In this document: piece by piece, positions 1 through 64,000 of the stretch | Numbering within the stretch: the stretch's first letter is position 1 | Layout of the letters: every line of letters begins with the position of its first letter | Assembly (NCBI RefSeq): GCF_000266885.1 | Contig: NC_018020.1 | Span: 3,100,001-3,164,000, forward strand | DNA length: 64,000 nt | Origin: Turneriella parva DSM 21527 | GTDB lineage: Bacteria; Spirochaetota; Leptospiria; Turneriellales; Turneriellaceae | Direction: 5' to 3' | Notes under the pieces: generated by a model | What the model saw: the letters and a program-made list of their open reading frames with translations, nothing else | What the model was told of the DNA's origin: nothing | Database searches by the model: none | Program-made: the position numbers and the translations under genes

Positions 1-43
1 TCGTTTTGCCTCGCGGCGAACGGACACAGTCTTTAAAACGACC

Positions 44-1084
44 ATGGAGCTGTTGCTGGGTTTTCCCTTAAGCCTGGCTTTCGCTCTGGTTCCCATCTAT
101 CTCTACAAATCAAACTTCGATCGCCGCATCTGGCTGTGGAGCGTTGTCGTTGTGACTGGTCTTTTTCTGTTTCTTCCGGGACGCATGCGTGTCGAAGCCT
201 TTTTGCCCGGTGGAGCAGCAATTTTCTATTTTATCTCAGGTGTTTGGGTCGTCGCGCTCAACCCGACGAGTGCAATATTTAAGCTCTTGAATATGCCGCT
301 ACCGACCCGGCGTGAGCTGAAGGCCGAAATTGAGCGTATTCCCGATGTCGAGGGCCGGGTGCAGAAATACCTCTCGCTCACCGTACAATTAAAAAAAATC
401 TGGCAGAAGCGCGATGCATTCTTGTCTGGTTATAACTCCGCACTGCTACTTGTCTTTACCATCGCGTCATCTGTCGTGTCGTTTACCGTGGCGGCCTACG
501 AATACCGGGTGACCGGCGTTTTGAAGCAGATTCTCGACGAGGCGTACAACCAATGGGCGCAGCGCATGCAGGCCGCTGGGCAGCCAATCGTTGATTTTCG
601 CGTGCAGCTGCTCGATTACGCCCCCACGATCATCTTCATATCCAGTTTTACCGCCGTTCTTTGCCTGGGAGTCTTTCTGCGCATTTTTGCGCGCATTCGT
701 TTCAAACAGAATGTGGTGCAGGGGCATATGAGCCTTTTTCGCATACCCGATACCTGGGTGTGGGCGCTTATTGTCTGCGGCGCCGGGTTTGTCGGGGCTC
801 TGCGCGTTGAGGGGCTTAAGCCGCTGATGTTCTATTTTCGCAATGGCCTCATGGTGATGCTCTTCTTATACATGCTGCAGGGTATCGGTGTCGCGGCGCT
901 TTTTTTTGAGGTGCGGCTGATGCCGGCGCACTGGATAGCGCTGGGCGCGATGCTGATAGGCCTGTGGATGCCAGAGCTGATACCGCTCATGGCGATTATT
1001 TTTCTGGCGATTGGGCTGCTTGAGGTCTGGCTTGCCCTGCGGAAAAGGTCTTTACGCCCTGTCACAGACTCCGATTTGAGCTGA
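44..1084 (+). CDS. DUF2232/YybS-like multi-pass membrane protein
   Basis: A 346-residue integral membrane protein with about eight hydrophobic segments (for example residues 4-20, 31-45, 55-72, 135-152, 197-215 and several after 240) and a charged cytoplasmic-looking loop around residues 95-125. No catalytic motif is visible. Length, topology and its position directly 5' of rplI match the DUF2232 (YybS) family, which often sits in the rpsF-ssb-rpsR-rplI neighbourhood; the function of that family is unknown. The stop overlaps the rplI start (TGATG), so the two are probably translationally coupled. The ATG at 44 has no clear Shine-Dalgarno sequence and the frame stays open to the window edge, so the true start may lie upstream. 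Confidence 0.7.
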   Translation: MELLLGFPLSLAFALVPIYLYKSNFDRRIWLWSVVVVTGLFLFLPGRMRVEAFLPGGAAIFYFISGVWVVALNPTSAIFKLLNMPLPTRRELKAEIERIPDVEGRVQKYLSLTVQLKKIWQKRDAFLSGYNSALLLVFTIASSVVSFTVAAYEYRVTGVLKQILDEAYNQWAQRMQAAGQPIVDFRVQLLDYAPTIIFISSFTAVLCLGVFLRIFARIRFKQNVVQGHMSLFRIPDTWVWALIVCGAGFVGALRVEGLKPLMFYFRNGLMVMLFLYMLQGIGVAALFFEVRLMPAHWIALGAMLIGLWMPELIPLMAIIFLAIGLLEVWLALRKRSLRPVTDSDLS

Positions 1085-1527
1085 TGCGCGTTATTCTGAA
1101 ACAAGACATTCCGACACTCGGCCGTGCCGGTGATATTAAAGAAGTAAAAGACGGCTACGCGCGAAACTTTCTGTTTCCCCGTGGGCTCGTCATGAACGCA
1201 ACAGTGCGTTCGGTAAAAGAAAAGGCCTTTCTCGAGCAGGTACAGGCGCGCAAGATCGCGAAGCGCAAAAAGTCGGCTGAAGAACTCGCCGCGCAGCTGA
1301 ATGGCAAAGAAGTCACACTGCAGGCAAAAGTCGGCGAAGATAACAAGCTCTTCGGCAGCATCACGAACATTCAAATTTCTAAGCAACTCGAAGCGATGGG
1401 CTTTCAGGTAGACCGCCGTTCGATTGCACTCGATGACAACATCAAGGCACTCGGCAACTATAAGGTGCAGATCAAGCTTCACGACGGCGTGAACGCCACG
1501 ATTCAGCTGCACGTTGTTGCCGGCTAA
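1084..1527 (+). CDS. rplI: 50S ribosomal protein L9
   Basis: A 147-residue protein of the usual L9 length. The N-terminal rRNA-binding domain begins MRVILKQDIPTLG and continues with the conserved GDIKEVKDGYARNFLFP stretch (residues 17-33). A lysine-rich connecting helix follows (about residues 45-75), then the C-terminal L9 domain. It is a structural protein of the large ribosomal subunit that binds 23S rRNA near the L1 stalk base. It starts inside the stop codon of the preceding membrane-protein gene, and its TAA overlaps the stop of the convergent priA by 3-4 bases, so there is no intergenic terminator between rplI and priA. Confidence 0.97.
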   Translation: MRVILKQDIPTLGRAGDIKEVKDGYARNFLFPRGLVMNATVRSVKEKAFLEQVQARKIAKRKKSAEELAAQLNGKEVTLQAKVGEDNKLFGSITNIQISKQLEAMGFQVDRRSIALDDNIKALGNYKVQIKLHDGVNATIQLHVVAG

Positions 1528-3506
1528 TTGATCTCTCTCGGTTCCAGATCTAAAAAGAGCTGCGTCTTGAAATTTCTGCGGTAGTGGTGTAGCACCGGCA
1601 GAATGCGCGTGGCGTATGTTCTGAGTGCCGCTTCATGCGGTGCCTTAATCAGAAACTGCACCCGATAAACATTTTCAATTTTATTCACCGATGGCAGAGC
1701 CGGGCCTAGCAGTTCAATCGTAGCCGCGGCATCGCTCGCAAAAAGCTGCGCGGTGTTTGCCGGCGCGAGGTCGCCCGCGAGTTTTTCGGCCACACGGTGC
1801 AGATAGTTCTCGTCGTCTGCCGTCATGAGAATGCGCGCGAGGCTCGCAAAGGGCGGGTACTTTGTCTTGCGCCTGATATCCGCCTCGTGCTGATAGAACG
1901 CATCGGCGTCGTGCGCCTGAGCGGCGCGAATCACCGGGTGCTCGGGCGCCATCGTCTGAATCACGACCTCGCCCGGTTTGTGCCGCCCCGATCTGCCGAC
2001 GACCTGAGACAGAAGCTGCCAGGCATTTTCTGAAGCGCGAAAATCTGCGGCGGTGAGCATCTGGTCGATCGCGAGAACTCCTACGAGCGTCACGCCCTCG
2101 ATATCAAAACCTTTTGCGATCATCTGCGTGCCGATGAGAATATCGATGCCGCCATCCCGCATGGTCTGCATGACATCGTCGGCAAACCCGCGTTTGCGTG
2201 CGGTGTCGCGGTCGAGGCGCGCATACGAATAAGAAGAGAACTGGCCATCGAGTATTTCTTCGACCCGCTGAATGCCGCGTCCGGTCAGCTGGCGCGGCGT
2301 GCCGTCGACGGGGCAGGCACGGCTGTAGTCTTGCTGAAAGCCGCATTGGTGGCAGCGCAGCACGTTGTCTTTGTGGTAGGTCAGCGCCACGCTGCATCGG
2401 GGGCATTCGGCAAAGCTTTCGCAGGTCGCGCAGTGCACATGCGTGCTGTGGCCGCGCCGGTTCATGAGCAGCAGAACCTGGTTTTTTTCGCTCAGGTGTT
2501 CGTGCATCTTGTCGTGCAAGAACGGGCCGATGAGCCCCGACTGCACGGTGTAGGGCGGCACAAATACATTCGGCAGGCTTTGACCCGTGGCGCGGTGGCG
2601 AAGCCGGTGCAGCAAAGCCTCGCCGGTTCGCGCGCGCATGAGCGTATCGAGTGTCGGTGTGGCTGAACCGAGCAACAGTTTGGGCGTGAGCGGTCTTTCA
2701 GGCAACTGCTGCCGCAGGCGTGCGACGGTGCGCGTGTCGAACCGAATTTGCCGCATGTCTTTGTACGAGGCATCGTGCTCTTCGTCGATAATAATGAGAC
2801 CCAGGTTCACCGCTGGCAAAAATACGGCCGACCTCGTGCCGATCGCAATCGATGCGCGGCCCGAAATAAAGGCCGCGTGGCTTTTCGCCCTTTCCCCGTC
2901 TGAAAGGCCTGAATGGTACAGCACGGTATGCTCAGGAAAACGCCGCGTCATAATTTCCATGAGCTGACCCGAGAGCGCGATTTCGGGTAGAAGCAGCAGC
3001 ACCTGCTCGCCGCGCTCTAGCGCCGCTTCGATCAGGTACTCATAGATTCGTGTCTTACCTGACCCCGTGACGCCCCAGAGAATGTGTTCGCCGGTTTCGC
3101 CTGCGGATTTGTTCTGAATTGCCTCGACAATCGCCGCCTGCGCCGCGCTGAGTTCGGGCTTTTCGGGCAATGCAGCGGTGAGTCTTTCTGGCAGCTTGGG
3201 CTGGCGTTTCAGATAGGGAGGCAGCATCAGGGGCAGGGCGTCTGCCGCTGATACAAAGTATTGCTCTGCGACCAGGCCGGCGAGCCGCAAAGCGTCGGAG
3301 TTCAAAACCTGAACGGCTGTTTTCGGCTTGAAGTGAAAATGCCCCGGCGTGACGCTATGGTCGTCTGCCGCTCGATCGAGCACGACGACAACGCCCTGAT
3401 CGCTTTCAAGCCTGTGGCCGGTGAGTAACGCTATTTCGGGTTCGATATCGGCGAATAGAATCTGCGGATGTTCTGTTTCCGCCCCGACGAAGAGGCGGCA
3501 GATCAC
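1524..3506 (-). CDS. priA: Primosomal protein N' (replication restart helicase PriA)
   Basis: A 660-residue superfamily 2 DNA helicase that reloads the replisome at stalled forks. It has an N-terminal DNA-binding part (about 1-110), Walker A GVTGSGKT at 145-152, a DEEH box near 240, and a cysteine-rich zinc-binding insertion (about 358-400) with the CATC, CPRC and CHQC pairs expected of PriA. Helicase motifs V and VI follow, including GTQMIAKGFD and QVVGRSGR. It is somewhat shorter than E. coli PriA (about 730 residues), mainly at the N terminus. The start overlaps the rimO stop by 4 bp, placing priA at the end of the lolA-rodZ-rimO-priA run. Confidence 0.95.
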   Translation of the reverse strand: MICRLFVGAETEHPQILFADIEPEIALLTGHRLESDQGVVVVLDRAADDHSVTPGHFHFKPKTAVQVLNSDALRLAGLVAEQYFVSAADALPLMLPPYLKRQPKLPERLTAALPEKPELSAAQAAIVEAIQNKSAGETGEHILWGVTGSGKTRIYEYLIEAALERGEQVLLLLPEIALSGQLMEIMTRRFPEHTVLYHSGLSDGERAKSHAAFISGRASIAIGTRSAVFLPAVNLGLIIIDEEHDASYKDMRQIRFDTRTVARLRQQLPERPLTPKLLLGSATPTLDTLMRARTGEALLHRLRHRATGQSLPNVFVPPYTVQSGLIGPFLHDKMHEHLSEKNQVLLLMNRRGHSTHVHCATCESFAECPRCSVALTYHKDNVLRCHQCGFQQDYSRACPVDGTPRQLTGRGIQRVEEILDGQFSSYSYARLDRDTARKRGFADDVMQTMRDGGIDILIGTQMIAKGFDIEGVTLVGVLAIDQMLTAADFRASENAWQLLSQVVGRSGRHKPGEVVIQTMAPEHPVIRAAQAHDADAFYQHEADIRRKTKYPPFASLARILMTADDENYLHRVAEKLAGDLAPANTAQLFASDAAATIELLGPALPSVNKIENVYRVQFLIKAPHEAALRTYATRILPVLHHYRRNFKTQLFLDLEPREIN

Positions 3507-4852
3507 GGGTTTGAAACAAGTTCGCCCAAAAACGAATATTCTGTATATGCCTTGAGTTCGACGAGTGGCATGTCGCCGACTTTGAGAGGCGAAACCGGGC
3601 TCTGCGTTACGGTAACGATTTCATCGCTTTCAGGTGCATCGTGTGCACGGCGCAGCGTCACTTCGCCCCCTGCGATTTCGTCGACGAGCATGCGCTCGCG
3701 CCTGCCGATGAGGCCCAATGCGTATTCTTTGCGGCGGTTCAGGTGCAGCTCGCGCAGTTCATTCATGCGCTCATATTTCACGGTGTCGGTCAGAGTCTCG
3801 GCGAGCTTGTCGCCTGCACTCGTGCCGGCCTCGTGTGAATAGCGAAACAGCGCCAGTTTGTCGATACGGTGCCCGGTCACAAAGTCTTTCAGCATTTCGA
3901 AATCGCTCTGCTCTTCGCCGGGAAAACCCACTATAAAAGAAGTGCGGATTTCAAAGTCTTCTGCGATATTCTGCGCTTCGCCAATAATTTCGCTGAAAAG
4001 CCCCGTGTCAGAAGGCCGTTTCATCGCCGTCAGCACCCGCGGCGAAACGTGCTGAAATGGAATATCGAGGTAGGGCGTCAGTTTAGGGTACTTGCGCCAC
4101 AGCTGCAGAAGTTCAGGCACGCGCCGGTCAGGGAAAAGGTATTGCAGGCGAATCCATTCGATGCCGGGCTTCGCCGACAGGTGCGCGATCACCTCTTCGA
4201 GCGCCGCAACGCCCTGGCTGATCGTGTCTTGGCTCACCAAGACAACCTCGCGAATCGGCACGGTATCGCCGCGCAATGCCTGTTCGTCGCCAAGTTGGGT
4301 TTCGACATCTTTCACAGGGTAAGTGACGAGCTTGCCGCGTATTGTGGGTATAATGCAGAAAGCGCATTTGCGGTCACACCCCTGCGCAATGCGCAGCCAG
4401 GTGAAGGGGCGCAGGCAGTCGGCGTTCGTCGATTGTAGCTCGTTTTGCAGAGCCGCAGCATGACCCGATGGCTCCACATTGAACTTTTCTGTGATGAGCG
4501 CCCCGACTTCGTGGTAGCGCTGCGTGCCGATCGTAAAATCGAGTTCAGGTATATCTTGTTTTACCGCCTCAGAGAAGCGCTCGACAAAGCAGCCGACGAG
4601 GCCTACCTTCATATTCGGTGATTTTTTCTCTTTAACCTTGAGGGCGTTGAAGACCGTCTGAATCGTCTCTTCTTGCGCCTCGCGTATAAAAGAACAGCTG
4701 TTGATAAGAAAAAAATCGGCGGCTTCGGCCTTTTTCGCCTCATGCATGCCGAGGCGCAGCAGCGAGGTGCGCATGCGCCGCGAGTCTACCCGGTTTTTGG
4801 GGCAGCCGAGGGTCTCGATGTGAAACGACAGGTCTGCGGCTGATTTCTTCAT
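3503..4852 (-). CDS. rimO: Ribosomal protein S12 methylthiotransferase RimO
   Basis: A radical-SAM methylthiotransferase of 449 residues that modifies the conserved aspartate of ribosomal protein S12. The N-terminal MTTase domain carries the RimO-type GCPKNRVDS signature with Cys17, Cys53 and Cys88 as auxiliary [4Fe-4S] ligands. The radical-SAM CxxxCxxC is at Cys159/163/166 (CDRKCAFC). A C-terminal TRAM domain follows (about 375-449). The GCPKN signature favours RimO over the tRNA enzyme MiaB. It lies between the rodZ-like gene (49 bp gap holding a perfect inverted repeat) and priA (4 bp overlap). Confidence 0.95.
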   Translation of the reverse strand: MKKSAADLSFHIETLGCPKNRVDSRRMRTSLLRLGMHEAKKAEAADFFLINSCSFIREAQEETIQTVFNALKVKEKKSPNMKVGLVGCFVERFSEAVKQDIPELDFTIGTQRYHEVGALITEKFNVEPSGHAAALQNELQSTNADCLRPFTWLRIAQGCDRKCAFCIIPTIRGKLVTYPVKDVETQLGDEQALRGDTVPIREVVLVSQDTISQGVAALEEVIAHLSAKPGIEWIRLQYLFPDRRVPELLQLWRKYPKLTPYLDIPFQHVSPRVLTAMKRPSDTGLFSEIIGEAQNIAEDFEIRTSFIVGFPGEEQSDFEMLKDFVTGHRIDKLALFRYSHEAGTSAGDKLAETLTDTVKYERMNELRELHLNRRKEYALGLIGRRERMLVDEIAGGEVTLRRAHDAPESDEIVTVTQSPVSPLKVGDMPLVELKAYTEYSFLGELVSNP

Positions 4853-4873
4853 ATTCTGCCCTCAATCTACACC

Positions 4874-4900
4874 ATTTTGGGCTGCCTGGCAGCCCAAAAT
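4874..4900. repeat. Perfect inverted repeat between rodZ-like gene and rimO
   Basis: Two 13-bp arms, ATTTTGGGCTGCC and its exact complement, are separated by one base. The repeat fills most of the 49-bp gap between two minus-strand genes. On both strands the T run lies on the 5' arm and the A run on the 3' arm, opposite to an intrinsic terminator, so it is more likely an attenuating or RNA-processing hairpin or a small dispersed palindrome. Confidence 0.6.
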
Positions 4901-4901
4901 A

Positions 4902-6017
4902 TCAAGCATCTTTAATGACGATCTTAAATTTCGACTGCTCGACCGGGTCGCGCATCTTGCGAATAATCTTGTTGGCGACTGCGCCTTTCTTGCCAAAAAC
5001 CTCGGGCTTGCCGTTCACGCTCAGATTGACATCGCCTGCATCGCCGACCTTAATCTGTATGCTGTCGTTGGCCTCCCACAGAAGGTGGGTGCCGCGCAGT
5101 ACGAGGCCGCGCTTAACGGGTTTGCCATCGACGAAGGCCTCGATATAGGTGTCTCCCGTGAGGGTGCCTTCGAGGCGAATCAGAAAATTATCAGGGTTTG
5201 AAACGCGCACTTCGGTCTGGTTTTCACCTTCAGCAGGCTGAACCTCTTCGCCGAGGTCGATGACGATCTTGGCATTGTTTGCCGTCACGCCTGAAAGCGT
5301 CGCCTTGAACTTTCTCGGTATTGCCGGGTCTTCAAGGTCTATCGGCTCTTCTTCTTTGAGTGTGTATTTCTTGCGACCGGGGTATACCTCTAATTCAACT
5401 TTGTAGTTGCCGGTTTTTTCGTCTGAAATGATGTCTCTGAGCACAAGAAAAACTTCTGTATTCTGAACCGAAAAACTGATCGCGCGGCCTTTTTTGATAA
5501 TCTGCGGGCTCGGCCGGCCCGGCTGCAGTTTCACGTGGTCTGATTCGACTTCGGGTACAGTGTTCGAGTTCTTGGTGAAGCCCGTCACGGTATTCGAAGC
5601 GGCTTCGTTGCCCGGGGTCACAGTCTGCTTGTCTGAACTCAAATGGCTGACGAGCATGACGATACCTGCAATGACAATCACGGCCACCGGGATGATGATG
5701 AGTGGCTTTGCAAACTTCTCGACATAGTCGCTGATCTGAACCGTAGGCTGCATCAGCTCGTGCAGCGGCGTTTCTGTTTCTGTGAGCTGCGAGCCTTTGT
5801 AGAGACGCTTCACATGCTCAGGATCAACGTCGAGGTAAACGGCGTAGCTCGCGAGAAATCCCAATGCATAGGTTTCGCCGGGAAAAACCAGGTAGTTGTC
5901 GTCTTCGATCGCCTGAAGGTGGCGCGACGTGATTTTTGTGTCGTCTGCTGCCTGCCTGATCGAGATGCGTTTTTCTTCACGCGTTTTTCTTAATAGTGCG
6001 CCTGCGGTCATTACCAT
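4902..6017 (-). CDS. RodZ-like helix-turn-helix membrane protein
   Basis: A 371-residue bitopic protein. Residues 5-72 form a Cro/CI-type HTH_25 domain (LLRKTREEKRISIRQAADDT, then a conserved FPGETYALGFLASYA stretch) as in RodZ. One transmembrane helix spans about 105-125, and a beta-rich domain of about 240 residues lies outside. RodZ links MreB to the elongation machinery and shapes rod or helical cells; that role here follows from the family. The first codon overlaps the lolA stop (TAATG), and a second Met at codon 3 is an alternative start. The periplasmic part is longer than in many RodZ proteins and I could not match it to a named domain. Confidence 0.82.
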   Translation of the reverse strand: MVMTAGALLRKTREEKRISIRQAADDTKITSRHLQAIEDDNYLVFPGETYALGFLASYAVYLDVDPEHVKRLYKGSQLTETETPLHELMQPTVQISDYVEKFAKPLIIIPVAVIVIAGIVMLVSHLSSDKQTVTPGNEAASNTVTGFTKNSNTVPEVESDHVKLQPGRPSPQIIKKGRAISFSVQNTEVFLVLRDIISDEKTGNYKVELEVYPGRKKYTLKEEEPIDLEDPAIPRKFKATLSGVTANNAKIVIDLGEEVQPAEGENQTEVRVSNPDNFLIRLEGTLTGDTYIEAFVDGKPVKRGLVLRGTHLLWEANDSIQIKVGDAGDVNLSVNGKPEVFGKKGAVANKIIRKMRDPVEQSKFKIVIKDA

Positions 6018-6706
6018 TACTCCGTAGTGAGGGGATTATCGACAATCTTCACGTTGTCGGGTTCTTTGAACTGGAACAGTTTTGCGTCGATCACCGGATT
6101 CAGCTTTATATTCGAAAAGGTCAGTTCAACGCTGCGGCCGCTCGGCGAAGACGCACGCATTTTGTGTATCAGATAACTTTCTGTTTCAACGAGCAGCGTA
6201 ATTTTGTCGTAGCCGCCGGTAATTTCTTTTTCTTTGAGCTCAAGTATGTAGTACTTGCCGCCGTCGGTTTCGCGCGGTTGCTCAGGTTTGTCAAAACGGT
6301 AATGATAGCGGCGAAACAGGTTGCTGAGGCCCTCGGCAGTGCCGGCGCTGTAGAGTGACTTGCCGTCTTTGTCTTTGTTCTTGAGCGGCTGCTTGCCGAC
6401 TGCCTTCAGGCGCGCTACGTAAACATACAGCATCTGCCCATTGCTGACGATCACGTCACCCGCGGGCTGGCTGAAGGTGAAATTGAGCTTGCCGCCTTCG
6501 CCATAAGTTGCGACCCCCGAGCTCACGCGCGTTTTATTCGTGTCTTTTATGCTCAGCGAAAAATCTGCCTGGTAACCTTTCAGCGCCTTGAATTTCGCCT
6601 GCATCTGGCGCGCAACATCAGAAGGATGTATAAAGCTATCGGCCCGCGGCGCGCCCGAAGGCAGCGCCGCAACGAATAATATGGGTATCAGAAGCAGTTT
6701 TTTCAT
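6017..6706 (-). CDS. lolA: Periplasmic outer-membrane lipoprotein carrier (LolA-like)
   Basis: A 229-residue secreted protein: signal peptide at about 1-22 (MKKLLLIPILFVAALPSGA followed by a cleavage-compatible PRADS). The mature part has the LolA pattern: an N-terminal helix with LKGYQADFSLSI, then a half-barrel whose strands include GKLNFTFSQP and GDVIVSNGQMLYVY, and a C-terminal VELTFSNIKLNP segment. LolA carries lipoproteins from the LolCDE complex across the periplasm, fitting a genome rich in lipoproteins. It is the first gene of the minus run lolA - rodZ-like - rimO - priA, divergent from the ctpA-type gene across a 128-bp gap. Confidence 0.85.
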   Translation of the reverse strand: MKKLLLIPILFVAALPSGAPRADSFIHPSDVARQMQAKFKALKGYQADFSLSIKDTNKTRVSSGVATYGEGGKLNFTFSQPAGDVIVSNGQMLYVYVARLKAVGKQPLKNKDKDGKSLYSAGTAEGLSNLFRRYHYRFDKPEQPRETDGGKYYILELKEKEITGGYDKITLLVETESYLIHKMRASSPSGRSVELTFSNIKLNPVIDAKLFQFKEPDNVKIVDNPLTTE

Positions 6707-6834
6707 GGTATATTAGGGTGGTAAACGATTTGAAAAAGTGATTGAGAAACAGGCTGTCAAACAATATCAACCTGCAGAATCAAAAGTGATTGACCGAGAA
6801 TCCTGATGTAACGATGGCACCTAAGACGTAAATC

Positions 6835-8223
6835 ATGAGCACTAAAACCCCTTCCGCTGTAGCGGATCGCCGAAAAAAAATCTTAGGCCTTGCCATCTGC
6901 CTCGTTCTGTTTACCGCCGCCACTGCCGGCCAGATGGACGCGAATGCGAAGAAAGAAATTTCAGAAGAGGGGCTGACCGAACTTTTTAACGCCGCGCTCT
7001 TTCACGTGCGCAACGATTATGTCGACGATGTCTCGCGCCAGCAGCTGCTGTTCGGGGCAATTCGTGGCATGCTCGGCGCGCTCGACGACGCGCACACCCG
7101 CTTCATGACTGCAGAAGAAACGACTGAGCTGCAGACTGAGATGCGGGGCAACTTTGGTGGTTTGGGAATCGAAATTTCGCAGCGTGACAACGTGCTGACC
7201 GTGGTCTCTCCGATTGACGGTACGCCGGCGATGCGCGCGGGCATAAAGCCCGGTGACAAAATTATTGAAATTGATAAAAAGACGACGCGTGATGTTTCGC
7301 TCAGCGACGCGGTAAAGCAACTGCGCGGCAAACCAGGCACCTCGGTCAACATCAGCGTCGTGCGCGAGGGTGAAGACGAGATGCTGTCATTCGACCTCGT
7401 GCGCGAAGTCATCAAGATTCAGGTTGTTACCTCTGAATACCTCGAAAAAGAAAAACTCGGTTATGTGCGCCTGAAGCAGTTCAACCAGACTGCCACCGAA
7501 GATCTGGCCAAGGCTCTTGCAGACTTCAAAAAGAAGAAGGTCAAAGGGCTCATTCTTGACCTGCGCTGGAACCCCGGCGGACTGCTAGATGCCGCGCACC
7601 GCATCAGCAATTTCTTCATTAAATCGGGAGTAATCGTCTCGACGCGCGGGCGCAAGAAAGAGCTCGACCGCGTCTTTAACGCCGACCCCTCGGCGGCGAT
7701 AGCTGCCGATATGCCGCTCATCATTCTTGCCAACGAAGGTTCGGCTTCGGCGAGCGAAATTGTCACCGGCGCAATCAAAGACCATAAACGCGGCAAGTTT
7801 ATCGGCGTGAAAACGTTCGGCAAAGGTTCGGTGCAGAATGTGATCAGCATGATGTACGGTACCTCAATGGCGCTGACGATTCAGAAATATTACACTCCTT
7901 CTGGTGTTTCGATTCACAAGAAGGGCATAGAGCCCGATATCACGGTACCGGCGCTCGATTTCAACAAAGACGACCGCCGCCATTATAAAGAGATCAAAGA
8001 GAAGAAGATTCTGCAGGATTTCGTAAAGGAAAACAAGGCCTATACGCCCGATACGGTGAAAAAGTTTCAGAAATTGCTCGCTGCAAAGGGCCTTGCCCTG
8101 AGCGACTATGCCGCGAAGCGCACTCTGAAAGATGAACTGACGAAAGGTGAGCCGCGCCAGACGATCGATCTTGAATTTGACGTGCAGTTGCAGCGGGCCA
8201 TCGACGAGATGAAAAAAATCTGA
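6835..8223 (+). CDS. S41 family carboxy-terminal processing protease
   Basis: A 462-residue periplasmic serine protease of the CtpA/Prc type. An N-terminal signal or anchor helix (about 14-33) is followed by an S41 N-terminal helical region, a PDZ domain (about 108-190, with GGLGIEI and IKPGDKIIEID) and the peptidase core. The catalytic dyad is Ser305 in GSASASEI and Lys330 in TFGKGSVQ, 25 residues apart as in Prc. Such enzymes trim C termini of exported proteins or cut peptidoglycan hydrolases. It stands alone, divergent from lolA, with a 91-bp gap before the STAS gene. Which CtpA/B subgroup it belongs to cannot be decided by eye. Confidence 0.93.
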   Translation: MSTKTPSAVADRRKKILGLAICLVLFTAATAGQMDANAKKEISEEGLTELFNAALFHVRNDYVDDVSRQQLLFGAIRGMLGALDDAHTRFMTAEETTELQTEMRGNFGGLGIEISQRDNVLTVVSPIDGTPAMRAGIKPGDKIIEIDKKTTRDVSLSDAVKQLRGKPGTSVNISVVREGEDEMLSFDLVREVIKIQVVTSEYLEKEKLGYVRLKQFNQTATEDLAKALADFKKKKVKGLILDLRWNPGGLLDAAHRISNFFIKSGVIVSTRGRKKELDRVFNADPSAAIAADMPLIILANEGSASASEIVTGAIKDHKRGKFIGVKTFGKGSVQNVISMMYGTSMALTIQKYYTPSGVSIHKKGIEPDITVPALDFNKDDRRHYKEIKEKKILQDFVKENKAYTPDTVKKFQKLLAAKGLALSDYAAKRTLKDELTKGEPRQTIDLEFDVQLQRAIDEMKKI

Positions 8224-8314
8224 TCACCCGGTCAGACATTGAAATATGTTTTTTGATTGACGATAAAAAACGCGTTAAGGATGCGTTTAATAATACCTAA
8301 CCGGAGCAAATACC

Positions 8315-8650
8315 ATGGAAATCAGCCAGAGAGAAAAAGACGCCATCACGATACTCGACATTCAGGGTGAAATTGACCTGTATAACGCGCCTGAGATCAA
8401 AGACATTATCCAGAAGCTGATTGAAGCTCAAAAATATAATGTAATCATCAACCTCGAAAAGGTGTCGTACATCGACTCGTCGGGTATTGGTGCGCTGATT
8501 TCAAGCCTTTCGAACCTCAAGAAATATCAGGGTGGCCTCAAAATCATCAACGTCTATGCTTCGGTCAAAAAAGTGTTCGAACTCACCAAACTCACTAGCT
8601 TCTTTGAAATCTACGAATCAGAGGGCGAAGCCCTGGCGAAATTCAAATAA
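8315..8650 (+). CDS. STAS-domain anti-sigma factor antagonist
   Basis: A 111-residue single-domain STAS protein. It starts EISQREKDAITILDIQGEIDLYNAPEI and carries the DSSGIGAL motif at 54-61, whose serine (Ser55/Ser56) is the usual phosphorylation site in SpoIIAA/RsbV proteins. These proteins bind anti-sigma kinases when unphosphorylated and so free a partner sigma factor; leptospires carry several. No cognate kinase or phosphatase lies next to it. A good ribosome-binding site (GGAG, eight bases upstream of ATG) supports the start. The upstream gap has an imperfect AAACGC/GCGTTT hairpin at about 8268-8288 and no confident promoter. Confidence 0.92.
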   Translation: MEISQREKDAITILDIQGEIDLYNAPEIKDIIQKLIEAQKYNVIINLEKVSYIDSSGIGALISSLSNLKKYQGGLKIINVYASVKKVFELTKLTSFFEIYESEGEALAKFK

Positions 8651-8700
8651 TGATGGCCGCGAACGCAGCCTATTCTAACCTCTCAAACTCTGGAGTCTAC

Positions 8701-10062
8701 ATGAAATCATCTGCAAGAATCAAAAGAACACTGGCCACTCTGCTGCTCGCCACGCTGGCGACGGCTGTGGGTTGCGGCGACCCCATACCCATGGAAGACA
8801 TGGGCGTTGCCAAGGTTGCAATCGCACGCGCCGAGACAGTAAAGGCTGCTAAATATTCGCCGCAGAACTTTGAAGGCGCGCAAAAGGCGCTGCTTGAATC
8901 GCACAATCTGGTTGAAAAAGACAAAATGAGCGACGCCAAAGAAAAGGCCGTCGAAGCAAAGAAGCTTGCCGATGCCGCGTACGACGAATCTGCTCCAAAG
9001 CTGGCGCAAGACACACGCTCTGAAGCCGAAGCGGCAATTCGCGCGGCAGAAGAGGCGAACGCAGAGCAATTCGCTGAAAGCGAACTCGGTGCGGCGAAAG
9101 CAAGCCTGGTTCAGGGCGATAAGTATTACGAGTCTAAAGATTATCTAAGTTCATACCACCTCTTTGAAGAATCGCGCGAAAAGGCGAAAGCGGCGCTGAC
9201 AACTTCAGAAGCACAGATCGAAGTAATGAAGCGTGATCTCGCAGAAATCGACGATACGATTGCCGCTGCAGAACGCGCCGGTGCTGCACAGAGCGCACCC
9301 GACACACTGAAGAAGGCGAAAGACGACGCAGGCCATGCCCGCGGCGATCTCGAGAACAAACGCCTGAAATCGGCATACGAAAAAATTCAGGCAGCGAAGG
9401 TCTCATCGAAAGAAGCATTGGCGCTCTCACAGCGCGATGCAGCGCGCACGAAGCTTGCCAAGGCTGAAGCCGACGTGAAGGCTGCGGAGCGCAAGCTCAA
9501 TGACCTGAAGGCGCGGGCGAGCGACAAAAAAACCGCAAAAGCGCTCGAAGGCAATGAAGAAGCGCAGCAGGCATTCAAGACTGCAGATGAAAACCTGACG
9601 GCGGCCAAAGAAGCGCTTGCGGCAGCGCGTGAAGCAAATAAGAACAAGGCATACGGCGAATCAGCGACACAATCTGAAGAGGCAAGCCGCCTCGCGAAGA
9701 TTCTTACCGATTCACTGCCCGAAACAGAAGTTCTGCTCGCGCAGGCTCGCGACCGTGCAGGTTTGGGTAAAGGTGACGAAACGGCCAATGGCACAGAGCG
9801 CAATGGTTCTGAAGAAAACGGCACCGAGTCTACCGAGAATACCCCAGAAGAAAGCGAAGAGATGGGCGCAGGCTGGAAAACATACAAAGTGCGCTATATT
9901 CCTGAAAACCGTGATTGCCTCTGGAAAATCGCCGGTTACAGAAAAATCTACAACAATGCGCGCCTGTGGCCAAAAATCTACCGCGCGAATAAAGCGAAAA
10001 TCAAGAACCCTGACCTGATTTATCCCGGTCAGGTATTCAAAATTCCCCCCAAGAAAAAATAA
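8701..10062 (+). CDS. DUF4398/LysM-domain lipoprotein
   Basis: About 453 residues from the ATG at 8701, which gives a classic lipoprotein signal (basic MKSSARIKR, hydrophobic stretch, lipobox AVGC). An in-frame ATG at 8650 would bury this signal behind 17 residues, so 8701 is preferred; GGAG lies just upstream. Residues 25-340 are alanine- and lysine-rich heptad-like helix, beginning with a DUF4398-type repeat and likely to form coiled coils. A linker rich in Glu, Asn, Gly and Thr precedes the C-terminal LysM domain (about 400-450, ending GQVFKIP), which should bind peptidoglycan. It probably tethers the outer membrane to the wall; no enzyme motif is present. Confidence 0.85.
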   Translation: MKSSARIKRTLATLLLATLATAVGCGDPIPMEDMGVAKVAIARAETVKAAKYSPQNFEGAQKALLESHNLVEKDKMSDAKEKAVEAKKLADAAYDESAPKLAQDTRSEAEAAIRAAEEANAEQFAESELGAAKASLVQGDKYYESKDYLSSYHLFEESREKAKAALTTSEAQIEVMKRDLAEIDDTIAAAERAGAAQSAPDTLKKAKDDAGHARGDLENKRLKSAYEKIQAAKVSSKEALALSQRDAARTKLAKAEADVKAAERKLNDLKARASDKKTAKALEGNEEAQQAFKTADENLTAAKEALAAAREANKNKAYGESATQSEEASRLAKILTDSLPETEVLLAQARDRAGLGKGDETANGTERNGSEENGTESTENTPEESEEMGAGWKTYKVRYIPENRDCLWKIAGYRKIYNNARLWPKIYRANKAKIKNPDLIYPGQVFKIPPKKK

Positions 10063-10073
10063 GGAGAGCTGAA

Positions 10074-10093
10074 GGGCCGCGTCTATGCGGCCC
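10074..10093 (+). terminator. Hairpin after the LysM lipoprotein gene
   Basis: A perfect 7-bp GC stem (GGGCCGC, 6-nt loop, GCGGCCC) starts 12 bp after the stop codon. The downstream tract is T-rich but broken (GTTGGCATTTATT), so it is at best a weak intrinsic terminator for the STAS-lipoprotein genes. The rest of the gap to rho (10094-10232) has two more small hairpins (about 10138-10157 and 10175-10190) that could belong to a rho leader. Confidence 0.5.
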
Positions 10094-10232
10094 GTTGGCA
10101 TTTATTAACCAGATTTAAACCCCAATCGCATCGACTGAATCAGGCGCCTGGCCCTGATATCCAAACCCCGCAATTATACAACACCGCTTAGGCGGTTCAC
10201 TGCTGAGAAGATTAAAAGACCAAAGAGGAAAA

Positions 10233-11681
10233 ATGGCCCGTAAGAAATCACCCGAAGAAGAGACAGCTGTTGCAGACGGCAATGAGAAAGTGAAGTTTAA
10301 GCTGCGTCCACGCAAAGATGTGTCAGGCAACGGCGACGCCACCGAAGACGTCGAAGAGGCAGCAGCAGCCCCTGCGGCCGCCGCCCCGGCCCGGCCGCAA
10401 AGTAATGTGCTGAACCCCAACGGCCGTAAGATGGAAATCAGCGAGTTCAAGAACAAGAACATGAATGAACTGGTTGAGATGGCTTTGTCTCTCGGGGTTG
10501 AAAATCCGGCTGATCTCAAGAAGCCTGCTCTGATTTTCTCCATTCTGCAAAAGCAATCGGATAATTCGGGTCAGGTGTATGCCGAAGGCGTGCTCGAAGT
10601 CATGCCCGACGGCTACGGTTTCCTGCGTTCAGCGAGCTATAATTACCTGGCGGGGCCAGACGACATCTATGTGTCACCCGCGCAGATTCGCATGTTCGCG
10701 CTGCGCAAGGGCGATACCGTGTATGGGCAGATTCGCATGCCGCGCGACAACGAGCGCTTTTTTGCGATTATGCGCGTTGATACGATCAACGGCGTTGCTT
10801 CGGGTGAAGCGATGCGCCGCGTGCATTTCGACAACCTGACGCCGCTGTATCCGCAAGAGCATCTGAAACTCGAAACCGGCGCTGAAAAACTTTCGATGCG
10901 CGTCGTCGATCTGGTGTCGCCGATCGGCAAGGGCCAGCGTGGTCTGATCGTTGCACCTCCGCGCACCGGCAAAACAATGCTGATGCAAGATATCGCCAAT
11001 GCAATTACATCAAACCACCCTGAAGTTACGCTCATGGTGCTCTTGATCGATGAGCGTCCAGAAGAGGTGACCGACATGGCACGCAGCGTGCGTGGCGAGG
11101 TGATTGCGTCGACCTTTGACGAACCCGCGAACCGGCACGTTCAGGTCGCTGAAATGGTCATCGAAAAGGCAAAGCGCCTTGTCGAACATAAGCGCGACGT
11201 CGTTATTCTGCTCGATTCGATCACGCGTCTTGCGCGTGCTTACAACCAGGTGATACCTTCTTCTGGTAAGGTTCTGTCAGGCGGAGTTGATTCAAACGCT
11301 CTGCACAAGCCGAAACGCTTTTTCGGGGCTGCGCGCAATATCGAAGAGGGCGGCAGCCTGACGATTATCGCAACGGCGCTCATCGACACGGGCAGCAAAA
11401 TGGACGAAGTGATTTTTGAGGAGTTCAAAGGTACTGGTAACATGGAGCTGCATCTCGACCGCAAGCTGGTCGAGAAGCGCACTTTCCCTGCAATCGATAT
11501 GAACCGTTCAGGCACCCGCCGCGAAGAACTGCTGCTCGACAAAGAAGACGTCAGCCGAATCTGGATTCTGCGCAAAGTCTTCGCACCGCTTTCCACTGTC
11601 GAAAGCATGGAACTGCTACTCGAAAAAATGCGCGGCACGAAGAGCAACAAGGCGTTTCTGGATAGTATGAAGACCGGTTAG
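10233..11681 (+). CDS. rho: Transcription termination factor Rho
   Basis: A 482-residue hexameric RNA-dependent ATPase that ends untranslated transcripts. The first about 60 residues are an acidic and Ala/Pro-rich extension. The Rho N-terminal helix domain (about 68-105) follows, then the OB-fold RNA-binding domain (GYGFLRS about 129-135), and the RecA-like ATPase with P-loop APPRTGKT at 241-248. Q-loop and R-loop stretches are intact, including [12 protein letters not shown] and RRFFG-like [20 protein letters not shown] at 10233 follows GAGGAAAA. A 170-bp leader with small hairpins leaves room for autoregulation, known for rho in other bacteria but not shown here. Confidence 0.97.
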
Positions 11682-11736
11682 CAATGCGCGAAAAATGCGA
11701 CTCTTTGTCCGGCAAAGGCAGCGAAGCGCTTTAGCA

Positions 11737-11979
11737 GGCGTTTCCCAAGGGAAACGCCGCGACGAGTCTTCGAGTCTCCGCTTCGGAGGCTTTTGCTGGA
11801 CTTGCTTTTTTCGCGCAGTAGCTTATTTCCTCTTGGAAACACCGAGGCTTTTGCCAGACTTGCGTTTTTTATGCAATGGGGTTAGGGCACGGAGAAGCGC
11901 TTCAGTCATTGAACATGAGGTCAACGCTCTATTGGCAGGCGTTTCCCAAGGAAAACCCCGAGGCTTTTGCCAGACCTGC
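11737..11979. repeat. Degenerate tandem repeat region between rho and a secreted protein gene
   Basis: The 310-bp gap after rho holds three imperfect copies of a 21-bp core GAGGCTTTTGCCAGACTTGC, at about 11786-11805, 11844-11863 and 11960-11979. Each follows a motif related to GCGTTTCCCAAGGGAAACGC, which in the first copy is a perfect 10-bp palindrome (11737-11758). A CTCCG/CGGAG hairpin adds structure at about 11776. One frame stays open through the whole region into the next gene, but its translation reflects the repeats and has no protein character. Confidence 0.65.
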
Positions 11980-11991
11980 AAATCTCCCGCA

Positions 11992-12441
11992 GTGCGGTTG
12001 CCCTCATTCGTATTCTCTATCCTCATTTTTACGCTCACAGCCTTCTGCGCGCCATCGCGTGACACGGTGCTCAGCGATGTCGAACGCAACTACCGCGCGA
12101 CGGGTTTTCTGGACACCAACACATTTCAGGTGCGCTGCCCTCTGGGCGAGGGCGAGATCCGTTTGGCCGAGTGCAATGCTCTGATGATTGAAGCTTTGGT
12201 TGAATACAAGGAGCGCTACGATCGTGAAGCCTTCGCGCGCCGCATGCACCAGGATTTTCTGCCGTTTGTGAAGCCTGAAGAGGCAACAGACGCTGACCGG
12301 CAACAATGGCGGACTTTCTTCGAAAGTCTGGTGGTCGGTAAGACGAGGCTGGTTTTCGAGAACCGGGCAGGGGAAAAGTATGAAGGCACCTTTCGTCTGC
12401 GGCTGAAAGACCTGATCTACCGGGTGCAGAACGCAACTTGA
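11992..12441 (+). CDS. Small secreted hypothetical protein
   Basis: About 149 residues with a hydrophobic N terminus (SFVFSILIFTLTAFC, then APS) that looks like a signal peptide or a non-standard lipobox with Phe before Cys. The mature part is charged and mostly helical, with the pairs FLDTNTFQVRC and ECNALMIEALVEYKERY; no named domain was recognised. The frame is open back to an ATG at 11695, but that extension runs through repeat DNA, so GTG 11992 or TTG 11998 is more credible although neither has a good Shine-Dalgarno sequence. The gap to the GerMN-domain gene is 59 bp on the same strand, so the two may be cotranscribed. Confidence 0.5.
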   Translation: MRLPSFVFSILIFTLTAFCAPSRDTVLSDVERNYRATGFLDTNTFQVRCPLGEGEIRLAECNALMIEALVEYKERYDREAFARRMHQDFLPFVKPEEATDADRQQWRTFFESLVVGKTRLVFENRAGEKYEGTFRLRLKDLIYRVQNAT

Positions 12442-12500
12442 GCGGTGACTTTCTTGACACCTCTCTGTAGTCGCCGTGGCTATTTTGCCCATTTTGCGGT

Positions 12501-13346
12501 GTGGCCATCAAGGGAAGGTGGCGTAAATGCCGATATTCATATGTGAGCCGTGGCGGCAGAAAACCAGCGGGGGGTGACGGGCAGAATCTCGTCACCATTC
12601 TGTTCGTTTTGGGCGTGATTGGTTGGGGCTTTTTCGCGATCGACCGCCTGACCGAACCCGCAACGCCGCAAAAGGTGAGTAAAGTGCAGGGGCGCGCAAC
12701 CGGTCAGGAATCTGGCTGGCGCAAAACAGCGCGGGAGTGGCTGACGCAGAAAATCGGGACTTCGGCGCCGCAGCCCAAGACTTCTGAGAAGGCGCGGGTT
12801 TCGCGTAACGTCGCTGCAGATGAGGTGCCGATGGTCGCAGAACCCGGTAACCTCAAAGCAGAGCTCGCCGAAGAAGCGGGCGACACGCTTATCGAAAGCC
12901 GGGCAGACCCAGAACGGCTCGAGGCCATGGGCAAATTCTACTTTTACAAGCTGAACTCCAAGGGCCAGCCTGTTCTCGCGATGCTTGAACGCCCGACAGC
13001 GGCGGCTGGCAATCTGAAGGGGCGGCTGAATGAGCTGATACGCGGGCCTTCGGGCGCCGAGCAGGATAAAGACTTCATCGATTCGTTCATTCGTAAGCCA
13101 CGCGTACTCGGGGCGTCGGTGAAGGGCAGGTGCACTGCCGTTGACTTTGATACCAACTTTGGTTCGGGTGTGAGCTACCAAACGTTGAGATTACAGATTC
13201 AGCAACTATATAAGAACACGTCAGCCTGGCAGGGTACTGAATGCCTCGAGATCACTTTGCGCGGCAAATACAGCCCGCATCTGGGTACAGATGGCCTGTT
13301 TTTCCCGCGCCGTATCGACGCGGCCTGGTTGAAACAGAACCTTTAG
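12501..13346 (+). CDS. GerMN-domain membrane-anchored protein
   Basis: A protein of up to 281 residues with one transmembrane helix (about 29-47, LVTILFVLGVIGWGFFAID), a low-complexity linker, and a C-terminal GerMN-like domain (about 145-280). GerMN features include LKGRLNELIRGPS, VKGRCTAVDFDTNFGSG and LQIQQLYKNT. GerMN domains occur in lipoproteins and spore germination protein GerM, where they are thought to bind cell-wall or protein partners. The start is uncertain: GTG 12501 gives the longest form and GTG 12543 is equally possible; neither has a strong ribosome-binding site. It precedes the CIRCE-controlled clpB by 160 bp. Confidence 0.7.
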   Translation: MAIKGRWRKCRYSYVSRGGRKPAGGDGQNLVTILFVLGVIGWGFFAIDRLTEPATPQKVSKVQGRATGQESGWRKTAREWLTQKIGTSAPQPKTSEKARVSRNVAADEVPMVAEPGNLKAELAEEAGDTLIESRADPERLEAMGKFYFYKLNSKGQPVLAMLERPTAAAGNLKGRLNELIRGPSGAEQDKDFIDSFIRKPRVLGASVKGRCTAVDFDTNFGSGVSYQTLRLQIQQLYKNTSAWQGTECLEITLRGKYSPHLGTDGLFFPRRIDAAWLKQNL

Positions 13347-13431
13347 GGCGAGCCAAAACGGCCACGCGCGCCAAAGCATACCGCGCCTATATCCTCACAA
13401 AAAAAAGCCGTCTCATTCTAGCCTTGATATA

Positions 13432-13458
13432 TTAGCACTATAGACGTTAGAGTGCTAT
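13432..13458 (+). promoter_or_regulatory. CIRCE operator (HrcA-binding site) upstream of clpB
   Basis: TTAGCACTA, nine bases, then GAGTGCTAT. The CIRCE consensus is TTAGCACTC-N9-GAGTGCTAA, so both half-sites match at 8 of 9 positions with exact spacing. It lies 49 bp before the clpB start with a TATATT -10-like element overlapping its left edge (13428-13433). HrcA repression relieved by heat shock is the established role of this element. Confidence 0.9.
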
Positions 13459-13507
13459 CACTCTGGCGGGCGCGGCAGCAGGTGGAACTGCACCGCCGGG
13501 GGAAAAT

Positions 13508-16084
13508 ATGGCAGGCGAAAATATGACAATCAAGACGCGCGCGGTATACCAGAGTGCCGTGGCGAAAGCGCAAGAGCTGGGGCACGCTGACATCACGCCC
13601 GAGCACTTTATGGCGGCACTGTTTGATGAGGCCGACGGTCTACCCGTGCAGGTGTTGCACCGGCTGAACATCTCGCCCGAAAAGGCGACAGAGCTCTTTG
13701 AGAGTTATCTCGCTCGCCTGCCGCGTGCGCAGGGCAATTTTGAACCGGGGCAAAATCTCTCGGGCGATGCACGCAAGTTCATGCAGCTCGCCGAGAAAGA
13801 GATGTCTGGCCTTGGCGACCAGTACCTGTCACTCGAGCACCTGCTGCTCGCCTATACAAATGGTAATTTTGCGCTGAAGAAAGAACTCTTTGCGCTCGGG
13901 CTCGACCGCGCCCGGCTCGCCAGTGTGCTCAAAGAGCTGCGTGGCAGCCAGAAGGCCGATTCAGACAACCCTGAAGCCAAGTTCAACGCGCTGCAGAAAT
14001 ATGGCAAAAACCTGAACGAACTTGCGCGCAGCGGCAAACTCGACCCGGTGATCGGGCGGGACGAAGAGATTCGCCGCACGATTCAGATTCTATCACGCCG
14101 CAACAAAAATAATCCGCTGCTGATCGGCGAACCGGGCACGGGCAAAACGGCCATTGTCGAGGGGCTTGCCGGCCGCATCGTTTCAGGTGATGTGCCGGAT
14201 ATCTTACGCGACAAGACCGTGGTCACGCTCGACATGGGTTCGCTCATCGCCGGGGCAAAATACCGTGGCGAATTCGAAGAGAGGCTGAAGGCGGTACTCG
14301 ATGAGGTGCGCACCAACCAGGATAAGTTGATTCTGTTTATCGATGAAATACACACTGTCGTCGGCGCGGGCGCGACCGAAGGTTCGCTCGACGCGGCGAA
14401 CATGCTGAAGCCGGCGCTCGCGCGCGGCGAAATTCACCTGATCGGCGCGACGACCCTCAAAGAGTACCAGAAACACATCGAGAAAGATTCTGCGCTCGAG
14501 CGCAGGTTTCAGAGCGTTTACGTGAGCGAACCGTCTGTTGAAGATGCCGTGACAATTTTGCGAGGCCTACGCGACCGTTATGAGGTTCACCACGGCATTC
14601 GCATCACCGACGCAGCGATCGTGTCAGCGGCGACGCTTTCGAACCGCTATATTGCTGACCGCTTTTTACCCGATAAGGCGATCGACCTGATCGATGAGGC
14701 TTGCGCCAAACTCAAGATTGAGCGCAATTCAATGCCGCAAGAGCTCGACGACCTCAATCGCCGCATCATTGCCCTGACGATCGAAGAAACGGCTCTGAAC
14801 CGTGAGAATGACACGCTCAGCGTCGAGCGGCTGAACGCCGTACGCAAAGAGCTGAGCGAGCTGCGCGAAGAATTTCAGGCGATGAAGGTGAAACTCGACA
14901 CCGAAAAAAAAGACCTGGGTCTTTCGACAGAAATTAAGGCAGAGATCGAAAAACTCAAAACCGAAGAGGCGGCAGCAGAGCGCAAAGGTGACTTGAACCG
15001 CGTTGCCGAATTGCGCTACGGCAAAATTCCTGAGTTACAGAAAAAGCTCGAAGCGGCGATTCAGCAGGTGCGGGGTAAAAGTCCCGAGCTACGCCTGCTC
15101 AAAGAAGAAGTGACTGAAGAAGACATTGCAGAAATAGTCTCCCGCTGGACAGGCATACCTGTTGCGAAGATGCTCACCTCTGAGAAAACAAAACTCCTCA
15201 ATATCGAGACCGCGCTGCATGGCCGTGTTGTCGGTCAGGAGACTGCGGTCGAAGCGATTGCTAATGCCATTCGCCGCAACCGGGCAGGTATCGCCGACGA
15301 AGATAAACCCATCGGCAGCTTCTTGTTTTTGGGACCCACGGGGGTCGGTAAGACCGAAACCGCAAAAGCTCTGGCTGAGTATCTGTTCGATGACGCCAAG
15401 GCGCTGGTTCGCATCGACATGAGCGAATATATGGAGAAACACTCGGTTGCGAAGCTGATCGGTTCGCCTCCAGGGTATATAGGCTATGACGAAGGCGGGC
15501 AGCTGACTGAAAAGGTGCGTCGCCGCCCTTACAGCGTCATCTTGTTCGACGAGATCGAGAAGGCCCACCCCGACGTGTTTAATCTGTTTCTGCAGATTCT
15601 TGACGAAGGCCGGCTGACCGACGCGAAAGGCCGCTTAGTCAACTTTCGCAATACGATTCTGATTATGACGTCGAATCTGGGTTCAGAACATTTGGCGAAT
15701 GCAGAGCTCAACAGCGAAGAGCAAGAAGTACGCGTGCTCGACACCGTGCGCGGCTTCTTCAGGCCAGAGTTTTTGAACCGCATCGACGGTGTAATACAGT
15801 TTCACCGTCTCGGAGCAAAGCACCTCGAAAGTATCGCGGGCCTACAGATCGACCATGTCGTCGGCAAGATTCGCGAGCGTGGTCTTGAGCTAGAAGTCGG
15901 GCCCGATGTGCGTAAGCTCATTATCGAACATGGGTTTGATGAAGAATATGGTGCCCGCCCGATGAAACGCGCCATTGAGAACCTGCTGCTGAACCCGCTG
16001 GCCAAAGCATTGCTCGAGGGCAAGGCTGAACAGGGCAAGAAGATTGTCGCGAAGCGGGTGCTCGACACCGTCGAGTTTGCGTAG
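13508..16084 (+). CDS. clpB: ATP-dependent chaperone ClpB
   Basis: An 858-residue Hsp100 disaggregase that works with DnaK to solubilise aggregates. Domains: Clp N-terminal repeats (about 5-145), first AAA+ domain with GEPGTGKT at 207-214 and [13 protein letters not shown], the middle coiled-coil domain (about 410-530, rich in Glu and Lys), and the second AAA+ domain with GPTGVGKT at 609-616 and the [14 protein letters not shown] pore motif, then the ClpB D2-small domain. Length and the presence of the middle domain fit ClpB and not ClpA or ClpC. ATG 13508 follows GGGGGA; a second ATG six codons in is possible. A CIRCE element implies HrcA control. Confidence 0.97.
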
Positions 16085-16110
16085 GGTAGGTTCAAACCTA
16101 CCCTTACGCA
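16078..16110. terminator. Hairpin between convergent clpB and capA-like genes
   Basis: A 9-bp perfect stem (GGGTAGGTT, two bases, AACCTACCC at 16084-16103) is extended by TGCGTA/TACGCA pairing across a one-base bulge. It overlaps the clpB stop codon. It can fold on either strand between two converging genes, which fits a bidirectional terminator, but no T tract follows. Confidence 0.5.
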
Positions 16111-16121
16111 GGCGGTGAGCA

Positions 16122-17153
16122 TCACTTTACAGTGATGTTACCGTCGGCGCCAATCTCGAGCCGCGTATGCGGAAAATCTTTTTGCGTAAGACTGCGCATC
16201 AGCTCAATCGTTCTGCCCGAAGCGTCGTAGCGCGGCAGTGATTTTTCAGGCATGTTCATCGGGTGAATTTTTCCTGAGAGAAATTTACCTGTAGAGTCGA
16301 GATTCACGTCGAGCACGAGCGTGAGTCCTGTTTTGCCCCGCGACGACAGCGCGCCGTAGCCAATAAAATTGCCGAGTGAATAGACGATAAGCCGGCTCTT
16401 GTAGAGTTCGAGTGCACGTACAACGTGTGGCCCGTGACCGAGAATCAGGTCGGCGCCGGCGTCGATGGCTGCGTGCGCGAAAAGGGGCAGGTTGCCGCGG
16501 TTTTCACCGAAAAAAGTTTCGGTCTCTTTTCTGGTATGTAAGAATTTTTCCCCTTCGCCGCCCCAGTGGCACGAGATGACGACGATTTCAGCCTGCTCGC
16601 GCGCCCGGCTGACAAGCGCCCGCATTTCGGCAAGGTCGTGAATGTAGTTGTGCTTGCGAAAATAGCTGAAGGCGATGAAGGCCACACGTTTACCCCCGGC
16701 TTTGCTGTAGCCTATCTGGCCTTTGCGGCCGACGGCGAGAATACCCGCGTCTTTCAGATTCTGCATCGTGTCGTTAAAGCCGCGTTCGCCGAAGTCGCCT
16801 GAATGGTTGTTGGCTGTGCTGAGCACGCCGAAGCCGGCCCGCTTCAGCACCTTCGCTGTCGACGGTGGCGTGCGAAATGCGAAGACGTGTTTGCTCGAAG
16901 TGTTCTTGCTGGTTTTCGGGTAGTCAGTCAGTGTGCTTTCAAAATTACCGAACAGAATATCGGCGCCCGAAAGGTATTGCTGAATCGGCGCGAAAATATC
17001 TTCGTACGGATCTGCCGGCACACGCTTTTCAGGGTAGAGAGTTCCCGGCACGATGTCACCGACTGCCTTGATGGTGATGATGGATTCAGATCTTTTCGGC
17101 GCGGCATGCCCGGCCAGTGCGGCCAGCATTATGAGGATTACTATTTTTTTCAT
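16122..17153 (-). CDS. CapA/PgsA-family secreted metallophosphoesterase-like protein
   Basis: A 343-residue protein with a signal peptide (about 1-17, MKKIVILIMLAALAGHA) and the PGA_cap (CapA) fold. Visible family motifs are AVGDIVPG (34-41), GNFEST, LSTANNHSGDFGERGF, SCHWGGEGE and LGHGPHVV, which together supply the Asp, Asn and His metal ligands of calcineurin-like phosphoesterases. CapA proteins act in capsule or poly-gamma-glutamate production and export, but substrates in spirochaetes are unknown. It is the last gene of a four-gene minus operon; its ATG overlaps the stop of the SpsG-like gene (ATGA). That context suggests a role in surface glycan handling. Confidence 0.85.
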   Translation of the reverse strand: MKKIVILIMLAALAGHAAPKRSESIITIKAVGDIVPGTLYPEKRVPADPYEDIFAPIQQYLSGADILFGNFESTLTDYPKTSKNTSSKHVFAFRTPPSTAKVLKRAGFGVLSTANNHSGDFGERGFNDTMQNLKDAGILAVGRKGQIGYSKAGGKRVAFIAFSYFRKHNYIHDLAEMRALVSRAREQAEIVVISCHWGGEGEKFLHTRKETETFFGENRGNLPLFAHAAIDAGADLILGHGPHVVRALELYKSRLIVYSLGNFIGYGALSSRGKTGLTLVLDVNLDSTGKFLSGKIHPMNMPEKSLPRYDASGRTIELMRSLTQKDFPHTRLEIGADGNITVK

Positions 17154-17869
17154 GGCTTTCCCTGATTTTTTCTGTGCACGCCTTGCAAGAGGTCGGCTAC
17201 TCTTGTGAGCCCGAGGCCATCAAGTGCCTGCAACAGTGCATTGTTCTCGTTTAGCCGGCGCACGAGGTCTTCTGCGAGCTGCATGTGGTAGTCACTTATG
17301 GGGTAAAGCTGAACGTGTTTGCCTGCATAGAGTGCTTCAAAAAGCGCCTGGCCAAAATAGAGTGCAGGCCTCGAAGACAGTTGCATCTGCGTGAGATAAT
17401 CTGCTGGCGAAAGTACGCCCGATGAGGCTTTGAAATCCGCATTCGCCTCTGCTTCTGCCTTTGTGCGGCATAGCGTGATTCGTGCTTTGGCAACTTCTGA
17501 CGGCATGGCGGTGAGCTGCCGCGGTAAAATTACATGCCGCAGTGCTTTTTCGTATTCACCTGCGGTCATCGACATATGAGGCAGCGCATCGATCACGATG
17601 TCAGCCTGTGCGCGCGCCGCGCCGCGATTATCGATCGCCACGCTGACGGCGGTTGTTTGGCCTGCGATAGTATTGAAGTCTGTGTCGCGGCGGTCGAGCA
17701 CGACGACGCCCACTTCAAGTGGCAGCCTGAGCACCTCGCCCGGCTGAGCGACAGAGTGCAGGGTGGTCAATTGCCTTCGCTTCAGCTCAAGCGCGAGGTT
17801 GTGCATGCGCACCTGATGGCCATGACCGAAGTCTTTGCTGTCGCCCGTGATAAGTAAGGTCGCTTTCAT
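17150..17869 (-). CDS. SpsG/PseG-like nucleotide-sugar hydrolase or glycosyltransferase fold protein
   Basis: A 239-residue cytosolic protein. The N terminus LLITGDSKDFGHGHQVRMHNLALEL resembles the glycine/histidine-rich start of PseG and SpsG, where GxGHxxR binds the nucleotide-sugar phosphate. The C-terminal third has an SRPALYFGQALFEALYAGKHVQLYPISDYH segment that looks like the GT-B nucleotide-binding half (aromatic sugar-protein genes usually show 'G...E.l..G.P.i..p...nQ'). The match is partial and the protein is about 50-100 residues shorter than typical PseG, so the enzyme activity is only suggested. It overlaps both neighbours by 4 bp (Omp85-like upstream, capA-like downstream). Confidence 0.5.
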   Translation of the reverse strand: MKATLLITGDSKDFGHGHQVRMHNLALELKRRQLTTLHSVAQPGEVLRLPLEVGVVVLDRRDTDFNTIAGQTTAVSVAIDNRGAARAQADIVIDALPHMSMTAGEYEKALRHVILPRQLTAMPSEVAKARITLCRTKAEAEANADFKASSGVLSPADYLTQMQLSSRPALYFGQALFEALYAGKHVQLYPISDYHMQLAEDLVRRLNENNALLQALDGLGLTRVADLLQGVHRKNQGKP

Positions 17870-19134
17870 TGCAGGTTATAGCCGAAGAAGAAGCTGATTT
17901 GCAGCTGGCGCGATACCATGTCGCGTGCCACATCGACCCCGAGCGCGGGTATCGTCATCTGGCTGAGGTACATACGCACACCGCCCCCCGGGCCCCAGAA
18001 GTAGGTTGCATTCTCCCGGTCGCGCGCAAATGCACCGGCGTCGACAAAGGCGATCGCGGCAAAAGTTACCCAAGGAAACTCGAACAACGCGTACTGGTAA
18101 TTGACTGCCGCAACGGTAAAGCGGTCGGCGGGTATTAAGAGTGCAGGTAAAGTGCGTGTGCCCTGCCAGCCACCGAGGCGCTGCTCGAGCACAGCGGGAT
18201 ATTCAGACCATTGGAATGAGTAAAGCAGTGACAGAAATTGTTTTCTGAATGGGCGGTAATGCCAGGCAGTGGCCGACGAGATTACGTGCAGCTTTTCACC
18301 TTGAGCAGCGACACCCTGTTCGAGATCGAGCGTCGATTCAAAACCCTGCTGAAAATATCCCTGCGGCACTATATCTGAATATCGGAACCTCGCTCCAAAA
18401 TTTAGATTCATTGCCGAGTTGACGGCAGGCGAATCGATAACCTGCGCAGAGCGCAGGCCCGCGAGCACCCCCAGAAACAGGTGGTGGCGAATTTCATAGA
18501 GGGTCGCACTTTGAAAATCGTGGCGCATCAGCGTGTAGCTGCGTGTCACAACTCCGGTGGTTGTGGCATCTTCAAGAAACACCCGCCCGGTCAGATAGCG
18601 CATCGTCGTCGAAAAACGGCTGTAGCCAATGTGCGGGTCGGTATACCCGGCGAGCGCCTGCCACCCGCGGTTCGAGATCAGCCCACCGATGACGCCCCCT
18701 TTGTTCTGGCCGAAAAGATTCGATTCGACGAGAAACGCGCCGCCAATTTCGGTGTCGCGGTATTTGACGTATACCGGCACGGGGTAAAGGCTCCACTTCT
18801 CTTTGACGAGAATCTGCAAATGGCATTCTGCCCGGCAGAGACCCCCGTCAGAAATTTCAGTGAGAGTTACCTGCTGCTCAGCGAAGATGCTGAGTCGCGC
18901 GACGCTGTCGCGGATTGAGTCGGTATCTATATTTTCAGCGCTGTCGCCTTCTTTTGCCGGTACGTACTGCAGCACAACCCGCATGTCAGTACGGTTCAGG
19001 CCTGAAACAGAGATCTTTTTTAGAGTACGGGGTGAATCCCCCTGGGGCGAAAGCGGCTTTACCCCGGCGCTAAGGGCGCAGCAGAATACCAGCGCACAGG
19101 CGAGCTTTGCGGGCAGAGCGCAACCGCACGTCAC
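17866..19134 (-). CDS. Small Omp85/BamA-like outer-membrane protein
   Basis: About 422 residues from GTG at 19134, which overlaps the upstream TGA as GTGA. A longer form from 19191 would overlap the neighbour by 60 bp and hide the signal peptide, so 19134 is chosen. After the signal (about 8-25, LPAKLACALVFCCALSAG) comes a single POTRA-like domain (about 35-115, with LKKISVSGLNRTDMRVVLQYV and ending HLQILVKEKWSLYPVP). The remainder alternates amphipathic strands up to VSRQLQISFFFGYNLQ, as in D15/bacterial surface antigen barrels. It has far fewer POTRA domains than BamA (five) or TamA (three). It probably assembles or exports a specific envelope component made with its operon partners. Confidence 0.72.
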   Translation of the reverse strand: MTCGCALPAKLACALVFCCALSAGVKPLSPQGDSPRTLKKISVSGLNRTDMRVVLQYVPAKEGDSAENIDTDSIRDSVARLSIFAEQQVTLTEISDGGLCRAECHLQILVKEKWSLYPVPVYVKYRDTEIGGAFLVESNLFGQNKGGVIGGLISNRGWQALAGYTDPHIGYSRFSTTMRYLTGRVFLEDATTTGVVTRSYTLMRHDFQSATLYEIRHHLFLGVLAGLRSAQVIDSPAVNSAMNLNFGARFRYSDIVPQGYFQQGFESTLDLEQGVAAQGEKLHVISSATAWHYRPFRKQFLSLLYSFQWSEYPAVLEQRLGGWQGTRTLPALLIPADRFTVAAVNYQYALFEFPWVTFAAIAFVDAGAFARDRENATYFWGPGGGVRMYLSQMTIPALGVDVARDMVSRQLQISFFFGYNLQ

Positions 19135-20180
19135 GTGTGGTGGTCCAGCGCCTTGCGCAACCGGCGCAGAAAATATTCCCGGTTCAGCCATTCGACGCCC
19201 GAGTGAATACTTTCGCGCTCGGGTCGGAGTTCGCGGTAACTGCGCACCAGATAAAGAATTTCTTCGGCCGAGCCGGTACGCAGTTCATGGCCGAGATCGG
19301 TGTCGTGCAGAAATTCATGCATGCCCTGCGATGGGTGTGCGATGACCGGTACGCCTGCTTTGAGTGCAGCCAGACCCAGATGATCGAGTTCGCGTGTTTC
19401 ACCGAGAATCAGCGCTTTCGCGCCGCCCAGATAATATGCCTTCTCTGAATTCGAAATTTTACCCGTATAGAAAATGTTGTCGGGTTTCAGTTCTTTCAAC
19501 AGTTTGTCGGGTTTTTCTTCTGCCATAATCACGAGTTTGTCGGTCACGCACGAAAACAGGTGCACGAGCGCAGGCAAATCGGTGGCTTCGGTCGCCAGAA
19601 AATATTCGGCTTCGGCGCTTGTGTCCGGGAAAAACAGTTCACCGTCGACGAGCGGATAAGCGAGTGGCACTTTCTGCCGCGTCAATGCGGCGAGTGTCGC
19701 GCGCAAAGCGTAGTTGGCGGCGATTGTCAGGTCGACCCCCATGCTGTATTCGAGGTCGATTTCTTGCAGCCGCAACAGTTCGGCGGTTCTCGGGGCGTTC
19801 AGCGCCTCAACGTCGACGCGCCACAGATAGGGTAAGAGGTCGTGCTGGTAGGCGATGATTCGCGTCGTCGCCGATTTTTCACGGCGCAGGTGTTTCAGGT
19901 AACCGCGCGTGTTTACGAAGACGAGGTCAAAATCATCAATGGGTATCAGTGCTTCAGCGGCGATCAGCTCTTCGAGGTTCTCGAATGCCTTGCGCGCGAA
20001 GCGCGAGGCGTAAAATTCGACATGGCGGTCTCGTAGCACGGCAGGCACGCTGCGCTCGAGATTCTTGAGAAAACCTACCTGCGCCTGCGGAAAAAGTTCG
20101 AGCAACGCAAAAAAAGACGGATTGAGCAGGTCGTTCTCTGCGTACCAATCTTGCAACAATAACACCCGCTTTTCAGGCAC
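19131..20180 (-). CDS. GT-B fold glycosyltransferase (GT4-like)
   Basis: A 349-residue cytosolic protein starting at GTG. The C-terminal half has the GT4 pattern: a nucleotide-sugar region DNIFYTGKISNSEKAYYLGGAKALILGETRELDHLGLAALKAGVPVIAHPSQG (about 233-285), containing the E-x7-E-like segment that contacts the donor, and a final RNL-type helix WLNREYFLRRLRKAL. The N-terminal half (acceptor side) has YxxDxxPYLWRVD and no DxD motif, as expected for GT-B enzymes. Donor and acceptor cannot be read. It is the first gene of the operon with the Omp85-like barrel, SpsG-like protein and CapA-like protein, suggesting an envelope-glycan role. No lipid-linked oligosaccharide genes are nearby. Confidence 0.75.
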   Translation of the reverse strand: MPEKRVLLLQDWYAENDLLNPSFFALLELFPQAQVGFLKNLERSVPAVLRDRHVEFYASRFARKAFENLEELIAAEALIPIDDFDLVFVNTRGYLKHLRREKSATTRIIAYQHDLLPYLWRVDVEALNAPRTAELLRLQEIDLEYSMGVDLTIAANYALRATLAALTRQKVPLAYPLVDGELFFPDTSAEAEYFLATEATDLPALVHLFSCVTDKLVIMAEEKPDKLLKELKPDNIFYTGKISNSEKAYYLGGAKALILGETRELDHLGLAALKAGVPVIAHPSQGMHEFLHDTDLGHELRTGSAEEILYLVRSYRELRPERESIHSGVEWLNREYFLRRLRKALDHHT

Positions 20181-20320
20181 AGAGGTATTTGCTCTGCGGC
20201 GAAGCGGCGCCGTAAAGCGAATACGCAGCCTGGGCTTTCAAAAAAGTAGTCGCTGTGACTCAGTTTCTGTCTATGAGCGCACACACGGCCTGCCTTCAGG
20301 CAGCAACCAGAGGAGACAAA

Positions 20321-21466
20321 ATGGCAAACGAATATGCAGATTACAAACCCGGTTTAGATGGCGTCATCGCCTGTATCACCAAACTCTCATTACTCGACGA
20401 AGCAAAAGAGCAGATCGTCGTGCGCGGCTACGACCTGATCGAGCTGATTCAGAAAACCTCTTATATCAAGGTTGCCTACCTGCTGATTTACAACAAGTTT
20501 CCGACCGATGCCGAGGCGAAGGCCTTTGAGCAGAAGCTCATGGATCAGGCTGAAATTCCGAACGAGATGTACGAAATTTTCAAACTTCTGCCCAAGAAGA
20601 CGCAGGCGATGGATGCTCTGCGCACCGGCATTTCGATTCTTGGTGGCTATGAAGAGCACGACTTTCTCATGGACACTTCTACCAAATCGAACGAAGAGAA
20701 GGCTCTCAAAATTCTGGCGAAAGCACCGACGATCGCGGTCAATAGCTACCGCGCGATCATGGGCCTGCCATTTGTCAAACCTGACAAGTCTATGGGTTAT
20801 TCAGAGAACTTCGTGCACATGATTAAAGGTTCGAAGCCGACTGCGGTTGAGACCGACACGCTCGACAAGATTCTCACCACGTATATTGAACACGAAATGC
20901 CGAATTCAACATTCGCTGTGCGCGTTGTCAGTTCGACGCTCTCTGATATATACGGTTCTTGTGCCAGTGCGGTTGCTTCGCTCAAGGGCCCCCTTCACGG
21001 TGGTGCCAATGAAGCGGCGATGCAGATGTTTCTCGAAGTCAACAAGACAGGCGGGCCTGCAACCGCTGAGAGCTACATCATGGGCAAACTCACGCGCAAA
21101 GACAAGATCATGGGCTTTGGCCACCGCGTTTACATGAAGAAATACGACCCGCGCGCATTTCTCATGAAAGACTATATCCCCAAGCTTGTCGACCAGCGCC
21201 CAGACGGCAAAGACCTCTATTCGATCTACCAGACTATTGAGAAAACGATGGCGCGTGAAAAAGGACTCTACCCGAACGCCGATTATCCGATCGCGCTTCT
21301 CTATTACCTCATCAACGTGCCCATCGACCTTTACACACCGATCTTTCTTTGCTCGCGCCTCGCAGGTCTCGTGTCGCACCACATCGAGCAGCACGAAAAC
21401 AACCGTCTGTTTCGCCCACGCGTCATCTACGAGGGAGCACGCGACCTTCATCCCCCAGAAAAATGA
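20321..21466 (+). CDS. gltA: Citrate synthase
   Basis: A 381-residue citrate synthase that condenses acetyl-CoA with oxaloacetate. The ATG at 20321 is chosen over an in-frame upstream ATG at 20255 because AGAGGAGA lies directly before it and the protein then begins as the family does. Catalytic features are GPLHGGANE (first His), MGFGHRVYMKKYDPRA (second His and Arg) and NADYPIALLYYLINVP (Asp region). Length fits the short type II-like form. The 140-bp gap upstream divides it from the divergent glycosyltransferase operon, and a short CTGCC/GGCAG hairpin sits just before the ribosome-binding site. A 2-methylcitrate synthase cannot be excluded by sequence alone. Confidence 0.92.
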   Translation: MANEYADYKPGLDGVIACITKLSLLDEAKEQIVVRGYDLIELIQKTSYIKVAYLLIYNKFPTDAEAKAFEQKLMDQAEIPNEMYEIFKLLPKKTQAMDALRTGISILGGYEEHDFLMDTSTKSNEEKALKILAKAPTIAVNSYRAIMGLPFVKPDKSMGYSENFVHMIKGSKPTAVETDTLDKILTTYIEHEMPNSTFAVRVVSSTLSDIYGSCASAVASLKGPLHGGANEAAMQMFLEVNKTGGPATAESYIMGKLTRKDKIMGFGHRVYMKKYDPRAFLMKDYIPKLVDQRPDGKDLYSIYQTIEKTMAREKGLYPNADYPIALLYYLINVPIDLYTPIFLCSRLAGLVSHHIEQHENNRLFRPRVIYEGARDLHPPEK

Positions 21467-21471
21467 TTCTG

Positions 21472-21506
21472 ATACTTACTTGTGCGCAAAGCGCACAAGT
21501 AAGTAT
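21472..21506 (+). terminator. Long perfect hairpin after gltA
   Basis: Arms ATACTTACTTGTGCGC and its exact complement, 16 bp each, with a 3-nt AAA loop, five bases after the citrate synthase stop. Stability would be very high. The downstream sequence (TAGTTCTCG) lacks a T tract, and the next start codon (GTG at 21515) comes eight bases after the stem, so the hairpin could also limit translation of the transporter gene. Confidence 0.55.
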
Positions 21507-21514
21507 TAGTTCTC

Positions 21515-22456
21515 GTGAATCGCTTAACCCAACTCTTTCCTTTAATCGCCGGCTCAGCAAGTGCGATGGCGCTTGTATATCCGGCGATTTTTACATGGTT
21601 TGGGCCGCTGCACATCAAAATTGCGCTCGCCTTCATCATGTTCTTTACGGGGCTTGGTCTCACGGCCGCTGATTTCAAGCGCGTCGTGCGAAAGCCCGGT
21701 CAGGTTGCTACGGGTTTTTTTCTGCAATACACTATCATGCCGGCGCTGGGGTTTGCCACCGCGCTTGCCTTTTCTCTGCCCCCCGAAATTGCGGCAGGGC
21801 TCATTTTGGTCGCGTGTTGTCCGGGAGGCACAGCGTCGAATGTGATTACGTTTCTCGCAAAGGCGGATGTACCCCTTTCTGTTACCATGACCGCCGTTTC
21901 AACGATTGCCGCAGCAGTTCTGACGCCGGCGCTTTCAGCCTGGCTGATTGGCGCCCGGGTGCCTGTCGATGCGGTCGCGATGACGCGCGACACGGCGCTG
22001 GTTATTCTGCTGCCGATAGCCCTGGCGCTCGGCGCCAGGCGTCTGCTTCCGCAAATTGCGCGCAGGCTTGAACACTCAGCCAACTTTCTCGCAGTCATCG
22101 CGATCACCCTCATTGTCGCTTCGATTATTGGCAGCTCGCGAACCGCGATTCTATCGGGTGGCCTCAGAATCATCGCGGCAGTCTTTACCTTACACGCTGG
22201 CGGCTTTTTATTAGGTTATCTGTTCGCGCGCCTGCTGCGAATACCTGAAGTTCAATGCCGTACCATCTCGATCGAAGTGGGTATGCAGAATTCAGGGCTA
22301 GGTGTCGTGCTTGCAACCAAACACCTCACAGCGCTTGCGGCTGTGCCGTGCGCGATCTCTTCGCTTATGCACAGCCTGATCGGCAGCCTCATTGCGGCAT
22401 GGTTTGCCAGAAGCGCCGTCACGCACGCGGGTGCGGCGGGGCGACCCGTCAATTGA
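21515..22456 (+). CDS. Bile acid:sodium symporter (BASS) family transporter
   Basis: A 313-residue membrane protein with about ten hydrophobic helices. BASS signatures are clear: GLGLTAADFKRV near residue 50, the CCPGGTASNVITFLAKADVPLSVTMT stretch around 100-125 (crossover and Na+ site region), and EVGMQNSGLGVVLATKH around 250. These transporters move organic anions such as bile acids, pyruvate or pantoate with Na+; the substrate here is unknown. It starts at GTG 21515, directly behind the gltA hairpin. Proximity to gltA and trhO is not informative of function. Confidence 0.9.
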   Translation: MNRLTQLFPLIAGSASAMALVYPAIFTWFGPLHIKIALAFIMFFTGLGLTAADFKRVVRKPGQVATGFFLQYTIMPALGFATALAFSLPPEIAAGLILVACCPGGTASNVITFLAKADVPLSVTMTAVSTIAAAVLTPALSAWLIGARVPVDAVAMTRDTALVILLPIALALGARRLLPQIARRLEHSANFLAVIAITLIVASIIGSSRTAILSGGLRIIAAVFTLHAGGFLLGYLFARLLRIPEVQCRTISIEVGMQNSGLGVVLATKHLTALAAVPCAISSLMHSLIGSLIAAWFARSAVTHAGAAGRPVN

Positions 22457-22568
22457 GTAAGTACATTGCGTGACGCGCTGTCTCGCCCCCCGCATGCGCC
22501 CGTATTGGCTTCTGCCGAGGCCAAAGGCTTTTCAAATGGCACGCCACCGTAATCTGGTCAAAAAAGAG

Positions 22569-23588
22569 ATGCTGCATAACCGTTATAGCCGGCAAGATTT
22601 GCTGGCGCGGCTTGAACCGGTTAAGCGACGCACGCTCTCATTCTACCGTTACCTGCGTATTGAAGAGCCGCGCACGCTGCGCGACGAGCTCTATCGCGAG
22701 TGGAGTGCAATGGGTGTTTTGGGGCGCATCTATCTCGCGCATGAAGGCATCAATGCACAGTTAGCGGTGCCCGAAGAGCATCTGCAGAGTTTTAGCGCAA
22801 GCCTTGAGACACGGCCGGGGTTCGGTTCGATGCGGTTTAATCCCGGGGTTGAAGATAATGGAAATTCGTTTATTAAACTGACAATCAAGGTCAAACAGTA
22901 CATTGTCAATGATGGCTTGGGTGATTTTTCCATCGATGAAAAAGTCGCCGCGCCGCATCTGAAGCCGCTCGAATTCAACAAGGCTCTCGAAGAACCCGGC
23001 ACGATCGTCGTCGACATGCGCAACCACTATGAATCAGAGGTTGGTCGGTTTGAAAATGCCATTTGCCCCGACGTGCCGACGTTTCGCGAAGAGTTACCGC
23101 TCGTGGCTGAAATGCTGAAAGACAAAAAAGACGACAAGATTCTCATCTACTGCACCGGGGGCATTCGCTGTGAAAAAGCGGGTGCATATCTCAGAAAGCA
23201 TGGCTACAAGAACGTCTACCAGCTCGAAGGCGGCGTCATCAACTATGCGCATGCCGTGAAGAAAGAGCAACTGCCGTCAAAATTTAAGGGAAAGAATTTT
23301 GTCTTCGACGAGCGACTGGGCGAGCGTATCACCGATGATGTGCTTGCGAAATGCCATATCTGTGGCGCAGCCAGCGACCGGCAGCTCAACTGCGCGAACG
23401 AGGGCTGTCATGTACTCATGGTGCAGTGCGATGCCTGCGGCACTAGACTCAGTGATTGTTGCAGCGAAGAATGCCATCGTATCAGTCTCTTACCCGAAGA
23501 AGAGCGGCGTGCGCTGAGGCAGGCAGACCCGACTCTCAAAAACAAGACCTGGTTCAGCAAAAAAATACGCGTTCGCGCCCCGGCTTGA
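22569..23588 (+). CDS. trhO: tRNA uridine(34) hydroxylase (rhodanese-like TrhO/YceA)
   Basis: A rhodanese-domain protein that hydroxylates U34 of tRNA in the ho5U/cmo5U pathway. The N-terminal acylphosphatase-like domain shows LHNRYSRQDLL, FYRYLRIEEPR and LGRIYLAHEGINAQL, matching E. coli YceA. The rhodanese domain has the catalytic Cys in YCTGGIRCEKA. The C-terminal zinc-like part has CHICGAAS, CANEGC, CDACG and CCSEEC. ATG 22569 (339 residues) gives a start equal to E. coli YceA; in-frame ATG 22536 and the start at 22470 give longer N termini with no family resemblance. It is convergent with the next gene, five bases away. Confidence 0.92.
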   Translation: MLHNRYSRQDLLARLEPVKRRTLSFYRYLRIEEPRTLRDELYREWSAMGVLGRIYLAHEGINAQLAVPEEHLQSFSASLETRPGFGSMRFNPGVEDNGNSFIKLTIKVKQYIVNDGLGDFSIDEKVAAPHLKPLEFNKALEEPGTIVVDMRNHYESEVGRFENAICPDVPTFREELPLVAEMLKDKKDDKILIYCTGGIRCEKAGAYLRKHGYKNVYQLEGGVINYAHAVKKEQLPSKFKGKNFVFDERLGERITDDVLAKCHICGAASDRQLNCANEGCHVLMVQCDACGTRLSDCCSEECHRISLLPEEERRALRQADPTLKNKTWFSKKIRVRAPA

Positions 23589-23593
23589 TCGGC

Positions 23594-25039
23594 TTACATC
23601 GCGTTCAGGTCATTCAGCAGCGCCCGGGTATAGCCCCCAATAAACCGGCGGATGTCTTCTTGTACATGCTCATTGGGTCTGAATTTTTTAACCCAGATTT
23701 TCATGCCGATGCGAATAAAGCGATTCTCGAGAAATTCGGTAGAAGCCGAGGCATGCATCACGGCCTGGCCGCCGCGCTTTTTCCAGGCGATTTCGGCGCG
23801 GCTGCCTTCGCCATTATTGGCCTTGAACACCGTTTCGGTGAATGAATTCATCAGGGTCTGCAGGTCAGACGGAATCGACAGGTCAATCAGCCATGTCGGC
23901 AGAACTCCGAACAGCGCGCCTGAAACCTTGCCCTCGGGCATGTGCGTCAGTTTCGCGAAAAAAGAAAGGTTCTCGTTATTCGTCGTGTAGCGCAGGTAGG
24001 CGCCGATGTTGCCGGTGTTGATCTTGAGGCCGTGCACATTGACGAAGAGATTAAACGACAAATAGAACTTTCGGTCATTGATACCGCTGAAAGAGATGGC
24101 GTCGGCAAAGGCCGGTGTCTGGTCTTTGTTCATCGGCAATATTTTGCCGCCTGCCGTGTTGAACGCGAGGTAAAACTCTTCGGTCTGCGCGTTGATCACG
24201 AACGAAGACAGGTTGCGCCCTTTGGTGTCGCTGGTATAAATCTGCAGCACGAACAGATTACGTATGTTCTTCATGAACTTTTTGAACTGCGGAAAATCGT
24301 TTTCCAGCGCGTTCATTCTGAATTTGCCGCGCATCGCGATCTCGGTGTAGCTCTTGCCGCCCGATGAGCGCGGCGTGCCGATGCTCTTGAGCTCCACATA
24401 TTTGCAGAAGAGGGCAGCCGACTGCGGCAAATCGGCTGCGGCCTGGTCGACCACCGGGCGAAAATCACCGGTGATTTCAGGGCAGAGTGCCGACCCATTG
24501 GCGCGCAGCGTTTTGATATTTTCTGCATCCACAACGCGCAGAATATTCTCAATGAGCCGCGCCATCGCCTGTGCGTCGAATTTTTTCAGGGCCGCATCGA
24601 AGTCGAGCTGCGCCGTGTACGTGCGCTTGCTGTCGAGGTCGTTCTGCCGCATGCGGTATTCGGCACGCGCATTGCCGAGCGCAGAATAGTCGGTGGGGTC
24701 GGGGTTCAGCGCCACCTGGTAGTTCGTACCCGTGTTTCGGCCATTCAGCGTGACGCTGCGAAAGCCGCCCTGCGTCGGCTGCATATACGGGCTGTTGTAG
24801 ATGCGCGCGAAGTCGAAGTCTTCGAGCGCATCGTTCATGAAGCTGAAAAACTGCTTCGCATTTTGGTCGTACTGCAGTTTTTCACTCATCAGGTGCAGCA
24901 CAGTCACAAGATCGCGCGCGAGCGGGGCCCCGGTGTTGCCCGGGCCCATGGACTTCACGGCATCTTTGAACGTGGCGGCCGAACCGATAGTCGCAAGGCC
25001 GAGCAGCAGCAGGCCCGAAAGCGGGGTCAAAATTCGCAT
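23594..25039 (-). CDS. Secreted hypothetical protein, ~480 residues
   Basis: From ATG 25039 the protein has 481 residues and begins with a clean signal peptide (MRILTPLSGLLLLGLATIGSA, then ATFKD). An in-frame Met 27 codons upstream would hide it. The mature sequence is an alternating charged/hydrophobic protein with few cysteines and no membrane helices. Recurrent beta-rich stretches include FYLSFNLFVNVHGLKINTGNIG and YLAFNTAGGKILPMN; I recognise no domain. It is likely periplasmic or surface-exposed and may be a lineage-specific family. It is convergent with trhO and preceded by a 180-bp gap shared with the divergent bfd gene. Confidence 0.7.
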   Translation of the reverse strand: MRILTPLSGLLLLGLATIGSAATFKDAVKSMGPGNTGAPLARDLVTVLHLMSEKLQYDQNAKQFFSFMNDALEDFDFARIYNSPYMQPTQGGFRSVTLNGRNTGTNYQVALNPDPTDYSALGNARAEYRMRQNDLDSKRTYTAQLDFDAALKKFDAQAMARLIENILRVVDAENIKTLRANGSALCPEITGDFRPVVDQAAADLPQSAALFCKYVELKSIGTPRSSGGKSYTEIAMRGKFRMNALENDFPQFKKFMKNIRNLFVLQIYTSDTKGRNLSSFVINAQTEEFYLAFNTAGGKILPMNKDQTPAFADAISFSGINDRKFYLSFNLFVNVHGLKINTGNIGAYLRYTTNNENLSFFAKLTHMPEGKVSGALFGVLPTWLIDLSIPSDLQTLMNSFTETVFKANNGEGSRAEIAWKKRGGQAVMHASASTEFLENRFIRIGMKIWVKKFRPNEHVQEDIRRFIGGYTRALLNDLNAM

Positions 25040-25105
25040 AGTCTGTAGCGCGCATTCGGTCGAGGCGGGTGAAAAGCAAAAAACAGCCCCAAATTGCGTG
25101 CTCTG

Positions 25106-25123
25106 GCTACGGAATTCCATAGC
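25106..25123. repeat. GCTRYG-N6-CATAGC palindrome, copy 1
   Basis: GCTACG-GAATTC-CATAGC, a near-perfect 18-bp palindrome with one mismatched pair. Two more copies of the same design (33529-33546 and 33562-33579) lie inside the pabB coding region. This copy sits in the intergenic region upstream of the secreted hypothetical gene. Confidence 0.55.
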
Positions 25124-25198
25124 TACGAAATGGGCCAGGGCATGAGAAGCCAGAGGTATATGAGGATAGAGAAAAAGGCGAAAAGGCTTGACGGCAAG

Positions 25199-25213
25199 TG
25201 AGAACTATTCTCA
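25199..25213 (+). promoter_or_regulatory. Fur-like operator upstream of bfd
   Basis: TGAGAACTATTCTCA is a 15-bp inverted repeat (TGAGAA/TTCTCA) matching the 7-1-7 Fur box core TGATAATNATTATCA at most positions. It ends seven bases before the bfd ATG at 25221, with TTGACG (25188-25193) upstream as a possible -35. Iron-dependent repression of the ferredoxin gene is the natural reading; other Fur-family regulators (PerR, Zur) cannot be excluded. Confidence 0.6.
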
Positions 25214-25220
25214 TTAGCTC

Positions 25221-25436
25221 ATGATCATTTGCTCATGCGCGAATATCAATGACCGCAAGGTCAAGCAGGCGCTCGCCTGTGGCGCCCGCACTCTGAGCGA
25301 CGTGCAGGCCGAACTGGGCGTGGCGATGGGGTGTGGCAGCTGCCGTGATGCCGTGCAAGATGAAATTTCACGCCATTACGGGGGCGCGGCCGGTGTTGCC
25401 CCGGCCTACAGTGGCGAGCTTGCTCCGTCTGTCTGA
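25221..25436 (+). CDS. bfd: Bacterioferritin-associated ferredoxin-like [2Fe-2S] protein
   Basis: A 71-residue protein of BFD type. Cys4 and Cys6 (CxC) and Cys38 and Cys41 (CxxC, GCGSC) are spaced as in Bfd, which binds one [2Fe-2S] cluster and delivers electrons to bacterioferritin to release stored iron. The start ATG 25221 is close to a Fur-like box, consistent with induction under iron limitation. No bacterioferritin gene is in the window. The C-terminal tail (about 55-71) is low-complexity Gly/Ala/Pro. Confidence 0.88.
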   Translation: MIICSCANINDRKVKQALACGARTLSDVQAELGVAMGCGSCRDAVQDEISRHYGGAAGVAPAYSGELAPSV

Positions 25437-25487
25437 AACCGGTTTTCGCCTTGTCCCACTTTCTGAGCCGCCTTCTCTGGCGGTGGC

Positions 25488-26012
25488 ATGATTCTCTCAT
25501 TTAAAGAAGTTGCTCCGAAAATTGCTGCCTCGGCGTATGTCGCGCCGGGCGCAGTGGTTCTGGGTGATGTCGAAATCGGTGAGCGCAGCTCAATTTGGTA
25601 TGGCTGCGTGGTGCGGGGCGACGTGCATTCGATACGTATCGGCAGCGACACGAACATTCAAGACGCGAGCGTCGTGCACGTTACGGGCGGCAAGTTTGCA
25701 ACCACCATCGGCAACCGCGTGACGATCGGTCACCGGGTGTTGCTGCATGGCTGCACGCTGCAAGACGACAGCTTCGTCGGTATGGGAGCGACGCTGCTCG
25801 ACGGGGTTGTCGTTGAACCGCTCGGTTTTGTCGCGGCAGGCGCGCTCGTGCCGCCGGGTTTTATCGTCAGGAGCGGCTGGCTCGCTCTTGGCTCGCCGGC
25901 GAAACTTGTTCGCGAACTGAGAGAAGAAGAGCGTGCAATGATCGAGCGCACCTGGCGCGGTTACGTCACGAACGCTGAACTGCACCGCACAGCAGCCAAA
26001 GAGGTGAAATGA
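25488..26012 (+). CDS. Gamma-carbonic anhydrase-like hexapeptide protein
   Basis: A 174-residue left-handed beta-helix protein. Hexapeptide repeats run from about 18 to 120 (VAPGAVVLGDVEIG, then IGSDTNIQDASVVHV). The three metal-binding histidines of gamma-carbonic anhydrases are in place at His64, His82 and His87 (VVHVTGG, IGHRVLLHGC), along with the GMGATLLDGV segment. These proteins may hydrate CO2 or bind related ligands; many lack measurable activity. The stop overlaps the next start by 4 bp (ATGA), so it is cotranscribed with the SRPBCC gene; bfd is 51 bp upstream. Confidence 0.9.
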   Translation: MILSFKEVAPKIAASAYVAPGAVVLGDVEIGERSSIWYGCVVRGDVHSIRIGSDTNIQDASVVHVTGGKFATTIGNRVTIGHRVLLHGCTLQDDSFVGMGATLLDGVVVEPLGFVAAGALVPPGFIVRSGWLALGSPAKLVRELREEERAMIERTWRGYVTNAELHRTAAKEVK

Positions 26013-26467
26013 AAATCTACAGCCTTTACCGCGAGCAGATCGTGCGCGCGCCGCTCAGCCAAACGTGGAGATACTTTTCAAATCCGAATAACCTTCAGCA
26101 CATTACTCCGAAAGAGCTGGGCTTTCGGGTGCTGACCCGCGACCTGCCACAAGAAATCTATGCGGGTCTCTTTATTGAATATAAAGTCTCACCGCTGCTG
26201 AGAATTCCGGTGACATGGGTGACTGAAATAACCCACGTCGAACACGAGGTGATGTTTGCCGACGAGCAGCGTATCGGCCCATACCGCATTTGGTCGCACA
26301 AGCATTTCTTTCGTAAAGAAAAGAAATATACTCTTATGACTGACCGAGTCGACTATGCGCTACCGCCCGTGCCACTGCAAAGTCTGGTCAACAAGCTCGT
26401 CGTCGAGCGAAAATTAGAAGAAATATTTGCCTTTCGCTACGAAGCTGTTGAGAGAATTTTCTCTTAA
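26009..26467 (+). CDS. SRPBCC-family (START-like) protein
   Basis: A 152-residue protein with the helix-grip pattern of the SRPBCC superfamily: an N-terminal beta strand followed by IVRAPLSQTWRYFSNPNNLQHITP, a long central beta sheet with PVTWVTEITHVEHEVMFADEQRIGPYRIWSH, and a C-terminal helix ending IFAFRYEAVERIF. This subgroup (related to cell division inhibitor/polyketide cyclase-like proteins of cyanobacteria and other bacteria) has no known ligand. It overlaps the gamma-carbonic anhydrase-like gene by 4 bp and ends at a repeat-containing convergent junction with the uracil-DNA glycosylase gene. Confidence 0.8.
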   Translation: MKIYSLYREQIVRAPLSQTWRYFSNPNNLQHITPKELGFRVLTRDLPQEIYAGLFIEYKVSPLLRIPVTWVTEITHVEHEVMFADEQRIGPYRIWSHKHFFRKEKKYTLMTDRVDYALPPVPLQSLVNKLVVERKLEEIFAFRYEAVERIFS

Positions 26468-26471
26468 AGTC

Positions 26472-26552
26472 ATGCCCGCGAACACTTCGACCGGCTCAGC
26501 GCAGGCGCGGGCATCTGCATTCATGACAAGAGATTCCCGCTTCCGCGGGAAT
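26472..26552. repeat. Paired palindromic repeat, copy A
   Basis: Two hairpins in the same order as in copy B (60605-60666). The first is ATGCCCGCG (26472-26480) pairing with CGCGGGCAT (26506-26514) across a 25-nt loop. The second is ATTCCCGC-TTCC-GCGGGAAT (26533-26552). It fills the gap between two convergent genes and may serve as a bidirectional terminator. The second palindrome has the ATTCCC-N8-GGGAAT layout I recall for the neisserial dRS3 repeat. Confidence 0.7.
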
Positions 26553-26568
26553 GACCTTGTACAAGTTT

Positions 26569-27162
26569 TTAAATGCTCTTTAGTCCCAGTCTATCAATGA
26601 CTAATTTCATGTCGTTCCAGACATCGCGCTTGTAAGGCGTGTTGCCCGAGTCGCCGCCGTTTCTGAGCAAAAAACTCGGATGGTAGGTCGGCATGACAGC
26701 AATGCCATTGTAATCGTGCCACTTGCCGCGCAGCCTTGTGATACCTTCGCCGGTTTTGAGCAAGAATCGCGTAGCAGGATTTCCGAGCGTCACGATAACT
26801 TTGGGCTGAACCAGTTCAATCTGCCTGATCAGAAACGGCGAACATGAGGCAACTTCATCCGCCTCGGGAGCCCGGTCTTTTTTGCCCAGCCCGTCAACCG
26901 TCGGGCGGCACTTGACAACGTTTGCAATGTAAACATCTTCGCGCCTGAGTTTAAGTCCGTTTTCGATGATGCGCGTGAGCAGCTGCCCTGCGCGGCCGAC
27001 GAAAGGCCTGCCCGACGCGTCTTCGTCTTTGCCGGGGCCCTCGCCGATGAACATGAGGCGCGCGTTCTCATTGCCTTCGCCGAAGACGACCTGAGTTCGC
27101 GTCGTCGCGAGATTGCACAGCGTGCAGGTGAGCGCCTTGGCCTTGAGGATATCCAAAGACAT
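26569..27162 (-). CDS. Type 4 (family 4) uracil-DNA glycosylase, iron-sulphur type
   Basis: A 197-residue [4Fe-4S] uracil-DNA glycosylase that removes uracil from DNA. The four cluster cysteines are Cys13 and Cys16 (CTLC), Cys85 (NVVKCRP) and Cys107 (CSPF). Motif A is [20 protein letters not shown] (about 41-60), the [10 protein letters not shown] segment follows, and the C-terminal motif is the [10 protein letters not shown] loop. It is the last gene of the minus operon with the TPR protein, an unknown protein and a lipoprotein; the gap to the lipoprotein gene is four bases. That membership may be positional only. Confidence 0.92.
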
Positions 27163-27166
27163 CGGG

Positions 27167-27904
27167 CTATTTTTTCGGTTTTGTCGGCTCGCCTGTGACC
27201 TGCAGATTCTTGAATTGCAGTGCCAGATGATCGTTGGTGCGGGAGTGTTCTATCCGCAGATTCTGAGGGTAGGCGCGATTTTTGAAAAAGGTGCCGAGCT
27301 GAAACACCAGAATTTCACCCCGCAGCTTGTCACGGTAGAAAATTTTGCGCAGTTTATTTTCGTTAAAGTACAGCGCTGCCTCATAGCTGTCGTTCACCGA
27401 GCGCACCTGCGTGTCTCCGCCGGGGGTGGCGAGGTAACTGCTTTTTGGCGCCGTCGCATCGGCAGGCACGAAACCGCGCATCAGCGGTTCAAAGAAACTC
27501 ACGGGAAACGACCGGCCGAAAAGCTCAACCCATTGGTAATCTTTGCGCGCGATAGTTTCTTTTTTATTGCGCGCGTGGTCTTTGAGCGATACCGAAGTTT
27601 CTGCGATCTCGAGCGTCAGCAGGGGAGAGAGAAATACCGCGTCTGTGAGCCGCAACGTGAGAGCTGTCGCCGTGGCCGTCAGCTGCCCTTCATAATAGAG
27701 CTCCTGATTGTCGACTTTACCCTTCAGCGTAAAGCTCACCCTGAGCGATTTGTAAGGGGGGTAATTCTGGCTGATTTCGCGGCGAAAGGCTTCGGCCTCT
27801 TTGCTGCCGAGGCTTTCAGCCACGGCGCCGGCGGTCGTTACCTGCGGCGCAGTGGTACCGCAGGCCAGCATCAACCCGCATATGAAGATGCCTGCCGGGT
27901 GCAT
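27167..27904 (-). CDS. Putative outer-membrane lipoprotein (DUF4292/LolB-like fold)
   Basis: A lipoprotein of 245 residues from ATG 27904, giving the signal MHPAGIFICGLMLACG with lipobox MLAC. The ATG at 27970 would overlap the upstream gene by 23 bp and bury the signal. The mature part is beta-rich (LRVSFTLKGKVDNQELYYEGQL, TLRLTDAVFLSPLLTLEI, EALYFNENKLRKIFY), compatible with the half-barrel fold shared by LolA, LolB and DUF4292 lipoproteins. An assignment as LolB would be speculative, since no LolB hydrophobic loop could be identified. It sits in the operon with a TPR protein and an unknown soluble protein. Confidence 0.6.
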   Translation of the reverse strand: MHPAGIFICGLMLACGTTAPQVTTAGAVAESLGSKEAEAFRREISQNYPPYKSLRVSFTLKGKVDNQELYYEGQLTATATALTLRLTDAVFLSPLLTLEIAETSVSLKDHARNKKETIARKDYQWVELFGRSFPVSFFEPLMRGFVPADATAPKSSYLATPGGDTQVRSVNDSYEAALYFNENKLRKIFYRDKLRGEILVFQLGTFFKNRAYPQNLRIEHSRTNDHLALQFKNLQVTGEPTKPKK

Positions 27905-27947
27905 TAAGCCCCGCAGGAAATTCAGGGGGGTGATATTCACCTCAGCC

Positions 27948-28856
27948 TTAGCTGTGAAACGACAGCTCACGAAACATGAACTCAGCGCATGCTTCAGATT
28001 CTGCCAGAACTTTCTGCATATGGCCGAGTTCTTTGTCTGTGGGCGCGCTGAACGGAATCGCGCGATTGCGTTCTTTGAGCCACTCTCTGAGGCTCTTTGT
28101 GCCCGCGTCTTTCTTCATCGCTTTGATCACATCGAGCGTGTGCTCGTGAGCGAGTTTGCGAAAGGTTTTGTCGCTCGCAGTCGTGTGAATGGCCTGCCAG
28201 ATTTCTTCTTCGCGTTCTGCGTCCATAAGCACGTCGAGAATTGTGGGCTTCTGGTCGAGGGCGATGTCGAGTAGTTTGCCGGCAAATTCGCTCATCATTG
28301 GCTGGTTTGACTTGTTGTTCACGAAGTCGGTCGCGATCTTGGTAATCGAGTCCATGAAAGGCATCAGAAAGCCCTTGATCATCTTGTCGTCGACGACTTT
28401 GTTCAGGTCACCGACGAGGGGCAGCTTAATGCTCTTCGTAAAGCCGGTAATCGAATCGTGTACCACATTCAGAAAGAGCTCTTTTACGGCCTTTTGGCTC
28501 ATGATCTCGCGCACCGTCTCTGGCGGAAAATCGATCGGGCGCTGCACAACATCTTTCCACTGGTCGATCGTTGCCTGCTCCAGAATATCCCTGCCGGTGC
28601 GGCCATTTTTGACAATGATGCTCTGCGACTTGGGGCGAATGTCGCGCACGATCGCTTCGAGTGCATGGCGCCATTCGCTTTCTCCGTTGCGATCGGGTGA
28701 AATATCGGCGGCAATATCGAGCCATTCAGAGATTGGCTTATCAAGAATTTCGTTGTGTATTTTTTCCATCGTTTCAAGCCCTGCCTGGCGAAACTCGGGG
28801 CTTAGCGCACGTTTCTTGTACGCTTCTTTGAACTCACTGAAGTTTTTGTATTTCAT
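27948..28856 (-). CDS. Conserved-looking hypothetical protein, helical, 302 residues
   Basis: A cytosolic protein without signal peptide or membrane segments. It is almost wholly predicted helical and highly charged, with the distinctive stretches FKEAYKKRALSPEFRQAGLETM at the N terminus and HLMKAMKKDAGTKSLREWLKERNRAIPF near residue 260. I recognise no domain. Coding is supported by codon pattern and by a 4-bp overlap with the TPR gene upstream (ATGA at 28853-28856). Its neighbours suggest an envelope-related partnership with the TPR and lipoprotein genes, but the cytosolic character leaves the role open. Confidence 0.65.
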   Translation of the reverse strand: MKYKNFSEFKEAYKKRALSPEFRQAGLETMEKIHNEILDKPISEWLDIAADISPDRNGESEWRHALEAIVRDIRPKSQSIIVKNGRTGRDILEQATIDQWKDVVQRPIDFPPETVREIMSQKAVKELFLNVVHDSITGFTKSIKLPLVGDLNKVVDDKMIKGFLMPFMDSITKIATDFVNNKSNQPMMSEFAGKLLDIALDQKPTILDVLMDAEREEEIWQAIHTTASDKTFRKLAHEHTLDVIKAMKKDAGTKSLREWLKERNRAIPFSAPTDKELGHMQKVLAESEACAEFMFRELSFHS

Positions 28857-30994
28857 TTCTGATCCTCTTTTTTTGTTTGTTTGTTTTCATTTTCCAGTTT
28901 CTTGATTTGTGCGTTAATGTAGGCGGTATCGAGCGGCTCTGAGGCCTTTTTGATATCCGTCAGGGTTTTGTTGTAATACTCGATTGCGGTAATGCGATTA
29001 TTCAGTTTAGCGTGTACTTCGGCAAGGTGAAAGAAAATCACCGGGTCGACAAAATTCTTTTTTTGTGCAAATGATGCGGCGACGGTGAGTTGCTCGAGCG
29101 CTTCACGGTAGTTGCCGAGTTTGAACTGAATCCAGCCGAAGGTATCGAGGTATGCCTCGTTCTCAGGGTCGTCTTCGAGCGCGCGCAATACCAGCTGGTT
29201 TGCGTCGTCAAGATTCAAATTGCGCAGCGAATAGATGTAGCCCAGATAATTCAGATAGGTCGGGTTGTACGGGTCGAGTTCGATGGTTTTCTTCAGCCGA
29301 GCTTCTGCTGCGGGAAAATCATTCATTTTTTCAAGCGCCATGCCCGAGTAAAAGTAATAGTTCGCCGGCGCGACTTTCTTCTTACCCTTTAGCTCGGTGA
29401 TTTCGATCGCCTTGTTGAAATAGGCAGCAGCGGCTTTGTATTCCTGCGGGTTCTTTTCGGCGAGGTGGTTACGAATGATGCCCTTCACGAACCATGCGGT
29501 CGCGTATTCTGCCTCTATCTGCACCGCAGTCTCGGCTGCGCGTTCGGCGTCGGGCAGCGCGTTCTTGATGTTGACGAGAGTCCAGGCCTGATTCACCCGC
29601 GTCTGGTAGAGCTGGTTCTTTGCTTCACGCTGGCGTTTTTCGACCTGCGACAAACGATTGGCGTTTGCCTTTATCGCCGGGTTGGCTGACATCGCGTGGT
29701 ACCATGCGCGCAGCTGCACAATGGTGCGGGCAGCAAGTTCGTGGTAGGTGACCGCAACGCTGCGCTCGCCTGTACTTTCGAGCGTCGATGCATGGGTAAT
29801 ATAGAGTTCGACGAAGTCGATCGCCAGCTGCTCGACCGCGCCGTCCAGGTCGGCACCTGCAGCTAGTTGGCTTTCAGATTGCGAAAATTTTTCGCGAAAC
29901 TTCAGCTCTTCGGCCTGCCGGTTCAGGTATTCCAGCGTGACATGCGCGTATTCGCGCGCCAGCTCAAACGCGCTCAGTCTTTGGGCAATCACCACAATCG
30001 CAAAGGCTTCGTTGCGGGCTTCGGTGTGCAGGTTGCGCTTCTTGTAGATACGAAACCGGCCGAGCCTTGCGCTCAGCCTGTTTTGGTTGGCACCCAGAAT
30101 GCCGTCGTATGCTTTCAGCGCCTCGTCGTCTTTGCCGCTTAGCTGCTGCTCGATGCCCTCGAGAATACCGGGTTTCTCATTCTTACGCAGCTTACGAAAC
30201 GATTTCAGGTGACCGAGCGCGCGCGCGTCATCGAGTATAAAATAGGTTTCGGCCAATGACTCATGTGCCTGCGCAAAGTCGGGCTGGCGTTTCACCAGTT
30301 CTTCGTGTGTTTCGGCCGAAACACGAAATTGACCCGTAATCTTCTGCAGCTCACCGATGATCAGCAGGTAACGTGCGTTTTCAGGGTCTAGCTCGTTCAG
30401 GCGTTTGAAATAGTGCAGTGACTTGGCAAAGTTGTCCTGCTGATAATAGTAGTTGCCCAGAAAATAGAGCGACTGTTGCAGCAGGTCGCTGTTACCCGTG
30501 CCTTTCTGTACGGCGATAATGAGGCGTTTGTGGTAAGTCGCAGCCTGGCGGGTGTCATTCTTCTGCTGGTAGATGTAAGCCATGACCTGCAGTGCGCGTT
30601 CGTTCAGCGGGTCGTTCTTGAGAATCATGTTCAAGACGCGCGCCGCGTCATCGAGCTTGTTCTGCTTCAGGTAAATTTCTGACAATAATTGCAGCGAATA
30701 GACGCCATTGGGGTCGGCCTTAACCCCGCGTTCGAGGTAGAGGGTCGCACTCGTCATATCGCCGCTGCCGAGTGCAATGCGCGCGAGATAGCGCAGAGCG
30801 ACCTCGCTTTCGCCCTTGAGCTTAATGTACTCTTCAAACGCCTTTGCCGCAGCAACGGGTTTTTCAGCGAAAAACGCAGCAAACGCCTGGTTAAGCTTGA
30901 GGCTCGCCTCCCTTTCGGCTTTTTCATCGAGGGCGAAGGTGCCGCCGGCTGCCGCGAAAAACAGCAGGGCAATCAAAGAAACGTGTCGGAGCAT
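28853..30994 (-). CDS. Secreted tetratricopeptide-repeat protein
   Basis: A 713-residue protein with a signal peptide (about 1-21, ending GGTFA before LDEKAE). The mature protein is built of TPR-like helix pairs, for example ALRYLARIALGSGDMTSATLYLERGVKADPNG and AYLDTFGWIQFKLGNYREALEQLTVA, with at least ten recognisable repeats grouped at residues 30-330 and 480-690. The middle region (about 330-480) is less regular. TPR arrays act as protein-binding scaffolds, so a periplasmic scaffold or assembly factor is likely. It heads the operon with the 302-residue protein (4-bp overlap), a lipoprotein and udg. Confidence 0.85.
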   Translation of the reverse strand: MLRHVSLIALLFFAAAGGTFALDEKAEREASLKLNQAFAAFFAEKPVAAAKAFEEYIKLKGESEVALRYLARIALGSGDMTSATLYLERGVKADPNGVYSLQLLSEIYLKQNKLDDAARVLNMILKNDPLNERALQVMAYIYQQKNDTRQAATYHKRLIIAVQKGTGNSDLLQQSLYFLGNYYYQQDNFAKSLHYFKRLNELDPENARYLLIIGELQKITGQFRVSAETHEELVKRQPDFAQAHESLAETYFILDDARALGHLKSFRKLRKNEKPGILEGIEQQLSGKDDEALKAYDGILGANQNRLSARLGRFRIYKKRNLHTEARNEAFAIVVIAQRLSAFELAREYAHVTLEYLNRQAEELKFREKFSQSESQLAAGADLDGAVEQLAIDFVELYITHASTLESTGERSVAVTYHELAARTIVQLRAWYHAMSANPAIKANANRLSQVEKRQREAKNQLYQTRVNQAWTLVNIKNALPDAERAAETAVQIEAEYATAWFVKGIIRNHLAEKNPQEYKAAAAYFNKAIEITELKGKKKVAPANYYFYSGMALEKMNDFPAAEARLKKTIELDPYNPTYLNYLGYIYSLRNLNLDDANQLVLRALEDDPENEAYLDTFGWIQFKLGNYREALEQLTVAASFAQKKNFVDPVIFFHLAEVHAKLNNRITAIEYYNKTLTDIKKASEPLDTAYINAQIKKLENENKQTKKEDQK

Positions 30995-31079
30995 GCGTCC
31001 GGGTTTGGTTACGTACGCATACTTAGCGGCAAGCCTTTTATCTTAATAGTGAGAGGGTGCGCACCCGCGCCTGTTCACA

Positions 31080-32066
31080 TCAGTATGTCGCCAGCTTCTG
31101 GCCGGGTTTCAGGCGAACGCGTTCGGCGTCGCTTTTTTTCACTGTCACCGTGTTCGGGTCGCCGTCGCTCACAAAAAAGATATGCTTCTGCGTCGTTGCC
31201 TGCCTGAAAAGCTTAGCCAGAGTCTTCTCATTGCCATGCAGCCGGCGAATGTGGTAGGTGTCAAATTTGGCGTCGTAAACCGAATGGCTGAGCCCGTTGG
31301 AATAATCAAAGATCATCTCATGCTTATAATGACGGCCTTTGTACGTGCCTGAACGCAGCCGCGGTTCGTCTTCTTTTGGCGGAAATATACCGTATGGCAG
31401 TGCAAACGCGTATACGGGATAATTTTTCACATACTTCTGAATCTCATATGTGCCGAGCGCCAGCTGCTCTTCAATTTTATGGCGATACTTTCTGAGGTTC
31501 GCATGCCACAGCGTGTGCGAACCGATTTCAAAACCCCTGTCGGTGAGGTATTTCATCTTTTTGCCGATGAGTTCAGTCTGGCCGAAAAAATTATTCGGGT
31601 ATGCCGCTTTTGGTAGAACAAAAAACACACCGCGCAGCGGAAAATCGCTGTTCTTTTTTTGAAAGCGTTCCATGATCTCTACCGCGCAGCCAGGTGAGAG
31701 CGAACCATCCGCCTCATACTTAAAGTGCGTCTCTGACGAATCATCGTAAGTGATCAACACGGGTATTTTACCCTTAGGGGTCGTGATTTTTCCGGTGCGG
31801 AGCTCTGACAGCGAGACAGGGTAGAAGCCGTGCTTCTTTAATAACACCAGGTCGTTCGCGTAGCTTTCACGGCTGCGGGTATACTCGGTGTTTTCATCGG
31901 CGATCTTATGGTAGGTCAGAATGGGTATTTTGCCGAGCTCGTTGGGGGGTAGGGTGCCTGCCGGTGCGCTGGTTTTGCTCGCATCGGCGATCGGCGCCTC
32001 TGCGTTGCAGAAGAGGTAAAAGCCGCTCATGAAAATGAGCGAAACAGAAAAGGGGACTGATTTCAT
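31080..32066 (-). CDS. Secreted polysaccharide deacetylase (CE4)
   Basis: From ATG 32066 the protein is about 328 residues, with a signal peptide (MKSVPFSVSLIFMSGFYLFCNAEA). An in-frame ATG at 32153 would add 29 residues without signal character. The NodB core shows ILTYHKIADE, motif 1 LITYDDSSE (catalytic base and metal Asp) and motif 2 IGSHTLWH (metal His residues), then LPYGIFPP. CE4 enzymes remove N- or O-acetyl groups from peptidoglycan, chitin or other glycans. It is probably periplasmic. Upstream lies the 158-nt branched inverted repeat, which could be part of its 5' region. Confidence 0.85.
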   Translation of the reverse strand: MKSVPFSVSLIFMSGFYLFCNAEAPIADASKTSAPAGTLPPNELGKIPILTYHKIADENTEYTRSRESYANDLVLLKKHGFYPVSLSELRTGKITTPKGKIPVLITYDDSSETHFKYEADGSLSPGCAVEIMERFQKKNSDFPLRGVFFVLPKAAYPNNFFGQTELIGKKMKYLTDRGFEIGSHTLWHANLRKYRHKIEEQLALGTYEIQKYVKNYPVYAFALPYGIFPPKEDEPRLRSGTYKGRHYKHEMIFDYSNGLSHSVYDAKFDTYHIRRLHGNEKTLAKLFRQATTQKHIFFVSDGDPNTVTVKKSDAERVRLKPGQKLATY

Positions 32067-32120
32067 GCGGCCAGAATTATGACTTGAGACAAGGTGAAAT
32101 TCGCAATAGACTATGCCAGC

Positions 32121-32278
32121 GGGCCAGCGCACCGAGCTTCGAACCGGCATCATTCAGGAAAAGTTCCGCGATTCTTGGCGCAAGAATCGCTCTATGAACG
32201 GGCATAGCCCGCTTTTCCTGAATGATGCCAGTTCGCAATGCACCACTTTAAACAATTTGGCGCTCGGTGCGCTGGCCC
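32121..32278. repeat. 158-nt branched inverted repeat
   Basis: Outer arms of 17 bp are a perfect match (GGGCCAGCGCACCGAGC at 32121-32137 with its complement at 32262-32278). Inner arms of 18 bp are also perfect (GGCATCATTCAGGAAAAG at 32146-32163 with its complement at 32212-32229), extended by GAAC/GTTC. Inside the inner arms are two small hairpins: GCGATTCTTG-GCG-CAAGAATCGC (32168-32190) and CTATG/CATAG (32192-32207). No open reading frame of interest runs through it. It lies between the FecR-like gene terminator and the deacetylase start. Confidence 0.7.
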
Positions 32279-32292
32279 CAATCGCATAAAAA

Positions 32293-32314
32293 AACCCGCT
32301 CGGGAGAGCGGGTT
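32293..32314 (-). terminator. Intrinsic terminator of the FecR-like lipoprotein gene
   Basis: On the minus strand a 9-bp stem (AACCCGCTC, 4-nt loop, GAGCGGGTT) is followed by seven T residues. This is the most canonical rho-independent terminator in the window. Two further perfect hairpins lie just upstream of it on the transcript, at 32327-32350 (10-bp stem GTCTGCGGCC) and 32357-32379 (9-bp stem GTTGGCAGC). Confidence 0.85.
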
Positions 32315-32383
32315 TGGAAGTTGCGCGTCTGCGGCCCCTTGGCCGCAGACCCCTAAGTTGGCAGCTTGAGGCTGCCAACCAGG

Positions 32384-33208
32384 TCAATTCATGGGCGTAA
32401 CTTTCTGAACGTTCGCGACTGGCACGCGAACCTGACCATCAACAGTTTGGATAGTCATTTCAGCACCTTGCTGGTTGAAGTAACCTACGTACTCTTTACC
32501 ATTTTTGGTCTGAATTTTCGCGATACGGCCATATTTAGCCTTGATATCGGCGAGTGTCAGTTTTTTCACTTCTGGTTTCGCTGCGTCAGTCAGTGAAGCT
32601 GAAGTTGCTGCGCCAGTTGCATATTTTTCAACTGATTCAGGTACTACCACTTTACCGCTAACAGGAGCGATCTCAACAGTGTCCGCTTTTGCCAGTTCTT
32701 CTTTAATCGCTTCAGCTGTCTGGCCTTCGGTCGCCTTGATAACGGCAACTTTACCTTCGAGCAGTTTGATTTGGGTTGTCTTGCCGTTGCCGACAGTCAG
32801 CTCAAACGATGTACCACGCACACCCGCGACAGCGGTTGGTGTCTTGATTGAAAACTCAGATTGGCCTTTTGCAATCTTGCTGAACGATGCACCGCTAGAC
32901 TGTGACAGTTCGATCACAGGCTTGCCGCTTTCGTTTTTGCTGAGGTTGGCAATTGACAGCACTGAGTTAGCCTTCAGGGTAATTGAAGCTGAGCTTGAAA
33001 ACTGCAGAACTGCCATTGAATTGTTTTTCACTTCAATAGTAGCGTCTTTGCTCACGGTTTGGCCGAGAGTTGCAGGCTTGCCGCTCACCAAAACATCACC
33101 TTTTACATAGGTAAATTTTGCAGAGTCAAGGCTCGTTTGGTCTTTTTTATCGCCGCAACCGACTGCCACCAGGGCAACCACTGCGGTCGAAAGAATGAGA
33201 TTTCGCAT
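32384..33208 (-). CDS. FecR-domain lipoprotein
   Basis: A 274-residue lipoprotein: signal MRNLILSTAVVALVAVGC with lipobox AVGC. A FecR-type beta domain occupies about 30-170, with the pattern AKFTYVKGDVLVSGKPATLGQTVSKDATIEV, then SSASITLKANSVLSI and TAVAGVRGTSFELTVG. The C-terminal part (about 190-274) is a helical linker and a final small beta segment. Leptospires carry FecR-domain lipoproteins such as LipL45; the match here is at domain level. AGGAGG lies directly before the ATG, so translation should be strong, and a canonical terminator plus three hairpins follow. Its GC and third-codon use look lower than its neighbours, possibly reflecting high expression. Confidence 0.85.
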   Translation of the reverse strand: MRNLILSTAVVALVAVGCGDKKDQTSLDSAKFTYVKGDVLVSGKPATLGQTVSKDATIEVKNNSMAVLQFSSSASITLKANSVLSIANLSKNESGKPVIELSQSSGASFSKIAKGQSEFSIKTPTAVAGVRGTSFELTVGNGKTTQIKLLEGKVAVIKATEGQTAEAIKEELAKADTVEIAPVSGKVVVPESVEKYATGAATSASLTDAAKPEVKKLTLADIKAKYGRIAKIQTKNGKEYVGYFNQQGAEMTIQTVDGQVRVPVANVQKVTPMN

Positions 33209-33267
33209 TATATATCCTCCTACCAGATTCTTTACGTCTCAACGGTATCTTACACCTTCGACCCGAA

Positions 33268-34350
33268 GTGTCCATAAAAAAATTCAATTTTTTACCGGAT
33301 TCTTCTTTGTTAAGCAAGTGGGGTAGCGAAAGACAGCCGTTTTTTGCCCTGTTTGCATTCGATGGCCGCCTTGCGGCGACCACGATACCGCAAAAAGCTG
33401 CTTTATCCGGTAAAAGTGCTGGTTCGGCATTGCAGCTTGGCCATTGTGCGATGCATTTTGCAGGATTTAGTGCGAAGCAAGATATTCATGCCAGTACAAG
33501 GCGGCCAGACAGCCCAACCCCGGGTTTAGCTATGGAAAATCATAGCTCCCCCCAAACCTCAGCTGCGGAATTCCATAGCCGGTACGCTTTGGAGATTCTC
33601 ACACCACCGAACAGGCACCAGGTGGTCAGCGCCATTCACGCGCTACAGGCAGAAATGCAGGCCGGGCGTTCATACTTGGTAAACTATTGTTCACAGACTG
33701 GAGTGCGGCTCAACCTGCCACCCGAGAGGCTGTTTGAACGTTCGGCCGCACCCTTCACTGTCTGGCTTGAGAGCGAGTTTATCAGCTTTTCGCCCGAGGC
33801 CTTCGTGAGCGTCAGCGGCGACACCATATTCACCAACCCGATGAAGGGTACCGGCCCCGACGCAGCCGCTCTGCTCGCCGATGCGAAAGAGCAGGCCGAA
33901 CACGCAACCGTCGTCGACCTGCTGCGCAACGACCTCGGCCGCGTCGCCACAGGCGTCAAAATTGAAGACTACCGTTTCGTGAGCCGCATCGAGCGCGAGT
34001 CCGGGCCGCTTTTCCAGACGAGCACGCGCATCAGCGGTCGCCTGCCGCCTGACTGGCGCGATCATCTCGGCGAGTGGTTGCCGATGCTGCTGCCCGCAGG
34101 GTCAATCTCGGGCGCGCCCAAACAAGAGACGCTGCAGCTCATTCGCCAGAGCGAAACCGAGTCGCGCGGTTTTTTCACGGGAGTCGCCGTGTTGTTCGAC
34201 GGCGAAAACCTGCAGAGCGCGGTCTTAATTCGCTATCTCGATCTTTCTCAGCCGCAGGTCAGGTTTCGCAGCGGGGCCGGTGTCACGATCTACAGCGACC
34301 CCGAAGCCGAATATGCAGAGATCTTGAGTAAGGTATACGTTCCACTATGA
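33268..34350 (+). CDS. pabB: Aminodeoxychorismate synthase component I (chorismate-binding)
   Basis: A 360-residue chorismate-binding enzyme that makes 4-amino-4-deoxychorismate for folate synthesis. Family features are NPMKGTGPD with Lys193, the PabB-specific nucleophile (anthranilate synthases have Ala), DLLRNDLGRV, the LPAGSISGAPK motif, and IRYLDL with GAGVTIYSDPEAEYAEIL. The N-terminal part is short compared with E. coli PabB (453 residues), typical of the compact PabB of other phyla. The start is GTG 33268. An in-frame linker (about residues 88-104) contains two palindromic repeats. The stop overlaps the pabC-like start by 4 bp. No pabA glutaminase is in view. Confidence 0.87.
   Translation: MSIKKFNFLPDSSLLSKWGSERQPFFALFAFDGRLAATTIPQKAALSGKSAGSALQLGHCAMHFAGFSAKQDIHASTRRPDSPTPGLAMENHSSPQTSAAEFHSRYALEILTPPNRHQVVSAIHALQAEMQAGRSYLVNYCSQTGVRLNLPPERLFERSAAPFTVWLESEFISFSPEAFVSVSGDTIFTNPMKGTGPDAAALLADAKEQAEHATVVDLLRNDLGRVATGVKIEDYRFVSRIERESGPLFQTSTRISGRLPPDWRDHLGEWLPMLLPAGSISGAPKQETLQLIRQSETESRGFFTGVAVLFDGENLQSAVLIRYLDLSQPQVRFRSGAGVTIYSDPEAEYAEILSKVYVPL
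33529..33579. repeat. GCTRYG-N6-CATAGC palindromes, copies 2 and 3, inside pabB
   Basis: Copy 2 is GCTATG-GAAAAT-CATAGC (33529-33546), copy 3 is GCTGCG-GAATTC-CATAGC (33562-33579), 15 bp apart. They encode part of the poorly conserved linker of PabB (about residues 88-104) without breaking the frame. Copy 1 is at 25106-25123 in an intergenic region. Confidence 0.55.
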
Positions 34351-34952
34351 AAAAGTTCATCGAATCATTGAGGATCTCTAACGGCGAGGTGTCTTTGATC
34401 GAACTTCACCAGCGCCGCTTTGATCTGACAAGGCTCGCGCACTTTGGCCTGTTGCCGCGCATCGACCTCAAAAACGAAATTGCCGCGTGGCTTGCGAAAG
34501 CGCCTGTGAAAGCTGCGCAGGGGCTTGTCAAAATGCGCATTGTCTACGGCATCGAACTAGAAAGCATTTCGGCTGAGCCCTACGCGCAGCGCAATATTAC
34601 CTCGGTAGCCTTGGTTGAATCGCCGCAGCTCGACTACCGCTTTAAGTATTCTGACCGCAGCGCACTAGAGATGTTGAGGTCGCAGGTTGCGCCAGGTGTT
34701 GAACCGCTCATCGTACAAAACGGTCTTATTACCGACGCGATCTATGCAAACGTGTGCCTGTTCGACGGCGTTCGCTGGCTGACACCCGCCCGGCCGCTTC
34801 TCGAAGGTGTCGCCCGATCGGCAGCGCTGGCAACTGGCGATATATTTACCGCAAAGATATCCGCGCGCGACGTAGAGCAGGGGAGATACCTAAAGGTGAA
34901 GTTAATAAATTGTATGAACTTCTTAAAAGAGGCCAATGACATTTCTTTGTAG
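34347..34952 (+). CDS. Aminotransferase class IV protein (aminodeoxychorismate lyase-like)
   Basis: A 201-residue class IV PLP enzyme, short for the family (usually 250-290) but of the size seen in the compact lyases paired with PabB. It shows FIESLRISNGEVSLIELHQRRFD at the N terminus, VKMRIVYG, a candidate PLP lysine in YRFKYSDRSAL, and LIVQNGLITDAIYANVCLFDGVRWLTPARPLLEGVAR. It would cleave aminodeoxychorismate to p-aminobenzoate and pyruvate. The 4-bp overlap with pabB (ATGA) supports coupling. The lyase call is inferred from context as well as family. Confidence 0.78.
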   Translation: MKKFIESLRISNGEVSLIELHQRRFDLTRLAHFGLLPRIDLKNEIAAWLAKAPVKAAQGLVKMRIVYGIELESISAEPYAQRNITSVALVESPQLDYRFKYSDRSALEMLRSQVAPGVEPLIVQNGLITDAIYANVCLFDGVRWLTPARPLLEGVARSAALATGDIFTAKISARDVEQGRYLKVKLINCMNFLKEANDISL

Positions 34953-34978
34953 AGACGCCCTTCACGGGCGTCTCTACA
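34948..34978. repeat. TGTAGAGACGCCC palindrome between the pabC-like gene and the FAD oxidoreductase gene
   Basis: A 13-bp perfect inverted repeat (TGTAGAGACGCCC, 5-nt loop TTCAC, GGGCGTCTCTACA). The stop codon of the pabC-like gene lies in its left arm, and the ATG of the next gene follows after one base. It leaves no room for a Shine-Dalgarno sequence before that ATG. Similar TGTAGAGACG...CGTCTCTACA palindromes are, as I recall, widespread dispersed repeats in other phyla. Confidence 0.6.
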
Positions 34979-34979
34979 G

Positions 34980-36350
34980 ATGGAAACTCATAAATTTGAT
35001 ATCGTAGTTCTGGGCGCAGGCCCCGCGGGGGCTGCGAGTGCGCTTTTTCTGGCCGAGGCCGGTTTTAAGGTGGCGCTTGTTGAGCAGCGTGAATTTGCGA
35101 AGGCCGGGCCGTCGTGGGTAAACGGTCTGCATCTTGATACTTTTCAAAAAATCGGACTGGCCGAGCCTGCAGGTGATGAGGTCGAAATCAGAGATTTTCC
35201 TGTTACCTTCTTCTCGGCTGATTTCGGCGAAAGGCTCGATGTCGCCGCGAGTGGGTTTACGAACATTCGCATGCGCCCGTTTGTCGATCGGTTGCACCGG
35301 TCAGCCTTTGCTGCCGGTGTCATCGGTTTTGACCAGACTCGTGTCGAGGGCTTTGATTTTCGCGATGAGCGACCGCAGACCGTGCGGTTCTCGCGGCTAA
35401 CCGGTGGTGATTCTGCCGACAGGTTTTCGCTCAGTGCAAAACTTTTCGTCGATGCAACGGGAATTACAGGCCTGTTACGGGGGCAAGTTGCTTCACTCAA
35501 TCAATCCTCAGGTTCGCTGAATGATGCAGATGTGTGCACGGCTCTGCAGCAGAATTCGCGAATCAGTGACCGCGCGCAAGCAGCAGAGTTTCTGAAAAGG
35601 CATGGGGTGCAGCCGGGCACGCTTGTCAGCATTCTCGGCACGCAGGGTGGTTATTCAACGCTGAGCGTTCAGGTTTCGCGCGACCTATCAGAGGTTGGGC
35701 TACTGGCAGGGGCGATCAAAGACGCGCGGTTTCTCACGGGTACGCAGATGGTCAAAAAGTTCTGCGGCGAAAATCCGTGGGTCGGCGACAAGATTCACAG
35801 TGGGGGTGGTACCATACCGCTGAGGCACCCTTTGCACCGGCTGACGGCGCCCGGTGTCGCCGTTCTCGGCAATGCAGCGAACCAGGTATTTTCAGTGCAT
35901 GGCAGCGGCGTGATGCCTGCGCTTCAGGCGGCCAGGCTTCTCGCGAACGCTGTCACCGACGCCGCCGACCCGGGCGATGAATCGGTGCTGTGGGGGTATA
36001 CCGCTTCTTTTCAAAAGAATCTCGGGGCGATGCTCGCGACTTACAATCTGTTTCGCCGCTTCTCGCAGAATCTGAAATCCGACGACATCGCGAAAATGTT
36101 TCGCTACGGCCTCATGAATGAGGCGATGATGCTGGCAGGCATCAAACAGGTGATGCCCGAGCCTTCGCTCACGAGTGGGCTCAGTATTCTCGCAACTGGT
36201 CTGCGCGACCCGCTGTTTGCGGCGAATCTGGTGCGCTCGCTGGCGCATATGCCGCTCGTCTATATGCACTACCTGAACTTTCCCGAGGTACATGATCAGA
36301 AAAAGTTTGCGGGTTGGGTTCAGCACGCGAAGAACCTGGCCGGTTACTGA
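34980..36350 (+). CDS. FAD-dependent oxidoreductase (geranylgeranyl-reductase-like)
   Basis: A 456-residue flavoprotein. The N terminus has the dinucleotide-binding motif VVLGAGPAGAASALFLAEAG followed by ALVEQREF, and there is a second FAD site VAVLGNAANQVFSVHGSGVMPALQAARLLA (about 298-327). These place it with FixC/geranylgeranyl-reductase or digeranylgeranylglycerophospholipid reductase-like enzymes; the substrate is not evident. The C-terminal 150 residues are helical with aromatic residues, perhaps a membrane-surface part. Its start is directly behind a perfect hairpin and has no ribosome-binding site, although the frame and N-terminal motif make ATG 34980 the credible start. Confidence 0.8.
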   Translation: METHKFDIVVLGAGPAGAASALFLAEAGFKVALVEQREFAKAGPSWVNGLHLDTFQKIGLAEPAGDEVEIRDFPVTFFSADFGERLDVAASGFTNIRMRPFVDRLHRSAFAAGVIGFDQTRVEGFDFRDERPQTVRFSRLTGGDSADRFSLSAKLFVDATGITGLLRGQVASLNQSSGSLNDADVCTALQQNSRISDRAQAAEFLKRHGVQPGTLVSILGTQGGYSTLSVQVSRDLSEVGLLAGAIKDARFLTGTQMVKKFCGENPWVGDKIHSGGGTIPLRHPLHRLTAPGVAVLGNAANQVFSVHGSGVMPALQAARLLANAVTDAADPGDESVLWGYTASFQKNLGAMLATYNLFRRFSQNLKSDDIAKMFRYGLMNEAMMLAGIKQVMPEPSLTSGLSILATGLRDPLFAANLVRSLAHMPLVYMHYLNFPEVHDQKKFAGWVQHAKNLAGY

Positions 36351-36423
36351 ATCAGCGACCTGCCAGGCTTGTGAAAAACATAACCTGCTTAACAGGCTGA
36401 AAGCCTGCGACAGGGTGACAGCC

Positions 36424-37590
36424 ATGGTATACCTGTTTATCTTTACTGCACTTGCCATCGGGTTGATGCTCGGTATAGTCATTGGTCGTCTCGCGGGCAA
36501 AAATGCGGGCATCGCCGCAGCGACCGAAAACCGGCTGCTTAAAGAATCACTTGCGAAGACTGAAGCGGCGCAGGCGGCTCTGGCAGAAAAAATCCAGACC
36601 GAATTCAAGAATATCGCGAACGACGTACTCGTTTCGGGGTCGCGCCAGGTGCACGCTGACGCGCAGAAGCAGTTAGACACTCTGCTGCAACCGTTGCAGT
36701 CAAAGCTGGGTGAATTTCAGAATCGCCTCGAACAAACCGCGACCGCGCAGGGGCGTGACAGTGCTGCGCTCAAAGAGCAGATTCGTTCGCTCACCGATCT
36801 GAACAAAAACGTCGGTGAAGAGGCGCGGCGGCTCGCAGACGCTCTGAAGGGCGATGCCAAGTCGCGCGGCAACTGGGGTGAGATGGTGCTCGAGCGCCTG
36901 CTCGAAGTCGCTGGTCTCATCAGAGGCACGCACTATGAAACGCAGGTTTCGCTCAAGGGCGAACAGGGAGATTTCAGACCCGACGTGGTCGTGCGCTTGC
37001 CCGATCAAAAAGACATGATTATCGATTCGAAGGTGTCGCTCGTGCACTACGAGCAAATGTTCGGCGCGGCGAACGAAGAGGCGCGTGCGGCGCTGCGTAA
37101 AGAGCACCTTGCGCGGCTCAAGAAGCACGTCGACGACCTCGGTAAAAAAGACTACAGCTCTCTCGCCGGAGTGAACAGCATCGATCTCGTGTTCATGTTC
37201 GTGCCGATCGAAGGCGCGTTTCTCGAGGCGCTGAACGCCGACGAGCAGCTCTATGACTATGCGTTCAGAAAGAACGTCGTGATTCTCACGCCAGGTACCT
37301 TGCTCGTCACGCTGCGGCTCGTCGCGCAGATGTGGCAGCAAGATAACCAAAACAAGAACGCTCTGAAGATTGCGCTTGAAGGCGGCAAACTCTACGATAA
37401 ATTCGTCGGCTTTGTCGAAGACATTACCCGCCTCGGCGCACAGATGGATACCACCCGCAAAACGTATGAAGACGCGATGAAGAAGCTCAATACCGGGCCC
37501 GGTAATCTGGTGACGCAAAGTGAAAAGCTGCGCGAACTCGGCGCGAAAGCCAAGAAGCGCCTCGCGCTCACGGCCGAAGACGAAGAATAG
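36424..37590 (+). CDS. rmuC: DNA recombination protein RmuC
   Basis: A 388-residue protein from ATG 36424, preceded by CAGGGTGACAGCC. A longer ORF from 36292 would overlap the preceding gene. It starts with one membrane helix (about 3-22), then a coiled coil (about 30-140), and then the RmuC/DUF195 nuclease-like domain: NWGEMVLERLLEVAGL, FRPDVVVRLPDQKDMIIDSKVSL and LVFMFVPIEGAF. RmuC limits recombination at inverted repeats and is distantly related to restriction endonucleases. A 6-bp CAGGCT/AGCCTG hairpin lies in the 73-bp gap upstream. The next gene starts 68 bp on. Confidence 0.93.
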   Translation: MVYLFIFTALAIGLMLGIVIGRLAGKNAGIAAATENRLLKESLAKTEAAQAALAEKIQTEFKNIANDVLVSGSRQVHADAQKQLDTLLQPLQSKLGEFQNRLEQTATAQGRDSAALKEQIRSLTDLNKNVGEEARRLADALKGDAKSRGNWGEMVLERLLEVAGLIRGTHYETQVSLKGEQGDFRPDVVVRLPDQKDMIIDSKVSLVHYEQMFGAANEEARAALRKEHLARLKKHVDDLGKKDYSSLAGVNSIDLVFMFVPIEGAFLEALNADEQLYDYAFRKNVVILTPGTLLVTLRLVAQMWQQDNQNKNALKIALEGGKLYDKFVGFVEDITRLGAQMDTTRKTYEDAMKKLNTGPGNLVTQSEKLRELGAKAKKRLALTAEDEE

Positions 37591-37658
37591 CGGACGGGGT
37601 ATACATGCGGCTCAGCATCCACGCGCCACCCAAGAACCAATCTTAAAAGCTTTTCAGA

Positions 37659-40016
37659 ATGTGCGGGGCTGTTAAGCACGGCTTCTTCGCGGCGAATATG
37701 ACGGGTAAAATTTTCGAATGGGAACTCACTCTTGCGCGCCGCCTGGCGCTCATTAGCATTGTAGGTGGTTCAGCAAGTTGGCTGTTTCGCTTTGCCCGCC
37801 AGGGGTTTGTCGCTGATTTTCTGAATATTTTTCTCGCGACCTTTATCGTGGTGCTGGCGATTCTCATCGTGGCGCGCGCCAGCTACAGGCCGATTGCCGC
37901 AACGCTGATCATCGGCATGATGATTATCGGTCTGCAGGTTTCGTGGGGCCTCGCCGAGCCACGCGGCGGGGCGCTGCTCGTTCTGACGGCCGGCGTGTCA
38001 CTGGCCGCGGCATATTACCGCATTCGCACTGCTTTGGCAGCGATACTTTTAAGCGCGATTGTGCTGGCGCTGATGGGCTACACCGCAGCCGATAGATTAC
38101 CCCAACAGCTGGTGAATCTGCCTGGGGGCACGACAATATTCACGAATTTTATCAGTGCAACCATTGGTTTCGTATCTGTCAGCACTCTGATTGCGGTGGT
38201 GATATCTTTTGTCAGGTCGAAAATGGAGCAGAGTTTGCGGCATACGCGAATTCTGCTGATTACGGCCCGCAATCAGAAAAGCGATCTCGAAAGCAAAGAG
38301 CGCCTGCTGACCCTTTTTACTGAACTTGCATCCGACTACGTTTATCAGGTTGATCTCAGGCAGCCCAATATGGTGCCGCAAATCTTTGCCGGTTCGTTTG
38401 AGCGCATAACCGGGTACGCGCCGAGCGACATCGGCAAACTCGGCGGTTGGATGCAGATCGTACATCCCGAAGACCGCGAACGCCTGCAGCGGCATATGCC
38501 CACGCTACTCGAAGGCAAAGAGACGATAACTGAATATCGTATACAATCGGCTTCGGGTAAGATTCTTTGGGTGCGCGATCATGTGCGGCCTGTGCGCGAC
38601 AGCGAAACCGGTAATGTGACCTTGCTGCTCGGCGCGGTGCACGATGTGACAGAGCGCCGCCACGCTGAAGAGCAAATTGAAAACCTCGCTTTTTACGATC
38701 CTCTCACTTCTCTGCCGAATCGCCGGCTGCTGCTCGACCGGCTTGAGCAGGCGCTCGCACTCAGCGGTCGCACCGGGCTGCGTGGGGCGCTGCTCTTTAT
38801 AGACCTCGATCACTTTAAGAATCTGAACGACACGAAAGGCCACGAAGCGGGCGACCAGCTGCTGGTGCAACAGTCGCGTCGGTTAAAGCTTTGTATTCGC
38901 GAAGGCGATACGGTAGCGCGCCTGGGTGGCGACGAGTTCATCATTATACTCGGCGAACTCTCTGAAGAAGAAGAAAAAGCCGCAGAAGAAGTCAGCGAAA
39001 TCACACGGCGCATATTGCATGCGCTCAGCCTGCCGGTAGCACTTTCATACCGGCAAATGAGCGATTACGAAAATACGTGCAGCATCGGTGTCACCATGTT
39101 CAAGGGGCACGAACTCACCGTCGACGAGCTGCTGCGGCGCGCCGATATGGCGATGTACCAGGCGAAAGCCGACGGCCGAAACGCGTTCAGATTTTTTGAT
39201 CCGCAGATGCAGCAGCTGCTGGCAGAGCGGCTCAAACTCGAAGACGACCTGAAACAGGCGCTGTCGCATTCTCAGTTCGTCATCTACCTTCAGCCACAGC
39301 TCGATGATGCAGCGAAGCTCGTCGGCGCAGAGGTGCTGCTGCGCTGGCAGCACCCCGAAAAGGGCCTCGTGTCGCCGCTCGAGTTTATACCTTCGGCAGA
39401 GCGTACCGGCCTTATCGTCGAAATCGGTGCCTGGGTAATCGATCAAGCCTGCGCCGTGCTCGCCCGGTGGGAAAAATCAGCCGACACCCGCAGCCTGACG
39501 CTCGCGGTTAACGTCAGCGCGCGGCAATTTCACCGAGCCGATTTTGCCACTGAAGTAGGCAAGGCGCTCTCTCGCCACGGTGTGAGCGGCGAGCGCCTGA
39601 AGCTCGAACTCACCGAATCGCTCGCACTCGAAAATGTCGCTGAATCTGCGGCGCGCATGCAAGAGCTGCGCAGCATGGGTATTCATCTCTCGCTCGACGA
39701 TTTTGGCACAGGCCAGTCATCGCTTTATTATCTCAAACAATTACCGCTCAGCCAGATGAAAATCGACCAGTCTTTCGTCAGAGATATTCTGACCGACCCC
39801 AACGATGCGGTGCTCGTGAAAACGATCATCGGCATGGCGAATAATCTCAAACTCGAAGTCATGGCAGAAGGCGTTGAAACCGAAGCACAGCGCGCCTACT
39901 TGCGCGAGCACGGCTGCACACTCTATCAGGGTTACCTTTTCAGCCCGCCAATCAGTGTCGCAGAATTTGAACGGCAGTTTCTCGCTGCCCCGCTCGCGGC
40001 GACAGCCAACAGTTAG
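37659..40016 (+). CDS. Membrane PAS-GGDEF-EAL cyclic-di-GMP enzyme
   Basis: A 785-residue bifunctional c-di-GMP protein with an N-terminal membrane part of about six helices (28-190), a PAS-like domain (about 215-335, with ILWVRDHVRPVRDSETG), a GGDEF domain with intact GGDEF (423-427) and metal Asp382/384, and an EAL domain (about 535-775). An RxxD inhibitory I-site (REGD) sits exactly five residues before GGDEF. The EAL signature reads EVL (558-560), but the glutamate and the other catalytic stretches ELTES, DDFGTGQSS, KIDQSFV and EGVET are present. Both synthesis and breakdown are possible. The start is ATG 37659, with ATG 37698 as an alternative. Confidence 0.9.
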   Translation: MCGAVKHGFFAANMTGKIFEWELTLARRLALISIVGGSASWLFRFARQGFVADFLNIFLATFIVVLAILIVARASYRPIAATLIIGMMIIGLQVSWGLAEPRGGALLVLTAGVSLAAAYYRIRTALAAILLSAIVLALMGYTAADRLPQQLVNLPGGTTIFTNFISATIGFVSVSTLIAVVISFVRSKMEQSLRHTRILLITARNQKSDLESKERLLTLFTELASDYVYQVDLRQPNMVPQIFAGSFERITGYAPSDIGKLGGWMQIVHPEDRERLQRHMPTLLEGKETITEYRIQSASGKILWVRDHVRPVRDSETGNVTLLLGAVHDVTERRHAEEQIENLAFYDPLTSLPNRRLLLDRLEQALALSGRTGLRGALLFIDLDHFKNLNDTKGHEAGDQLLVQQSRRLKLCIREGDTVARLGGDEFIIILGELSEEEEKAAEEVSEITRRILHALSLPVALSYRQMSDYENTCSIGVTMFKGHELTVDELLRRADMAMYQAKADGRNAFRFFDPQMQQLLAERLKLEDDLKQALSHSQFVIYLQPQLDDAAKLVGAEVLLRWQHPEKGLVSPLEFIPSAERTGLIVEIGAWVIDQACAVLARWEKSADTRSLTLAVNVSARQFHRADFATEVGKALSRHGVSGERLKLELTESLALENVAESAARMQELRSMGIHLSLDDFGTGQSSLYYLKQLPLSQMKIDQSFVRDILTDPNDAVLVKTIIGMANNLKLEVMAEGVETEAQRAYLREHGCTLYQGYLFSPPISVAEFERQFLAAPLAATANS

Positions 40017-40057
40017 ACGATTGTCGCCGCAACGCACAGCGCAACCATGCCACCGAA

Positions 40058-41323
40058 ATGGCAACACCCCGCGAGACAGCCGGCGTCCCTTTGCAGCTCA
40101 GTGAAATCAGGGCGGAGCTCGACCGTACTGCCGCCGAAATCGGTGTCGACAGCCAAAAACTGCAGCTCACATTCGAGCGCAGTGATTTTAACCTGCGCTG
40201 TGAGGTTGAAGAAGTTTCTGATTCACTTTTGATCGACACGATAGCCATCGCGAAGCGCCACCTAGAGAACTGGCGTATTCACACATTCGAAAAATCTTTT
40301 TTGTCGATACAGGCTCTGAACGACAACCTGTTCGCAACCGAAGGCCTGCTCGAAAAAATCAAGATTCGCATTTCGGGCCTTTACGGGGAAAAGACACTGG
40401 AAATTACGAAGAAGGGGGCGCTCGTTCACGCAGAGCTTTCTCTCATGAGTGCGCTTTTGCGGCGCGCGCTGGGCCGGGTTTCAGGCAAAGACGTGCTTTC
40501 GCAATTAGCAGAAATGGGCTGCCACATTTACCGGCCGCAAGACAAGATTGGCGGTATTGCCGCCTTTTCGCGCCTCACCGCAAAGCTGCGAGAGACGGTG
40601 ATTCTGCCGCTCAAAAACCCAGAGGTCTATGACAAGATCGCGCGCGAGACGCGTAGCGAATTCTCTTTGAACCGCCCCCGGGCGGTGCTCTTTACAGGGC
40701 CTCCGGGTACCGGCAAAACCACGATGGCGCGTCACGTTGGTAAAGAAGCAGGTCTGGTTGTCGTTCACGTGCCGCTCGAAAACATTCTTTCGGCCTATTA
40801 TGGCGAATCGACGAAGCGCCTCGCAGTTATATTTGATGCTGCCACGACGACACGCGAACCGCTGATACTTTTTCTCGACGAAATCGACGCGCTGGCTCCG
40901 TCGCGCAACGAAAAGCTCTTTGAGGCATCGCGCCGGCTGCTGTCGGTATTACTTCGAAAAATTGACGGTCTTGAGACGCAGAATAATATCATTACCGTCG
41001 GGGCGACGAACCGACCGCAAGACCTTGACAGCGCGCTGCTGTCTCGCTTCGACACAATTCTCGAATTTAACGAACCGCAACAAGAAGACATTCAAGAGCT
41101 GATCAGGTTCTATGCAAAACAGCTGTCGGCTGGCGATAATGAGAAACTGGCGCAGCAGCTGTCGGGGCTTTCAGTGCGCGCGATTCGCGATGTGTGCCTC
41201 AGGGCCGAACGCCAGCTCGCGCGCGAGCAGATCGAAAAGTCAACGACGGCCGTCGCGGCCCCGACGCTCGAATATTACGTGCGCACGCTCGCCGAATACA
41301 GGTTGGGTAGACCGGCAGATTGA
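40058..41323 (+). CDS. AAA+ ATPase (Cdc48/proteasome-subunit-like single-domain)
   Basis: A 421-residue protein with one AAA domain. Walker A is GPPGTGKT at 214-221, Walker B LFLDEIDAL at 271-279, sensor 1 VGATNRP, and the arginine-finger region is LDSALLSRFDTILEF. This resembles Cdc48/ARC-type 'classic' AAA proteins, which remodel or unfold proteins. The 200-residue N-terminal region is charged and unlike known Cdc48 N domains, so the client is unknown. It is convergent with nnr at its 3' end (seven bases between stops) and has a 41-bp gap after the GGDEF-EAL gene. Confidence 0.85.
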   Translation: MATPRETAGVPLQLSEIRAELDRTAAEIGVDSQKLQLTFERSDFNLRCEVEEVSDSLLIDTIAIAKRHLENWRIHTFEKSFLSIQALNDNLFATEGLLEKIKIRISGLYGEKTLEITKKGALVHAELSLMSALLRRALGRVSGKDVLSQLAEMGCHIYRPQDKIGGIAAFSRLTAKLRETVILPLKNPEVYDKIARETRSEFSLNRPRAVLFTGPPGTGKTTMARHVGKEAGLVVVHVPLENILSAYYGESTKRLAVIFDAATTTREPLILFLDEIDALAPSRNEKLFEASRRLLSVLLRKIDGLETQNNIITVGATNRPQDLDSALLSRFDTILEFNEPQQEDIQELIRFYAKQLSAGDNEKLAQQLSGLSVRAIRDVCLRAERQLAREQIEKSTTAVAAPTLEYYVRTLAEYRLGRPAD

Positions 41324-41330
41324 TGCTTCC

Positions 41331-42923
41331 CTAACGGGAAACCAGCAATCCGCTGGCGGCAGGCAGCCGGGCGATAATGTCAGACGCGACCATACCACGG
41401 TCGGCATGATTTTCTTCACACCACAGATGCGCCGCGAGCCCGTGCAGGTAGACGCCTGCGCTTGCCGCTGCGAAAGGTTCCAGATCTGCCGCCAGCGCGC
41501 AGATGATTCCGGTGAGAACATCACCCGAACCCGCGGTTGCGAGCGCCGGGTTTGCCCAGGGTGATACGAATGTTTCGCCGTCGGGTGCCCCAATCAGCGA
41601 ATGTGCACCTTTCAGCACAACGACTGCGTGATAGCGTTTTGCTGCAACGCGCACGGCAGCATATCGGTCGCGCTCCACCTCTGCTGGAGTGATACCGAGC
41701 AGCCGGGCCATTTCGCCCGAATGCGGAGTCAGAATGCGTGGATGTATTGCCGCGGCAGCACCGGCAATGTTCGTCAGACCATCGGCGTCGACGGTCAGCA
41801 CCGTGGCGCATTCTTGCCATAGCCGTTCAGAGAGCAGCTTGGCCTCGGCGCTCAAGCCAAAACCCGGCCCGAGAGCGACGCTGCTGCGTTTCTGGATTAG
41901 AGCTTCAAGATCCGTTGCTGAAGCGCTGTCTGGTAAACTTAGCAGCATGATCTCATCTGCGCTTTGCGCAATCGCAGGCACTGCCTCGGACGCTGTGGCA
42001 ATCGTGACGAGGCCTGCACCCGCGCGCAGCGCCGCAAGAGCTGCGAGGTGTGCTGCGCCGGTTTTACCGGGCGAGCCGGCAAAAACGATTGCATCACCCG
42101 ACCGGTGTTTAAACGTACCCTTGATTCGGGGCGATAACCATGCAGCAACGCCTGTCGCCGTGAGCACGCGGGCGGCCGGGCCGGTCTGGCGCAGAATATC
42201 AGTGTCATCATGGCCGGTGTGCACGACAGTGATTTCACCGCAGTGTTCGCTGCCCGCGGGTGTGAGCATGCCCGGTTTTGCATGCGCGAACGTCACGGTG
42301 TGCGTCGCCCGCACCGCAAGCCCCAGAACCTGACCCGTGTCGGCATCAAGGCCGCTCGGCAGGTCGAGCGACACGCGTGGGCCGGCAAAGCGATTGAATT
42401 CGCCGACGAGACGTTGCGCTTCAGCGGTGAGCGCGCGGCTAAGGCCAGTGCCGAAGAGCGCGTCGACGGCGATTGTTGCCTTGCCCAATTCTGCAGCGAA
42501 ATCGGGCAGCGAAAAATCATCACTGAAAAGCACGCGCTGGCCGAGCGCGAGCAGAATATCGAGATTGATTTTTGCATCCCCCTTGATATCTGTCGGGGCG
42601 CCGTGCACAAACAGGGTGACCGTCGCCGCGAGGCGTCGCTCAGCCACGAGCTGCCTCGCGACGACGAAGCCGTCGCCGCCGTTATTTCCCGTGCCGCAGA
42701 GTATTACAACCCTCGGTTTTTCTGCGGTTTTCGCGAGCAGCCGCCCGATCTTCTCGGCGGCACCGCGGCCTGCGTTCTCCATGAGAATTGTACCGGGTAT
42801 TTTGCAGCTTGCCATCGCCAGCGCATCGTAGGCGCGCATTTGTTCGCGACTCAGCAGCAGGCTGCCGAAATCGGGCAGGTTGTCCAAAATTGCAGGCATA
42901 GCTGCCCGACTCGCAGAGGGCAA
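41331..42923 (-). CDS. nnr: Bifunctional NAD(P)HX epimerase/dehydratase
   Basis: A 530-residue fusion of the two enzymes that repair hydrated NAD(P)H. The N-terminal epimerase (YjeF_N, about 25-225) shows LMENAGRGAAE, ILCGTGNNGGDGFVVARQLV and DALFGTGL. The C-terminal ADP/ATP-dependent dehydratase (about 245-520) shows ILTPHSGEMARLLG and NPALATAGSGDVLTGIIC. Fusion of the two halves is usual in bacteria. The start is ATG 42923; ATG 42899 would skip eight unconserved residues. It is divergent from sdhB across 62 bp. Confidence 0.93.
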   Translation of the reverse strand: MPSASRAAMPAILDNLPDFGSLLLSREQMRAYDALAMASCKIPGTILMENAGRGAAEKIGRLLAKTAEKPRVVILCGTGNNGGDGFVVARQLVAERRLAATVTLFVHGAPTDIKGDAKINLDILLALGQRVLFSDDFSLPDFAAELGKATIAVDALFGTGLSRALTAEAQRLVGEFNRFAGPRVSLDLPSGLDADTGQVLGLAVRATHTVTFAHAKPGMLTPAGSEHCGEITVVHTGHDDTDILRQTGPAARVLTATGVAAWLSPRIKGTFKHRSGDAIVFAGSPGKTGAAHLAALAALRAGAGLVTIATASEAVPAIAQSADEIMLLSLPDSASATDLEALIQKRSSVALGPGFGLSAEAKLLSERLWQECATVLTVDADGLTNIAGAAAAIHPRILTPHSGEMARLLGITPAEVERDRYAAVRVAAKRYHAVVVLKGAHSLIGAPDGETFVSPWANPALATAGSGDVLTGIICALAADLEPFAAASAGVYLHGLAAHLWCEENHADRGMVASDIIARLPAASGLLVSR

Positions 42924-42985
42924 CGTTCAAGGTGCCAACCGTTTTTCGCTTTATGCCGTAATGGCGAAAAGAATTCTGAGTATAC

Positions 42986-43735
42986 ATGAAGATCAAACTC
43001 AAAGTCTGGCGCCAGAAGAACAAAGACGACAAGGGCAAGTTTCATGACTACCAGCTCGACAACGTCAACGAGCACATGTCGTTTCTTGAGATGCTCGACG
43101 TTCTGAACGAAAACCTCACGCACAAGGGCGAAGAGCCGGTTGCGTTCAGCCACGACTGCCGCGAAGGCATTTGCGGCTCATGCGGCGTCGTGATCGACGG
43201 CAAACCGCACGGCCCGGAGCGCGGCACGGCGACCTGCCAGCTGCACATGCGCAAATTCAAAGACGGCGACGCCCTCACCGTCGAGCCATGGCGCGCCAAA
43301 GCTTTCCCTGTGCTGAAAGACCTGGTGGTCGACCGCTCGGCTTTCGACCGCATTCAACAAGCCGGTGGATATATCACCGTCAATACCGGCAGCGCACCTG
43401 AAGCAAATCTCACACCGATTCCGAAGCCGATTGCCGACGAAGCATTTCTGGCCGCTGCCTGTATCGGTTGCGGCGCCTGCGTAGCAGCGTGTAAGAATGC
43501 CTCGGCGATGCTGTTTGTTGCCGCCAAGGTTTCACACCTTGCGCTGCTGCCGCAGGGCAAGGCAGAGCGGGCAGAGCGCGTGCGTAAGATGGTCGCCGCG
43601 ATGGATGCCGAAGGTTTCGGTAATTGCACCAACACCGGTGCGTGCGAAGCCGAATGCCCGAAAGAAATTTCTATATCGCACATCGCGCGCATGAACCGCG
43701 AATACGCCAGCGCCGAACTCGTCAGCCAGTACTGA
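42986..43735 (+). CDS. sdhB: Succinate dehydrogenase/fumarate reductase iron-sulphur subunit
   Basis: A 249-residue iron-sulphur subunit. The [2Fe-2S] cysteines are Cys58, Cys63, Cys66 and Cys84 (CREGICGSC). The C-terminal ferredoxin part has [11 protein letters not shown] (Cys159, 162, 165, 169) and then [13 protein letters not shown] (Cys214, 220, 224), giving the [4Fe-4S] and [3Fe-4S] sites. The motifs resemble the Bacteroidetes/epsilon-type enzyme that pairs with a one-subunit cytochrome b. No flavoprotein subunit or cytochrome gene lies nearby, so the complex is encoded at split loci. The next start (43737) is one base from the stop, suggesting cotranscription with the cyclophilin lipoprotein gene. 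Confidence 0.88.
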
Positions 43736-43736
43736 G

Positions 43737-44612
43737 ATGGCGAGCCGCGCGTTTTTTACCCGCCTCGCGCTTCTGGCAGCCTTGCTGCCCTTAACCGAAG
43801 CGTGCAGCAAGACTCCCAAAAACAAGGCAGAAGCAATGAAAGAAGTAAAAGAAAAAATGCGCAAAGATACCAACCCGGTTGCAGTCATCGAAACGACTTT
43901 AGGCACCATTACGGTAGAACTCTACCGCCACGCAGCGCCCAAAACAGTAGAGAACTTTGTTTCGCTGGCCAAAGGCGAAAGAGAATTCACCGACACTGAC
44001 GGTAAGCCTGCGAAACGCCCCTATTACGACGGCCTCGTCTTTCACCGCGTGATACCCAACTTCATGATTCAGGGCGGCGACATCAAGGGTAACGGTACCG
44101 GCGGCCCCGGCTACCAGTTTGCCGACGAGATTAACGCCAAGGCCCTCGGCCTCGATAAGATGAAGGTATCGGCTTCGCCCATGGCGATGCAAGAGGTTGG
44201 GCAGGTTGCACGCACTGAAGTCTTCAAGAAACTCAATATTCAAAGCCAGCAAGACCTGACCGCGAAACAAAAAGAAGCCGAAGCGCTGTTCAAGAGCGAG
44301 CAGGCCAAGTGGGGCGAAAAATCGCTCGAAGAATTATACACTGCCCGCGGTATCACATACACGCCGGGCCTCGAGTCTGAATCGAATACCAAGGGTTCGC
44401 TTTCGATGGCAAATGCCGGCCCGAATACGAACGGTAGCCAGTTCTTCATCAGCGTAGCCGATAACATCTACCTCGATGGCAAGCACACGGTATTCGGTCG
44501 CGTGATCGGCGGTCTCGACATCGCCGAAGCGATCACGAAAGTCGAACGCGACCAGCAAGACCGACCTAAAAAAACTGTCGTGATGAAAAAAGTCACGATA
44601 CTGGAAAATTGA
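43737..44612 (+). CDS. Cyclophilin-type peptidyl-prolyl isomerase, probable lipoprotein
   Basis: A 291-residue protein with a signal peptide and a lipobox-like LTEAC at residues 19-23. The cyclophilin domain has VIETTLGTITVELYRHAAPKTVENFVSLA, YYDGLVFHRVIPNFMIQGGDIKGNGTGGPGYQF, NTNGSQFFISVADNIYLDGKHTVFGRV, all with key residues. An insertion of about 60 charged residues (about 150-205) interrupts the domain. It would catalyse proline isomerisation in the periplasm or at the membrane surface. It follows sdhB by one base and overlaps argC by 4 bp. Confidence 0.92.
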   Translation: MASRAFFTRLALLAALLPLTEACSKTPKNKAEAMKEVKEKMRKDTNPVAVIETTLGTITVELYRHAAPKTVENFVSLAKGEREFTDTDGKPAKRPYYDGLVFHRVIPNFMIQGGDIKGNGTGGPGYQFADEINAKALGLDKMKVSASPMAMQEVGQVARTEVFKKLNIQSQQDLTAKQKEAEALFKSEQAKWGEKSLEELYTARGITYTPGLESESNTKGSLSMANAGPNTNGSQFFISVADNIYLDGKHTVFGRVIGGLDIAEAITKVERDQQDRPKKTVVMKKVTILEN

Positions 44613-45643
44613 ATAACAAACTGAAGCTGGGTATTCTGGGCGCCGGTGGCTTCACCGGGCAAGAACTCATTCGTATTCTCAGCCGCCATGACCGTGCCGA
44701 GCTCGCCTACCTTACTTCGTCTGAATATGCGGGTAAGAAGTTGGTTGAGGTTTTTCCTGCGCTTTTAACCCCCGGGGCAGAGACGCTCGCCTTTTCGGCG
44801 CACCCGCAGGTTGTGGGTGATGTGCCAAAACTCGACGCCATATTTCTCGCCACGCCCGATGAAGTTTCTCTCAAATGGGCGCCGCTCTTTGTCGGGCAGG
44901 GTATTCGTGTCATCGATATCGCGGGCGCGTTCAGACTCAAAAACAGTGAGGATTTCAAAAGCTACTACGGCCTTGACCACAATGCGCCCGCGGCGCTGGC
45001 AGAGGCTGTGTATGGCATGCCAGAAACGAGCCGCGCCGCTATCAAAACCGCTAATCTTGTCGCAAACCCCGGGTGCTACCCGACCGCTGCGCTGCTGCCG
45101 CTATACGTTTACCGCGACCTGATCGATTTTTCAAAGCCGGTTATCGTCGATGCAAAGAGCGGTACCTCTGGGGCGGGTGGGCGCAAAGAAAAAGATGGCC
45201 TCGGCTATTCGACAGTCTATGAGAACTTTCGCGCGTACAAGACGGCAAAACACCAGCATGCTCCCGAAATCGCGCAGCAGCTCGCGCTGTTTGCAGGTCA
45301 AAAAGTCTCTCTCAGATTCACGCCCTACCTTCTACCCATGTATCGCGGCATACTCTCGACTGCGTATATAGTCCCAAAGGCCGCCGCTACCGACGCCGAT
45401 TTTCGATCCGCAGCTTTGGCGGTGAAAGAGCCTTTTTTGCGCTACCGCGCGAGCGTCGATTCGATTGAGCTCAAGTCAGTGCAACACACGAACTTCTGCG
45501 AATTTTCACACCATTTCGACGCAGAGAGCGGCCTGGTAGAAATTGTCTCTGCGATTGACAACCTGATGAAGGGTGCGGCAGGGCAGGCAGTACAGAATAT
45601 GAACCTCATGTTTGGGCTTGAAGAAACAACAGGAGTATACTGA
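44609..45643 (+). CDS. argC: N-acetyl-gamma-glutamyl-phosphate reductase
   Basis: A 344-residue arginine-biosynthesis dehydrogenase. It has a Rossmann start LGILGAGGFTGQELIRILSRH, and the catalytic Cys in LVANPGCYPTAAL (Cys about 153), followed by VDAKSGTSGAGG and the HQHAPEI histidine stretch. It starts at TTG 44609, which overlaps the previous stop as TTGA; no ATG gives a better start. It reduces N-acetylglutamyl phosphate to the semialdehyde using NADPH. No other arg genes are in the window. The sixA-type gene follows after one base. Confidence 0.95.
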   Translation: MNNKLKLGILGAGGFTGQELIRILSRHDRAELAYLTSSEYAGKKLVEVFPALLTPGAETLAFSAHPQVVGDVPKLDAIFLATPDEVSLKWAPLFVGQGIRVIDIAGAFRLKNSEDFKSYYGLDHNAPAALAEAVYGMPETSRAAIKTANLVANPGCYPTAALLPLYVYRDLIDFSKPVIVDAKSGTSGAGGRKEKDGLGYSTVYENFRAYKTAKHQHAPEIAQQLALFAGQKVSLRFTPYLLPMYRGILSTAYIVPKAAATDADFRSAALAVKEPFLRYRASVDSIELKSVQHTNFCEFSHHFDAESGLVEIVSAIDNLMKGAAGQAVQNMNLMFGLEETTGVY

Positions 45644-45644
45644 A

Positions 45645-46166
45645 TTGGCGCAAAAAGAAAAACTCATTAAGACGGTGTTTCTGGTACGGCATGCAAAGGC
45701 CGAACCGCAAGACGTAAAAAAAAGCGATCATGAGCGCCGGCTGGTCGACAAGGGTATGCGCCATGCAGAAAAGATGGCTTCCCTGGTTGCCGGGTTTAGA
45801 TTTCCCCCCGAGGTTATTTGCACTTCTTCAGCGGCGCGCGCCAAAGAAACTGCGGCAATTTTCGCCGAAGCGCTGAAAATTAAAGACTCGGTTGAAGTCG
45901 CTGACGACCTCTATTCGTCTTCTGCGCAGTCGTACCTGCAGAAAATTCAGAAAACCGGTGATGAAACCCATGCGATGATGCTCGTCGGGCATAACCCCGT
46001 GCTCGAAGACCTGCTTGTGATGCTTACCTCAAGATCCCCGTTTCACTGCAAAATGCCCACCTGCGGTATCGCGATTATTCACTTTCACGTAACGCTCTGG
46101 TCAGAGATCAGACCGGCGACAGGTATTCTGCGTTCGCTACTCTATCCAAAACTTTTTCTCGAATAG
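45645..46166 (+). CDS. sixA: SixA-like phosphohistidine phosphatase
   Basis: About 173 residues from TTG 45645, which follows AGGAG at nine bases and begins one base after the argC stop; the longer in-frame ATG at 45612 lies inside argC. The histidine-phosphatase core is LVRHAKAEP with the phosphorylated His, then CTSSAARAKETA and the second His in MLVGHNPVLED. SixA proteins remove phosphate from histidine of HPt domains, in E. coli ArcB. Which histidine kinase it serves here is unknown. It could also be another branch of the small histidine-phosphatase superfamily. Confidence 0.82.
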   Translation: MAQKEKLIKTVFLVRHAKAEPQDVKKSDHERRLVDKGMRHAEKMASLVAGFRFPPEVICTSSAARAKETAAIFAEALKIKDSVEVADDLYSSSAQSYLQKIQKTGDETHAMMLVGHNPVLEDLLVMLTSRSPFHCKMPTCGIAIIHFHVTLWSEIRPATGILRSLLYPKLFLE

Positions 46167-46198
46167 CCAAGAAAGGTCTAAAAAAGCCGAAAACAACA

Positions 46199-46248
46199 GC
46201 GCAAATGTCCGCATTTGTGCGCATTCTCTCGCGCGTACTTCGACGCGC
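46199..46248. terminator. Two hairpins between convergent sixA-like and RDD-protein genes
   Basis: The first is GCGCAAATG, loop, CATTTG-T-GCGC (46199-46222, one bulge); the second is GCGCGT, loop, ACGCGC (46231-46248). Both are GC-rich and could end transcription from either side, but neither has a T tract of four or more. The rest of the 115-bp gap shows nothing. Confidence 0.45.
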
Positions 46249-46281
46249 ATGACTCTTGCCGCAGCCGGCTGAAAGAATTCT

Positions 46282-46737
46282 TTATCTGACCACGAGCACA
46301 GAACGCCCGATAAAGTCGTGCAGGCCCTGTTTGCGTGAACTGAACGCGCAGAGAATATAGCCAATCAAAAGCGTCAGGCGGCTCAGAATTTTGGCAAAAT
46401 AGCGCACCGTCGCTTCTTCAAAGGTGAGCGCACGCGTTTGGTCACGGTGGTAAACGCGAATGCCCAGCGCGAGTTTGCCCAATGTGCCTTGCAGCGAAGA
46501 GCTTTCCATGAGTGCGTAATATATCCAGGTGAGCCAGATATCCAGAAACCAGAGAAATCCCCCTGTGATGGCAAATGCCAGATTCTGGTGGTCGCGCGCT
46601 TCGAACAGGTAGAGGCCTGCATAGACGATCAGCGCGAGGGCCCCGTAGATAAAGGCCCGGCCCACGGTCAGCACTATCTGGTCGAGCAGGGCCGCGACAA
46701 GCCGGCGCCAGAACCCGGCATATTGAATTGAGGTCAT
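46282..46737 (-). CDS. RDD-family membrane protein
   Basis: A 151-residue membrane protein. The RDD signature starts at residue 6, YAGFWRRLVAALLDQIVLTV (Arg-Asp pair in the first helix), followed by a long second helix pair (32-50, 57-80) and the C-terminal TLGKLALGIRVYHRDQTRALTF and IGYILCAFSSRKQGLHDFIGRSVLV stretch. The family is functionally diverse; proposed roles include Na+/H+ exchange, unproven for this member. It is convergent with the sixA-like gene and divergent from the TIGR01777 epimerase. Confidence 0.85.
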   Translation of the reverse strand: MTSIQYAGFWRRLVAALLDQIVLTVGRAFIYGALALIVYAGLYLFEARDHQNLAFAITGGFLWFLDIWLTWIYYALMESSSLQGTLGKLALGIRVYHRDQTRALTFEEATVRYFAKILSRLTLLIGYILCAFSSRKQGLHDFIGRSVLVVR

Positions 46738-46851
46738 GTTTAATTATCGGTGGGGCTGCGCCGGGCAGTCAGAAGAATTTTGGGCACTGGGACGTCGGCG
46801 CCACTTTTCAAAAAAGAATTGTAAACCCCAATAGGGAATGCCGCGTTACGC

Positions 46852-47745
46852 ATGCAACCGATTATGATTCGTGGGGTAGGCCTGATTGGCTGTCAGGTCG
46901 CTGAAAAACTTGCCCGCAAGGGAGTTCCCGTGATAATCGTCTCGCGTAGCCCCGGGCGTTTTAAACCGCGCGAGGGTTTTACCGTGATCGATCGCGCCGA
47001 CGCCCTCGCTCAGGTGACAGCGCTCGAGCAGGTTTCGGCGGTCATTAATCTTGAAGGCAAGAGTATCGCAGCCGGCATCTGGACCAAGAAGCTCAAACAA
47101 GAAATCGTCAAGAGCCGGCTTGAGTCGGTGGCTCATCTGGCGGGCCTGGTCAAGAAGGCTAACAATCCGAAACTAAGAATACTGCAGGCGTCGGCGACGG
47201 GCTATTATGGCGACCGGGGCGCTGAAATTCTCACCGAAGCGGCCGAACCGGGCAGCGGATACCTCAGCGACACCTGCGTCGAGTGGGAATCTGCGGCAAT
47301 CAAGGCTTTCAGGCCAGAGCAGCTTGCCACGTTTCGAATCGCGCCGGTTCTTTCGAACCAGGCAGGTGTCTTCGCCGTGTGGCGCCGGGTGTTCAGGGCC
47401 TTTCTCGGCGGCCGTTTTGGCAGCGGCGAGCAATACTTTTCGTGGATACACGAGCATGATATGGCAGAACTTCTGGTGCATTACGCGCTCGGCTTTAAAC
47501 CCGGCGTGATAAACGCAACGGCGCCCGAACCCGTCAAGAATGCATACCTGACAGAAGTGCTCGCGGCGCAGTTCAGGCGCACCGCAATTCTGCATGTGCC
47601 TCAGTTTATTCTATCGCATATTCCCGGTGACTTTGGCCGCGAGATGCTGCTCGCGAGCGTCAGGGCAGTGCCAAAACGCGCTCTAGCAGAAGGCTTCGAA
47701 TTTCGTTTTCAGAAATTTGCCGAAGCGGTAGAAGATCTCGCCTGA
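46852..47745 (+). CDS. TIGR01777-family NAD-dependent epimerase-like protein
   Basis: A 297-residue extended SDR protein like E. coli YfcH. It has SAVINLEGKSIAAGIWTKKLKQEIVKSRL, then LQASATGYYGDRG, GYLSDTCVEWESAA and the C-terminal DUF1731 region ATAPEPVKNAYLTEVLAAQ. The N-terminal cofactor loop reads IRGVGLIGCQVAEKL, lacking the usual TGATGFIG; whether NAD(P) still binds in the same way is uncertain. Function of the family is not established. It is convergent with the histidine kinase gene, 21 bp apart. Confidence 0.85.
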   Translation: MQPIMIRGVGLIGCQVAEKLARKGVPVIIVSRSPGRFKPREGFTVIDRADALAQVTALEQVSAVINLEGKSIAAGIWTKKLKQEIVKSRLESVAHLAGLVKKANNPKLRILQASATGYYGDRGAEILTEAAEPGSGYLSDTCVEWESAAIKAFRPEQLATFRIAPVLSNQAGVFAVWRRVFRAFLGGRFGSGEQYFSWIHEHDMAELLVHYALGFKPGVINATAPEPVKNAYLTEVLAAQFRRTAILHVPQFILSHIPGDFGREMLLASVRAVPKRALAEGFEFRFQKFAEAVEDLA

Positions 47746-47766
47746 AGGTATTTTTTGCGCGCCCTG

Positions 47767-48933
47767 CTAACGCGACTGTTTTCTGCGCGAGAGCTGCGTG
47801 CGTTCGCTCGCGAGTAATTCGACCTCGTGCATTGTGTAATAAAAGTTATGCGTTCTCAGTCCATCGGCTGCCTGCTGCATTTCGGCGATCGCGGGCAGGG
47901 TGATAGTCACGGTATTGCCGCTGCCTTGTTTTGAACCGATGCTGAGCCGCGCTCTGTTCAGCCGCAGAAGTTCGCGCACGATGCCGAGCCCATAACCGTG
48001 CGAAGCGAATACCCAAGGGTTTGAGTTTGAGATGCTCTGCTTCAGTGCAGCCTGCGATGAGCCCAGGCCATCGTCAGCGATAGTGAGCCTTGCTTTGCCC
48101 GGTTCTGCGCTGAGCGTTATATGGGTAATGCCGCCAGGCAGATTGTGCTTGATCGAATTGCTTAAGAGATTATTGATAACTTTCTCCATTTGAATCGGGT
48201 CGATTTCAGCGACGATTGCATCTTCGATATGGGTCTGCAGCGCCATACCATAACTTTCAAAGACGATTGCATAAACTTCTGCGACCTGGCGTACGAATGC
48301 AGAAAAGTTGTAGGGCAAGAGTATGCCCCGGCGGTTTTTGGTCATGAGGCGAGCCGCATCTAGCGAATGGCCGACCGTGCGCAGAACATTGTAAATGGCG
48401 ACCTTAATCTTTTCGAGCTGCAGGCGCAGCGGCGGCGGTAACCGGTCGTCATTGACGACCAGGCTTTCAAGCGGCATGGTCAGCAGAGAAAGCGGCGTCT
48501 TGATATCGTGCGAATACGTGCTGAAAAATCGCAGCTTATCATCGGCTGTACGCTTCAGGCTGCGGCGCTGCTCGCGATCACGCCTTTTCGCCTCGTTCAT
48601 TTCGGCACTCGCGACAATTTCGAGGCGCCGCAGTTTTTCTCTAAGGTCGAGCGCCTCGAGTTTAACCTGGGTGATTTCGGCGATGCCGGTAATCTTCTTA
48701 CCTGCGGGTAACCGTGTTGCCCCGCTAAGCCGCAGCAAGACCCTCTTGCCGAATGCCGTCTTGAAATTGCGTGCAACCGGATAAATTTTTCGATCGGGAT
48801 AAACATGCCAGAGCCCAATAGAATCGCAGACTGCGACCTGCTGTATTTTGCCGGCGCTGCTCATCTCGGTGAACAGCGCCCGTGCGAGCTCCCCGTAATC
48901 TCGGGCTTTGGCAATGCCCTGCGTCAGACCCAT
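47767..48933 (-). CDS. Cytoplasmic histidine kinase
   Basis: A 388-residue sensor kinase without membrane helices. An N-terminal region (about 1-120) is followed by a coiled coil, HisKA dimerisation helix with STYSHDIKTPLSLL (phospho-His about 145), and a HATPase_c domain (about 245-355) with KVINNLLSNSIKHN (N box), ADDGLG and HGYGLGIVRELL (G2). It has no receiver domain and no response-regulator gene is next to it. In the same frame the sequence is open for about 50 codons upstream to the mfd end, with no ATG, GTG or TTG, so the N terminus may start at a non-standard codon or have been trimmed. It is probably cotranscribed with mfd. Confidence 0.85.
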   Translation of the reverse strand: MGLTQGIAKARDYGELARALFTEMSSAGKIQQVAVCDSIGLWHVYPDRKIYPVARNFKTAFGKRVLLRLSGATRLPAGKKITGIAEITQVKLEALDLREKLRRLEIVASAEMNEAKRRDREQRRSLKRTADDKLRFFSTYSHDIKTPLSLLTMPLESLVVNDDRLPPPLRLQLEKIKVAIYNVLRTVGHSLDAARLMTKNRRGILLPYNFSAFVRQVAEVYAIVFESYGMALQTHIEDAIVAEIDPIQMEKVINNLLSNSIKHNLPGGITHITLSAEPGKARLTIADDGLGSSQAALKQSISNSNPWVFASHGYGLGIVRELLRLNRARLSIGSKQGSGNTVTITLPAIAEMQQAADGLRTHNFYYTMHEVELLASERTQLSRRKQSR

Positions 48934-49049
48934 CTGGCTATAAATATCGGCTGCATTTGGCCGGCCTCGCAGGCTTTTGTCTGGGTTTTGAAATCGCCGC
49001 CGGGGTCTCGTTCTAACAGGTTCCTTTTTCAGAAACCTGCTGATCGATT

Positions 49050-52000
49050 TCAGCTGTTCGCCAGATATTTCAGAATGGCGGATAGCTCACGAAAAAAAGC
49101 CAGTTGCGGCTGCTGCGGTATGTCGAGATTTATGCGTTTCGGGTCGGCAGTGTCGAGCTTCACGCGTTTGTCGCGCGTCAGTAGGGCAGAAACTTTGGCC
49201 ATATCGAGCCGGTGGTCAGGTGCAACAATAAAGTAGGGCATTTCTGACGGTGTCTTGAGGTCGTCGGTCTTGGGCGAAATGGCGACGCGCTCGAGTCGCA
49301 GCATGTACGCGAGTTGGCGTATTTCTTCGAGCAGCAGCATCAGCTCGACAGTTTCAGGTGGCTTGCCGTAACGATCGACAAGCGCTTCGCGTATTTCATG
49401 AAACTCATCGAGCCCCGCGGCCGCTGACAACGATTTATAAAATTCCATCTTGGCGCGGGTGTCGGCAATGTATTCGTCGGGAAAGTACCAGTCGCACGGC
49501 AGCATGATCGCGCTGGTGAAATCGTCGTTTGCCACGGCCTTGCCCTTGAGTTCGTTGACCTTATCGTTCAGCATCTGAGAATAGAGCTCGAAACCGATTT
49601 CCATGATTTCACCGCTCTGTTCTTTGCCGAGCAGGTTGCCTGCCCCGCGAATCTCCAGGTCTTTCATTGCGATGCGAAACCCAGAACCGAGGTCGTCATA
49701 TTCTGCCAGCACCTCAAGGCGGCGTTCGGCGTCGCCGCTCAGCGTATGCATCGTGGGCGAGGGATAAAAAAAGTAAGCGTACGCCTGCCGGTCTGAGCGC
49801 CCGACGCGCCCCTTCAGCTGGTAGAGCTGGCTGAGCCCGAATTCATGAGCGCCCAGCACAATGAGCGTATTGCAGTTGGGTATATCGATTCCCGATTCAA
49901 TGATCGTGGTGCTGACGAGAATATCGTACGCATGCTGGTAGAAGTCGACCATCACCTCTTCAATCGCCGTTTCGGGCATTTGCCCGTGCAGCACGGCGAT
50001 TCGGGCCTGCGGGGCCAGAGCGCGCAATCTGATCGCCTGTTCTTCAATCGTCTTTACTTTGTTGTGCAATACGTATACCTGGCCACCACGTTCGAGCTCG
50101 TGCTTAAAGGCAAGCCGCAACAGTTCTTCGTTTTCGGCGATAACATGCGTCTCTATTTTGCGCCGGTCTGCGGGCGGCGTTTCGATGATGCTCAGGTCGC
50201 GAATGCCCGAGAGTGACATGTGCAGCGTGCGCGGTATCGGGGTCGCCGTGAGCGCCAGACAGTCGAGATTCGTGCGCATCTGCCGCAGCTTCTCTTTGTG
50301 CGTCACGCCGAAGCGCTGCTCTTCGTCGATAATCATCAGCCCCAGAGACTTGTAGCGTACGTCGTCTGCAAAGAGCGCATGCGTGCCAATAATGATATCG
50401 ATCTTGCCGTCTGCCAGGCGCGCTTTGATCTCGGCAACTTCTGACGGTGACCGAAATCGGCTGATATAATCGATGCGCACGGGATAATCAGCAAAACGCT
50501 TGCTGAAGCTGCGGTAGTGCTGAAAGGCGAGAATCGTCGTCGGGCAGAGCACCGCAACCTGTTTGCCCGCCATCGCAGCCTTGAACGCTGCTCGAATCGC
50601 AACTTCGGTTTTGCCGAAGCCGACATCGCCGCAAACGAGCCTATCCATCGGTTTTTCCGATTCCATATCGGCCTTGATGGCATAGATCGTCTCGAGCTGG
50701 TGCTCGGTTTCTGTAAAGGGAAACGCCGCCTCGAAGTCGTGCTGAAAGCTACTGTCGGGGGGGAAAGCGAAACCCTTCTGGTTCACGCGGTGTGCATAAA
50801 GTTCGAGCAATTCTTCGGCGATCGAATCGACGAGGCGCTTGACGCGTGCTCGTGTCTTGGCCCACGAAGATTTCTTACCGAGGTGGTCGAGCCGGGGGTT
50901 CTCAGTCGAGCCGATGTACTTGTGTACGAGATTCAGCTGGTCGAGGGGCACGAACAGTTTGTCGTCGTCGGCAAACCGGAGTTCGATAAAGTCGCGTTCA
51001 TTGTTCTGAACGCGCATGCGCTTCAGAGCCGAGAACCGGCCGATGCCATAGTTGACGTGAACGACGTAATCGCCTTCTTTGAGGTCGGTGTAGCTGTCGA
51101 GAATGCGGCTGATGCTCTTATCGCCCGCGTATTTTTTCACTACCCGGCCAAAAATATCCGCTTCGGAGAAAACCGTGACACCATTGCCGGTGAACCCATG
51201 GGGATAAAATGCCGGTATAATTTCGGGAGCCAGAATGTCAGTGAGCGCCGCCTTGAGGCGATCGCGTTGGCTGATCGATTCGATAAAGAACCAGATATTT
51301 TCTGCATCCCCCTGCGCGAGGCGCTCTTTCAAGAGGCCCAGGCGGCCGCCGAACCGGGGGGCGTCGTGCCACTGACTGTCTTCGTCTTTGGGGTCGGTGA
51401 GTTGAATAGCATGCGCCGCGCTGAGCATGGCCTCAATACGCGCAACGTCGCCGAAAAGAATTTCGGGTGCGAGCTTTAATTTCGATTCGCTCCGTTCGAA
51501 AAGGTATTGGCGTTCGGCAGAAATTGTCTTCAGGCGCTGCCTGACACTCTCTTCATCAGCAATGAATGTTTCACCGCGCCAGAGCTCAGCGATGTTCTGT
51601 ACCTGCCTCAGCGCCGGGTAAATATCTGCGTAGCCTGCAAGATTGGTGCCACCCGAAGTAATCACCGGCGTCAGCTCGCTCTCACCCAGCGATCTATCGG
51701 CGGCAAATTTTTGCATCGCAGCGGCGAGATGCGAAACCGCCGGGCGCAGGGGTGCAATTCTCACTTCGGCGACGGGGCCGAGACTGCGCTGTGTTTCGTG
51801 TGAGAAAGACTTTATGGTTTCGATTTCATCGCCGAAGAAGTCGAGACGAACCGGTAGGTCTTCATCGGGGGCAAAAACATCGACGACGCCACCCTTGATG
51901 CAAAATTCTCCCGGGCGTTCAACAGGATTCGCGTGCCGAAACCCGCAGGACAGCAGAAACTCAGCGAAGCGACTGCGCGCAAAGTGCATACCGGGTGTGA

Positions 52001-52424
52001 GCGTACGCTCCACCTCGGCGACTTCGAGGTCTGTCGCGATCGGGTAGGTCAGACCTTCGACTGAAGCAACGATCAGGCAGGGGACTTCTGAGCGAATGAA
52101 AAGTTCGGCGCGCGTGCGGTGGTATTCTTTTTCCTGATCGGGTGCGGTGAAGCTGTAAGGTATCACGCCCCATGAGACAAGCGCGGCGGTTTCTAGCTGC
52201 GATAACGTGAGCTGGTGCAGTGAGCCCAGAGCGCGCAGCCACTCGAGCGCGGTATTGTCGTCAGGTACGATGTAGAGAGTGCGCCCGGGTTTTGGGGCCG
52301 TTGTTGCGCGTGTGAACGCGAGCATCGGCAGAATACCTGCCGGCAGATTCGCTGCTGCTTGAGTCTTTGCGGCGAGATCTTGCAGCGCCGCTGAGAGTTT
52401 TTTCGGTAACGCGCTTTCAGCCAT
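49050..52424 (-). CDS. mfd: Transcription-repair coupling factor Mfd
   Basis: About 1124 residues from ATG 52424; an in-frame start 81 codons upstream is trmL shadow sequence, and homologues begin near here. It strips stalled RNA polymerase and recruits UvrA. The N-terminal UvrB-like part lacks a helicase. The RNA-polymerase-interaction domain has KEGDYVVHVNYGIGRF. The RecG-type translocase has CGDVGFGKTEVAIRA (Walker A), IIDEEQRFGV, and the motif VI LKGRVGRSDRQAYAYFF. A C-terminal TRCF domain follows. The start overlaps the trmL end by 8 bp. Confidence 0.96.
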   Translation of the reverse strand: MAESALPKKLSAALQDLAAKTQAAANLPAGILPMLAFTRATTAPKPGRTLYIVPDDNTALEWLRALGSLHQLTLSQLETAALVSWGVIPYSFTAPDQEKEYHRTRAELFIRSEVPCLIVASVEGLTYPIATDLEVAEVERTLTPGMHFARSRFAEFLLSCGFRHANPVERPGEFCIKGGVVDVFAPDEDLPVRLDFFGDEIETIKSFSHETQRSLGPVAEVRIAPLRPAVSHLAAAMQKFAADRSLGESELTPVITSGGTNLAGYADIYPALRQVQNIAELWRGETFIADEESVRQRLKTISAERQYLFERSESKLKLAPEILFGDVARIEAMLSAAHAIQLTDPKDEDSQWHDAPRFGGRLGLLKERLAQGDAENIWFFIESISQRDRLKAALTDILAPEIIPAFYPHGFTGNGVTVFSEADIFGRVVKKYAGDKSISRILDSYTDLKEGDYVVHVNYGIGRFSALKRMRVQNNERDFIELRFADDDKLFVPLDQLNLVHKYIGSTENPRLDHLGKKSSWAKTRARVKRLVDSIAEELLELYAHRVNQKGFAFPPDSSFQHDFEAAFPFTETEHQLETIYAIKADMESEKPMDRLVCGDVGFGKTEVAIRAAFKAAMAGKQVAVLCPTTILAFQHYRSFSKRFADYPVRIDYISRFRSPSEVAEIKARLADGKIDIIIGTHALFADDVRYKSLGLMIIDEEQRFGVTHKEKLRQMRTNLDCLALTATPIPRTLHMSLSGIRDLSIIETPPADRRKIETHVIAENEELLRLAFKHELERGGQVYVLHNKVKTIEEQAIRLRALAPQARIAVLHGQMPETAIEEVMVDFYQHAYDILVSTTIIESGIDIPNCNTLIVLGAHEFGLSQLYQLKGRVGRSDRQAYAYFFYPSPTMHTLSGDAERRLEVLAEYDDLGSGFRIAMKDLEIRGAGNLLGKEQSGEIMEIGFELYSQMLNDKVNELKGKAVANDDFTSAIMLPCDWYFPDEYIADTRAKMEFYKSLSAAAGLDEFHEIREALVDRYGKPPETVELMLLLEEIRQLAYMLRLERVAISPKTDDLKTPSEMPYFIVAPDHRLDMAKVSALLTRDKRVKLDTADPKRINLDIPQQPQLAFFRELSAILKYLANS

Positions 52425-52983
52425 GGTGTCCCGACCGGTAATAGGTGCGCGGATAGCGCGTGCTATCAACCTGCAGCGCCGCGCCATAAACTTTCTGCAG
52501 CCACGCATACGCGACGACGGCGACGCTGTTCGCGAGATTGAGGCTGCGCACGGGCCCGAACATCGGTAACGCCAATGTCTGGTCGACGCGAGAGAAGAGT
52601 GCAGGGGGCAACCCCATCGTTTCATTGCCGAAAACGAGCACGTCGCCCTTTTCATAACTGAATTCAAGCGCGCTCACAGTGCCCGCTTTTGAAATACCCA
52701 AGAGTCTGCGTCCTTTGCTCGCGCGGTAAAAATCGGCGAACCGCTGGTGGTGCGTAAAACGCAGGTGCGGCCAGTGGTCGAGCCCAGCTCGGCGCACCGC
52801 AGCAGAATCAAATTCAAAACCCGCTTTGCCTGTAATAATGAGCTCGCTATTGAGTGCGACACACAGCCGCGAGACATTGCCGGTGTTCTGCGGAATCTGC
52901 GGCCGGTGCAGCACGATTGTCGGCCCGGCAATCTCAGCCGAAGTGTTCGAAAGATTTTGCCCGGTGTGTAAAGTTTCGGCCAT
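52417..52983 (-). CDS. trmL: tRNA (cytidine/uridine-34-2'-O)-methyltransferase TrmL
   Basis: A 188-residue SPOUT methyltransferase of the TrmL (YibK) type. Core motifs: LHRPQIPQNTGNVSRLCVAL, DVLVFGNETMGLP and RSLNLANSVAVVAYAWLQ, forming the trefoil-knot AdoMet site. It methylates the wobble ribose of tRNALeu in E. coli. The start ATG 52983 implies a 50-bp overlap with the thiL 3' end; no later standard start would keep the first beta strand. Its end overlaps the mfd start by 8 bp. The operon order is AGCS-psd, proC, thiL, trmL, mfd. Confidence 0.9.
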   Translation of the reverse strand: MAETLHTGQNLSNTSAEIAGPTIVLHRPQIPQNTGNVSRLCVALNSELIITGKAGFEFDSAAVRRAGLDHWPHLRFTHHQRFADFYRASKGRRLLGISKAGTVSALEFSYEKGDVLVFGNETMGLPPALFSRVDQTLALPMFGPVRSLNLANSVAVVAYAWLQKVYGAALQVDSTRYPRTYYRSGHHG

Positions 52984-53902
52984 TGAGCTTGTAAGAAACG
53001 CGCGGGCGTGCCTTATGGATGTATTTTACCTTGCCGATGAGGCGAAAAGCGGGTGAGGATTCAGCACTTACTTTGCCGCCGCCTGAGACGAGGCCGAAGA
53101 CTGCGAGATCTTCGGCGGCACTGAGCACCTGTAGGGCATTCCCTTCGCTGATTTTGCCGACGCTTTCGGCTGTCTGTACCTGGTCCAGGTCAATTTCAAG
53201 CTCGACAGAATTTGCTTCGGCCAGCAGGCGCAGCGTCTTTTCGACCGAGTCGCTTTGGTCGATAGCCGCAATGGGCCTCAATCCCTTGGGGTATGCGTGC
53301 AAGAACGTGGGTCGCTTGAAATACCTCGCGTCCCTCGCGCGCAGGTTTTTACTTTTCGAAAGAGCCGTGCGCGCCGTGTCGCTACCGCCGACGCAGCCGA
53401 TCTGAAAGACAGAATCACCGGCTTTCAGAGAAGCAGCCTGGCGCGCGATAAAGCGCCCCGAACTGCCGAAAAAGCTTAAAGTGAAATGGTCATGCAAAGA
53501 CCGCCCAGTGTCTCCCCCGATGAGGGTAATTGCGAAGCGGGTGAACAGGGCATCGAGCTCGCTCAAGAATGGCTTCACGAACCGGGTTGCCGCGTGTTCG
53601 GCGCGCAGGCCGAAATTCAGCAACGCAAATTCAGGTCTGATGCCTTTGACGGCGAAATCAGAAAAGTTGCGGGCGAAGAGCTTGTAGGCAATGTCTCGCG
53701 GTGAAAGCCAGGCATCGAGGTAGTGTATGCCTTCAACCAGACTGTCAGTAGCGACGTAAAGTTTACCTTGAGAGTGCAGCACCCCAATGTCGTCGGCGCG
53801 CAGCAAGTTTTGCTGCGAGCACTTCAGCCGCCCAAGCGCAGCAATAATCTGCTCTTCGCTGAGGCGCCTTTTATGTCTGTTCGCTTTGCTATACGCCGGC
53901 AC
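52934..53902 (-). CDS. thiL: Thiamine-monophosphate kinase
   Basis: A 322-residue AIR-synthase-fold enzyme that phosphorylates thiamine monophosphate to the diphosphate. Visible motifs are RADDIGVL (usual GDDAA replaced by ADDIG), the substrate stretch VATDSLVEGIHYLDAWLSPRDIAYKLFARNFSDFAVKGIRP, and IGGDTGRS (about 124-131). The C-terminal half is more divergent. These features favour ThiL over PurM or HypE. It begins 11 bp after proC and its end overlaps trmL by 50 bp. No other thiamine genes are in view. Confidence 0.83.
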   Translation of the reverse strand: MPAYSKANRHKRRLSEEQIIAALGRLKCSQQNLLRADDIGVLHSQGKLYVATDSLVEGIHYLDAWLSPRDIAYKLFARNFSDFAVKGIRPEFALLNFGLRAEHAATRFVKPFLSELDALFTRFAITLIGGDTGRSLHDHFTLSFFGSSGRFIARQAASLKAGDSVFQIGCVGGSDTARTALSKSKNLRARDARYFKRPTFLHAYPKGLRPIAAIDQSDSVEKTLRLLAEANSVELEIDLDQVQTAESVGKISEGNALQVLSAAEDLAVFGLVSGGGKVSAESSPAFRLIGKVKYIHKARPRVSYKLNGRNFTHRAKSFEHFG

Positions 53903-53913
53903 GGCCCGAGGTC

Positions 53914-54726
53914 TTAGTCGCCGGTGCCCGGCGGTAATTTTGCCTCTGCGGCGAGCTCTACGGAGCGCCGGGTGGCCGCGGTAACGGCTTCCATCACTGC
54001 ATTCGGGAAACCATGCCGGTGCAGCGATTTGAGCGCGACTGCTGTCGTGCCACCTGGAGAAGTTACATCGTGAATCAGGTTCTGCGGCGCCTCATGCGAT
54101 TGCCGTGCGAGCTCAGCAGAGCCCAATACTGTCTGCAGCGCCAGCGCGCGGCTGTCGGCGCGGCTTAAACCGAGCAGCACACCCGCGTCTTCGAGGTTCT
54201 GCAAGAAAAGGTAAACATATGCGGGGCCTGAACCTGAAAGGCCTGTCACCGCATGCAGAAGCTTTTCTTGCTCGAGGTAGATAGCGGTGCCGGTGTTCTC
54301 AAAAATTTCGCGCGCGAGCGCAAGGTCTTCACCTGCGCAGAAACGGTTGCCGGTAAATGCCGTAATGCCGCGGCGAATGAGTAACGGAGTATTGGGCATT
54401 GCGCGCACGGTAGGCCCATTCTCACCGCGGGCGGCGTCGATTGTCTTCAGCGCAACCCCGGCTGCGATGCTGATCACGAGGCGGTGGTCTGTGACGGCCG
54501 TGGCTACCTCAGCAACCTGCGCAGGCTTCGTGGCGATAATGAGGGTTTCTGTTTTTTCAACCAGTGCCTCGAGGCTCTCTGCCAGCGAGATCTTCTTCAG
54601 CAGTGATGGCCGCAGCGCTGAAGCAGCTTCGTTACTCTTCTCATAGCCTGAGATTTCGTATTTTGCCGAAAGCGCCTGCGCGAGCGCAGAACCCATTTTT
54701 CCGAGACCGACGATTCCGATTTTCAT
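53914..54726 (-). CDS. proC: Pyrroline-5-carboxylate reductase
   Basis: A 270-residue proline-synthesis enzyme reducing pyrroline-5-carboxylate with NAD(P)H. It has the Rossmann start IGIVGLGKMGSALAQALSA, RAMPNTPLLIRRGITAF, and the C-terminal dimer signature GLSGSGPAYVYLFLQNLEDAG with DVTSPGGTTAVALKSL. The start codon overlaps the AGCS-Psd stop (ATGA at 54723-54726), so it is translationally coupled to that fusion. Confidence 0.96.
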   Translation of the reverse strand: MKIGIVGLGKMGSALAQALSAKYEISGYEKSNEAASALRPSLLKKISLAESLEALVEKTETLIIATKPAQVAEVATAVTDHRLVISIAAGVALKTIDAARGENGPTVRAMPNTPLLIRRGITAFTGNRFCAGEDLALAREIFENTGTAIYLEQEKLLHAVTGLSGSGPAYVYLFLQNLEDAGVLLGLSRADSRALALQTVLGSAELARQSHEAPQNLIHDVTSPGGTTAVALKSLHRHGFPNAVMEAVTAATRRSVELAAEAKLPPGTGD

Positions 54727-57089
54727 TTGCGACCTGCCGATTTTCTGTTGGTTTTTGAGGTGTTAGCCTGTTTCGCCTGTTTCGCGGGCGCATTCTTGCC
54801 CGTGAAGAGAGCGATAGGCTGACCGAAGAGCAATTTCTGCTTCTCTTCAAAATCGAGCAGGTCAACGGAGTCGCGCTCAAAAAGCAGCATCACCGTTGAA
54901 CCCATTTCAAACCGGCCGAGTTCAGCGCCTTTGCGAATATAAATCTCTTCGTCGTACATGTGCTCTTTCGCGAGGCGAATCCAGCGGTTGGTAGCGATAT
55001 TGGGGTCATAGGTCACGCGAATTTTGCCAACCGACGTGGCGCCGACTTTGATCACCGCCACGAGCCCATGGTCGCTTTGAATATACGTGATGAGGCGTTC
55101 GTTCTTTGAGAAAAGCTGATTGATCGAATTCACCGCCAGGTTATTGACGGGAAAAAGTTTTCCCGGCTGGTAATAATAGCCCAGAATTCGGCCCTCAACC
55201 GGCGAATGGATGCGGTGGTAGTCTTGCGGTGAAAGGTAGATCGTCATGTAATGGCCGCCGAGAAACTGCTTGTAGAAGCGGTTGTTGCCCAAGAGGTTCT
55301 GCAGCGAAGATTCCATGCCCTTTGACTGCAAAAGCTGGCCTTTTTCGAGCGAGCCCGCGATGAGCAGCCTGCCATCTACTGGCGAAATGATGACGCTCTC
55401 TTTCTGGTCGATAAGGCGTGAGCCGTTCTTGAGGGCCCGCGTGAAGAATTTGTTCAGCGATTCGTAATCAGAAATTTCGAGCGCCGCCTCTTGAATATTA
55501 ATTTTGTAGATGCGCGCAAACGCGAGCACGATCGGTGTCATCATAAAGCGCGGCAGCCTCAGGCCTGCCAGAAATCCGTTGAGCTTCGACACCATATTCT
55601 TTGGCAGCAGCGTCAGCAGCAGAACATAAAACCGCACCGCCAAATCATGCTTATGCGGAAACTGCGAGAAGTATTCGAGTGCAAGACGCCGCACCTCGGC
55701 AAGTTTACTCAGCAGCGCCGTCAGATATATGACGGCAAGCAGCGAAAACAGCACCGAAGAGATCATCACCTTGTCGCCGAGGTTCAAGAACTGCTGCGAC
55801 AGAGCGAACGCCAGTACGAAGACGATGCGCGCAGGCCAGATGAGCATGCGGGCGCCGAGCGAAATCAGCAGGCGGTCGAGAATGATAATCCAGACTGCCG
55901 ACGCAATTGCGCCGAGCGCAAATGCTGAAAGCGCGATGATGAGAAAACCGCCGCGGCCGAGTGAACCTGAAAAAATATGCGCGAGTGAAAATTGCACCTG
56001 GCGAATGATTTCGCTCGCGGCAGCCGGGGCAGGGGCGAGCAGGGCTTTGACGCCACCCAGGGCGGCGTCGGCACCTTTCACTTCGGGTAATCCCGTAGCA
56101 TAGGCGAGGCACAGCAGCGGTATAAAAATCGTCGTATAAAAGAGCGCCGTCGACATCGACACGAGACCCTGCTTCACCGCGTAATCATTCACCGACGCGG
56201 CGGTGACCGAACCAGAAATGCCGGTGGCCTCTTCGGGGGCGACAATGCCGGCAAACGCGGCACACTTAAAGACGAGCAGCGAGGTGACGATGCCTGCGGT
56301 CAGACTCTTGAAGTTCAGCGCCTGCGAAAATGCCTGCGACATGATGCCCGACGCTTTTTGCGAATTCTGCGCGATGATATAGATGGCGAGTATAATTAAG
56401 AGGCTGGTGACAACAGGCGAAACGACTGCAGCAACCTTGCCGACGCGCTTTAGACTGCCGACTGCCATGATGAGACCCGTGATGACAATCAGCGTCGGCG
56501 CCCATCTGTTCGAAAAAATATTCTCGCCGAGTTTCATAGGTGCGGTCGTCTTTTCAGGGTTCGCATAGAATTGCTGCCACAGGTCGGCCTGCGCCAGTGC
56601 GCCCCAGAGAAGCACGACTGCGACTGCGAGCAGTGCATAGGCCTTACCGCCGTTCACGCCCCAAAAAGTTGTTCTGATGATATCGCGCGCGCCGCCGAGC
56701 CAGACGTAGTCGGTCTTTTCGCGGTAGCTGACCGCGAGCGTGCCGGTTGCGAAGCGCAGCGAGGCGAGCAAAATGCCAAAAAGCGCGACCCAGACGAGCG
56801 AAGCCGCACCGCCCCAGAGTACAATCACCGGAATTCCCAACAGAATGGCGGCATTTGCCTGAATGCTGCCCGCGAGAAACATCGCCCTGCGGTTATTGAT
56901 TTCGCCCGCGCGCTGTGCCTTCGTGAGGGTCGTGCCTTCGTCTTCTTTGCCGAGCCCGGCAAGCGCAATGCGAAAGCCGTAAATGACATAGCGCAGCGGC
57001 AAAAACCGCAAATACAGCGTGTATGCGGCAGAGGTGAAGATAAGCAGAATGAGCACCGCAAGCGAGAGATAGGCTTCAAGGCTGACCAT
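54723..57089 (-). CDS. AGCS-family transporter fused to phosphatidylserine decarboxylase
   Basis: A 788-residue single frame with two parts. Residues 1-470 are a multi-pass membrane domain (about ten helices) related to Na+:alanine/glycine symporters (AGCS): the FLAGSIQANAAILLG and LAVSYREKTDYVWLGGARDI stretches align in place and order, and APEEATGISGSVTAAS takes the place of the family's NEAGLGSAP signature. Residues 485-765 are a full proenzyme-type Psd: VDG with Asp572, DYHRIH with His625 and His628, and the EMGST self-cleavage site at 728-732 (cut expected between Gly730 and Ser731 to give the pyruvoyl group). The basic tail (766-788) is lineage-specific. It starts the proC-thiL-trmL-mfd operon. 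The Psd part is sure; the transport activity of the other part is uncertain. Confidence 0.85.
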   Translation of the reverse strand: MVSLEAYLSLAVLILLIFTSAAYTLYLRFLPLRYVIYGFRIALAGLGKEDEGTTLTKAQRAGEINNRRAMFLAGSIQANAAILLGIPVIVLWGGAASLVWVALFGILLASLRFATGTLAVSYREKTDYVWLGGARDIIRTTFWGVNGGKAYALLAVAVVLLWGALAQADLWQQFYANPEKTTAPMKLGENIFSNRWAPTLIVITGLIMAVGSLKRVGKVAAVVSPVVTSLLIILAIYIIAQNSQKASGIMSQAFSQALNFKSLTAGIVTSLLVFKCAAFAGIVAPEEATGISGSVTAASVNDYAVKQGLVSMSTALFYTTIFIPLLCLAYATGLPEVKGADAALGGVKALLAPAPAAASEIIRQVQFSLAHIFSGSLGRGGFLIIALSAFALGAIASAVWIIILDRLLISLGARMLIWPARIVFVLAFALSQQFLNLGDKVMISSVLFSLLAVIYLTALLSKLAEVRRLALEYFSQFPHKHDLAVRFYVLLLTLLPKNMVSKLNGFLAGLRLPRFMMTPIVLAFARIYKINIQEAALEISDYESLNKFFTRALKNGSRLIDQKESVIISPVDGRLLIAGSLEKGQLLQSKGMESSLQNLLGNNRFYKQFLGGHYMTIYLSPQDYHRIHSPVEGRILGYYYQPGKLFPVNNLAVNSINQLFSKNERLITYIQSDHGLVAVIKVGATSVGKIRVTYDPNIATNRWIRLAKEHMYDEEIYIRKGAELGRFEMGSTVMLLFERDSVDLLDFEEKQKLLFGQPIALFTGKNAPAKQAKQANTSKTNRKSAGRK

Positions 57090-57135
57090 GCTTCTCTATC
57101 CGCGAAAAACAGCCGCGCCGGCAAGCAATATAGGT

Positions 57136-57165
57136 ACCCTGCTGCCGCTTGCGCGGCAGCAGGGT
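57136..57165. repeat. Perfect 13-bp inverted repeat in a divergent promoter region
   Basis: ACCCTGCTGCCGC, 4-nt loop, GCGGCAGCAGGGT. It lies between the divergent starts of the AGCS-Psd gene (57089) and the M24 peptidase gene (57219), so it terminates neither. It may be an operator, a 5'-UTR hairpin or a dispersed repeat. Confidence 0.6.
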
Positions 57166-57218
57166 CATGTGGGCAATTTTAAAGTTGACGCTTTGTTCAA
57201 ATAACGCAGCGCACAATT

Positions 57219-58175
57219 ATGTCCAAGGAATTCTATACAGAAACAGACCTGTCAAACTTCGCCGAATGCCAGCGCCTCGCGTACGACGCGGTGGTCGCCA
57301 CGGCCAAGCGCCTCACCGCAGGTGTTACAGAGCGTGAGGCGGCGCAGATGATCGATGAAGAGGTGCGCGCGCGCGGCATGAGCCGCTACTTTCACGCGCC
57401 GTTCGCCTGGTTCGGCAGCCGCACCGCGTTTCAGGGCATCGACCGGCCGCTCGACACGCGAGCGTTTCCCTCGAAACTTCTACCTCCTCATTTTGGCCAA
57501 AAGTTCATGCCGACCGAAACCCGCCTTGAAGAGGGTATGGGCGTGATTCTCGACGTCGCGCCGATTCTGAATGACTGCTCGGCCGATGTCGGTTATGCAT
57601 TTGCATTCGGCCGCAACGAACGCATCGAAAAGGCACTCGACGATCTCGCGGTTTTCAGGCCGCTTATTCTTGCGGGTGTCTGCAAAGAGAAAACCATGGC
57701 AGAAATCTATGAGGATGTAGAAGCGGCACTCATGGATCTCGGCTACGAAAACTGCCACGCCAAATACCCGCAGGGCGTTCTCGGCCACAAGGTCGGCAAG
57801 ATACCCACACGCTTAATACCGCGTATTCCCGTCATGCGCTTTGAAGTCTCGACGTTTCTTTATCTCGCGTCAGAAGAACTTTCACGCCTTATTAATCCGT
57901 GGGACAACCACACAGCGCTTTGGAGCGCCGATTCACGCGTGAGCGCCGACCCGGGACTCTGGGCAGTTGAACCGCACATCGGTATGCTGCATCATGGGCG
58001 CGTAGACGCGCCGTCGGTCACCGGACTCGGCCGAGCCAAGGATGGCGAAAGGCCGAGCGAGGATTTTGGTGTCAAATGGGAAGAAATTATCCACGTCACC
58101 GAAAACAACGCCTATTACCTCGACGACAATCTGCCGCATGTCAACCGCTGGGCCGAACGCCAGGTAGCAGTCTGA
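57219..58175 (+). CDS. M24-family metallopeptidase (Xaa-Pro/methionine aminopeptidase fold)
   Basis: A 318-residue pita-bread-fold enzyme without the N-terminal domain of prolidases. The metal ligands are readable: VILDVAPILNDCSADVGYA (two Asp), GVLGHKVGK (His), VEPHIG (Glu) and GVKWEEIIHVTE (Glu). The substrate is unknown, and some members of this family work on non-peptide substrates such as creatine. The Asp-Asp-His-Glu-Glu set appears intact. ATG 57219; the next gene begins 19 bp after its stop, so the two are probably cotranscribed. Confidence 0.88.
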   Translation: MSKEFYTETDLSNFAECQRLAYDAVVATAKRLTAGVTEREAAQMIDEEVRARGMSRYFHAPFAWFGSRTAFQGIDRPLDTRAFPSKLLPPHFGQKFMPTETRLEEGMGVILDVAPILNDCSADVGYAFAFGRNERIEKALDDLAVFRPLILAGVCKEKTMAEIYEDVEAALMDLGYENCHAKYPQGVLGHKVGKIPTRLIPRIPVMRFEVSTFLYLASEELSRLINPWDNHTALWSADSRVSADPGLWAVEPHIGMLHHGRVDAPSVTGLGRAKDGERPSEDFGVKWEEIIHVTENNAYYLDDNLPHVNRWAERQVAV

Positions 58176-58194
58176 TTCATTAAACGGAGAAACT

Positions 58195-59019
58195 ATGGAA
58201 CGTAAATCACCCGAACAGATCAAACTCCACCGCATCGACGTGCAGTTCGACGAAACGCTGCCGAACCACTGGTTCGGGGGTAATGCCTTTCTGACGCACA
58301 TGCTCAACACATGGACGGCGATTTTTCCCGATGCCGAGCGCTATTTCGTACGCTGGTCGAAGAAGGCGCTTGCCGAGGTCACCGACCCTAAAATCAAAAA
58401 AGACATTCAAGGCTTTATCGGGCAAGAGACGATGCACGCGACGCAACACGAAAAGCTGTGGAGTGTTCTGAAAGCGCAGGGCTATAACCTCGACCCGGTA
58501 GTCTGGGTCGTCGGCAAGGTGGCGTTTGAATGGCTCGAAAGTGTGATACCCGACAAAACCAATTACGCGCTTGTGGCCGGGCTCGAGCATTTCACCGCGA
58601 TGTTCGGCGAGATCTATTTCGAAAACCCCGAACTCGTGAACCAGATGCACCCCGAGATGAAGCGCCTATTCGAGTGGCATGCGGCAGAAGAGGTCGAGCA
58701 CAAGGCAGTCGCCTACGACCAGCTGCTCGCGATCGATGACAGCTATGCACTGCGCACCGGCGTCATGAATGTGGCCGTCGTGGGCTTCTACCTCATCACG
58801 CTAGGCAATACGCTCTATTTCATGGCGCAGGATAAATCACTCTTCAAAGCCAAAGAATGGCTGACGATGTTCGATGTCTTTTTTGGAAAATACGATCTGG
58901 CGAGAAAAACGGTGGTGAAGTTTTTGGAGTATTACAAACCCGACTTTCACCCCTGGGATAACCAGAATTACCATCTGGCGCAGCCGACGCTGGCGAAATA
59001 TGAAAAGAGAGCATCGTGA
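58195..59019 (+). CDS. PF10118 metal-dependent hydrolase family protein
   Basis: A 274-residue helical protein of the COG3687/PF10118 family. It has the two ferritin-like metal-binding stretches FIGQETMHATQHEK (about 75-88) and WHAAEEVEHKAVAYD (about 161-175), whose Glu and His residues suggest a di-iron or other dinuclear centre. The family is poorly understood; substrates are unknown, and possible roles include hydroxylation or hydrolysis of fatty or aromatic compounds. A GGAG site sits eight bases before ATG. Its stop codon lies in the left arm of a strong terminator hairpin. Confidence 0.85.
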   Translation: MERKSPEQIKLHRIDVQFDETLPNHWFGGNAFLTHMLNTWTAIFPDAERYFVRWSKKALAEVTDPKIKKDIQGFIGQETMHATQHEKLWSVLKAQGYNLDPVVWVVGKVAFEWLESVIPDKTNYALVAGLEHFTAMFGEIYFENPELVNQMHPEMKRLFEWHAAEEVEHKAVAYDQLLAIDDSYALRTGVMNVAVVGFYLITLGNTLYFMAQDKSLFKAKEWLTMFDVFFGKYDLARKTVVKFLEYYKPDFHPWDNQNYHLAQPTLAKYEKRAS

Positions 59020-59046
59020 GCGCGTAGCGCTCACGATGCTCGTTTT
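59009..59046 (+). terminator. Intrinsic terminator overlapping a stop codon
   Basis: A 15-bp perfect stem (GAGCATCGTGAGCGC, loop GTA, complement) is followed by GTTTT. The TGA of the PF10118 gene is inside the left arm (59017-59019). As the next gene (PuuD-like) converges from the right and ends at 59059, the hairpin may serve both. Confidence 0.8.
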
Positions 59047-59058
59047 GAAATTAACAGG

Positions 59059-59787
59059 TTATTTCAACATCAACTCGACGCCGATGTAAAGTAAGATAGT
59101 CAGCAAGAAACCCATGTGAATTACACCCTTGACTGATTCAAGGGGTTTGAATGTGACCGGTTTTTTCGCCGGGTCATTTGACGTAAAAAGGGCGTTTGCC
59201 TCGATCAGCAGAAGCACGACAGTCGTAACGATAAGCCAGGCGTTAAGCTTTTCTGCTGTAATACCAGGTAGAATCAGGTTATTTGCCGCTGCCATATAGA
59301 ATAGCATTGGTATTGAAAGAAAGGTGTTAGTCCGCGATGCGAGAAATGCGCGTCTTGCCATTTGCGGTACGCCATCGATTTTTTCGCCGTTTGCTGCTGC
59401 GATGATTTTTTTCTGGCGTGGCCAGATAACAAACCAGACATTAACGAACATGATTGTCGCAAACATGAAGCCTGGATAAATTTTTGCGAACCAAATATTC
59501 CACGATGGATCACCGACGATACGACCACTTATCGGGTCAAAACCTTTCAAGCCAATTAGCCCGAGACCCGTGAGAAATGTCAGAAGTGCCCCGTAGCGAA
59601 AGTACCACATGACTTTGGGGAAAAGCTTTTGTTTTGCAGCGGTTTGTCCGGCTGCGTCGAGCGCGGCTACGTATCCACCTTGTACAAAGTTAAGGTACCA
59701 AAGTACACCTATCCAAAGGACTCCACCGATAATATGAAAATAGCGGAAGAGAAAAGTACCGTGATCAGCAAATATCGTTATATCCAT
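59059..59787 (-). CDS. PuuD-like (PF06181) membrane protein
   Basis: A 242-residue membrane protein with about seven hydrophobic helices. The N terminus FRYFHIIGGVLWIGVLWYLNFVQGG matches the PuuD/urate-hydroxylase N-terminal family, with its conserved His in helix 1 possibly binding haem. Other features are WNIWFAKIYPGFMFATIMFVNVWFVIWPRQK and NTFLSIPMLFYMAAANN. PuuD proteins oxidise urate, using a cytochrome c domain; this protein has no C-terminal haem motif (CxxCH) and may be an electron-transfer or structural relative. AAAGGAGT precedes ATG 59787, and a strong sigma-70-type promoter lies upstream. Confidence 0.82.
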   Translation of the reverse strand: MDITIFADHGTFLFRYFHIIGGVLWIGVLWYLNFVQGGYVAALDAAGQTAAKQKLFPKVMWYFRYGALLTFLTGLGLIGLKGFDPISGRIVGDPSWNIWFAKIYPGFMFATIMFVNVWFVIWPRQKKIIAAANGEKIDGVPQMARRAFLASRTNTFLSIPMLFYMAAANNLILPGITAEKLNAWLIVTTVVLLLIEANALFTSNDPAKKPVTFKPLESVKGVIHMGFLLTILLYIGVELMLK

Positions 59788-59819
59788 TTTGACTCCTTTA
59801 GTCAGTTTTAATTTCTCTG

Positions 59820-59849
59820 AATATACTTTTTTTTCGCAGCTCGTGTCAA
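59820..59849 (-). promoter_or_regulatory. Sigma-70-type promoter of the PuuD-like gene
   Basis: On the minus strand, TTGACA (59844-59849) is the perfect -35 hexamer, then 18 bases, then TATATT (59820-59825), matching the -10 consensus at five of six positions. The start would fall near 59813, giving a short 5' UTR containing AAAGGAGT. The AT-rich stretch around it contrasts with the GC-rich neighbourhood. Confidence 0.8.
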
Positions 59850-59954
59850 TAATTTGTCATATTGCCCGCAGAGCGGCGACCAATGTGCAGGCGTGGTCAA
59901 TCGTGCCCGGCCGTCGGTCACATGACACAGGCGCGCCGCAAATGAGGAGAGAAG

Positions 59955-60599
59955 ATGTATCAAAGAAAATTAGGTCTGTTAATCATGTTTGCAGCAATCA
60001 CCTGCGGTAAAAAGGCAGAGGCAGGCGTTCGCGGCAGCGACGGCTTTTCGCTGCCGCGCCCTTACGTGCAGAGCGACAAGTCGCTGCGCGTTGCGGTGTT
60101 CGCCGGCGGCTGCTTCTGGTGCATGGAGCCGCCATTCGAAAAGTTAGCGGGCGTGAAGGCAGTCATCTCGGGTTATGCCGGCGGTTCAGAGAAAAATCCG
60201 ACTTATGACGAAGTTTCTTACGGGCGAAGTTCGCATGTCGAATCGGTACTTGTGCTCTACGACCCCAAAGTTGTGAGCTATGAAAAGCTACTCGCCGTTT
60301 TTTGGCAAAACATCAACCCCGAACAAGACGACGGCCAGTTCTACGACAGGGGGCCGCAGTATATGACATATATTTTTTACGCGAATGAGGCCGAGCGCCA
60401 GCTCGCAGAAAAATCCAAGGCGGATTTATTAGCGACCAAAAAGTTTTCGCGCATCGCGACCCGGCTCGCCCCAGCGACTGCCTTCTGGCCCGCCGAAGAC
60501 TACCATCAGGATTATTACAAGAAGAACCCAGACCACTACCAACGCTATCGCGTTGGTTCGGGCAGGGATGCATATTTAAGGAACAAGTGGCAGCCGTAG
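59955..60599 (+). CDS. msrA: Peptide methionine sulfoxide reductase MsrA, secreted or lipoprotein
   Basis: A 214-residue enzyme that repairs oxidised methionine (S-form). An N-terminal signal (LGLLIMFAAITC) ends in Cys17, possibly a lipidated Cys with a relaxed box, so the enzyme would act outside the cytosol. Catalytic Cys53 lies in FAGGCFWCMEPPFEKLAG. VSGYAGGS-type ISGYAGGSEKNPTYDEVSYGRSSHVESVLVLYDP and FWPAEDYHQDYY are canonical. AGGAGA precedes ATG 59955. It stands alone, convergent with secA over a 75-bp repeat-containing gap. Confidence 0.94.
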   Translation: MYQRKLGLLIMFAAITCGKKAEAGVRGSDGFSLPRPYVQSDKSLRVAVFAGGCFWCMEPPFEKLAGVKAVISGYAGGSEKNPTYDEVSYGRSSHVESVLVLYDPKVVSYEKLLAVFWQNINPEQDDGQFYDRGPQYMTYIFYANEAERQLAEKSKADLLATKKFSRIATRLAPATAFWPAEDYHQDYYKKNPDHYQRYRVGSGRDAYLRNKWQP

Positions 60600-60604
60600 T
60601 CGCC

Positions 60605-60666
60605 ATGCCCGCGCATGCGGGCATCTCACCTCGTGAAACACATTAGATTCCCGCTTTCGCGGGAAT
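60605..60666. repeat. Paired palindromic repeat, copy B
   Basis: Hairpin ATGCCCGC-GCAT-GCGGGCAT (60605-60624), then hairpin ATTCCCGC-TTTC-GCGGGAAT (60647-60666), in the same order and orientation as copy A (26472-26552). The spacer between them differs. It fills the gap between convergent msrA and secA. The ATTCCC-N8-GGGAAT design matches the neisserial dRS3 pattern in my recall. Confidence 0.7.
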
Positions 60667-60674
60667 GACCGGGA

Positions 60675-63236
60675 CTATCTTTTTCGTCGCCCGCTCTTGC
60701 GCTGCGAGGCGCCGCCGCCTGTCTGTTTCGCCGCTTCTGAAGTGTCTTTGGGCTTGCCGGCGCGGTTGGTGGCACGGGCGACCGCCTGGCCCGCGACCCC
60801 GTCGCTCATGTCGAAGCCGGCCATGGTGCTGTGCTGCGCGCTGCCGACTTCTTCGTATTCTTCGTCGGCCTCTTCTTCGCGCAGCTGTTCTTTCACCTGT
60901 GCTCGCAGAATAAATTCGGTGACATCGTCTTTGACTGCAGTGACCATGTCTTCAAACATGCTGAACGCTCTGAAGCGGTATTCGACGATTGGGTTGCGTT
61001 CTGCGTAGCCGAGTGTCCAGATGCCGTCGCGCAGCTGGTCCATAAGGTAGAGGTGGTCTTTCCATTTCTGGTCGATCACCTGCAGCGCGATCATTTTTTC
61101 GAGAATGCGCATGTTCTCAGTGCCGATTTCTTCTTCTTTCGCGTTCAGCGCGTCGAGTGCCTGCTTCTTGACCATCGCGATGAATTCATCTTTGGTCGTG
61201 CCGCGCAGCACGTCTTCAAGGTCGTCGTATTTGACCTGAAAAACCGACTGCAGATAATCTTTCAGGGCCTCGAAGTTGTAGTCTGAAACCTTCTTGCCCG
61301 GCAGCATCTGCTCGATACGAATGCTCACCGCGTCTTCAGTGAATTCACGCACGAGTGCCTTCACGTGGGTATTGTCGAGAATTTCGTTGCGAATGAGATA
61401 GATATACTTACGCTGCTTGTTCATGACGTCGTCATAGTCGAGCAGGTGCTTACGCATCTCGAAGTGGTGCGACTCGACGCGTTTCTGCGCGCGTTCGATC
61501 GCGTTCGTCACCATGCGGTGTTCGAGCGCTTCGCCCTCTTGCATACCGAAACGTTGCATAATGGGCCCAAGACGGTCTGAACCAAAGATGCGCATCAGCT
61601 CGTCTTCGAGCGACAGGTAGAAACGCGATGAGCCAGGGTCGCCCTGGCGGCCGGCACGGCCGCGCAGCTGGTTGTCGATGCGGCGTGATTCGTGGCGTTC
61701 AGAACCCAGAATATGCAGGCCTCCGAGTTCTTTCACACCGGGGCCGAGAATAATGTCGGTACCGCGACCCGCCATGTTGGTGGCTATCGTCACGCGGCCG
61801 CGATGGCCGGCTTCTTTAATGATGTCGGCTTCGCGGTCGTGGTGCTTTGCGTTCAGAACGTTGTGGGGTATACCCTTGACCGTCAAGAGGTGCGACAACT
61901 TCTCTGAGTTCTCGATCGAAATTGTGCCCAAAAGAACCGGCTGGCCCTTGAGGTGAAGTTCTTTGACCTCGTCGGCAATCGCATTGAACTTTTCACGCTG
62001 CGTGCGGTAGACCTTGTCGGCAAAGTCTTTGCGTATCATCTTGCGATTCGGCGGTATCACCATCACGTCGAGCTTATAGATCTTGCGAAATTCTTCAGCT
62101 TCGGTGTCGGCGGTACCGGTCATGCCCGCGAGCTTTTCGTACATACGAAAGAAGTTCTGAAACGTGATCGTTGCCAGCGTCTGGTTCTCTTGTTTAACAT
62201 CGACCTTTTCTTTGGCTTCGATCGCCTGGTGCAGACCGTCGCTGTAGCGGCGGCCTTCCATGAGGCGGCCCGTGAATTCGTCGACGATAATGATTTCACC
62301 CGACTGCACGACGTAGTCGACGTCGCGGCTGAAGAGTTTGTGTGCCTTGAGGCACTGGTGCACGTGGTGCACGAGTTCTACGTTCTGGGGTGCGTACAGG
62401 TTTTCGACGTTCAAAAGTTTTTCGACCTTATGAACTCCTATTTCTGTCAGCAAGACTGAGCGCGCCTTTTCATCGACGTCGTAGTCGACCTTGTCTTCGA
62501 GCGCCGGAATCACGCGGTTTACGCGCACGTATTCGCCGGCATCTTGATCGGCAGGGCCGCTGATTATCAGGGGGGTACGTGCTTCATCGATCAGAATCGA
62601 GTCAACTTCGTCGACAATCGCGAAGTAATGCCCGCGCTGTACACGGTAGTTACGGTGGTCGACCATGTTATCGCGCAGATAGTCGAAGCCGAATTCGTTG
62701 TTGGTGCCATAGGTGATGTCGGCGGCATAGGCTTCACGCTTTTTGGCGTGCGGCATATTGCTCTTGATCACGCCGGTCGTGAGGCCGTGAAAATCATAGA
62801 GCGGGCGCATCCATTCGGCGTCGCGGCTCGCGAGGTAGTCGTTTACCGTGACGACGTGCACACCCTTACCGGTGAGGGCATTGAGATAAACCGCGAGAGT
62901 CGCGGTGAGCGTTTTCCCTTCGCCCGTTTTCATTTCGGCAATTTTGCCTTCATTCAGTGCCATCGCGCCCATCAGCTGCACATCGAAGTGGCGCATCTTG
63001 AGCACGCGCAGCGAGGTTTCGCGCAGCACCGCAAATGCTTCGGGTAAAATTGAAATCAGTTTTTCGCCGTTGGCGATACGCTCTTTAAATGCGGGTGTTT
63101 TCGCGGCGAGTTCGGCGTCTGAGAGTTTTTGAATCTCAGGCTCGAGCGCGTTGATACGCTCAACGTAAGGGGTTATGCGCTTCAGGTCGCGTTCATATTT
63201 TGAACCGAAAAGAGCCTTGAGAACGAACTGTAACAT
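60675..63236 (-). CDS. secA: Preprotein translocase ATPase SecA
   Basis: An 853-residue motor of the Sec export machine. Walker A MKTGEGKT is at 102-109, with [20 protein letters not shown], the preprotein cross-linking region, second nucleotide domain [16 protein letters not shown], and the helical wing/scaffold parts in order. The C-terminal tail (about 795-853) is Ala/Gly/Lys-rich and ends in a run of basic residues. The usual zinc-binding SEC-C motif (CxCxxxxxxCH) is absent; so recognition of SecB or lipids through that tail is not expected. ATG 63236; convergent with msrA. Confidence 0.97.
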
Positions 63237-63314
63237 CGGGTAATCTTTGCCGAAAAGACATAGCGTCGATGAAAATCGCGCCTGAATTCAGCGCATGGCA
63301 TTCTGATGAGGCCG

Positions 63315-63767
63315 TCAGCCGGCTTCGAGTTTGCGCTTGAGATTCGAGAGCGCGAACGCCGACTGCCGCCGCATCTTCGGCCGCACGACAACCGGCTCAA
63401 ACCACCCCAAAAGCCCTTGAACGCGATAGGTAAGCGTGCGCCGAAACCGGGTCGTTGCACCCTCGCTGAAGAAGTCATAGTGAATCGTGAGGCTAAAAAG
63501 TGAGGAGCTTCCCTGAACCTCCCACACTTTGGCACGCTCGCTCAGCGTCACGCGGTACTCGGTCTTGCGGCTGATCTTGATAAAAGGATAGGTGACCGTG
63601 ATAATTTCACCGAAGGCATCGCCTCTTTGCAAAGGTACCCGCGGCAAGACCGCGGACTTCGATGCGGGATGCCATTCATGCCAAAGGTCGGGGCGGCTCA
63701 CGTAGTCGAAGACTTTTTCGGGTGGCGCGGCGATGAGAATTTCGTTTGTCAGAGTTGTTTCAGCCAT
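63315..63767 (-). CDS. SRPBCC-family protein
   Basis: A 150-residue START-like protein. Residues 3-35 (TTLTNEILIAAPPEKVFDYVSRPDLWHEWHPASKS) match the polyketide cyclase/dehydrase type, with strands VITVTYPFIKISRKTEYRV-like and RFRRTLTYRV following and a C-terminal helix MRRQSAFALSNLKRKLEA. A ligand-binding or cyclase role is typical of the family; the ligand is unknown. It is preceded by three bases after the stop of the upstream barrel gene, so cotranscription with it is likely. A 78-bp gap separates it from secA. Confidence 0.82.
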   Translation of the reverse strand: MAETTLTNEILIAAPPEKVFDYVSRPDLWHEWHPASKSAVLPRVPLQRGDAFGEIITVTYPFIKISRKTEYRVTLSERAKVWEVQGSSSLFSLTIHYDFFSEGATTRFRRTLTYRVQGLLGWFEPVVVRPKMRRQSAFALSNLKRKLEAG

Positions 63768-63770
63768 GCT

Positions 63771-64000
63771 TTAAAACCAAACATACCTGACTGACGCATG
63801 CAATGAAGCATTCGCCAGCGACTGCGAACTATCAAGCGTGAATTCGCTGCCGGGCGAAGACAACTTCGAAACCGAAGGCAGCACGACCTGCGCAATGACG
63901 CCCAGCTGCAGCGACGCGAACAGGTTGTAGTACGCAGTGCCCAGAACAACCGGCGCGATGGTGGTGTCGAAACTATACGTACCACTATTGAGGCGGTAGA
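63771..64000 (-). CDS. C-terminal end of an outer-membrane beta-barrel protein (partial)
   Basis: The frame is open from the window edge to TAA at 63771-63773 (76 codons; first two bases belong to a split codon). The sequence alternates polar and hydrophobic residues: YYNLFASLQLGVIAQVVL and SLANASLHASVRYVWF. The last residue is Phe with aromatic Tyr and Trp close by, the C-terminal signature recognised by the BAM complex. Barrel family cannot be named because most of the protein lies outside. Its stop is three bases before the SRPBCC start. Confidence 0.6.
   Translation of the reverse strand, partial: YRLNSGTYSFDTTIAPVVLGTAYYNLFASLQLGVIAQVVLPSVSKLSSPGSEFTLDSSQSLANASLHASVRYVWF

Follow-up and report, generated by a model that had tools for sequence, protein, structure and literature searches.

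Whether the four adjoining genes of Turneriella parva that encode a glycosyltransferase (GT)-like protein, a small Omp85-type barrel, a SpsG/PseG-like protein and a CapA-like enzyme constitute one compact export route for a surface glycan, as proposed in the initial annotation of this DNA, or a set of genes with more than one allegiance is the question raised by this locus.

Layout of the operon

The window, the whole analysed stretch of 64,000 nucleotides, covers bases 3100001-3164000 of the 4,384,015-base chromosome (whole genome 4,409,302 bases). The four minus-strand open reading frames (ORFs) annotated initially are all present, with the following features:

19131..20180, minus strand: GT-like ORF, GT-B type, 349 aa, Glycos_transf_1 in the C-terminal half
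19131..19134, minus strand: GT/barrel junction, GTGA overlap, barrel start codon uncertain
17866..19134, minus strand: Omp85 barrel ORF, 422 aa counted from GTG; predicted one POTRA and 16 strands, L6 RTLP
17866..17869, minus strand: barrel/SpsG junction, ATGA overlap, 4 bases also in both barrel-bearing relatives
17150..17869, minus strand: short SpsG/PseG-like ORF, 239 aa, N-terminal GxGHxxR
17150..17153, minus strand: SpsG/CapA junction, ATGA overlap
16122..17153, minus strand: CapA-like (PGA_cap) metallo-enzyme ORF, 343 aa, signal-peptide-like N-terminus
16078..16110, unstranded: strong hairpin, candidate terminator between the convergent clpB and operon ends, no T run

The operon-like unit is borne out by four same-strand genes end to end, flanked by the convergent clpB (13508-16084) and a divergent citrate synthase gene (20255-21466). 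Of the three 4-bp overlaps that had been claimed to join them, both ATGA overlaps are certain, while the GTGA at 19131-19134 hinges on the GTG start of the barrel gene. The longest barrel ORF begins at ATG 19191 and would overlap the GT-like gene by 61 bases; the GTG start is plausible rather than proven, as a signal-peptide-like N-terminus (predicted helix 6-24) results from it. The hairpin, which was detected by folding (-23.7 kcal/mol for 16078-16125, z -5.0; stem of about 14 pairs) and overlooked by the inverted-repeat finder, has a 20-base core with no second site in the window within 3 mismatches. A sigma-70 promoter scan was uninformative, with 1 site seen versus 2.1 expected by shuffling.

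Tight 4-base overlaps are ordinary in the DNA of the window, as in its greedy ORF set they join 9 of 37 same-strand neighbour pairs, 3 of the 9 lying inside the operon, and 6 of the 34 pairs outside it. The initial statement that no flippase, polymerase or ABC exporter is located nearby is consistent with the 20 window ORFs scanned outside the operon. Elsewhere in the window (54723-57089), a single 788-aa ORF fuses a sodium:alanine symporter domain to a phosphatidylserine decarboxylase.

The outer membrane barrel

On the predicted structure, the barrel is a genuine one-POTRA Omp85 protein closest to BamA, in agreement with the one-POTRA Omp85-like barrel first suggested. The AlphaFold2 model (pLDDT 88.2, pTM 0.80; an earlier model from a 3-row alignment was poor, pLDDT 32) displays a single beta-alpha-alpha-beta-beta POTRA at residues 37-112 followed by 16 strands spanning 116 to 418, and its fold matches are BamA (Z 31.0, rmsd 3.0, 367 aligned), TamA (Z 25.8) and FhaC (Z 22.0). 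An ordinary TamA or patatin-linked protein was rejected on the basis of the one POTRA, the lack of a patatin match and BamA as the nearest fold. As a lone query the protein gives weak POTRA and BamA matches; the profile of 23 barrel relatives (alignment A2) matches BamA chains from their last POTRA into the early part of the barrel (best E 8e-22), and PF07244 passes its cut-off in one relative (L153).

The L6 loop signature of the Omp85 superfamily is RG[FYW], which at the aligned place is found in 0 of the 23 members of the barrel family. The family possesses RTLP in 10 of 23 and a related x-L/V-P in 21 of 23 members, while T. parva's own BamA reads LRGW. The barrel is thus assigned to the superfamily by fold and POTRA, which fit, and not by the L6 signature. 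The operon protein has its POTRA and its 16-strand barrel in common with BamA and with BamA-like proteins carrying 1-3 POTRAs (Heinz and Lithgow 2014, PMC4104836); it differs in L6, and the operon contains no BAM accessory gene. BBJ25-type Omp85 proteins, according to a passage of PMC13078400, are known in Borrelia, Brachyspira and Treponema and reported absent from Leptospira; BBJ25 has 346 residues, is without POTRA and adjoins an ABC transporter. By description, both are small spirochaete Omp85 proteins encoded in a multi-gene cluster, while the operon barrel is set apart by its POTRA and by the lack of an exporter beside it.

Besides BamA, T. parva encodes three more Omp85-domain ORFs (L131:5829-6953, L132:6177-7670 and L133:5324-8305; 374, 497 and 993 aa).

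Distribution of the operon genes

The barrel is not integral to the operon. The GT, spsG and capA genes are contiguous in five of the seven genomes of the genus (G000, G001, G002, G005 and G006, T. parva included); the barrel gene lies between GT and spsG in G000, G001 and G002 and is missing from the operon in G005 and G006. Gene order is therefore conserved within the genus for a three-gene set, but not for the four-gene set that had been put forward, the barrel missing in two of five. In the sister-genus genome (G007), GT adjoins SpsG without barrel and the capA relative is on a different contig. Two further genomes of the genus are incomplete (82-83%): G004 has an SpsG fragment and then DAHP synthase instead of capA, while in G003 none of the searches with GT, SpsG or the barrel gave a match. 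The SpsG proteins of the genomes with trio order are just 42-50% identical to the window SpsG, and the four operon genes show four different distributions.

Of 41 genomes searched with the single protein, 3 gave a match to the barrel, each a member of Turneriella and T. parva itself among them, and the other 38 gave none; a barrel-query scan of the genome contigs likewise recovered just the two genus relatives. A barrel alignment (A1) matched 68 of 392 genomes across the phylum, and over half of these matches are partial. At 20 loci outside the genus, chosen for strong matches and with 10 neighbours domain-scanned in one round and 6 in another, the distant spirochaete copies reside mostly in contexts without glycan genes. 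Close same-strand neighbours include RND pumps (L141, L144) and ABC ATPases (L152, L158); beside the barrel are also found a methylthiotransferase-like radical SAM protein (L145 by Pfam; L143, L146, L148 and L151 by clustering), OmpA/Ig giants (L153; L154 by clustering) and, as single cases, a methyltransferase (L149) and a peroxiredoxin (L156). A DegT-type sugar aminotransferase gene is close by on the same strand at one of the 20 loci (L159). On these gene contexts the barrel was rejected as a member of a glycan-export family, and the claim of a compact export route built around it is not supported, given its absence from G005 and G006, its presence in only 3 of 41 genomes and its other neighbours elsewhere.

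The sugar-related proteins

The initial call of a glycosyltransferase stands as far as the Pfam domain is concerned, with Glycos_transf_1 barely above its cut-off (27.5 versus 26.4 bits), but not with respect to the catalytic residues. GT4 glycosyltransferases are characterized by an E-x7-E pair, which in the window protein is replaced by R and A, the second Glu being retained solely in two distant rows of 7 aligned GT-like proteins; without this pair, the protein may not be a GT4-type catalyst. A distant homologue in another genome (G009, L090:6786-7889) has two flagellin genes as neighbours at a distance of about 4 kb (L090:11914-13896).

The CapA-like call is confirmed, the protein having the signal-peptide-like N-terminus of a secreted enzyme and PF09587 covered over the whole domain (182 bits versus a cut-off of 27, E 1.9e-53, Pfam); it shares this domain with CapA / PGA_cap proteins (profile match E 3e-22) including chain 8gqb, which is named a poly-gamma-glutamate synthesis protein and corresponds to MslH, in line with an NCBIfam match. 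In contrast to these systems, the operon has no capB/capC-type or lasso-peptide gene, and no partner gene of poly-gamma-glutamate synthesis was found within it. As capA relatives with 46-50% identity sit in different gene contexts in five other genomes, the gene has no fixed tie to the SpsG sugar pathway.

The SpsG/PseG-type fold of the third protein is supported only by profile comparison. The window protein has no Pfam and no NCBIfam match, and solved structures gave 0 matches whether the single SpsG sequence or its alignment served as query. Compared as profiles, the family matches PseG (hhalign, 97%, E 4e-11), while PseG TIGR03590 (curated cut-off 153.55) gives no match in the window protein or in its own genome and a best E of 0.052 among 17 SpsG-like relatives. 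The N-terminal GxGHxxR, which in PseG carries the catalytic His, is invariant in 17 of 17 SpsG-like and 6 of 6 PseG-type rows, and further columns are invariant among the SpsG-like sequences; the C-terminal half is shortened and the PseG ENQ stretch differs. SpsG of Bacillus subtilis belongs to the sps legionaminic acid pathway, as indicated in a passage of PMC7439481; the operon protein shares with PseG and this SpsG the GxGHxxR and the profile similarity, and the partnership with SpsF is paralleled in other spirochaetes, but it falls below every curated cut-off, has the shorter C-terminal half and is accompanied by no spsC/D/E in the operon.

The spsG-like gene has better-conserved partners elsewhere, a radical SAM/SPASM (rSAM) gene and spsF. 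Matches to SpsG-like were obtained in 21 of 41 genomes (5 of them weak), to rSAM in 38 and to spsF in 35. Outside the genus, spsG often comes after surA, the gene for a radical SAM/SPASM protein of about 530 aa and that for an SpsF-like cytidylyltransferase, or else forms a fusion with SpsF. Of the 34 genomes having both rSAM and spsF, 26 carry the two no more than 1500 bases apart (26 of 29 genomes outside the genus and 0 of 5 inside). Adjoining or fused spsF and spsG occur in 11 of the 14 genomes from outside the genus and in 0 of the 5 within it. In T. parva, surA-rSAM at about 616 kb (L129) and spsF at about 3.89 Mb (L130) are both away from the operon. The operon spsG is a displaced member of the spirochaete radical-SAM/SPASM - spsF - spsG module. 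Literature on LIC12922/SurA, SpsG in spirochetes or with SPASM, TP0562/SpsF/flagellin and bactofilin/NeuB contained no report that we recognised as dealing with this module.

Flagellin as a possible acceptor

In three Treponema-like loci (L191, L192 and L197; PF04620 matches), rSAM and a fused spsF are located a few genes from flaA. The two fused SpsF proteins scanned (L191 and L197) end in a methyltransferase domain, and in L191 an ATP-grasp gene lies in between. These loci were picked via PseG-type matches and are therefore examples, not a count; flaA was identified in 0 of 6 other loci outside Leptospirales chosen in like manner (including L193, L194, L195 and L198). Flagellin glycans of Treponema denticola are reported to be essential for filament assembly and motility (passage of PMC9481697), and Leptospira biflexa has probable flagellin glycans proposed to join core and sheath (passage of PMC13144727); the sugar-making genes are unnamed in these passages. 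That the module genes provide such a glycan is what we infer from the gene neighbourhoods.

Searches for NeuB gave matches in 40 of the 41 genomes. At another T. parva locus (L181:4464-7170, C1 ~440.5-443.2 kb), a bactofilin gene is followed by a third gene for a LysM/M23 peptidase and a short NeuB-family gene (311 aa). The order bactofilin, third gene, NeuB recurs in L182, L184, L185, L186, L188, L189, L190 and L196, and not in L183; the arrangement looks like a sugar-acid synthase-like gene placed in a cell-shape operon.

A bolder and rather unlikely extension of these observations would be a shared, undescribed spirochaete CMP-sugar pathway, comprising rSAM/SPASM, SpsF, the SpsG-like protein and perhaps the bactofilin-following NeuB, that makes the sugar on the periplasmic flagellins. 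Turneriella would have scattered this pathway over three or four loci with spsG wired to the GT-like and CapA-like genes, the counterpart being rSAM and spsF-methyltransferase near flaA in Treponema-like genomes.

Weighing the explanations

The displaced pathway gene and a barrel that occurs in some relatives only suggest a reshuffled glycosylation locus rather than a glycan exporter; a dedicated glycan export route is not supported. The account that we tentatively prefer, at a little below an even chance, is a lineage-specific operon of the genus Turneriella that combines a sugar-modification trio with the Omp85 barrel as an optional, independent passenger. The core would be made up of the GT-like, SpsG-like and CapA-like proteins. 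The SpsG-like protein would perform the ancestral step of the spirochaete radical-SAM/SPASM - SpsF - SpsG pathway, presumably nucleotide-sugar hydrolysis or an equivalent step toward a CMP-activated acid sugar. Cytosolic handling of the sugar would fall to the GT-like protein, and the CapA-like enzyme, once exported, would work in the periplasm on the product or its acceptor. The barrel, as a member of a spirochaete single-POTRA family, was probably gained rather than lost and would share the transcription of the operon and work alone in the outer membrane in the insertion or passage of proteins. The trio most likely serves a sugar-modification step, best read as a CMP-sugar pathway step for glycosylation, possibly of flagellin.

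A single pathway of all four proteins, with the barrel carrying or inserting a glycan or glycoprotein that the GT-like and SpsG-like proteins make and the CapA-like enzyme trims, would agree with the common direction and with an overlap at each of the three junctions. Moreover, the three genomes with the barrel all retain the 4-base barrel/SpsG overlap, which would also fit a true coupling of the barrel. This reading is nevertheless distinctly unlikely, with an operon that is otherwise the same but barrel-less in G005 and G006, a barrel absent from 38 of 41 genomes, a barrel family elsewhere mostly without glycan partners and known Omp85 proteins that act on proteins, not on glycans.

Unlikely, too, is a trio without any connection to glycans, in which degenerate SpsG-like and GT-like proteins would serve as scaffolds or regulators and the CapA-like enzyme would act on peptidoglycan or another polymer: the missing E-x7-E, the lack of a curated family match for the SpsG-like protein and the capA relatives isolated from the pathway in five other genomes point in this direction, but GxGHxxR and other columns are invariant across 17 SpsG-like sequences and spsG remains with spsF in most other genomes having both. 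A fortuitous cluster of genes with separate histories, sharing a promoter by drift and overlapping by ordinary packing, would be in line with the frequency of 4-base overlaps in the window and with four genes showing four distributions; it is improbable as a trio order kept in five of seven genus genomes despite 42-50% SpsG identity is beyond the expectation for drift.

The rSAM-SpsF-SpsG module, kept in most Leptospirales-type genomes examined, would provide testable candidates for flagellin-sugar synthesis, while the one-POTRA barrel family with its altered L6 is a natural test of L6 loop function.

Follow-up and report, generated by a model that had tools for sequence, protein, structure and literature searches.

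The only phosphatidylserine decarboxylase (Psd) of Turneriella parva DSM 21527 is encoded within a single 788-codon frame, in which a membrane domain of the AGCS family (PF01235) precedes a complete type I Psd. Both halves belong to known families; what is unusual is the joining of a transporter to a central phospholipid enzyme across almost an entire bacterial class, the Leptospiria. No published description of a Psd-AGCS fusion was found in the open-licence literature, and the architecture may be listed automatically in domain-architecture databases. The fused gene (AGCS-like membrane domain plus Psd proenzyme, 788 aa) lies on the minus strand at positions 54723..57089 of the window, that is, the whole 64,000-nucleotide stretch of DNA that was analysed, and runs from an ATG at 57089 to 54723 without internal stop codons. 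The T. parva genome totals 4,409,302 bases, 4,384,015 of them in the first of its two contigs, in agreement with its published description (PMC3746428). It yields one Psd match and one AGCS match in total, and both correspond to the fusion.

The AGCS (Na+:alanine symporter)-like domain covers residues 1-473 (55671..57089, minus strand). PF01235 matches residues 57-473 with 85 bits against the Pfam cut-off of 24, so that the homology spans the whole domain, whereas the subfamily-level TIGR00835 cut-off of 272.65 is not reached (65 bits). The type I Psd domain, including its N-terminal helices, occupies residues 486-763 (54801..55634, minus strand) and matches E. coli PSD; it is recognized by PF02666 over residues 545-760 (196 bits, Pfam cut-off 22) and by TIGR00163 (210 bits, cut-off 111.75). 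A profile built from the fused proteins and compared with solved structures retrieved AgcS (6cse) at an E value of 7e-88 and E. coli PSD (6l06) at 2e-57. In an AlphaFold2 model of the T. parva protein (mean pLDDT 75.7; pTM 0.64, at which the relative placement of the two halves is not fixed), the membrane half is matched by Foldseek to AgcS 6cse with a TM-score of 0.80-0.83 by target (E 4.7e-13), and the enzyme half matches E. coli PSD with a TM-score of 0.77-0.81 by target and 35% identity in the structural alignment. The first-pass annotation of an AGCS-derived N-terminal half followed by a complete Psd is thus borne out by profiles and folds alike; the ten helices that it assigned to the membrane half are better given as 10-11 transmembrane (TM) segments, the multi-span AGCS-like character being confirmed. 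The CstA family (PF02554) was also considered for the membrane domain and ruled out, as it has no match anywhere in the T. parva genome.

The residues expected of a self-processing decarboxylase are all in place. D572 (55374..55376, minus strand) and H628 (55206..55208, minus strand) are the equivalents of E. coli Psd D90 and H147, respectively, H625 aligns with H144, and all three are invariant among 31 fused proteins. The same holds for EMGST, residues 728-732 (54894..54908, minus strand), which contains the predicted self-cleavage site G730/S731. This pair maps onto G253-S254 of E. coli PSD, S254 being placed via the adjacent GST motif, and G730-S731-T732 is unchanged throughout the 31 proteins. 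The PF02666 score is likewise steady across the fused lineages, at 185-216 bits for complete genes. The Psd half would accordingly be an ordinary type I enzyme that cleaves itself between Gly730 and Ser731, forms its pyruvoyl group from S731 and converts phosphatidylserine to phosphatidylethanolamine at the cytoplasmic face of the inner membrane. The proposed activity at this face is based on the intact residues, on the charge pattern of the loops and on the presence of a single Psd copy with pssA located elsewhere.

The first loop and the segment following TM11 of the membrane domain are rich in lysine and arginine, which suggests that the C-terminus of the membrane domain, and with it the Psd domain, is cytoplasmic. 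After self-cleavage, the AGCS part would remain on the beta chain and hold Psd integrally in the membrane. In T. parva, both transport signatures are gone: NAAI (residues 79-82; 56844..56855, minus strand) stands where TM1 of AgcS has GTGN (6cse chain residues 77-80), and APEEATGIS (residues 284-292; 56214..56240, minus strand) replaces the TM6 motif SNEAGLGSA, as had been noticed at first pass. The domain therefore lacks both signature segments, GxGN in TM1 and SNE[AS]GxGS in TM6. Given that these residues are lost in Turneriella and in the Leptospirales, the AGCS part of these lineages is most likely a pseudo-transporter that provides a structural platform, its former amino-acid site possibly being re-purposed. 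We moderately favour the view that in Turneriella it is a symporter-derived membrane platform for Psd, although E. coli Psd functions without any such membrane domain, so that an anchor is not required.

To assess how widespread the fusion is, we analysed 48 genomes of the class, 45 of which encode a Psd; the genus Leptospira was not among the genome matches. Fusions are present in 41 of the 45, distributed over four families and including the type strain of Leptonema illini (G029; genome PMC3746420) and two genomes (G031 and G003) in which the gene ends at a contig edge. The AGCS part is detected by a class profile in 40 of the 41, the exception being G030, which nevertheless keeps 12 hydrophobic segments. 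Psd stands alone in three genomes (G014, G016 and G027), with no AGCS-like frame immediately upstream. In the remaining one, the metagenome-assembled genome (MAG) G036 (L136, 4709-6938), an AGCS part of 313 aa and a Psd part of 444 aa lie in overlapping frames, reflecting either a frameshift in the MAG or a truly split gene. By contrast, none of 66 Psd-bearing Spirochaetota genomes sampled from other classes contains an AGCS-Psd frame. Beyond what the single sequence could show at first pass, the architecture is nearly fixed within the Leptospiria.

The broken gene of G036 is the one observation that would fit a merger of two adjacent genes through frameshift, assembly or annotation error, an explanation that we consider hardly credible. 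The common frame recurs in about 40 independent assemblies, including those of the T. parva and L. illini type strains, with protein identity down to about 30%; recovery of the same single frame from independent assemblies, which upholds the uninterrupted 788-codon reading, excludes a frameshift or a chimera.

Several other records deserve mention. Long Psd frames elsewhere in the Spirochaetota (G054, 618 aa; G085, 478; G110, 431; G131, 436; G246, 426) and the loci L056, L084 and L089 were examined as further fusions and rejected, as the AGCS match is absent; their extra length comes from an extended reading frame or a short addition at the N-terminus. Among the plasmid records, nothing spans most of the fusion, and the matches listed are of Psd length only. 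A second, partial Psd fragment beside an existing fusion (G022:C148:3-578) represents a duplicate, a strain mixture or contamination. A record titled Caldithrix sp. (L039) and the SulCav 'Turneriella parva' MAG (L040) carry near-identical fusions, and the Caldithrix title is probably misassigned. The Psd of L062, labelled Comamonas sp. KCTC 72670, is nested within Myxococcus sequences, pointing to a label or contamination problem.

While the enzyme half is nearly constant, the membrane half ranges from intact to unrecognizable. In genera g3-g6 of the Turneriellales family f1 and in family f4, PF01235 scores on the fused domain are 352-437 bits, not far from the 400-475 bits typical of most free-standing AGCS carriers of the same class. 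The scores drop to 160-194 bits in f5 and to 87-119 bits for Turneriella and g2, while those of f6 extend from 124 bits down to undetected, such that Turneriella and all Leptospirales remain at or below 194 bits. The motifs follow the same course. GTGN and SNEAGLGS are intact in six fusions (L030, L031, L033, L037, L039 and L040), L032 has GVGS and SSEAGLGS, and in every Turneriella, f5 and f6 fusion examined by alignment both motifs are replaced, whereas the 12 free-standing AGCS proteins used for comparison all keep GxGN and SNE[AS]GxGS. The N-terminal domain of some f6 fusions is shortened or barely AGCS-like, yet retains 7-12 hydrophobic segments. The f5 fusions carry [ST]ExGxGKSAG as their TM6 motif, with lysine in place of the AgcS serine; the corresponding [ST]ExGxGK, with lysine at the same position, is found in Leptospirales (L034, L035, L041, L109, L123 and several f6 loci), where it might signify a changed ion coupling or ligand.

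The complete transporter motifs in some relatives indicate that the ancestral fusion partner was probably a working symporter, and the fusions that retain them likely still carry out amino-acid symport. The earlier suggestion that the fold may have become an anchor, a lipid-handling domain or a regulator fits Turneriella. The main alternative is that the AGCS domain is a carrier still transporting something, be it another amino acid, a lipid head-group compound or the lipid as such, with altered substrate and ion coupling, and that Psd was fused to it for metabolic coupling; the intact-motif Turneriellales proteins would then be present-day Na+/amino-acid symporters. Consistent with such a role, the intact-lineage domains score like free-standing carriers and retain GTGN and SNEAGLGS, the fused domain is usually the sole AGCS protein of these genomes, and the TM1 and TM6 residues of Turneriella and f5, although different from those of AgcS, are conserved within each lineage. 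Nevertheless, the large loss of family score and the very long branches in most lineages, as well as the f6 domains that are barely or not recognizable as AGCS, speak against continued transport, and we regard this alternative as possible but rather unlikely.

Divergence of the membrane half is not tantamount to decay. On the Turneriella stem branch, the AGCS part accumulated 2.5-2.9 changes per site compared to about 0.26 for Psd, a roughly 10-fold difference. The omega values of 0.05-0.14 for the AGCS part and 0.016-0.04 for Psd, albeit rough given that synonymous sites are near saturation, imply that purifying selection on the Turneriella domain continues. Furthermore, the former TM1 and TM6/7 are the most conserved stretches of the membrane domain in Turneriella and g2, with 44 of 80 positions invariant versus 78 of 341 elsewhere in the domain (Fisher p 4e-8, for windows picked after inspection). 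This pattern can mean either a re-purposed site or merely a structural core. A pure anchor would not need it, although a structural core could account for the conservation.

The same pattern, with the former binding segments most conserved where the transport motifs are lost, is compatible with a regulatory sensor, in which the AGCS fold would bind an amino acid or a lipid without transport and tune Psd in a transceptor-like manner. Nearly all members keep the fusion, but the stand-alone Psd of three genomes speaks against it, and we deem a sensor quite improbable. A further proposal is that the fused domain, once an amino-acid carrier, takes part in phospholipid synthesis across the Leptospiria, where its central site would bind or move a phosphatidylserine/ethanolamine pathway compound and the domain would control or feed Psd; this is speculative, and we consider it unlikely. 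On balance, the membrane platform remains the role that we infer for the AGCS part of Turneriella.

A proC-like gene (53914..54726, minus strand; by inspection, a pyrroline-5-carboxylate reductase) begins with a 4-base overlap with the end of psd, and the psd-proC order is kept in the Turneriellales, where the proC-like gene is the conserved neighbour. The idea that the fusion organizes Psd with PssA finds no support in this arrangement, as pssA, although present in T. parva, is located about 650 kb from the psd fusion. The lack of a linked pssA in T. parva, with proC as the only linked amino-acid gene, also counts against a carrier coupled to Psd metabolism. Positions 49050-54726 of the window, after psd, encode proC, ThiL-like, tRNA methyltransferase-like and mfd genes (names by inspection), in an order conserved in relatives of Turneriella; conservation of the ThiL-like gene is about 45% in most relatives, well below the 55-81% of its neighbours.

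To gain insight into the origin of the fusion, we constructed phylogenies of both halves. In the maximum-likelihood tree, 25 fused AGCS domains are separated by one branch (support 99/100) from 40 free-standing AGCS proteins, namely, AgcS, E. coli YaaJ and Spirochaetota carriers, with other phyla represented by two proteins only. The simplest reading is that the fusion arose once, whereby a Na+:alanine/glycine-type symporter would have been joined to the N-terminus of the sole Psd in the leptospirial ancestor or close to it. The tree of the Psd half groups most of the fused proteins (open fork, 84/59), but those of G030 and G040 (L142 and L141) fall on the opposite side with equally weak support, so that this tree alone is not decisive on the origin. 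The stand-alone Psd of G016 is placed outside, on a long branch; its gene adjoins proC and a ThiL-like gene, as the T. parva fusion does, suggesting that family f3 either lost the AGCS half or never acquired it.

The Leptospiria thus present a natural series, from a transporter-like to a nearly unrecognizable membrane domain, in which the enzyme is constant, making the contribution of a transporter fold to an enzyme directly testable. Given that Leptospira belongs to this class, the protein would be relevant to Leptospira membrane biology if the genomes of that genus encode it.

Comparison with known systems shows what is shared and what differs. The membrane half of the T. parva protein has the fold of, and full-domain homology with, AGCS symporters (PF01235, TIGR00835), such as AgcS (6cse) and E. 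coli YaaJ, a family that also includes GutA of C. jejuni (PMC12795558); it differs from them by the C-terminal Psd and by the replaced GTGN of TM1 and SNEAGLGS of TM6. With E. coli Psd (PF02666, TIGR00163; 6l06, 7cnw-7cnz), the fusion shares the whole enzyme domain, the N-terminal helices, the Asp/His residues and the G-S-T cleavage site, the self-cleavage motif being EMGST rather than KLGST, but E. coli Psd lacks a multi-span domain, whereas the T. parva beta chain carries about 470 additional residues with 10-11 TM segments. Lipid enzymes of the MprF type also combine a lipid-modifying enzyme and a multi-span membrane domain in one chain, albeit with other folds and for another reaction.
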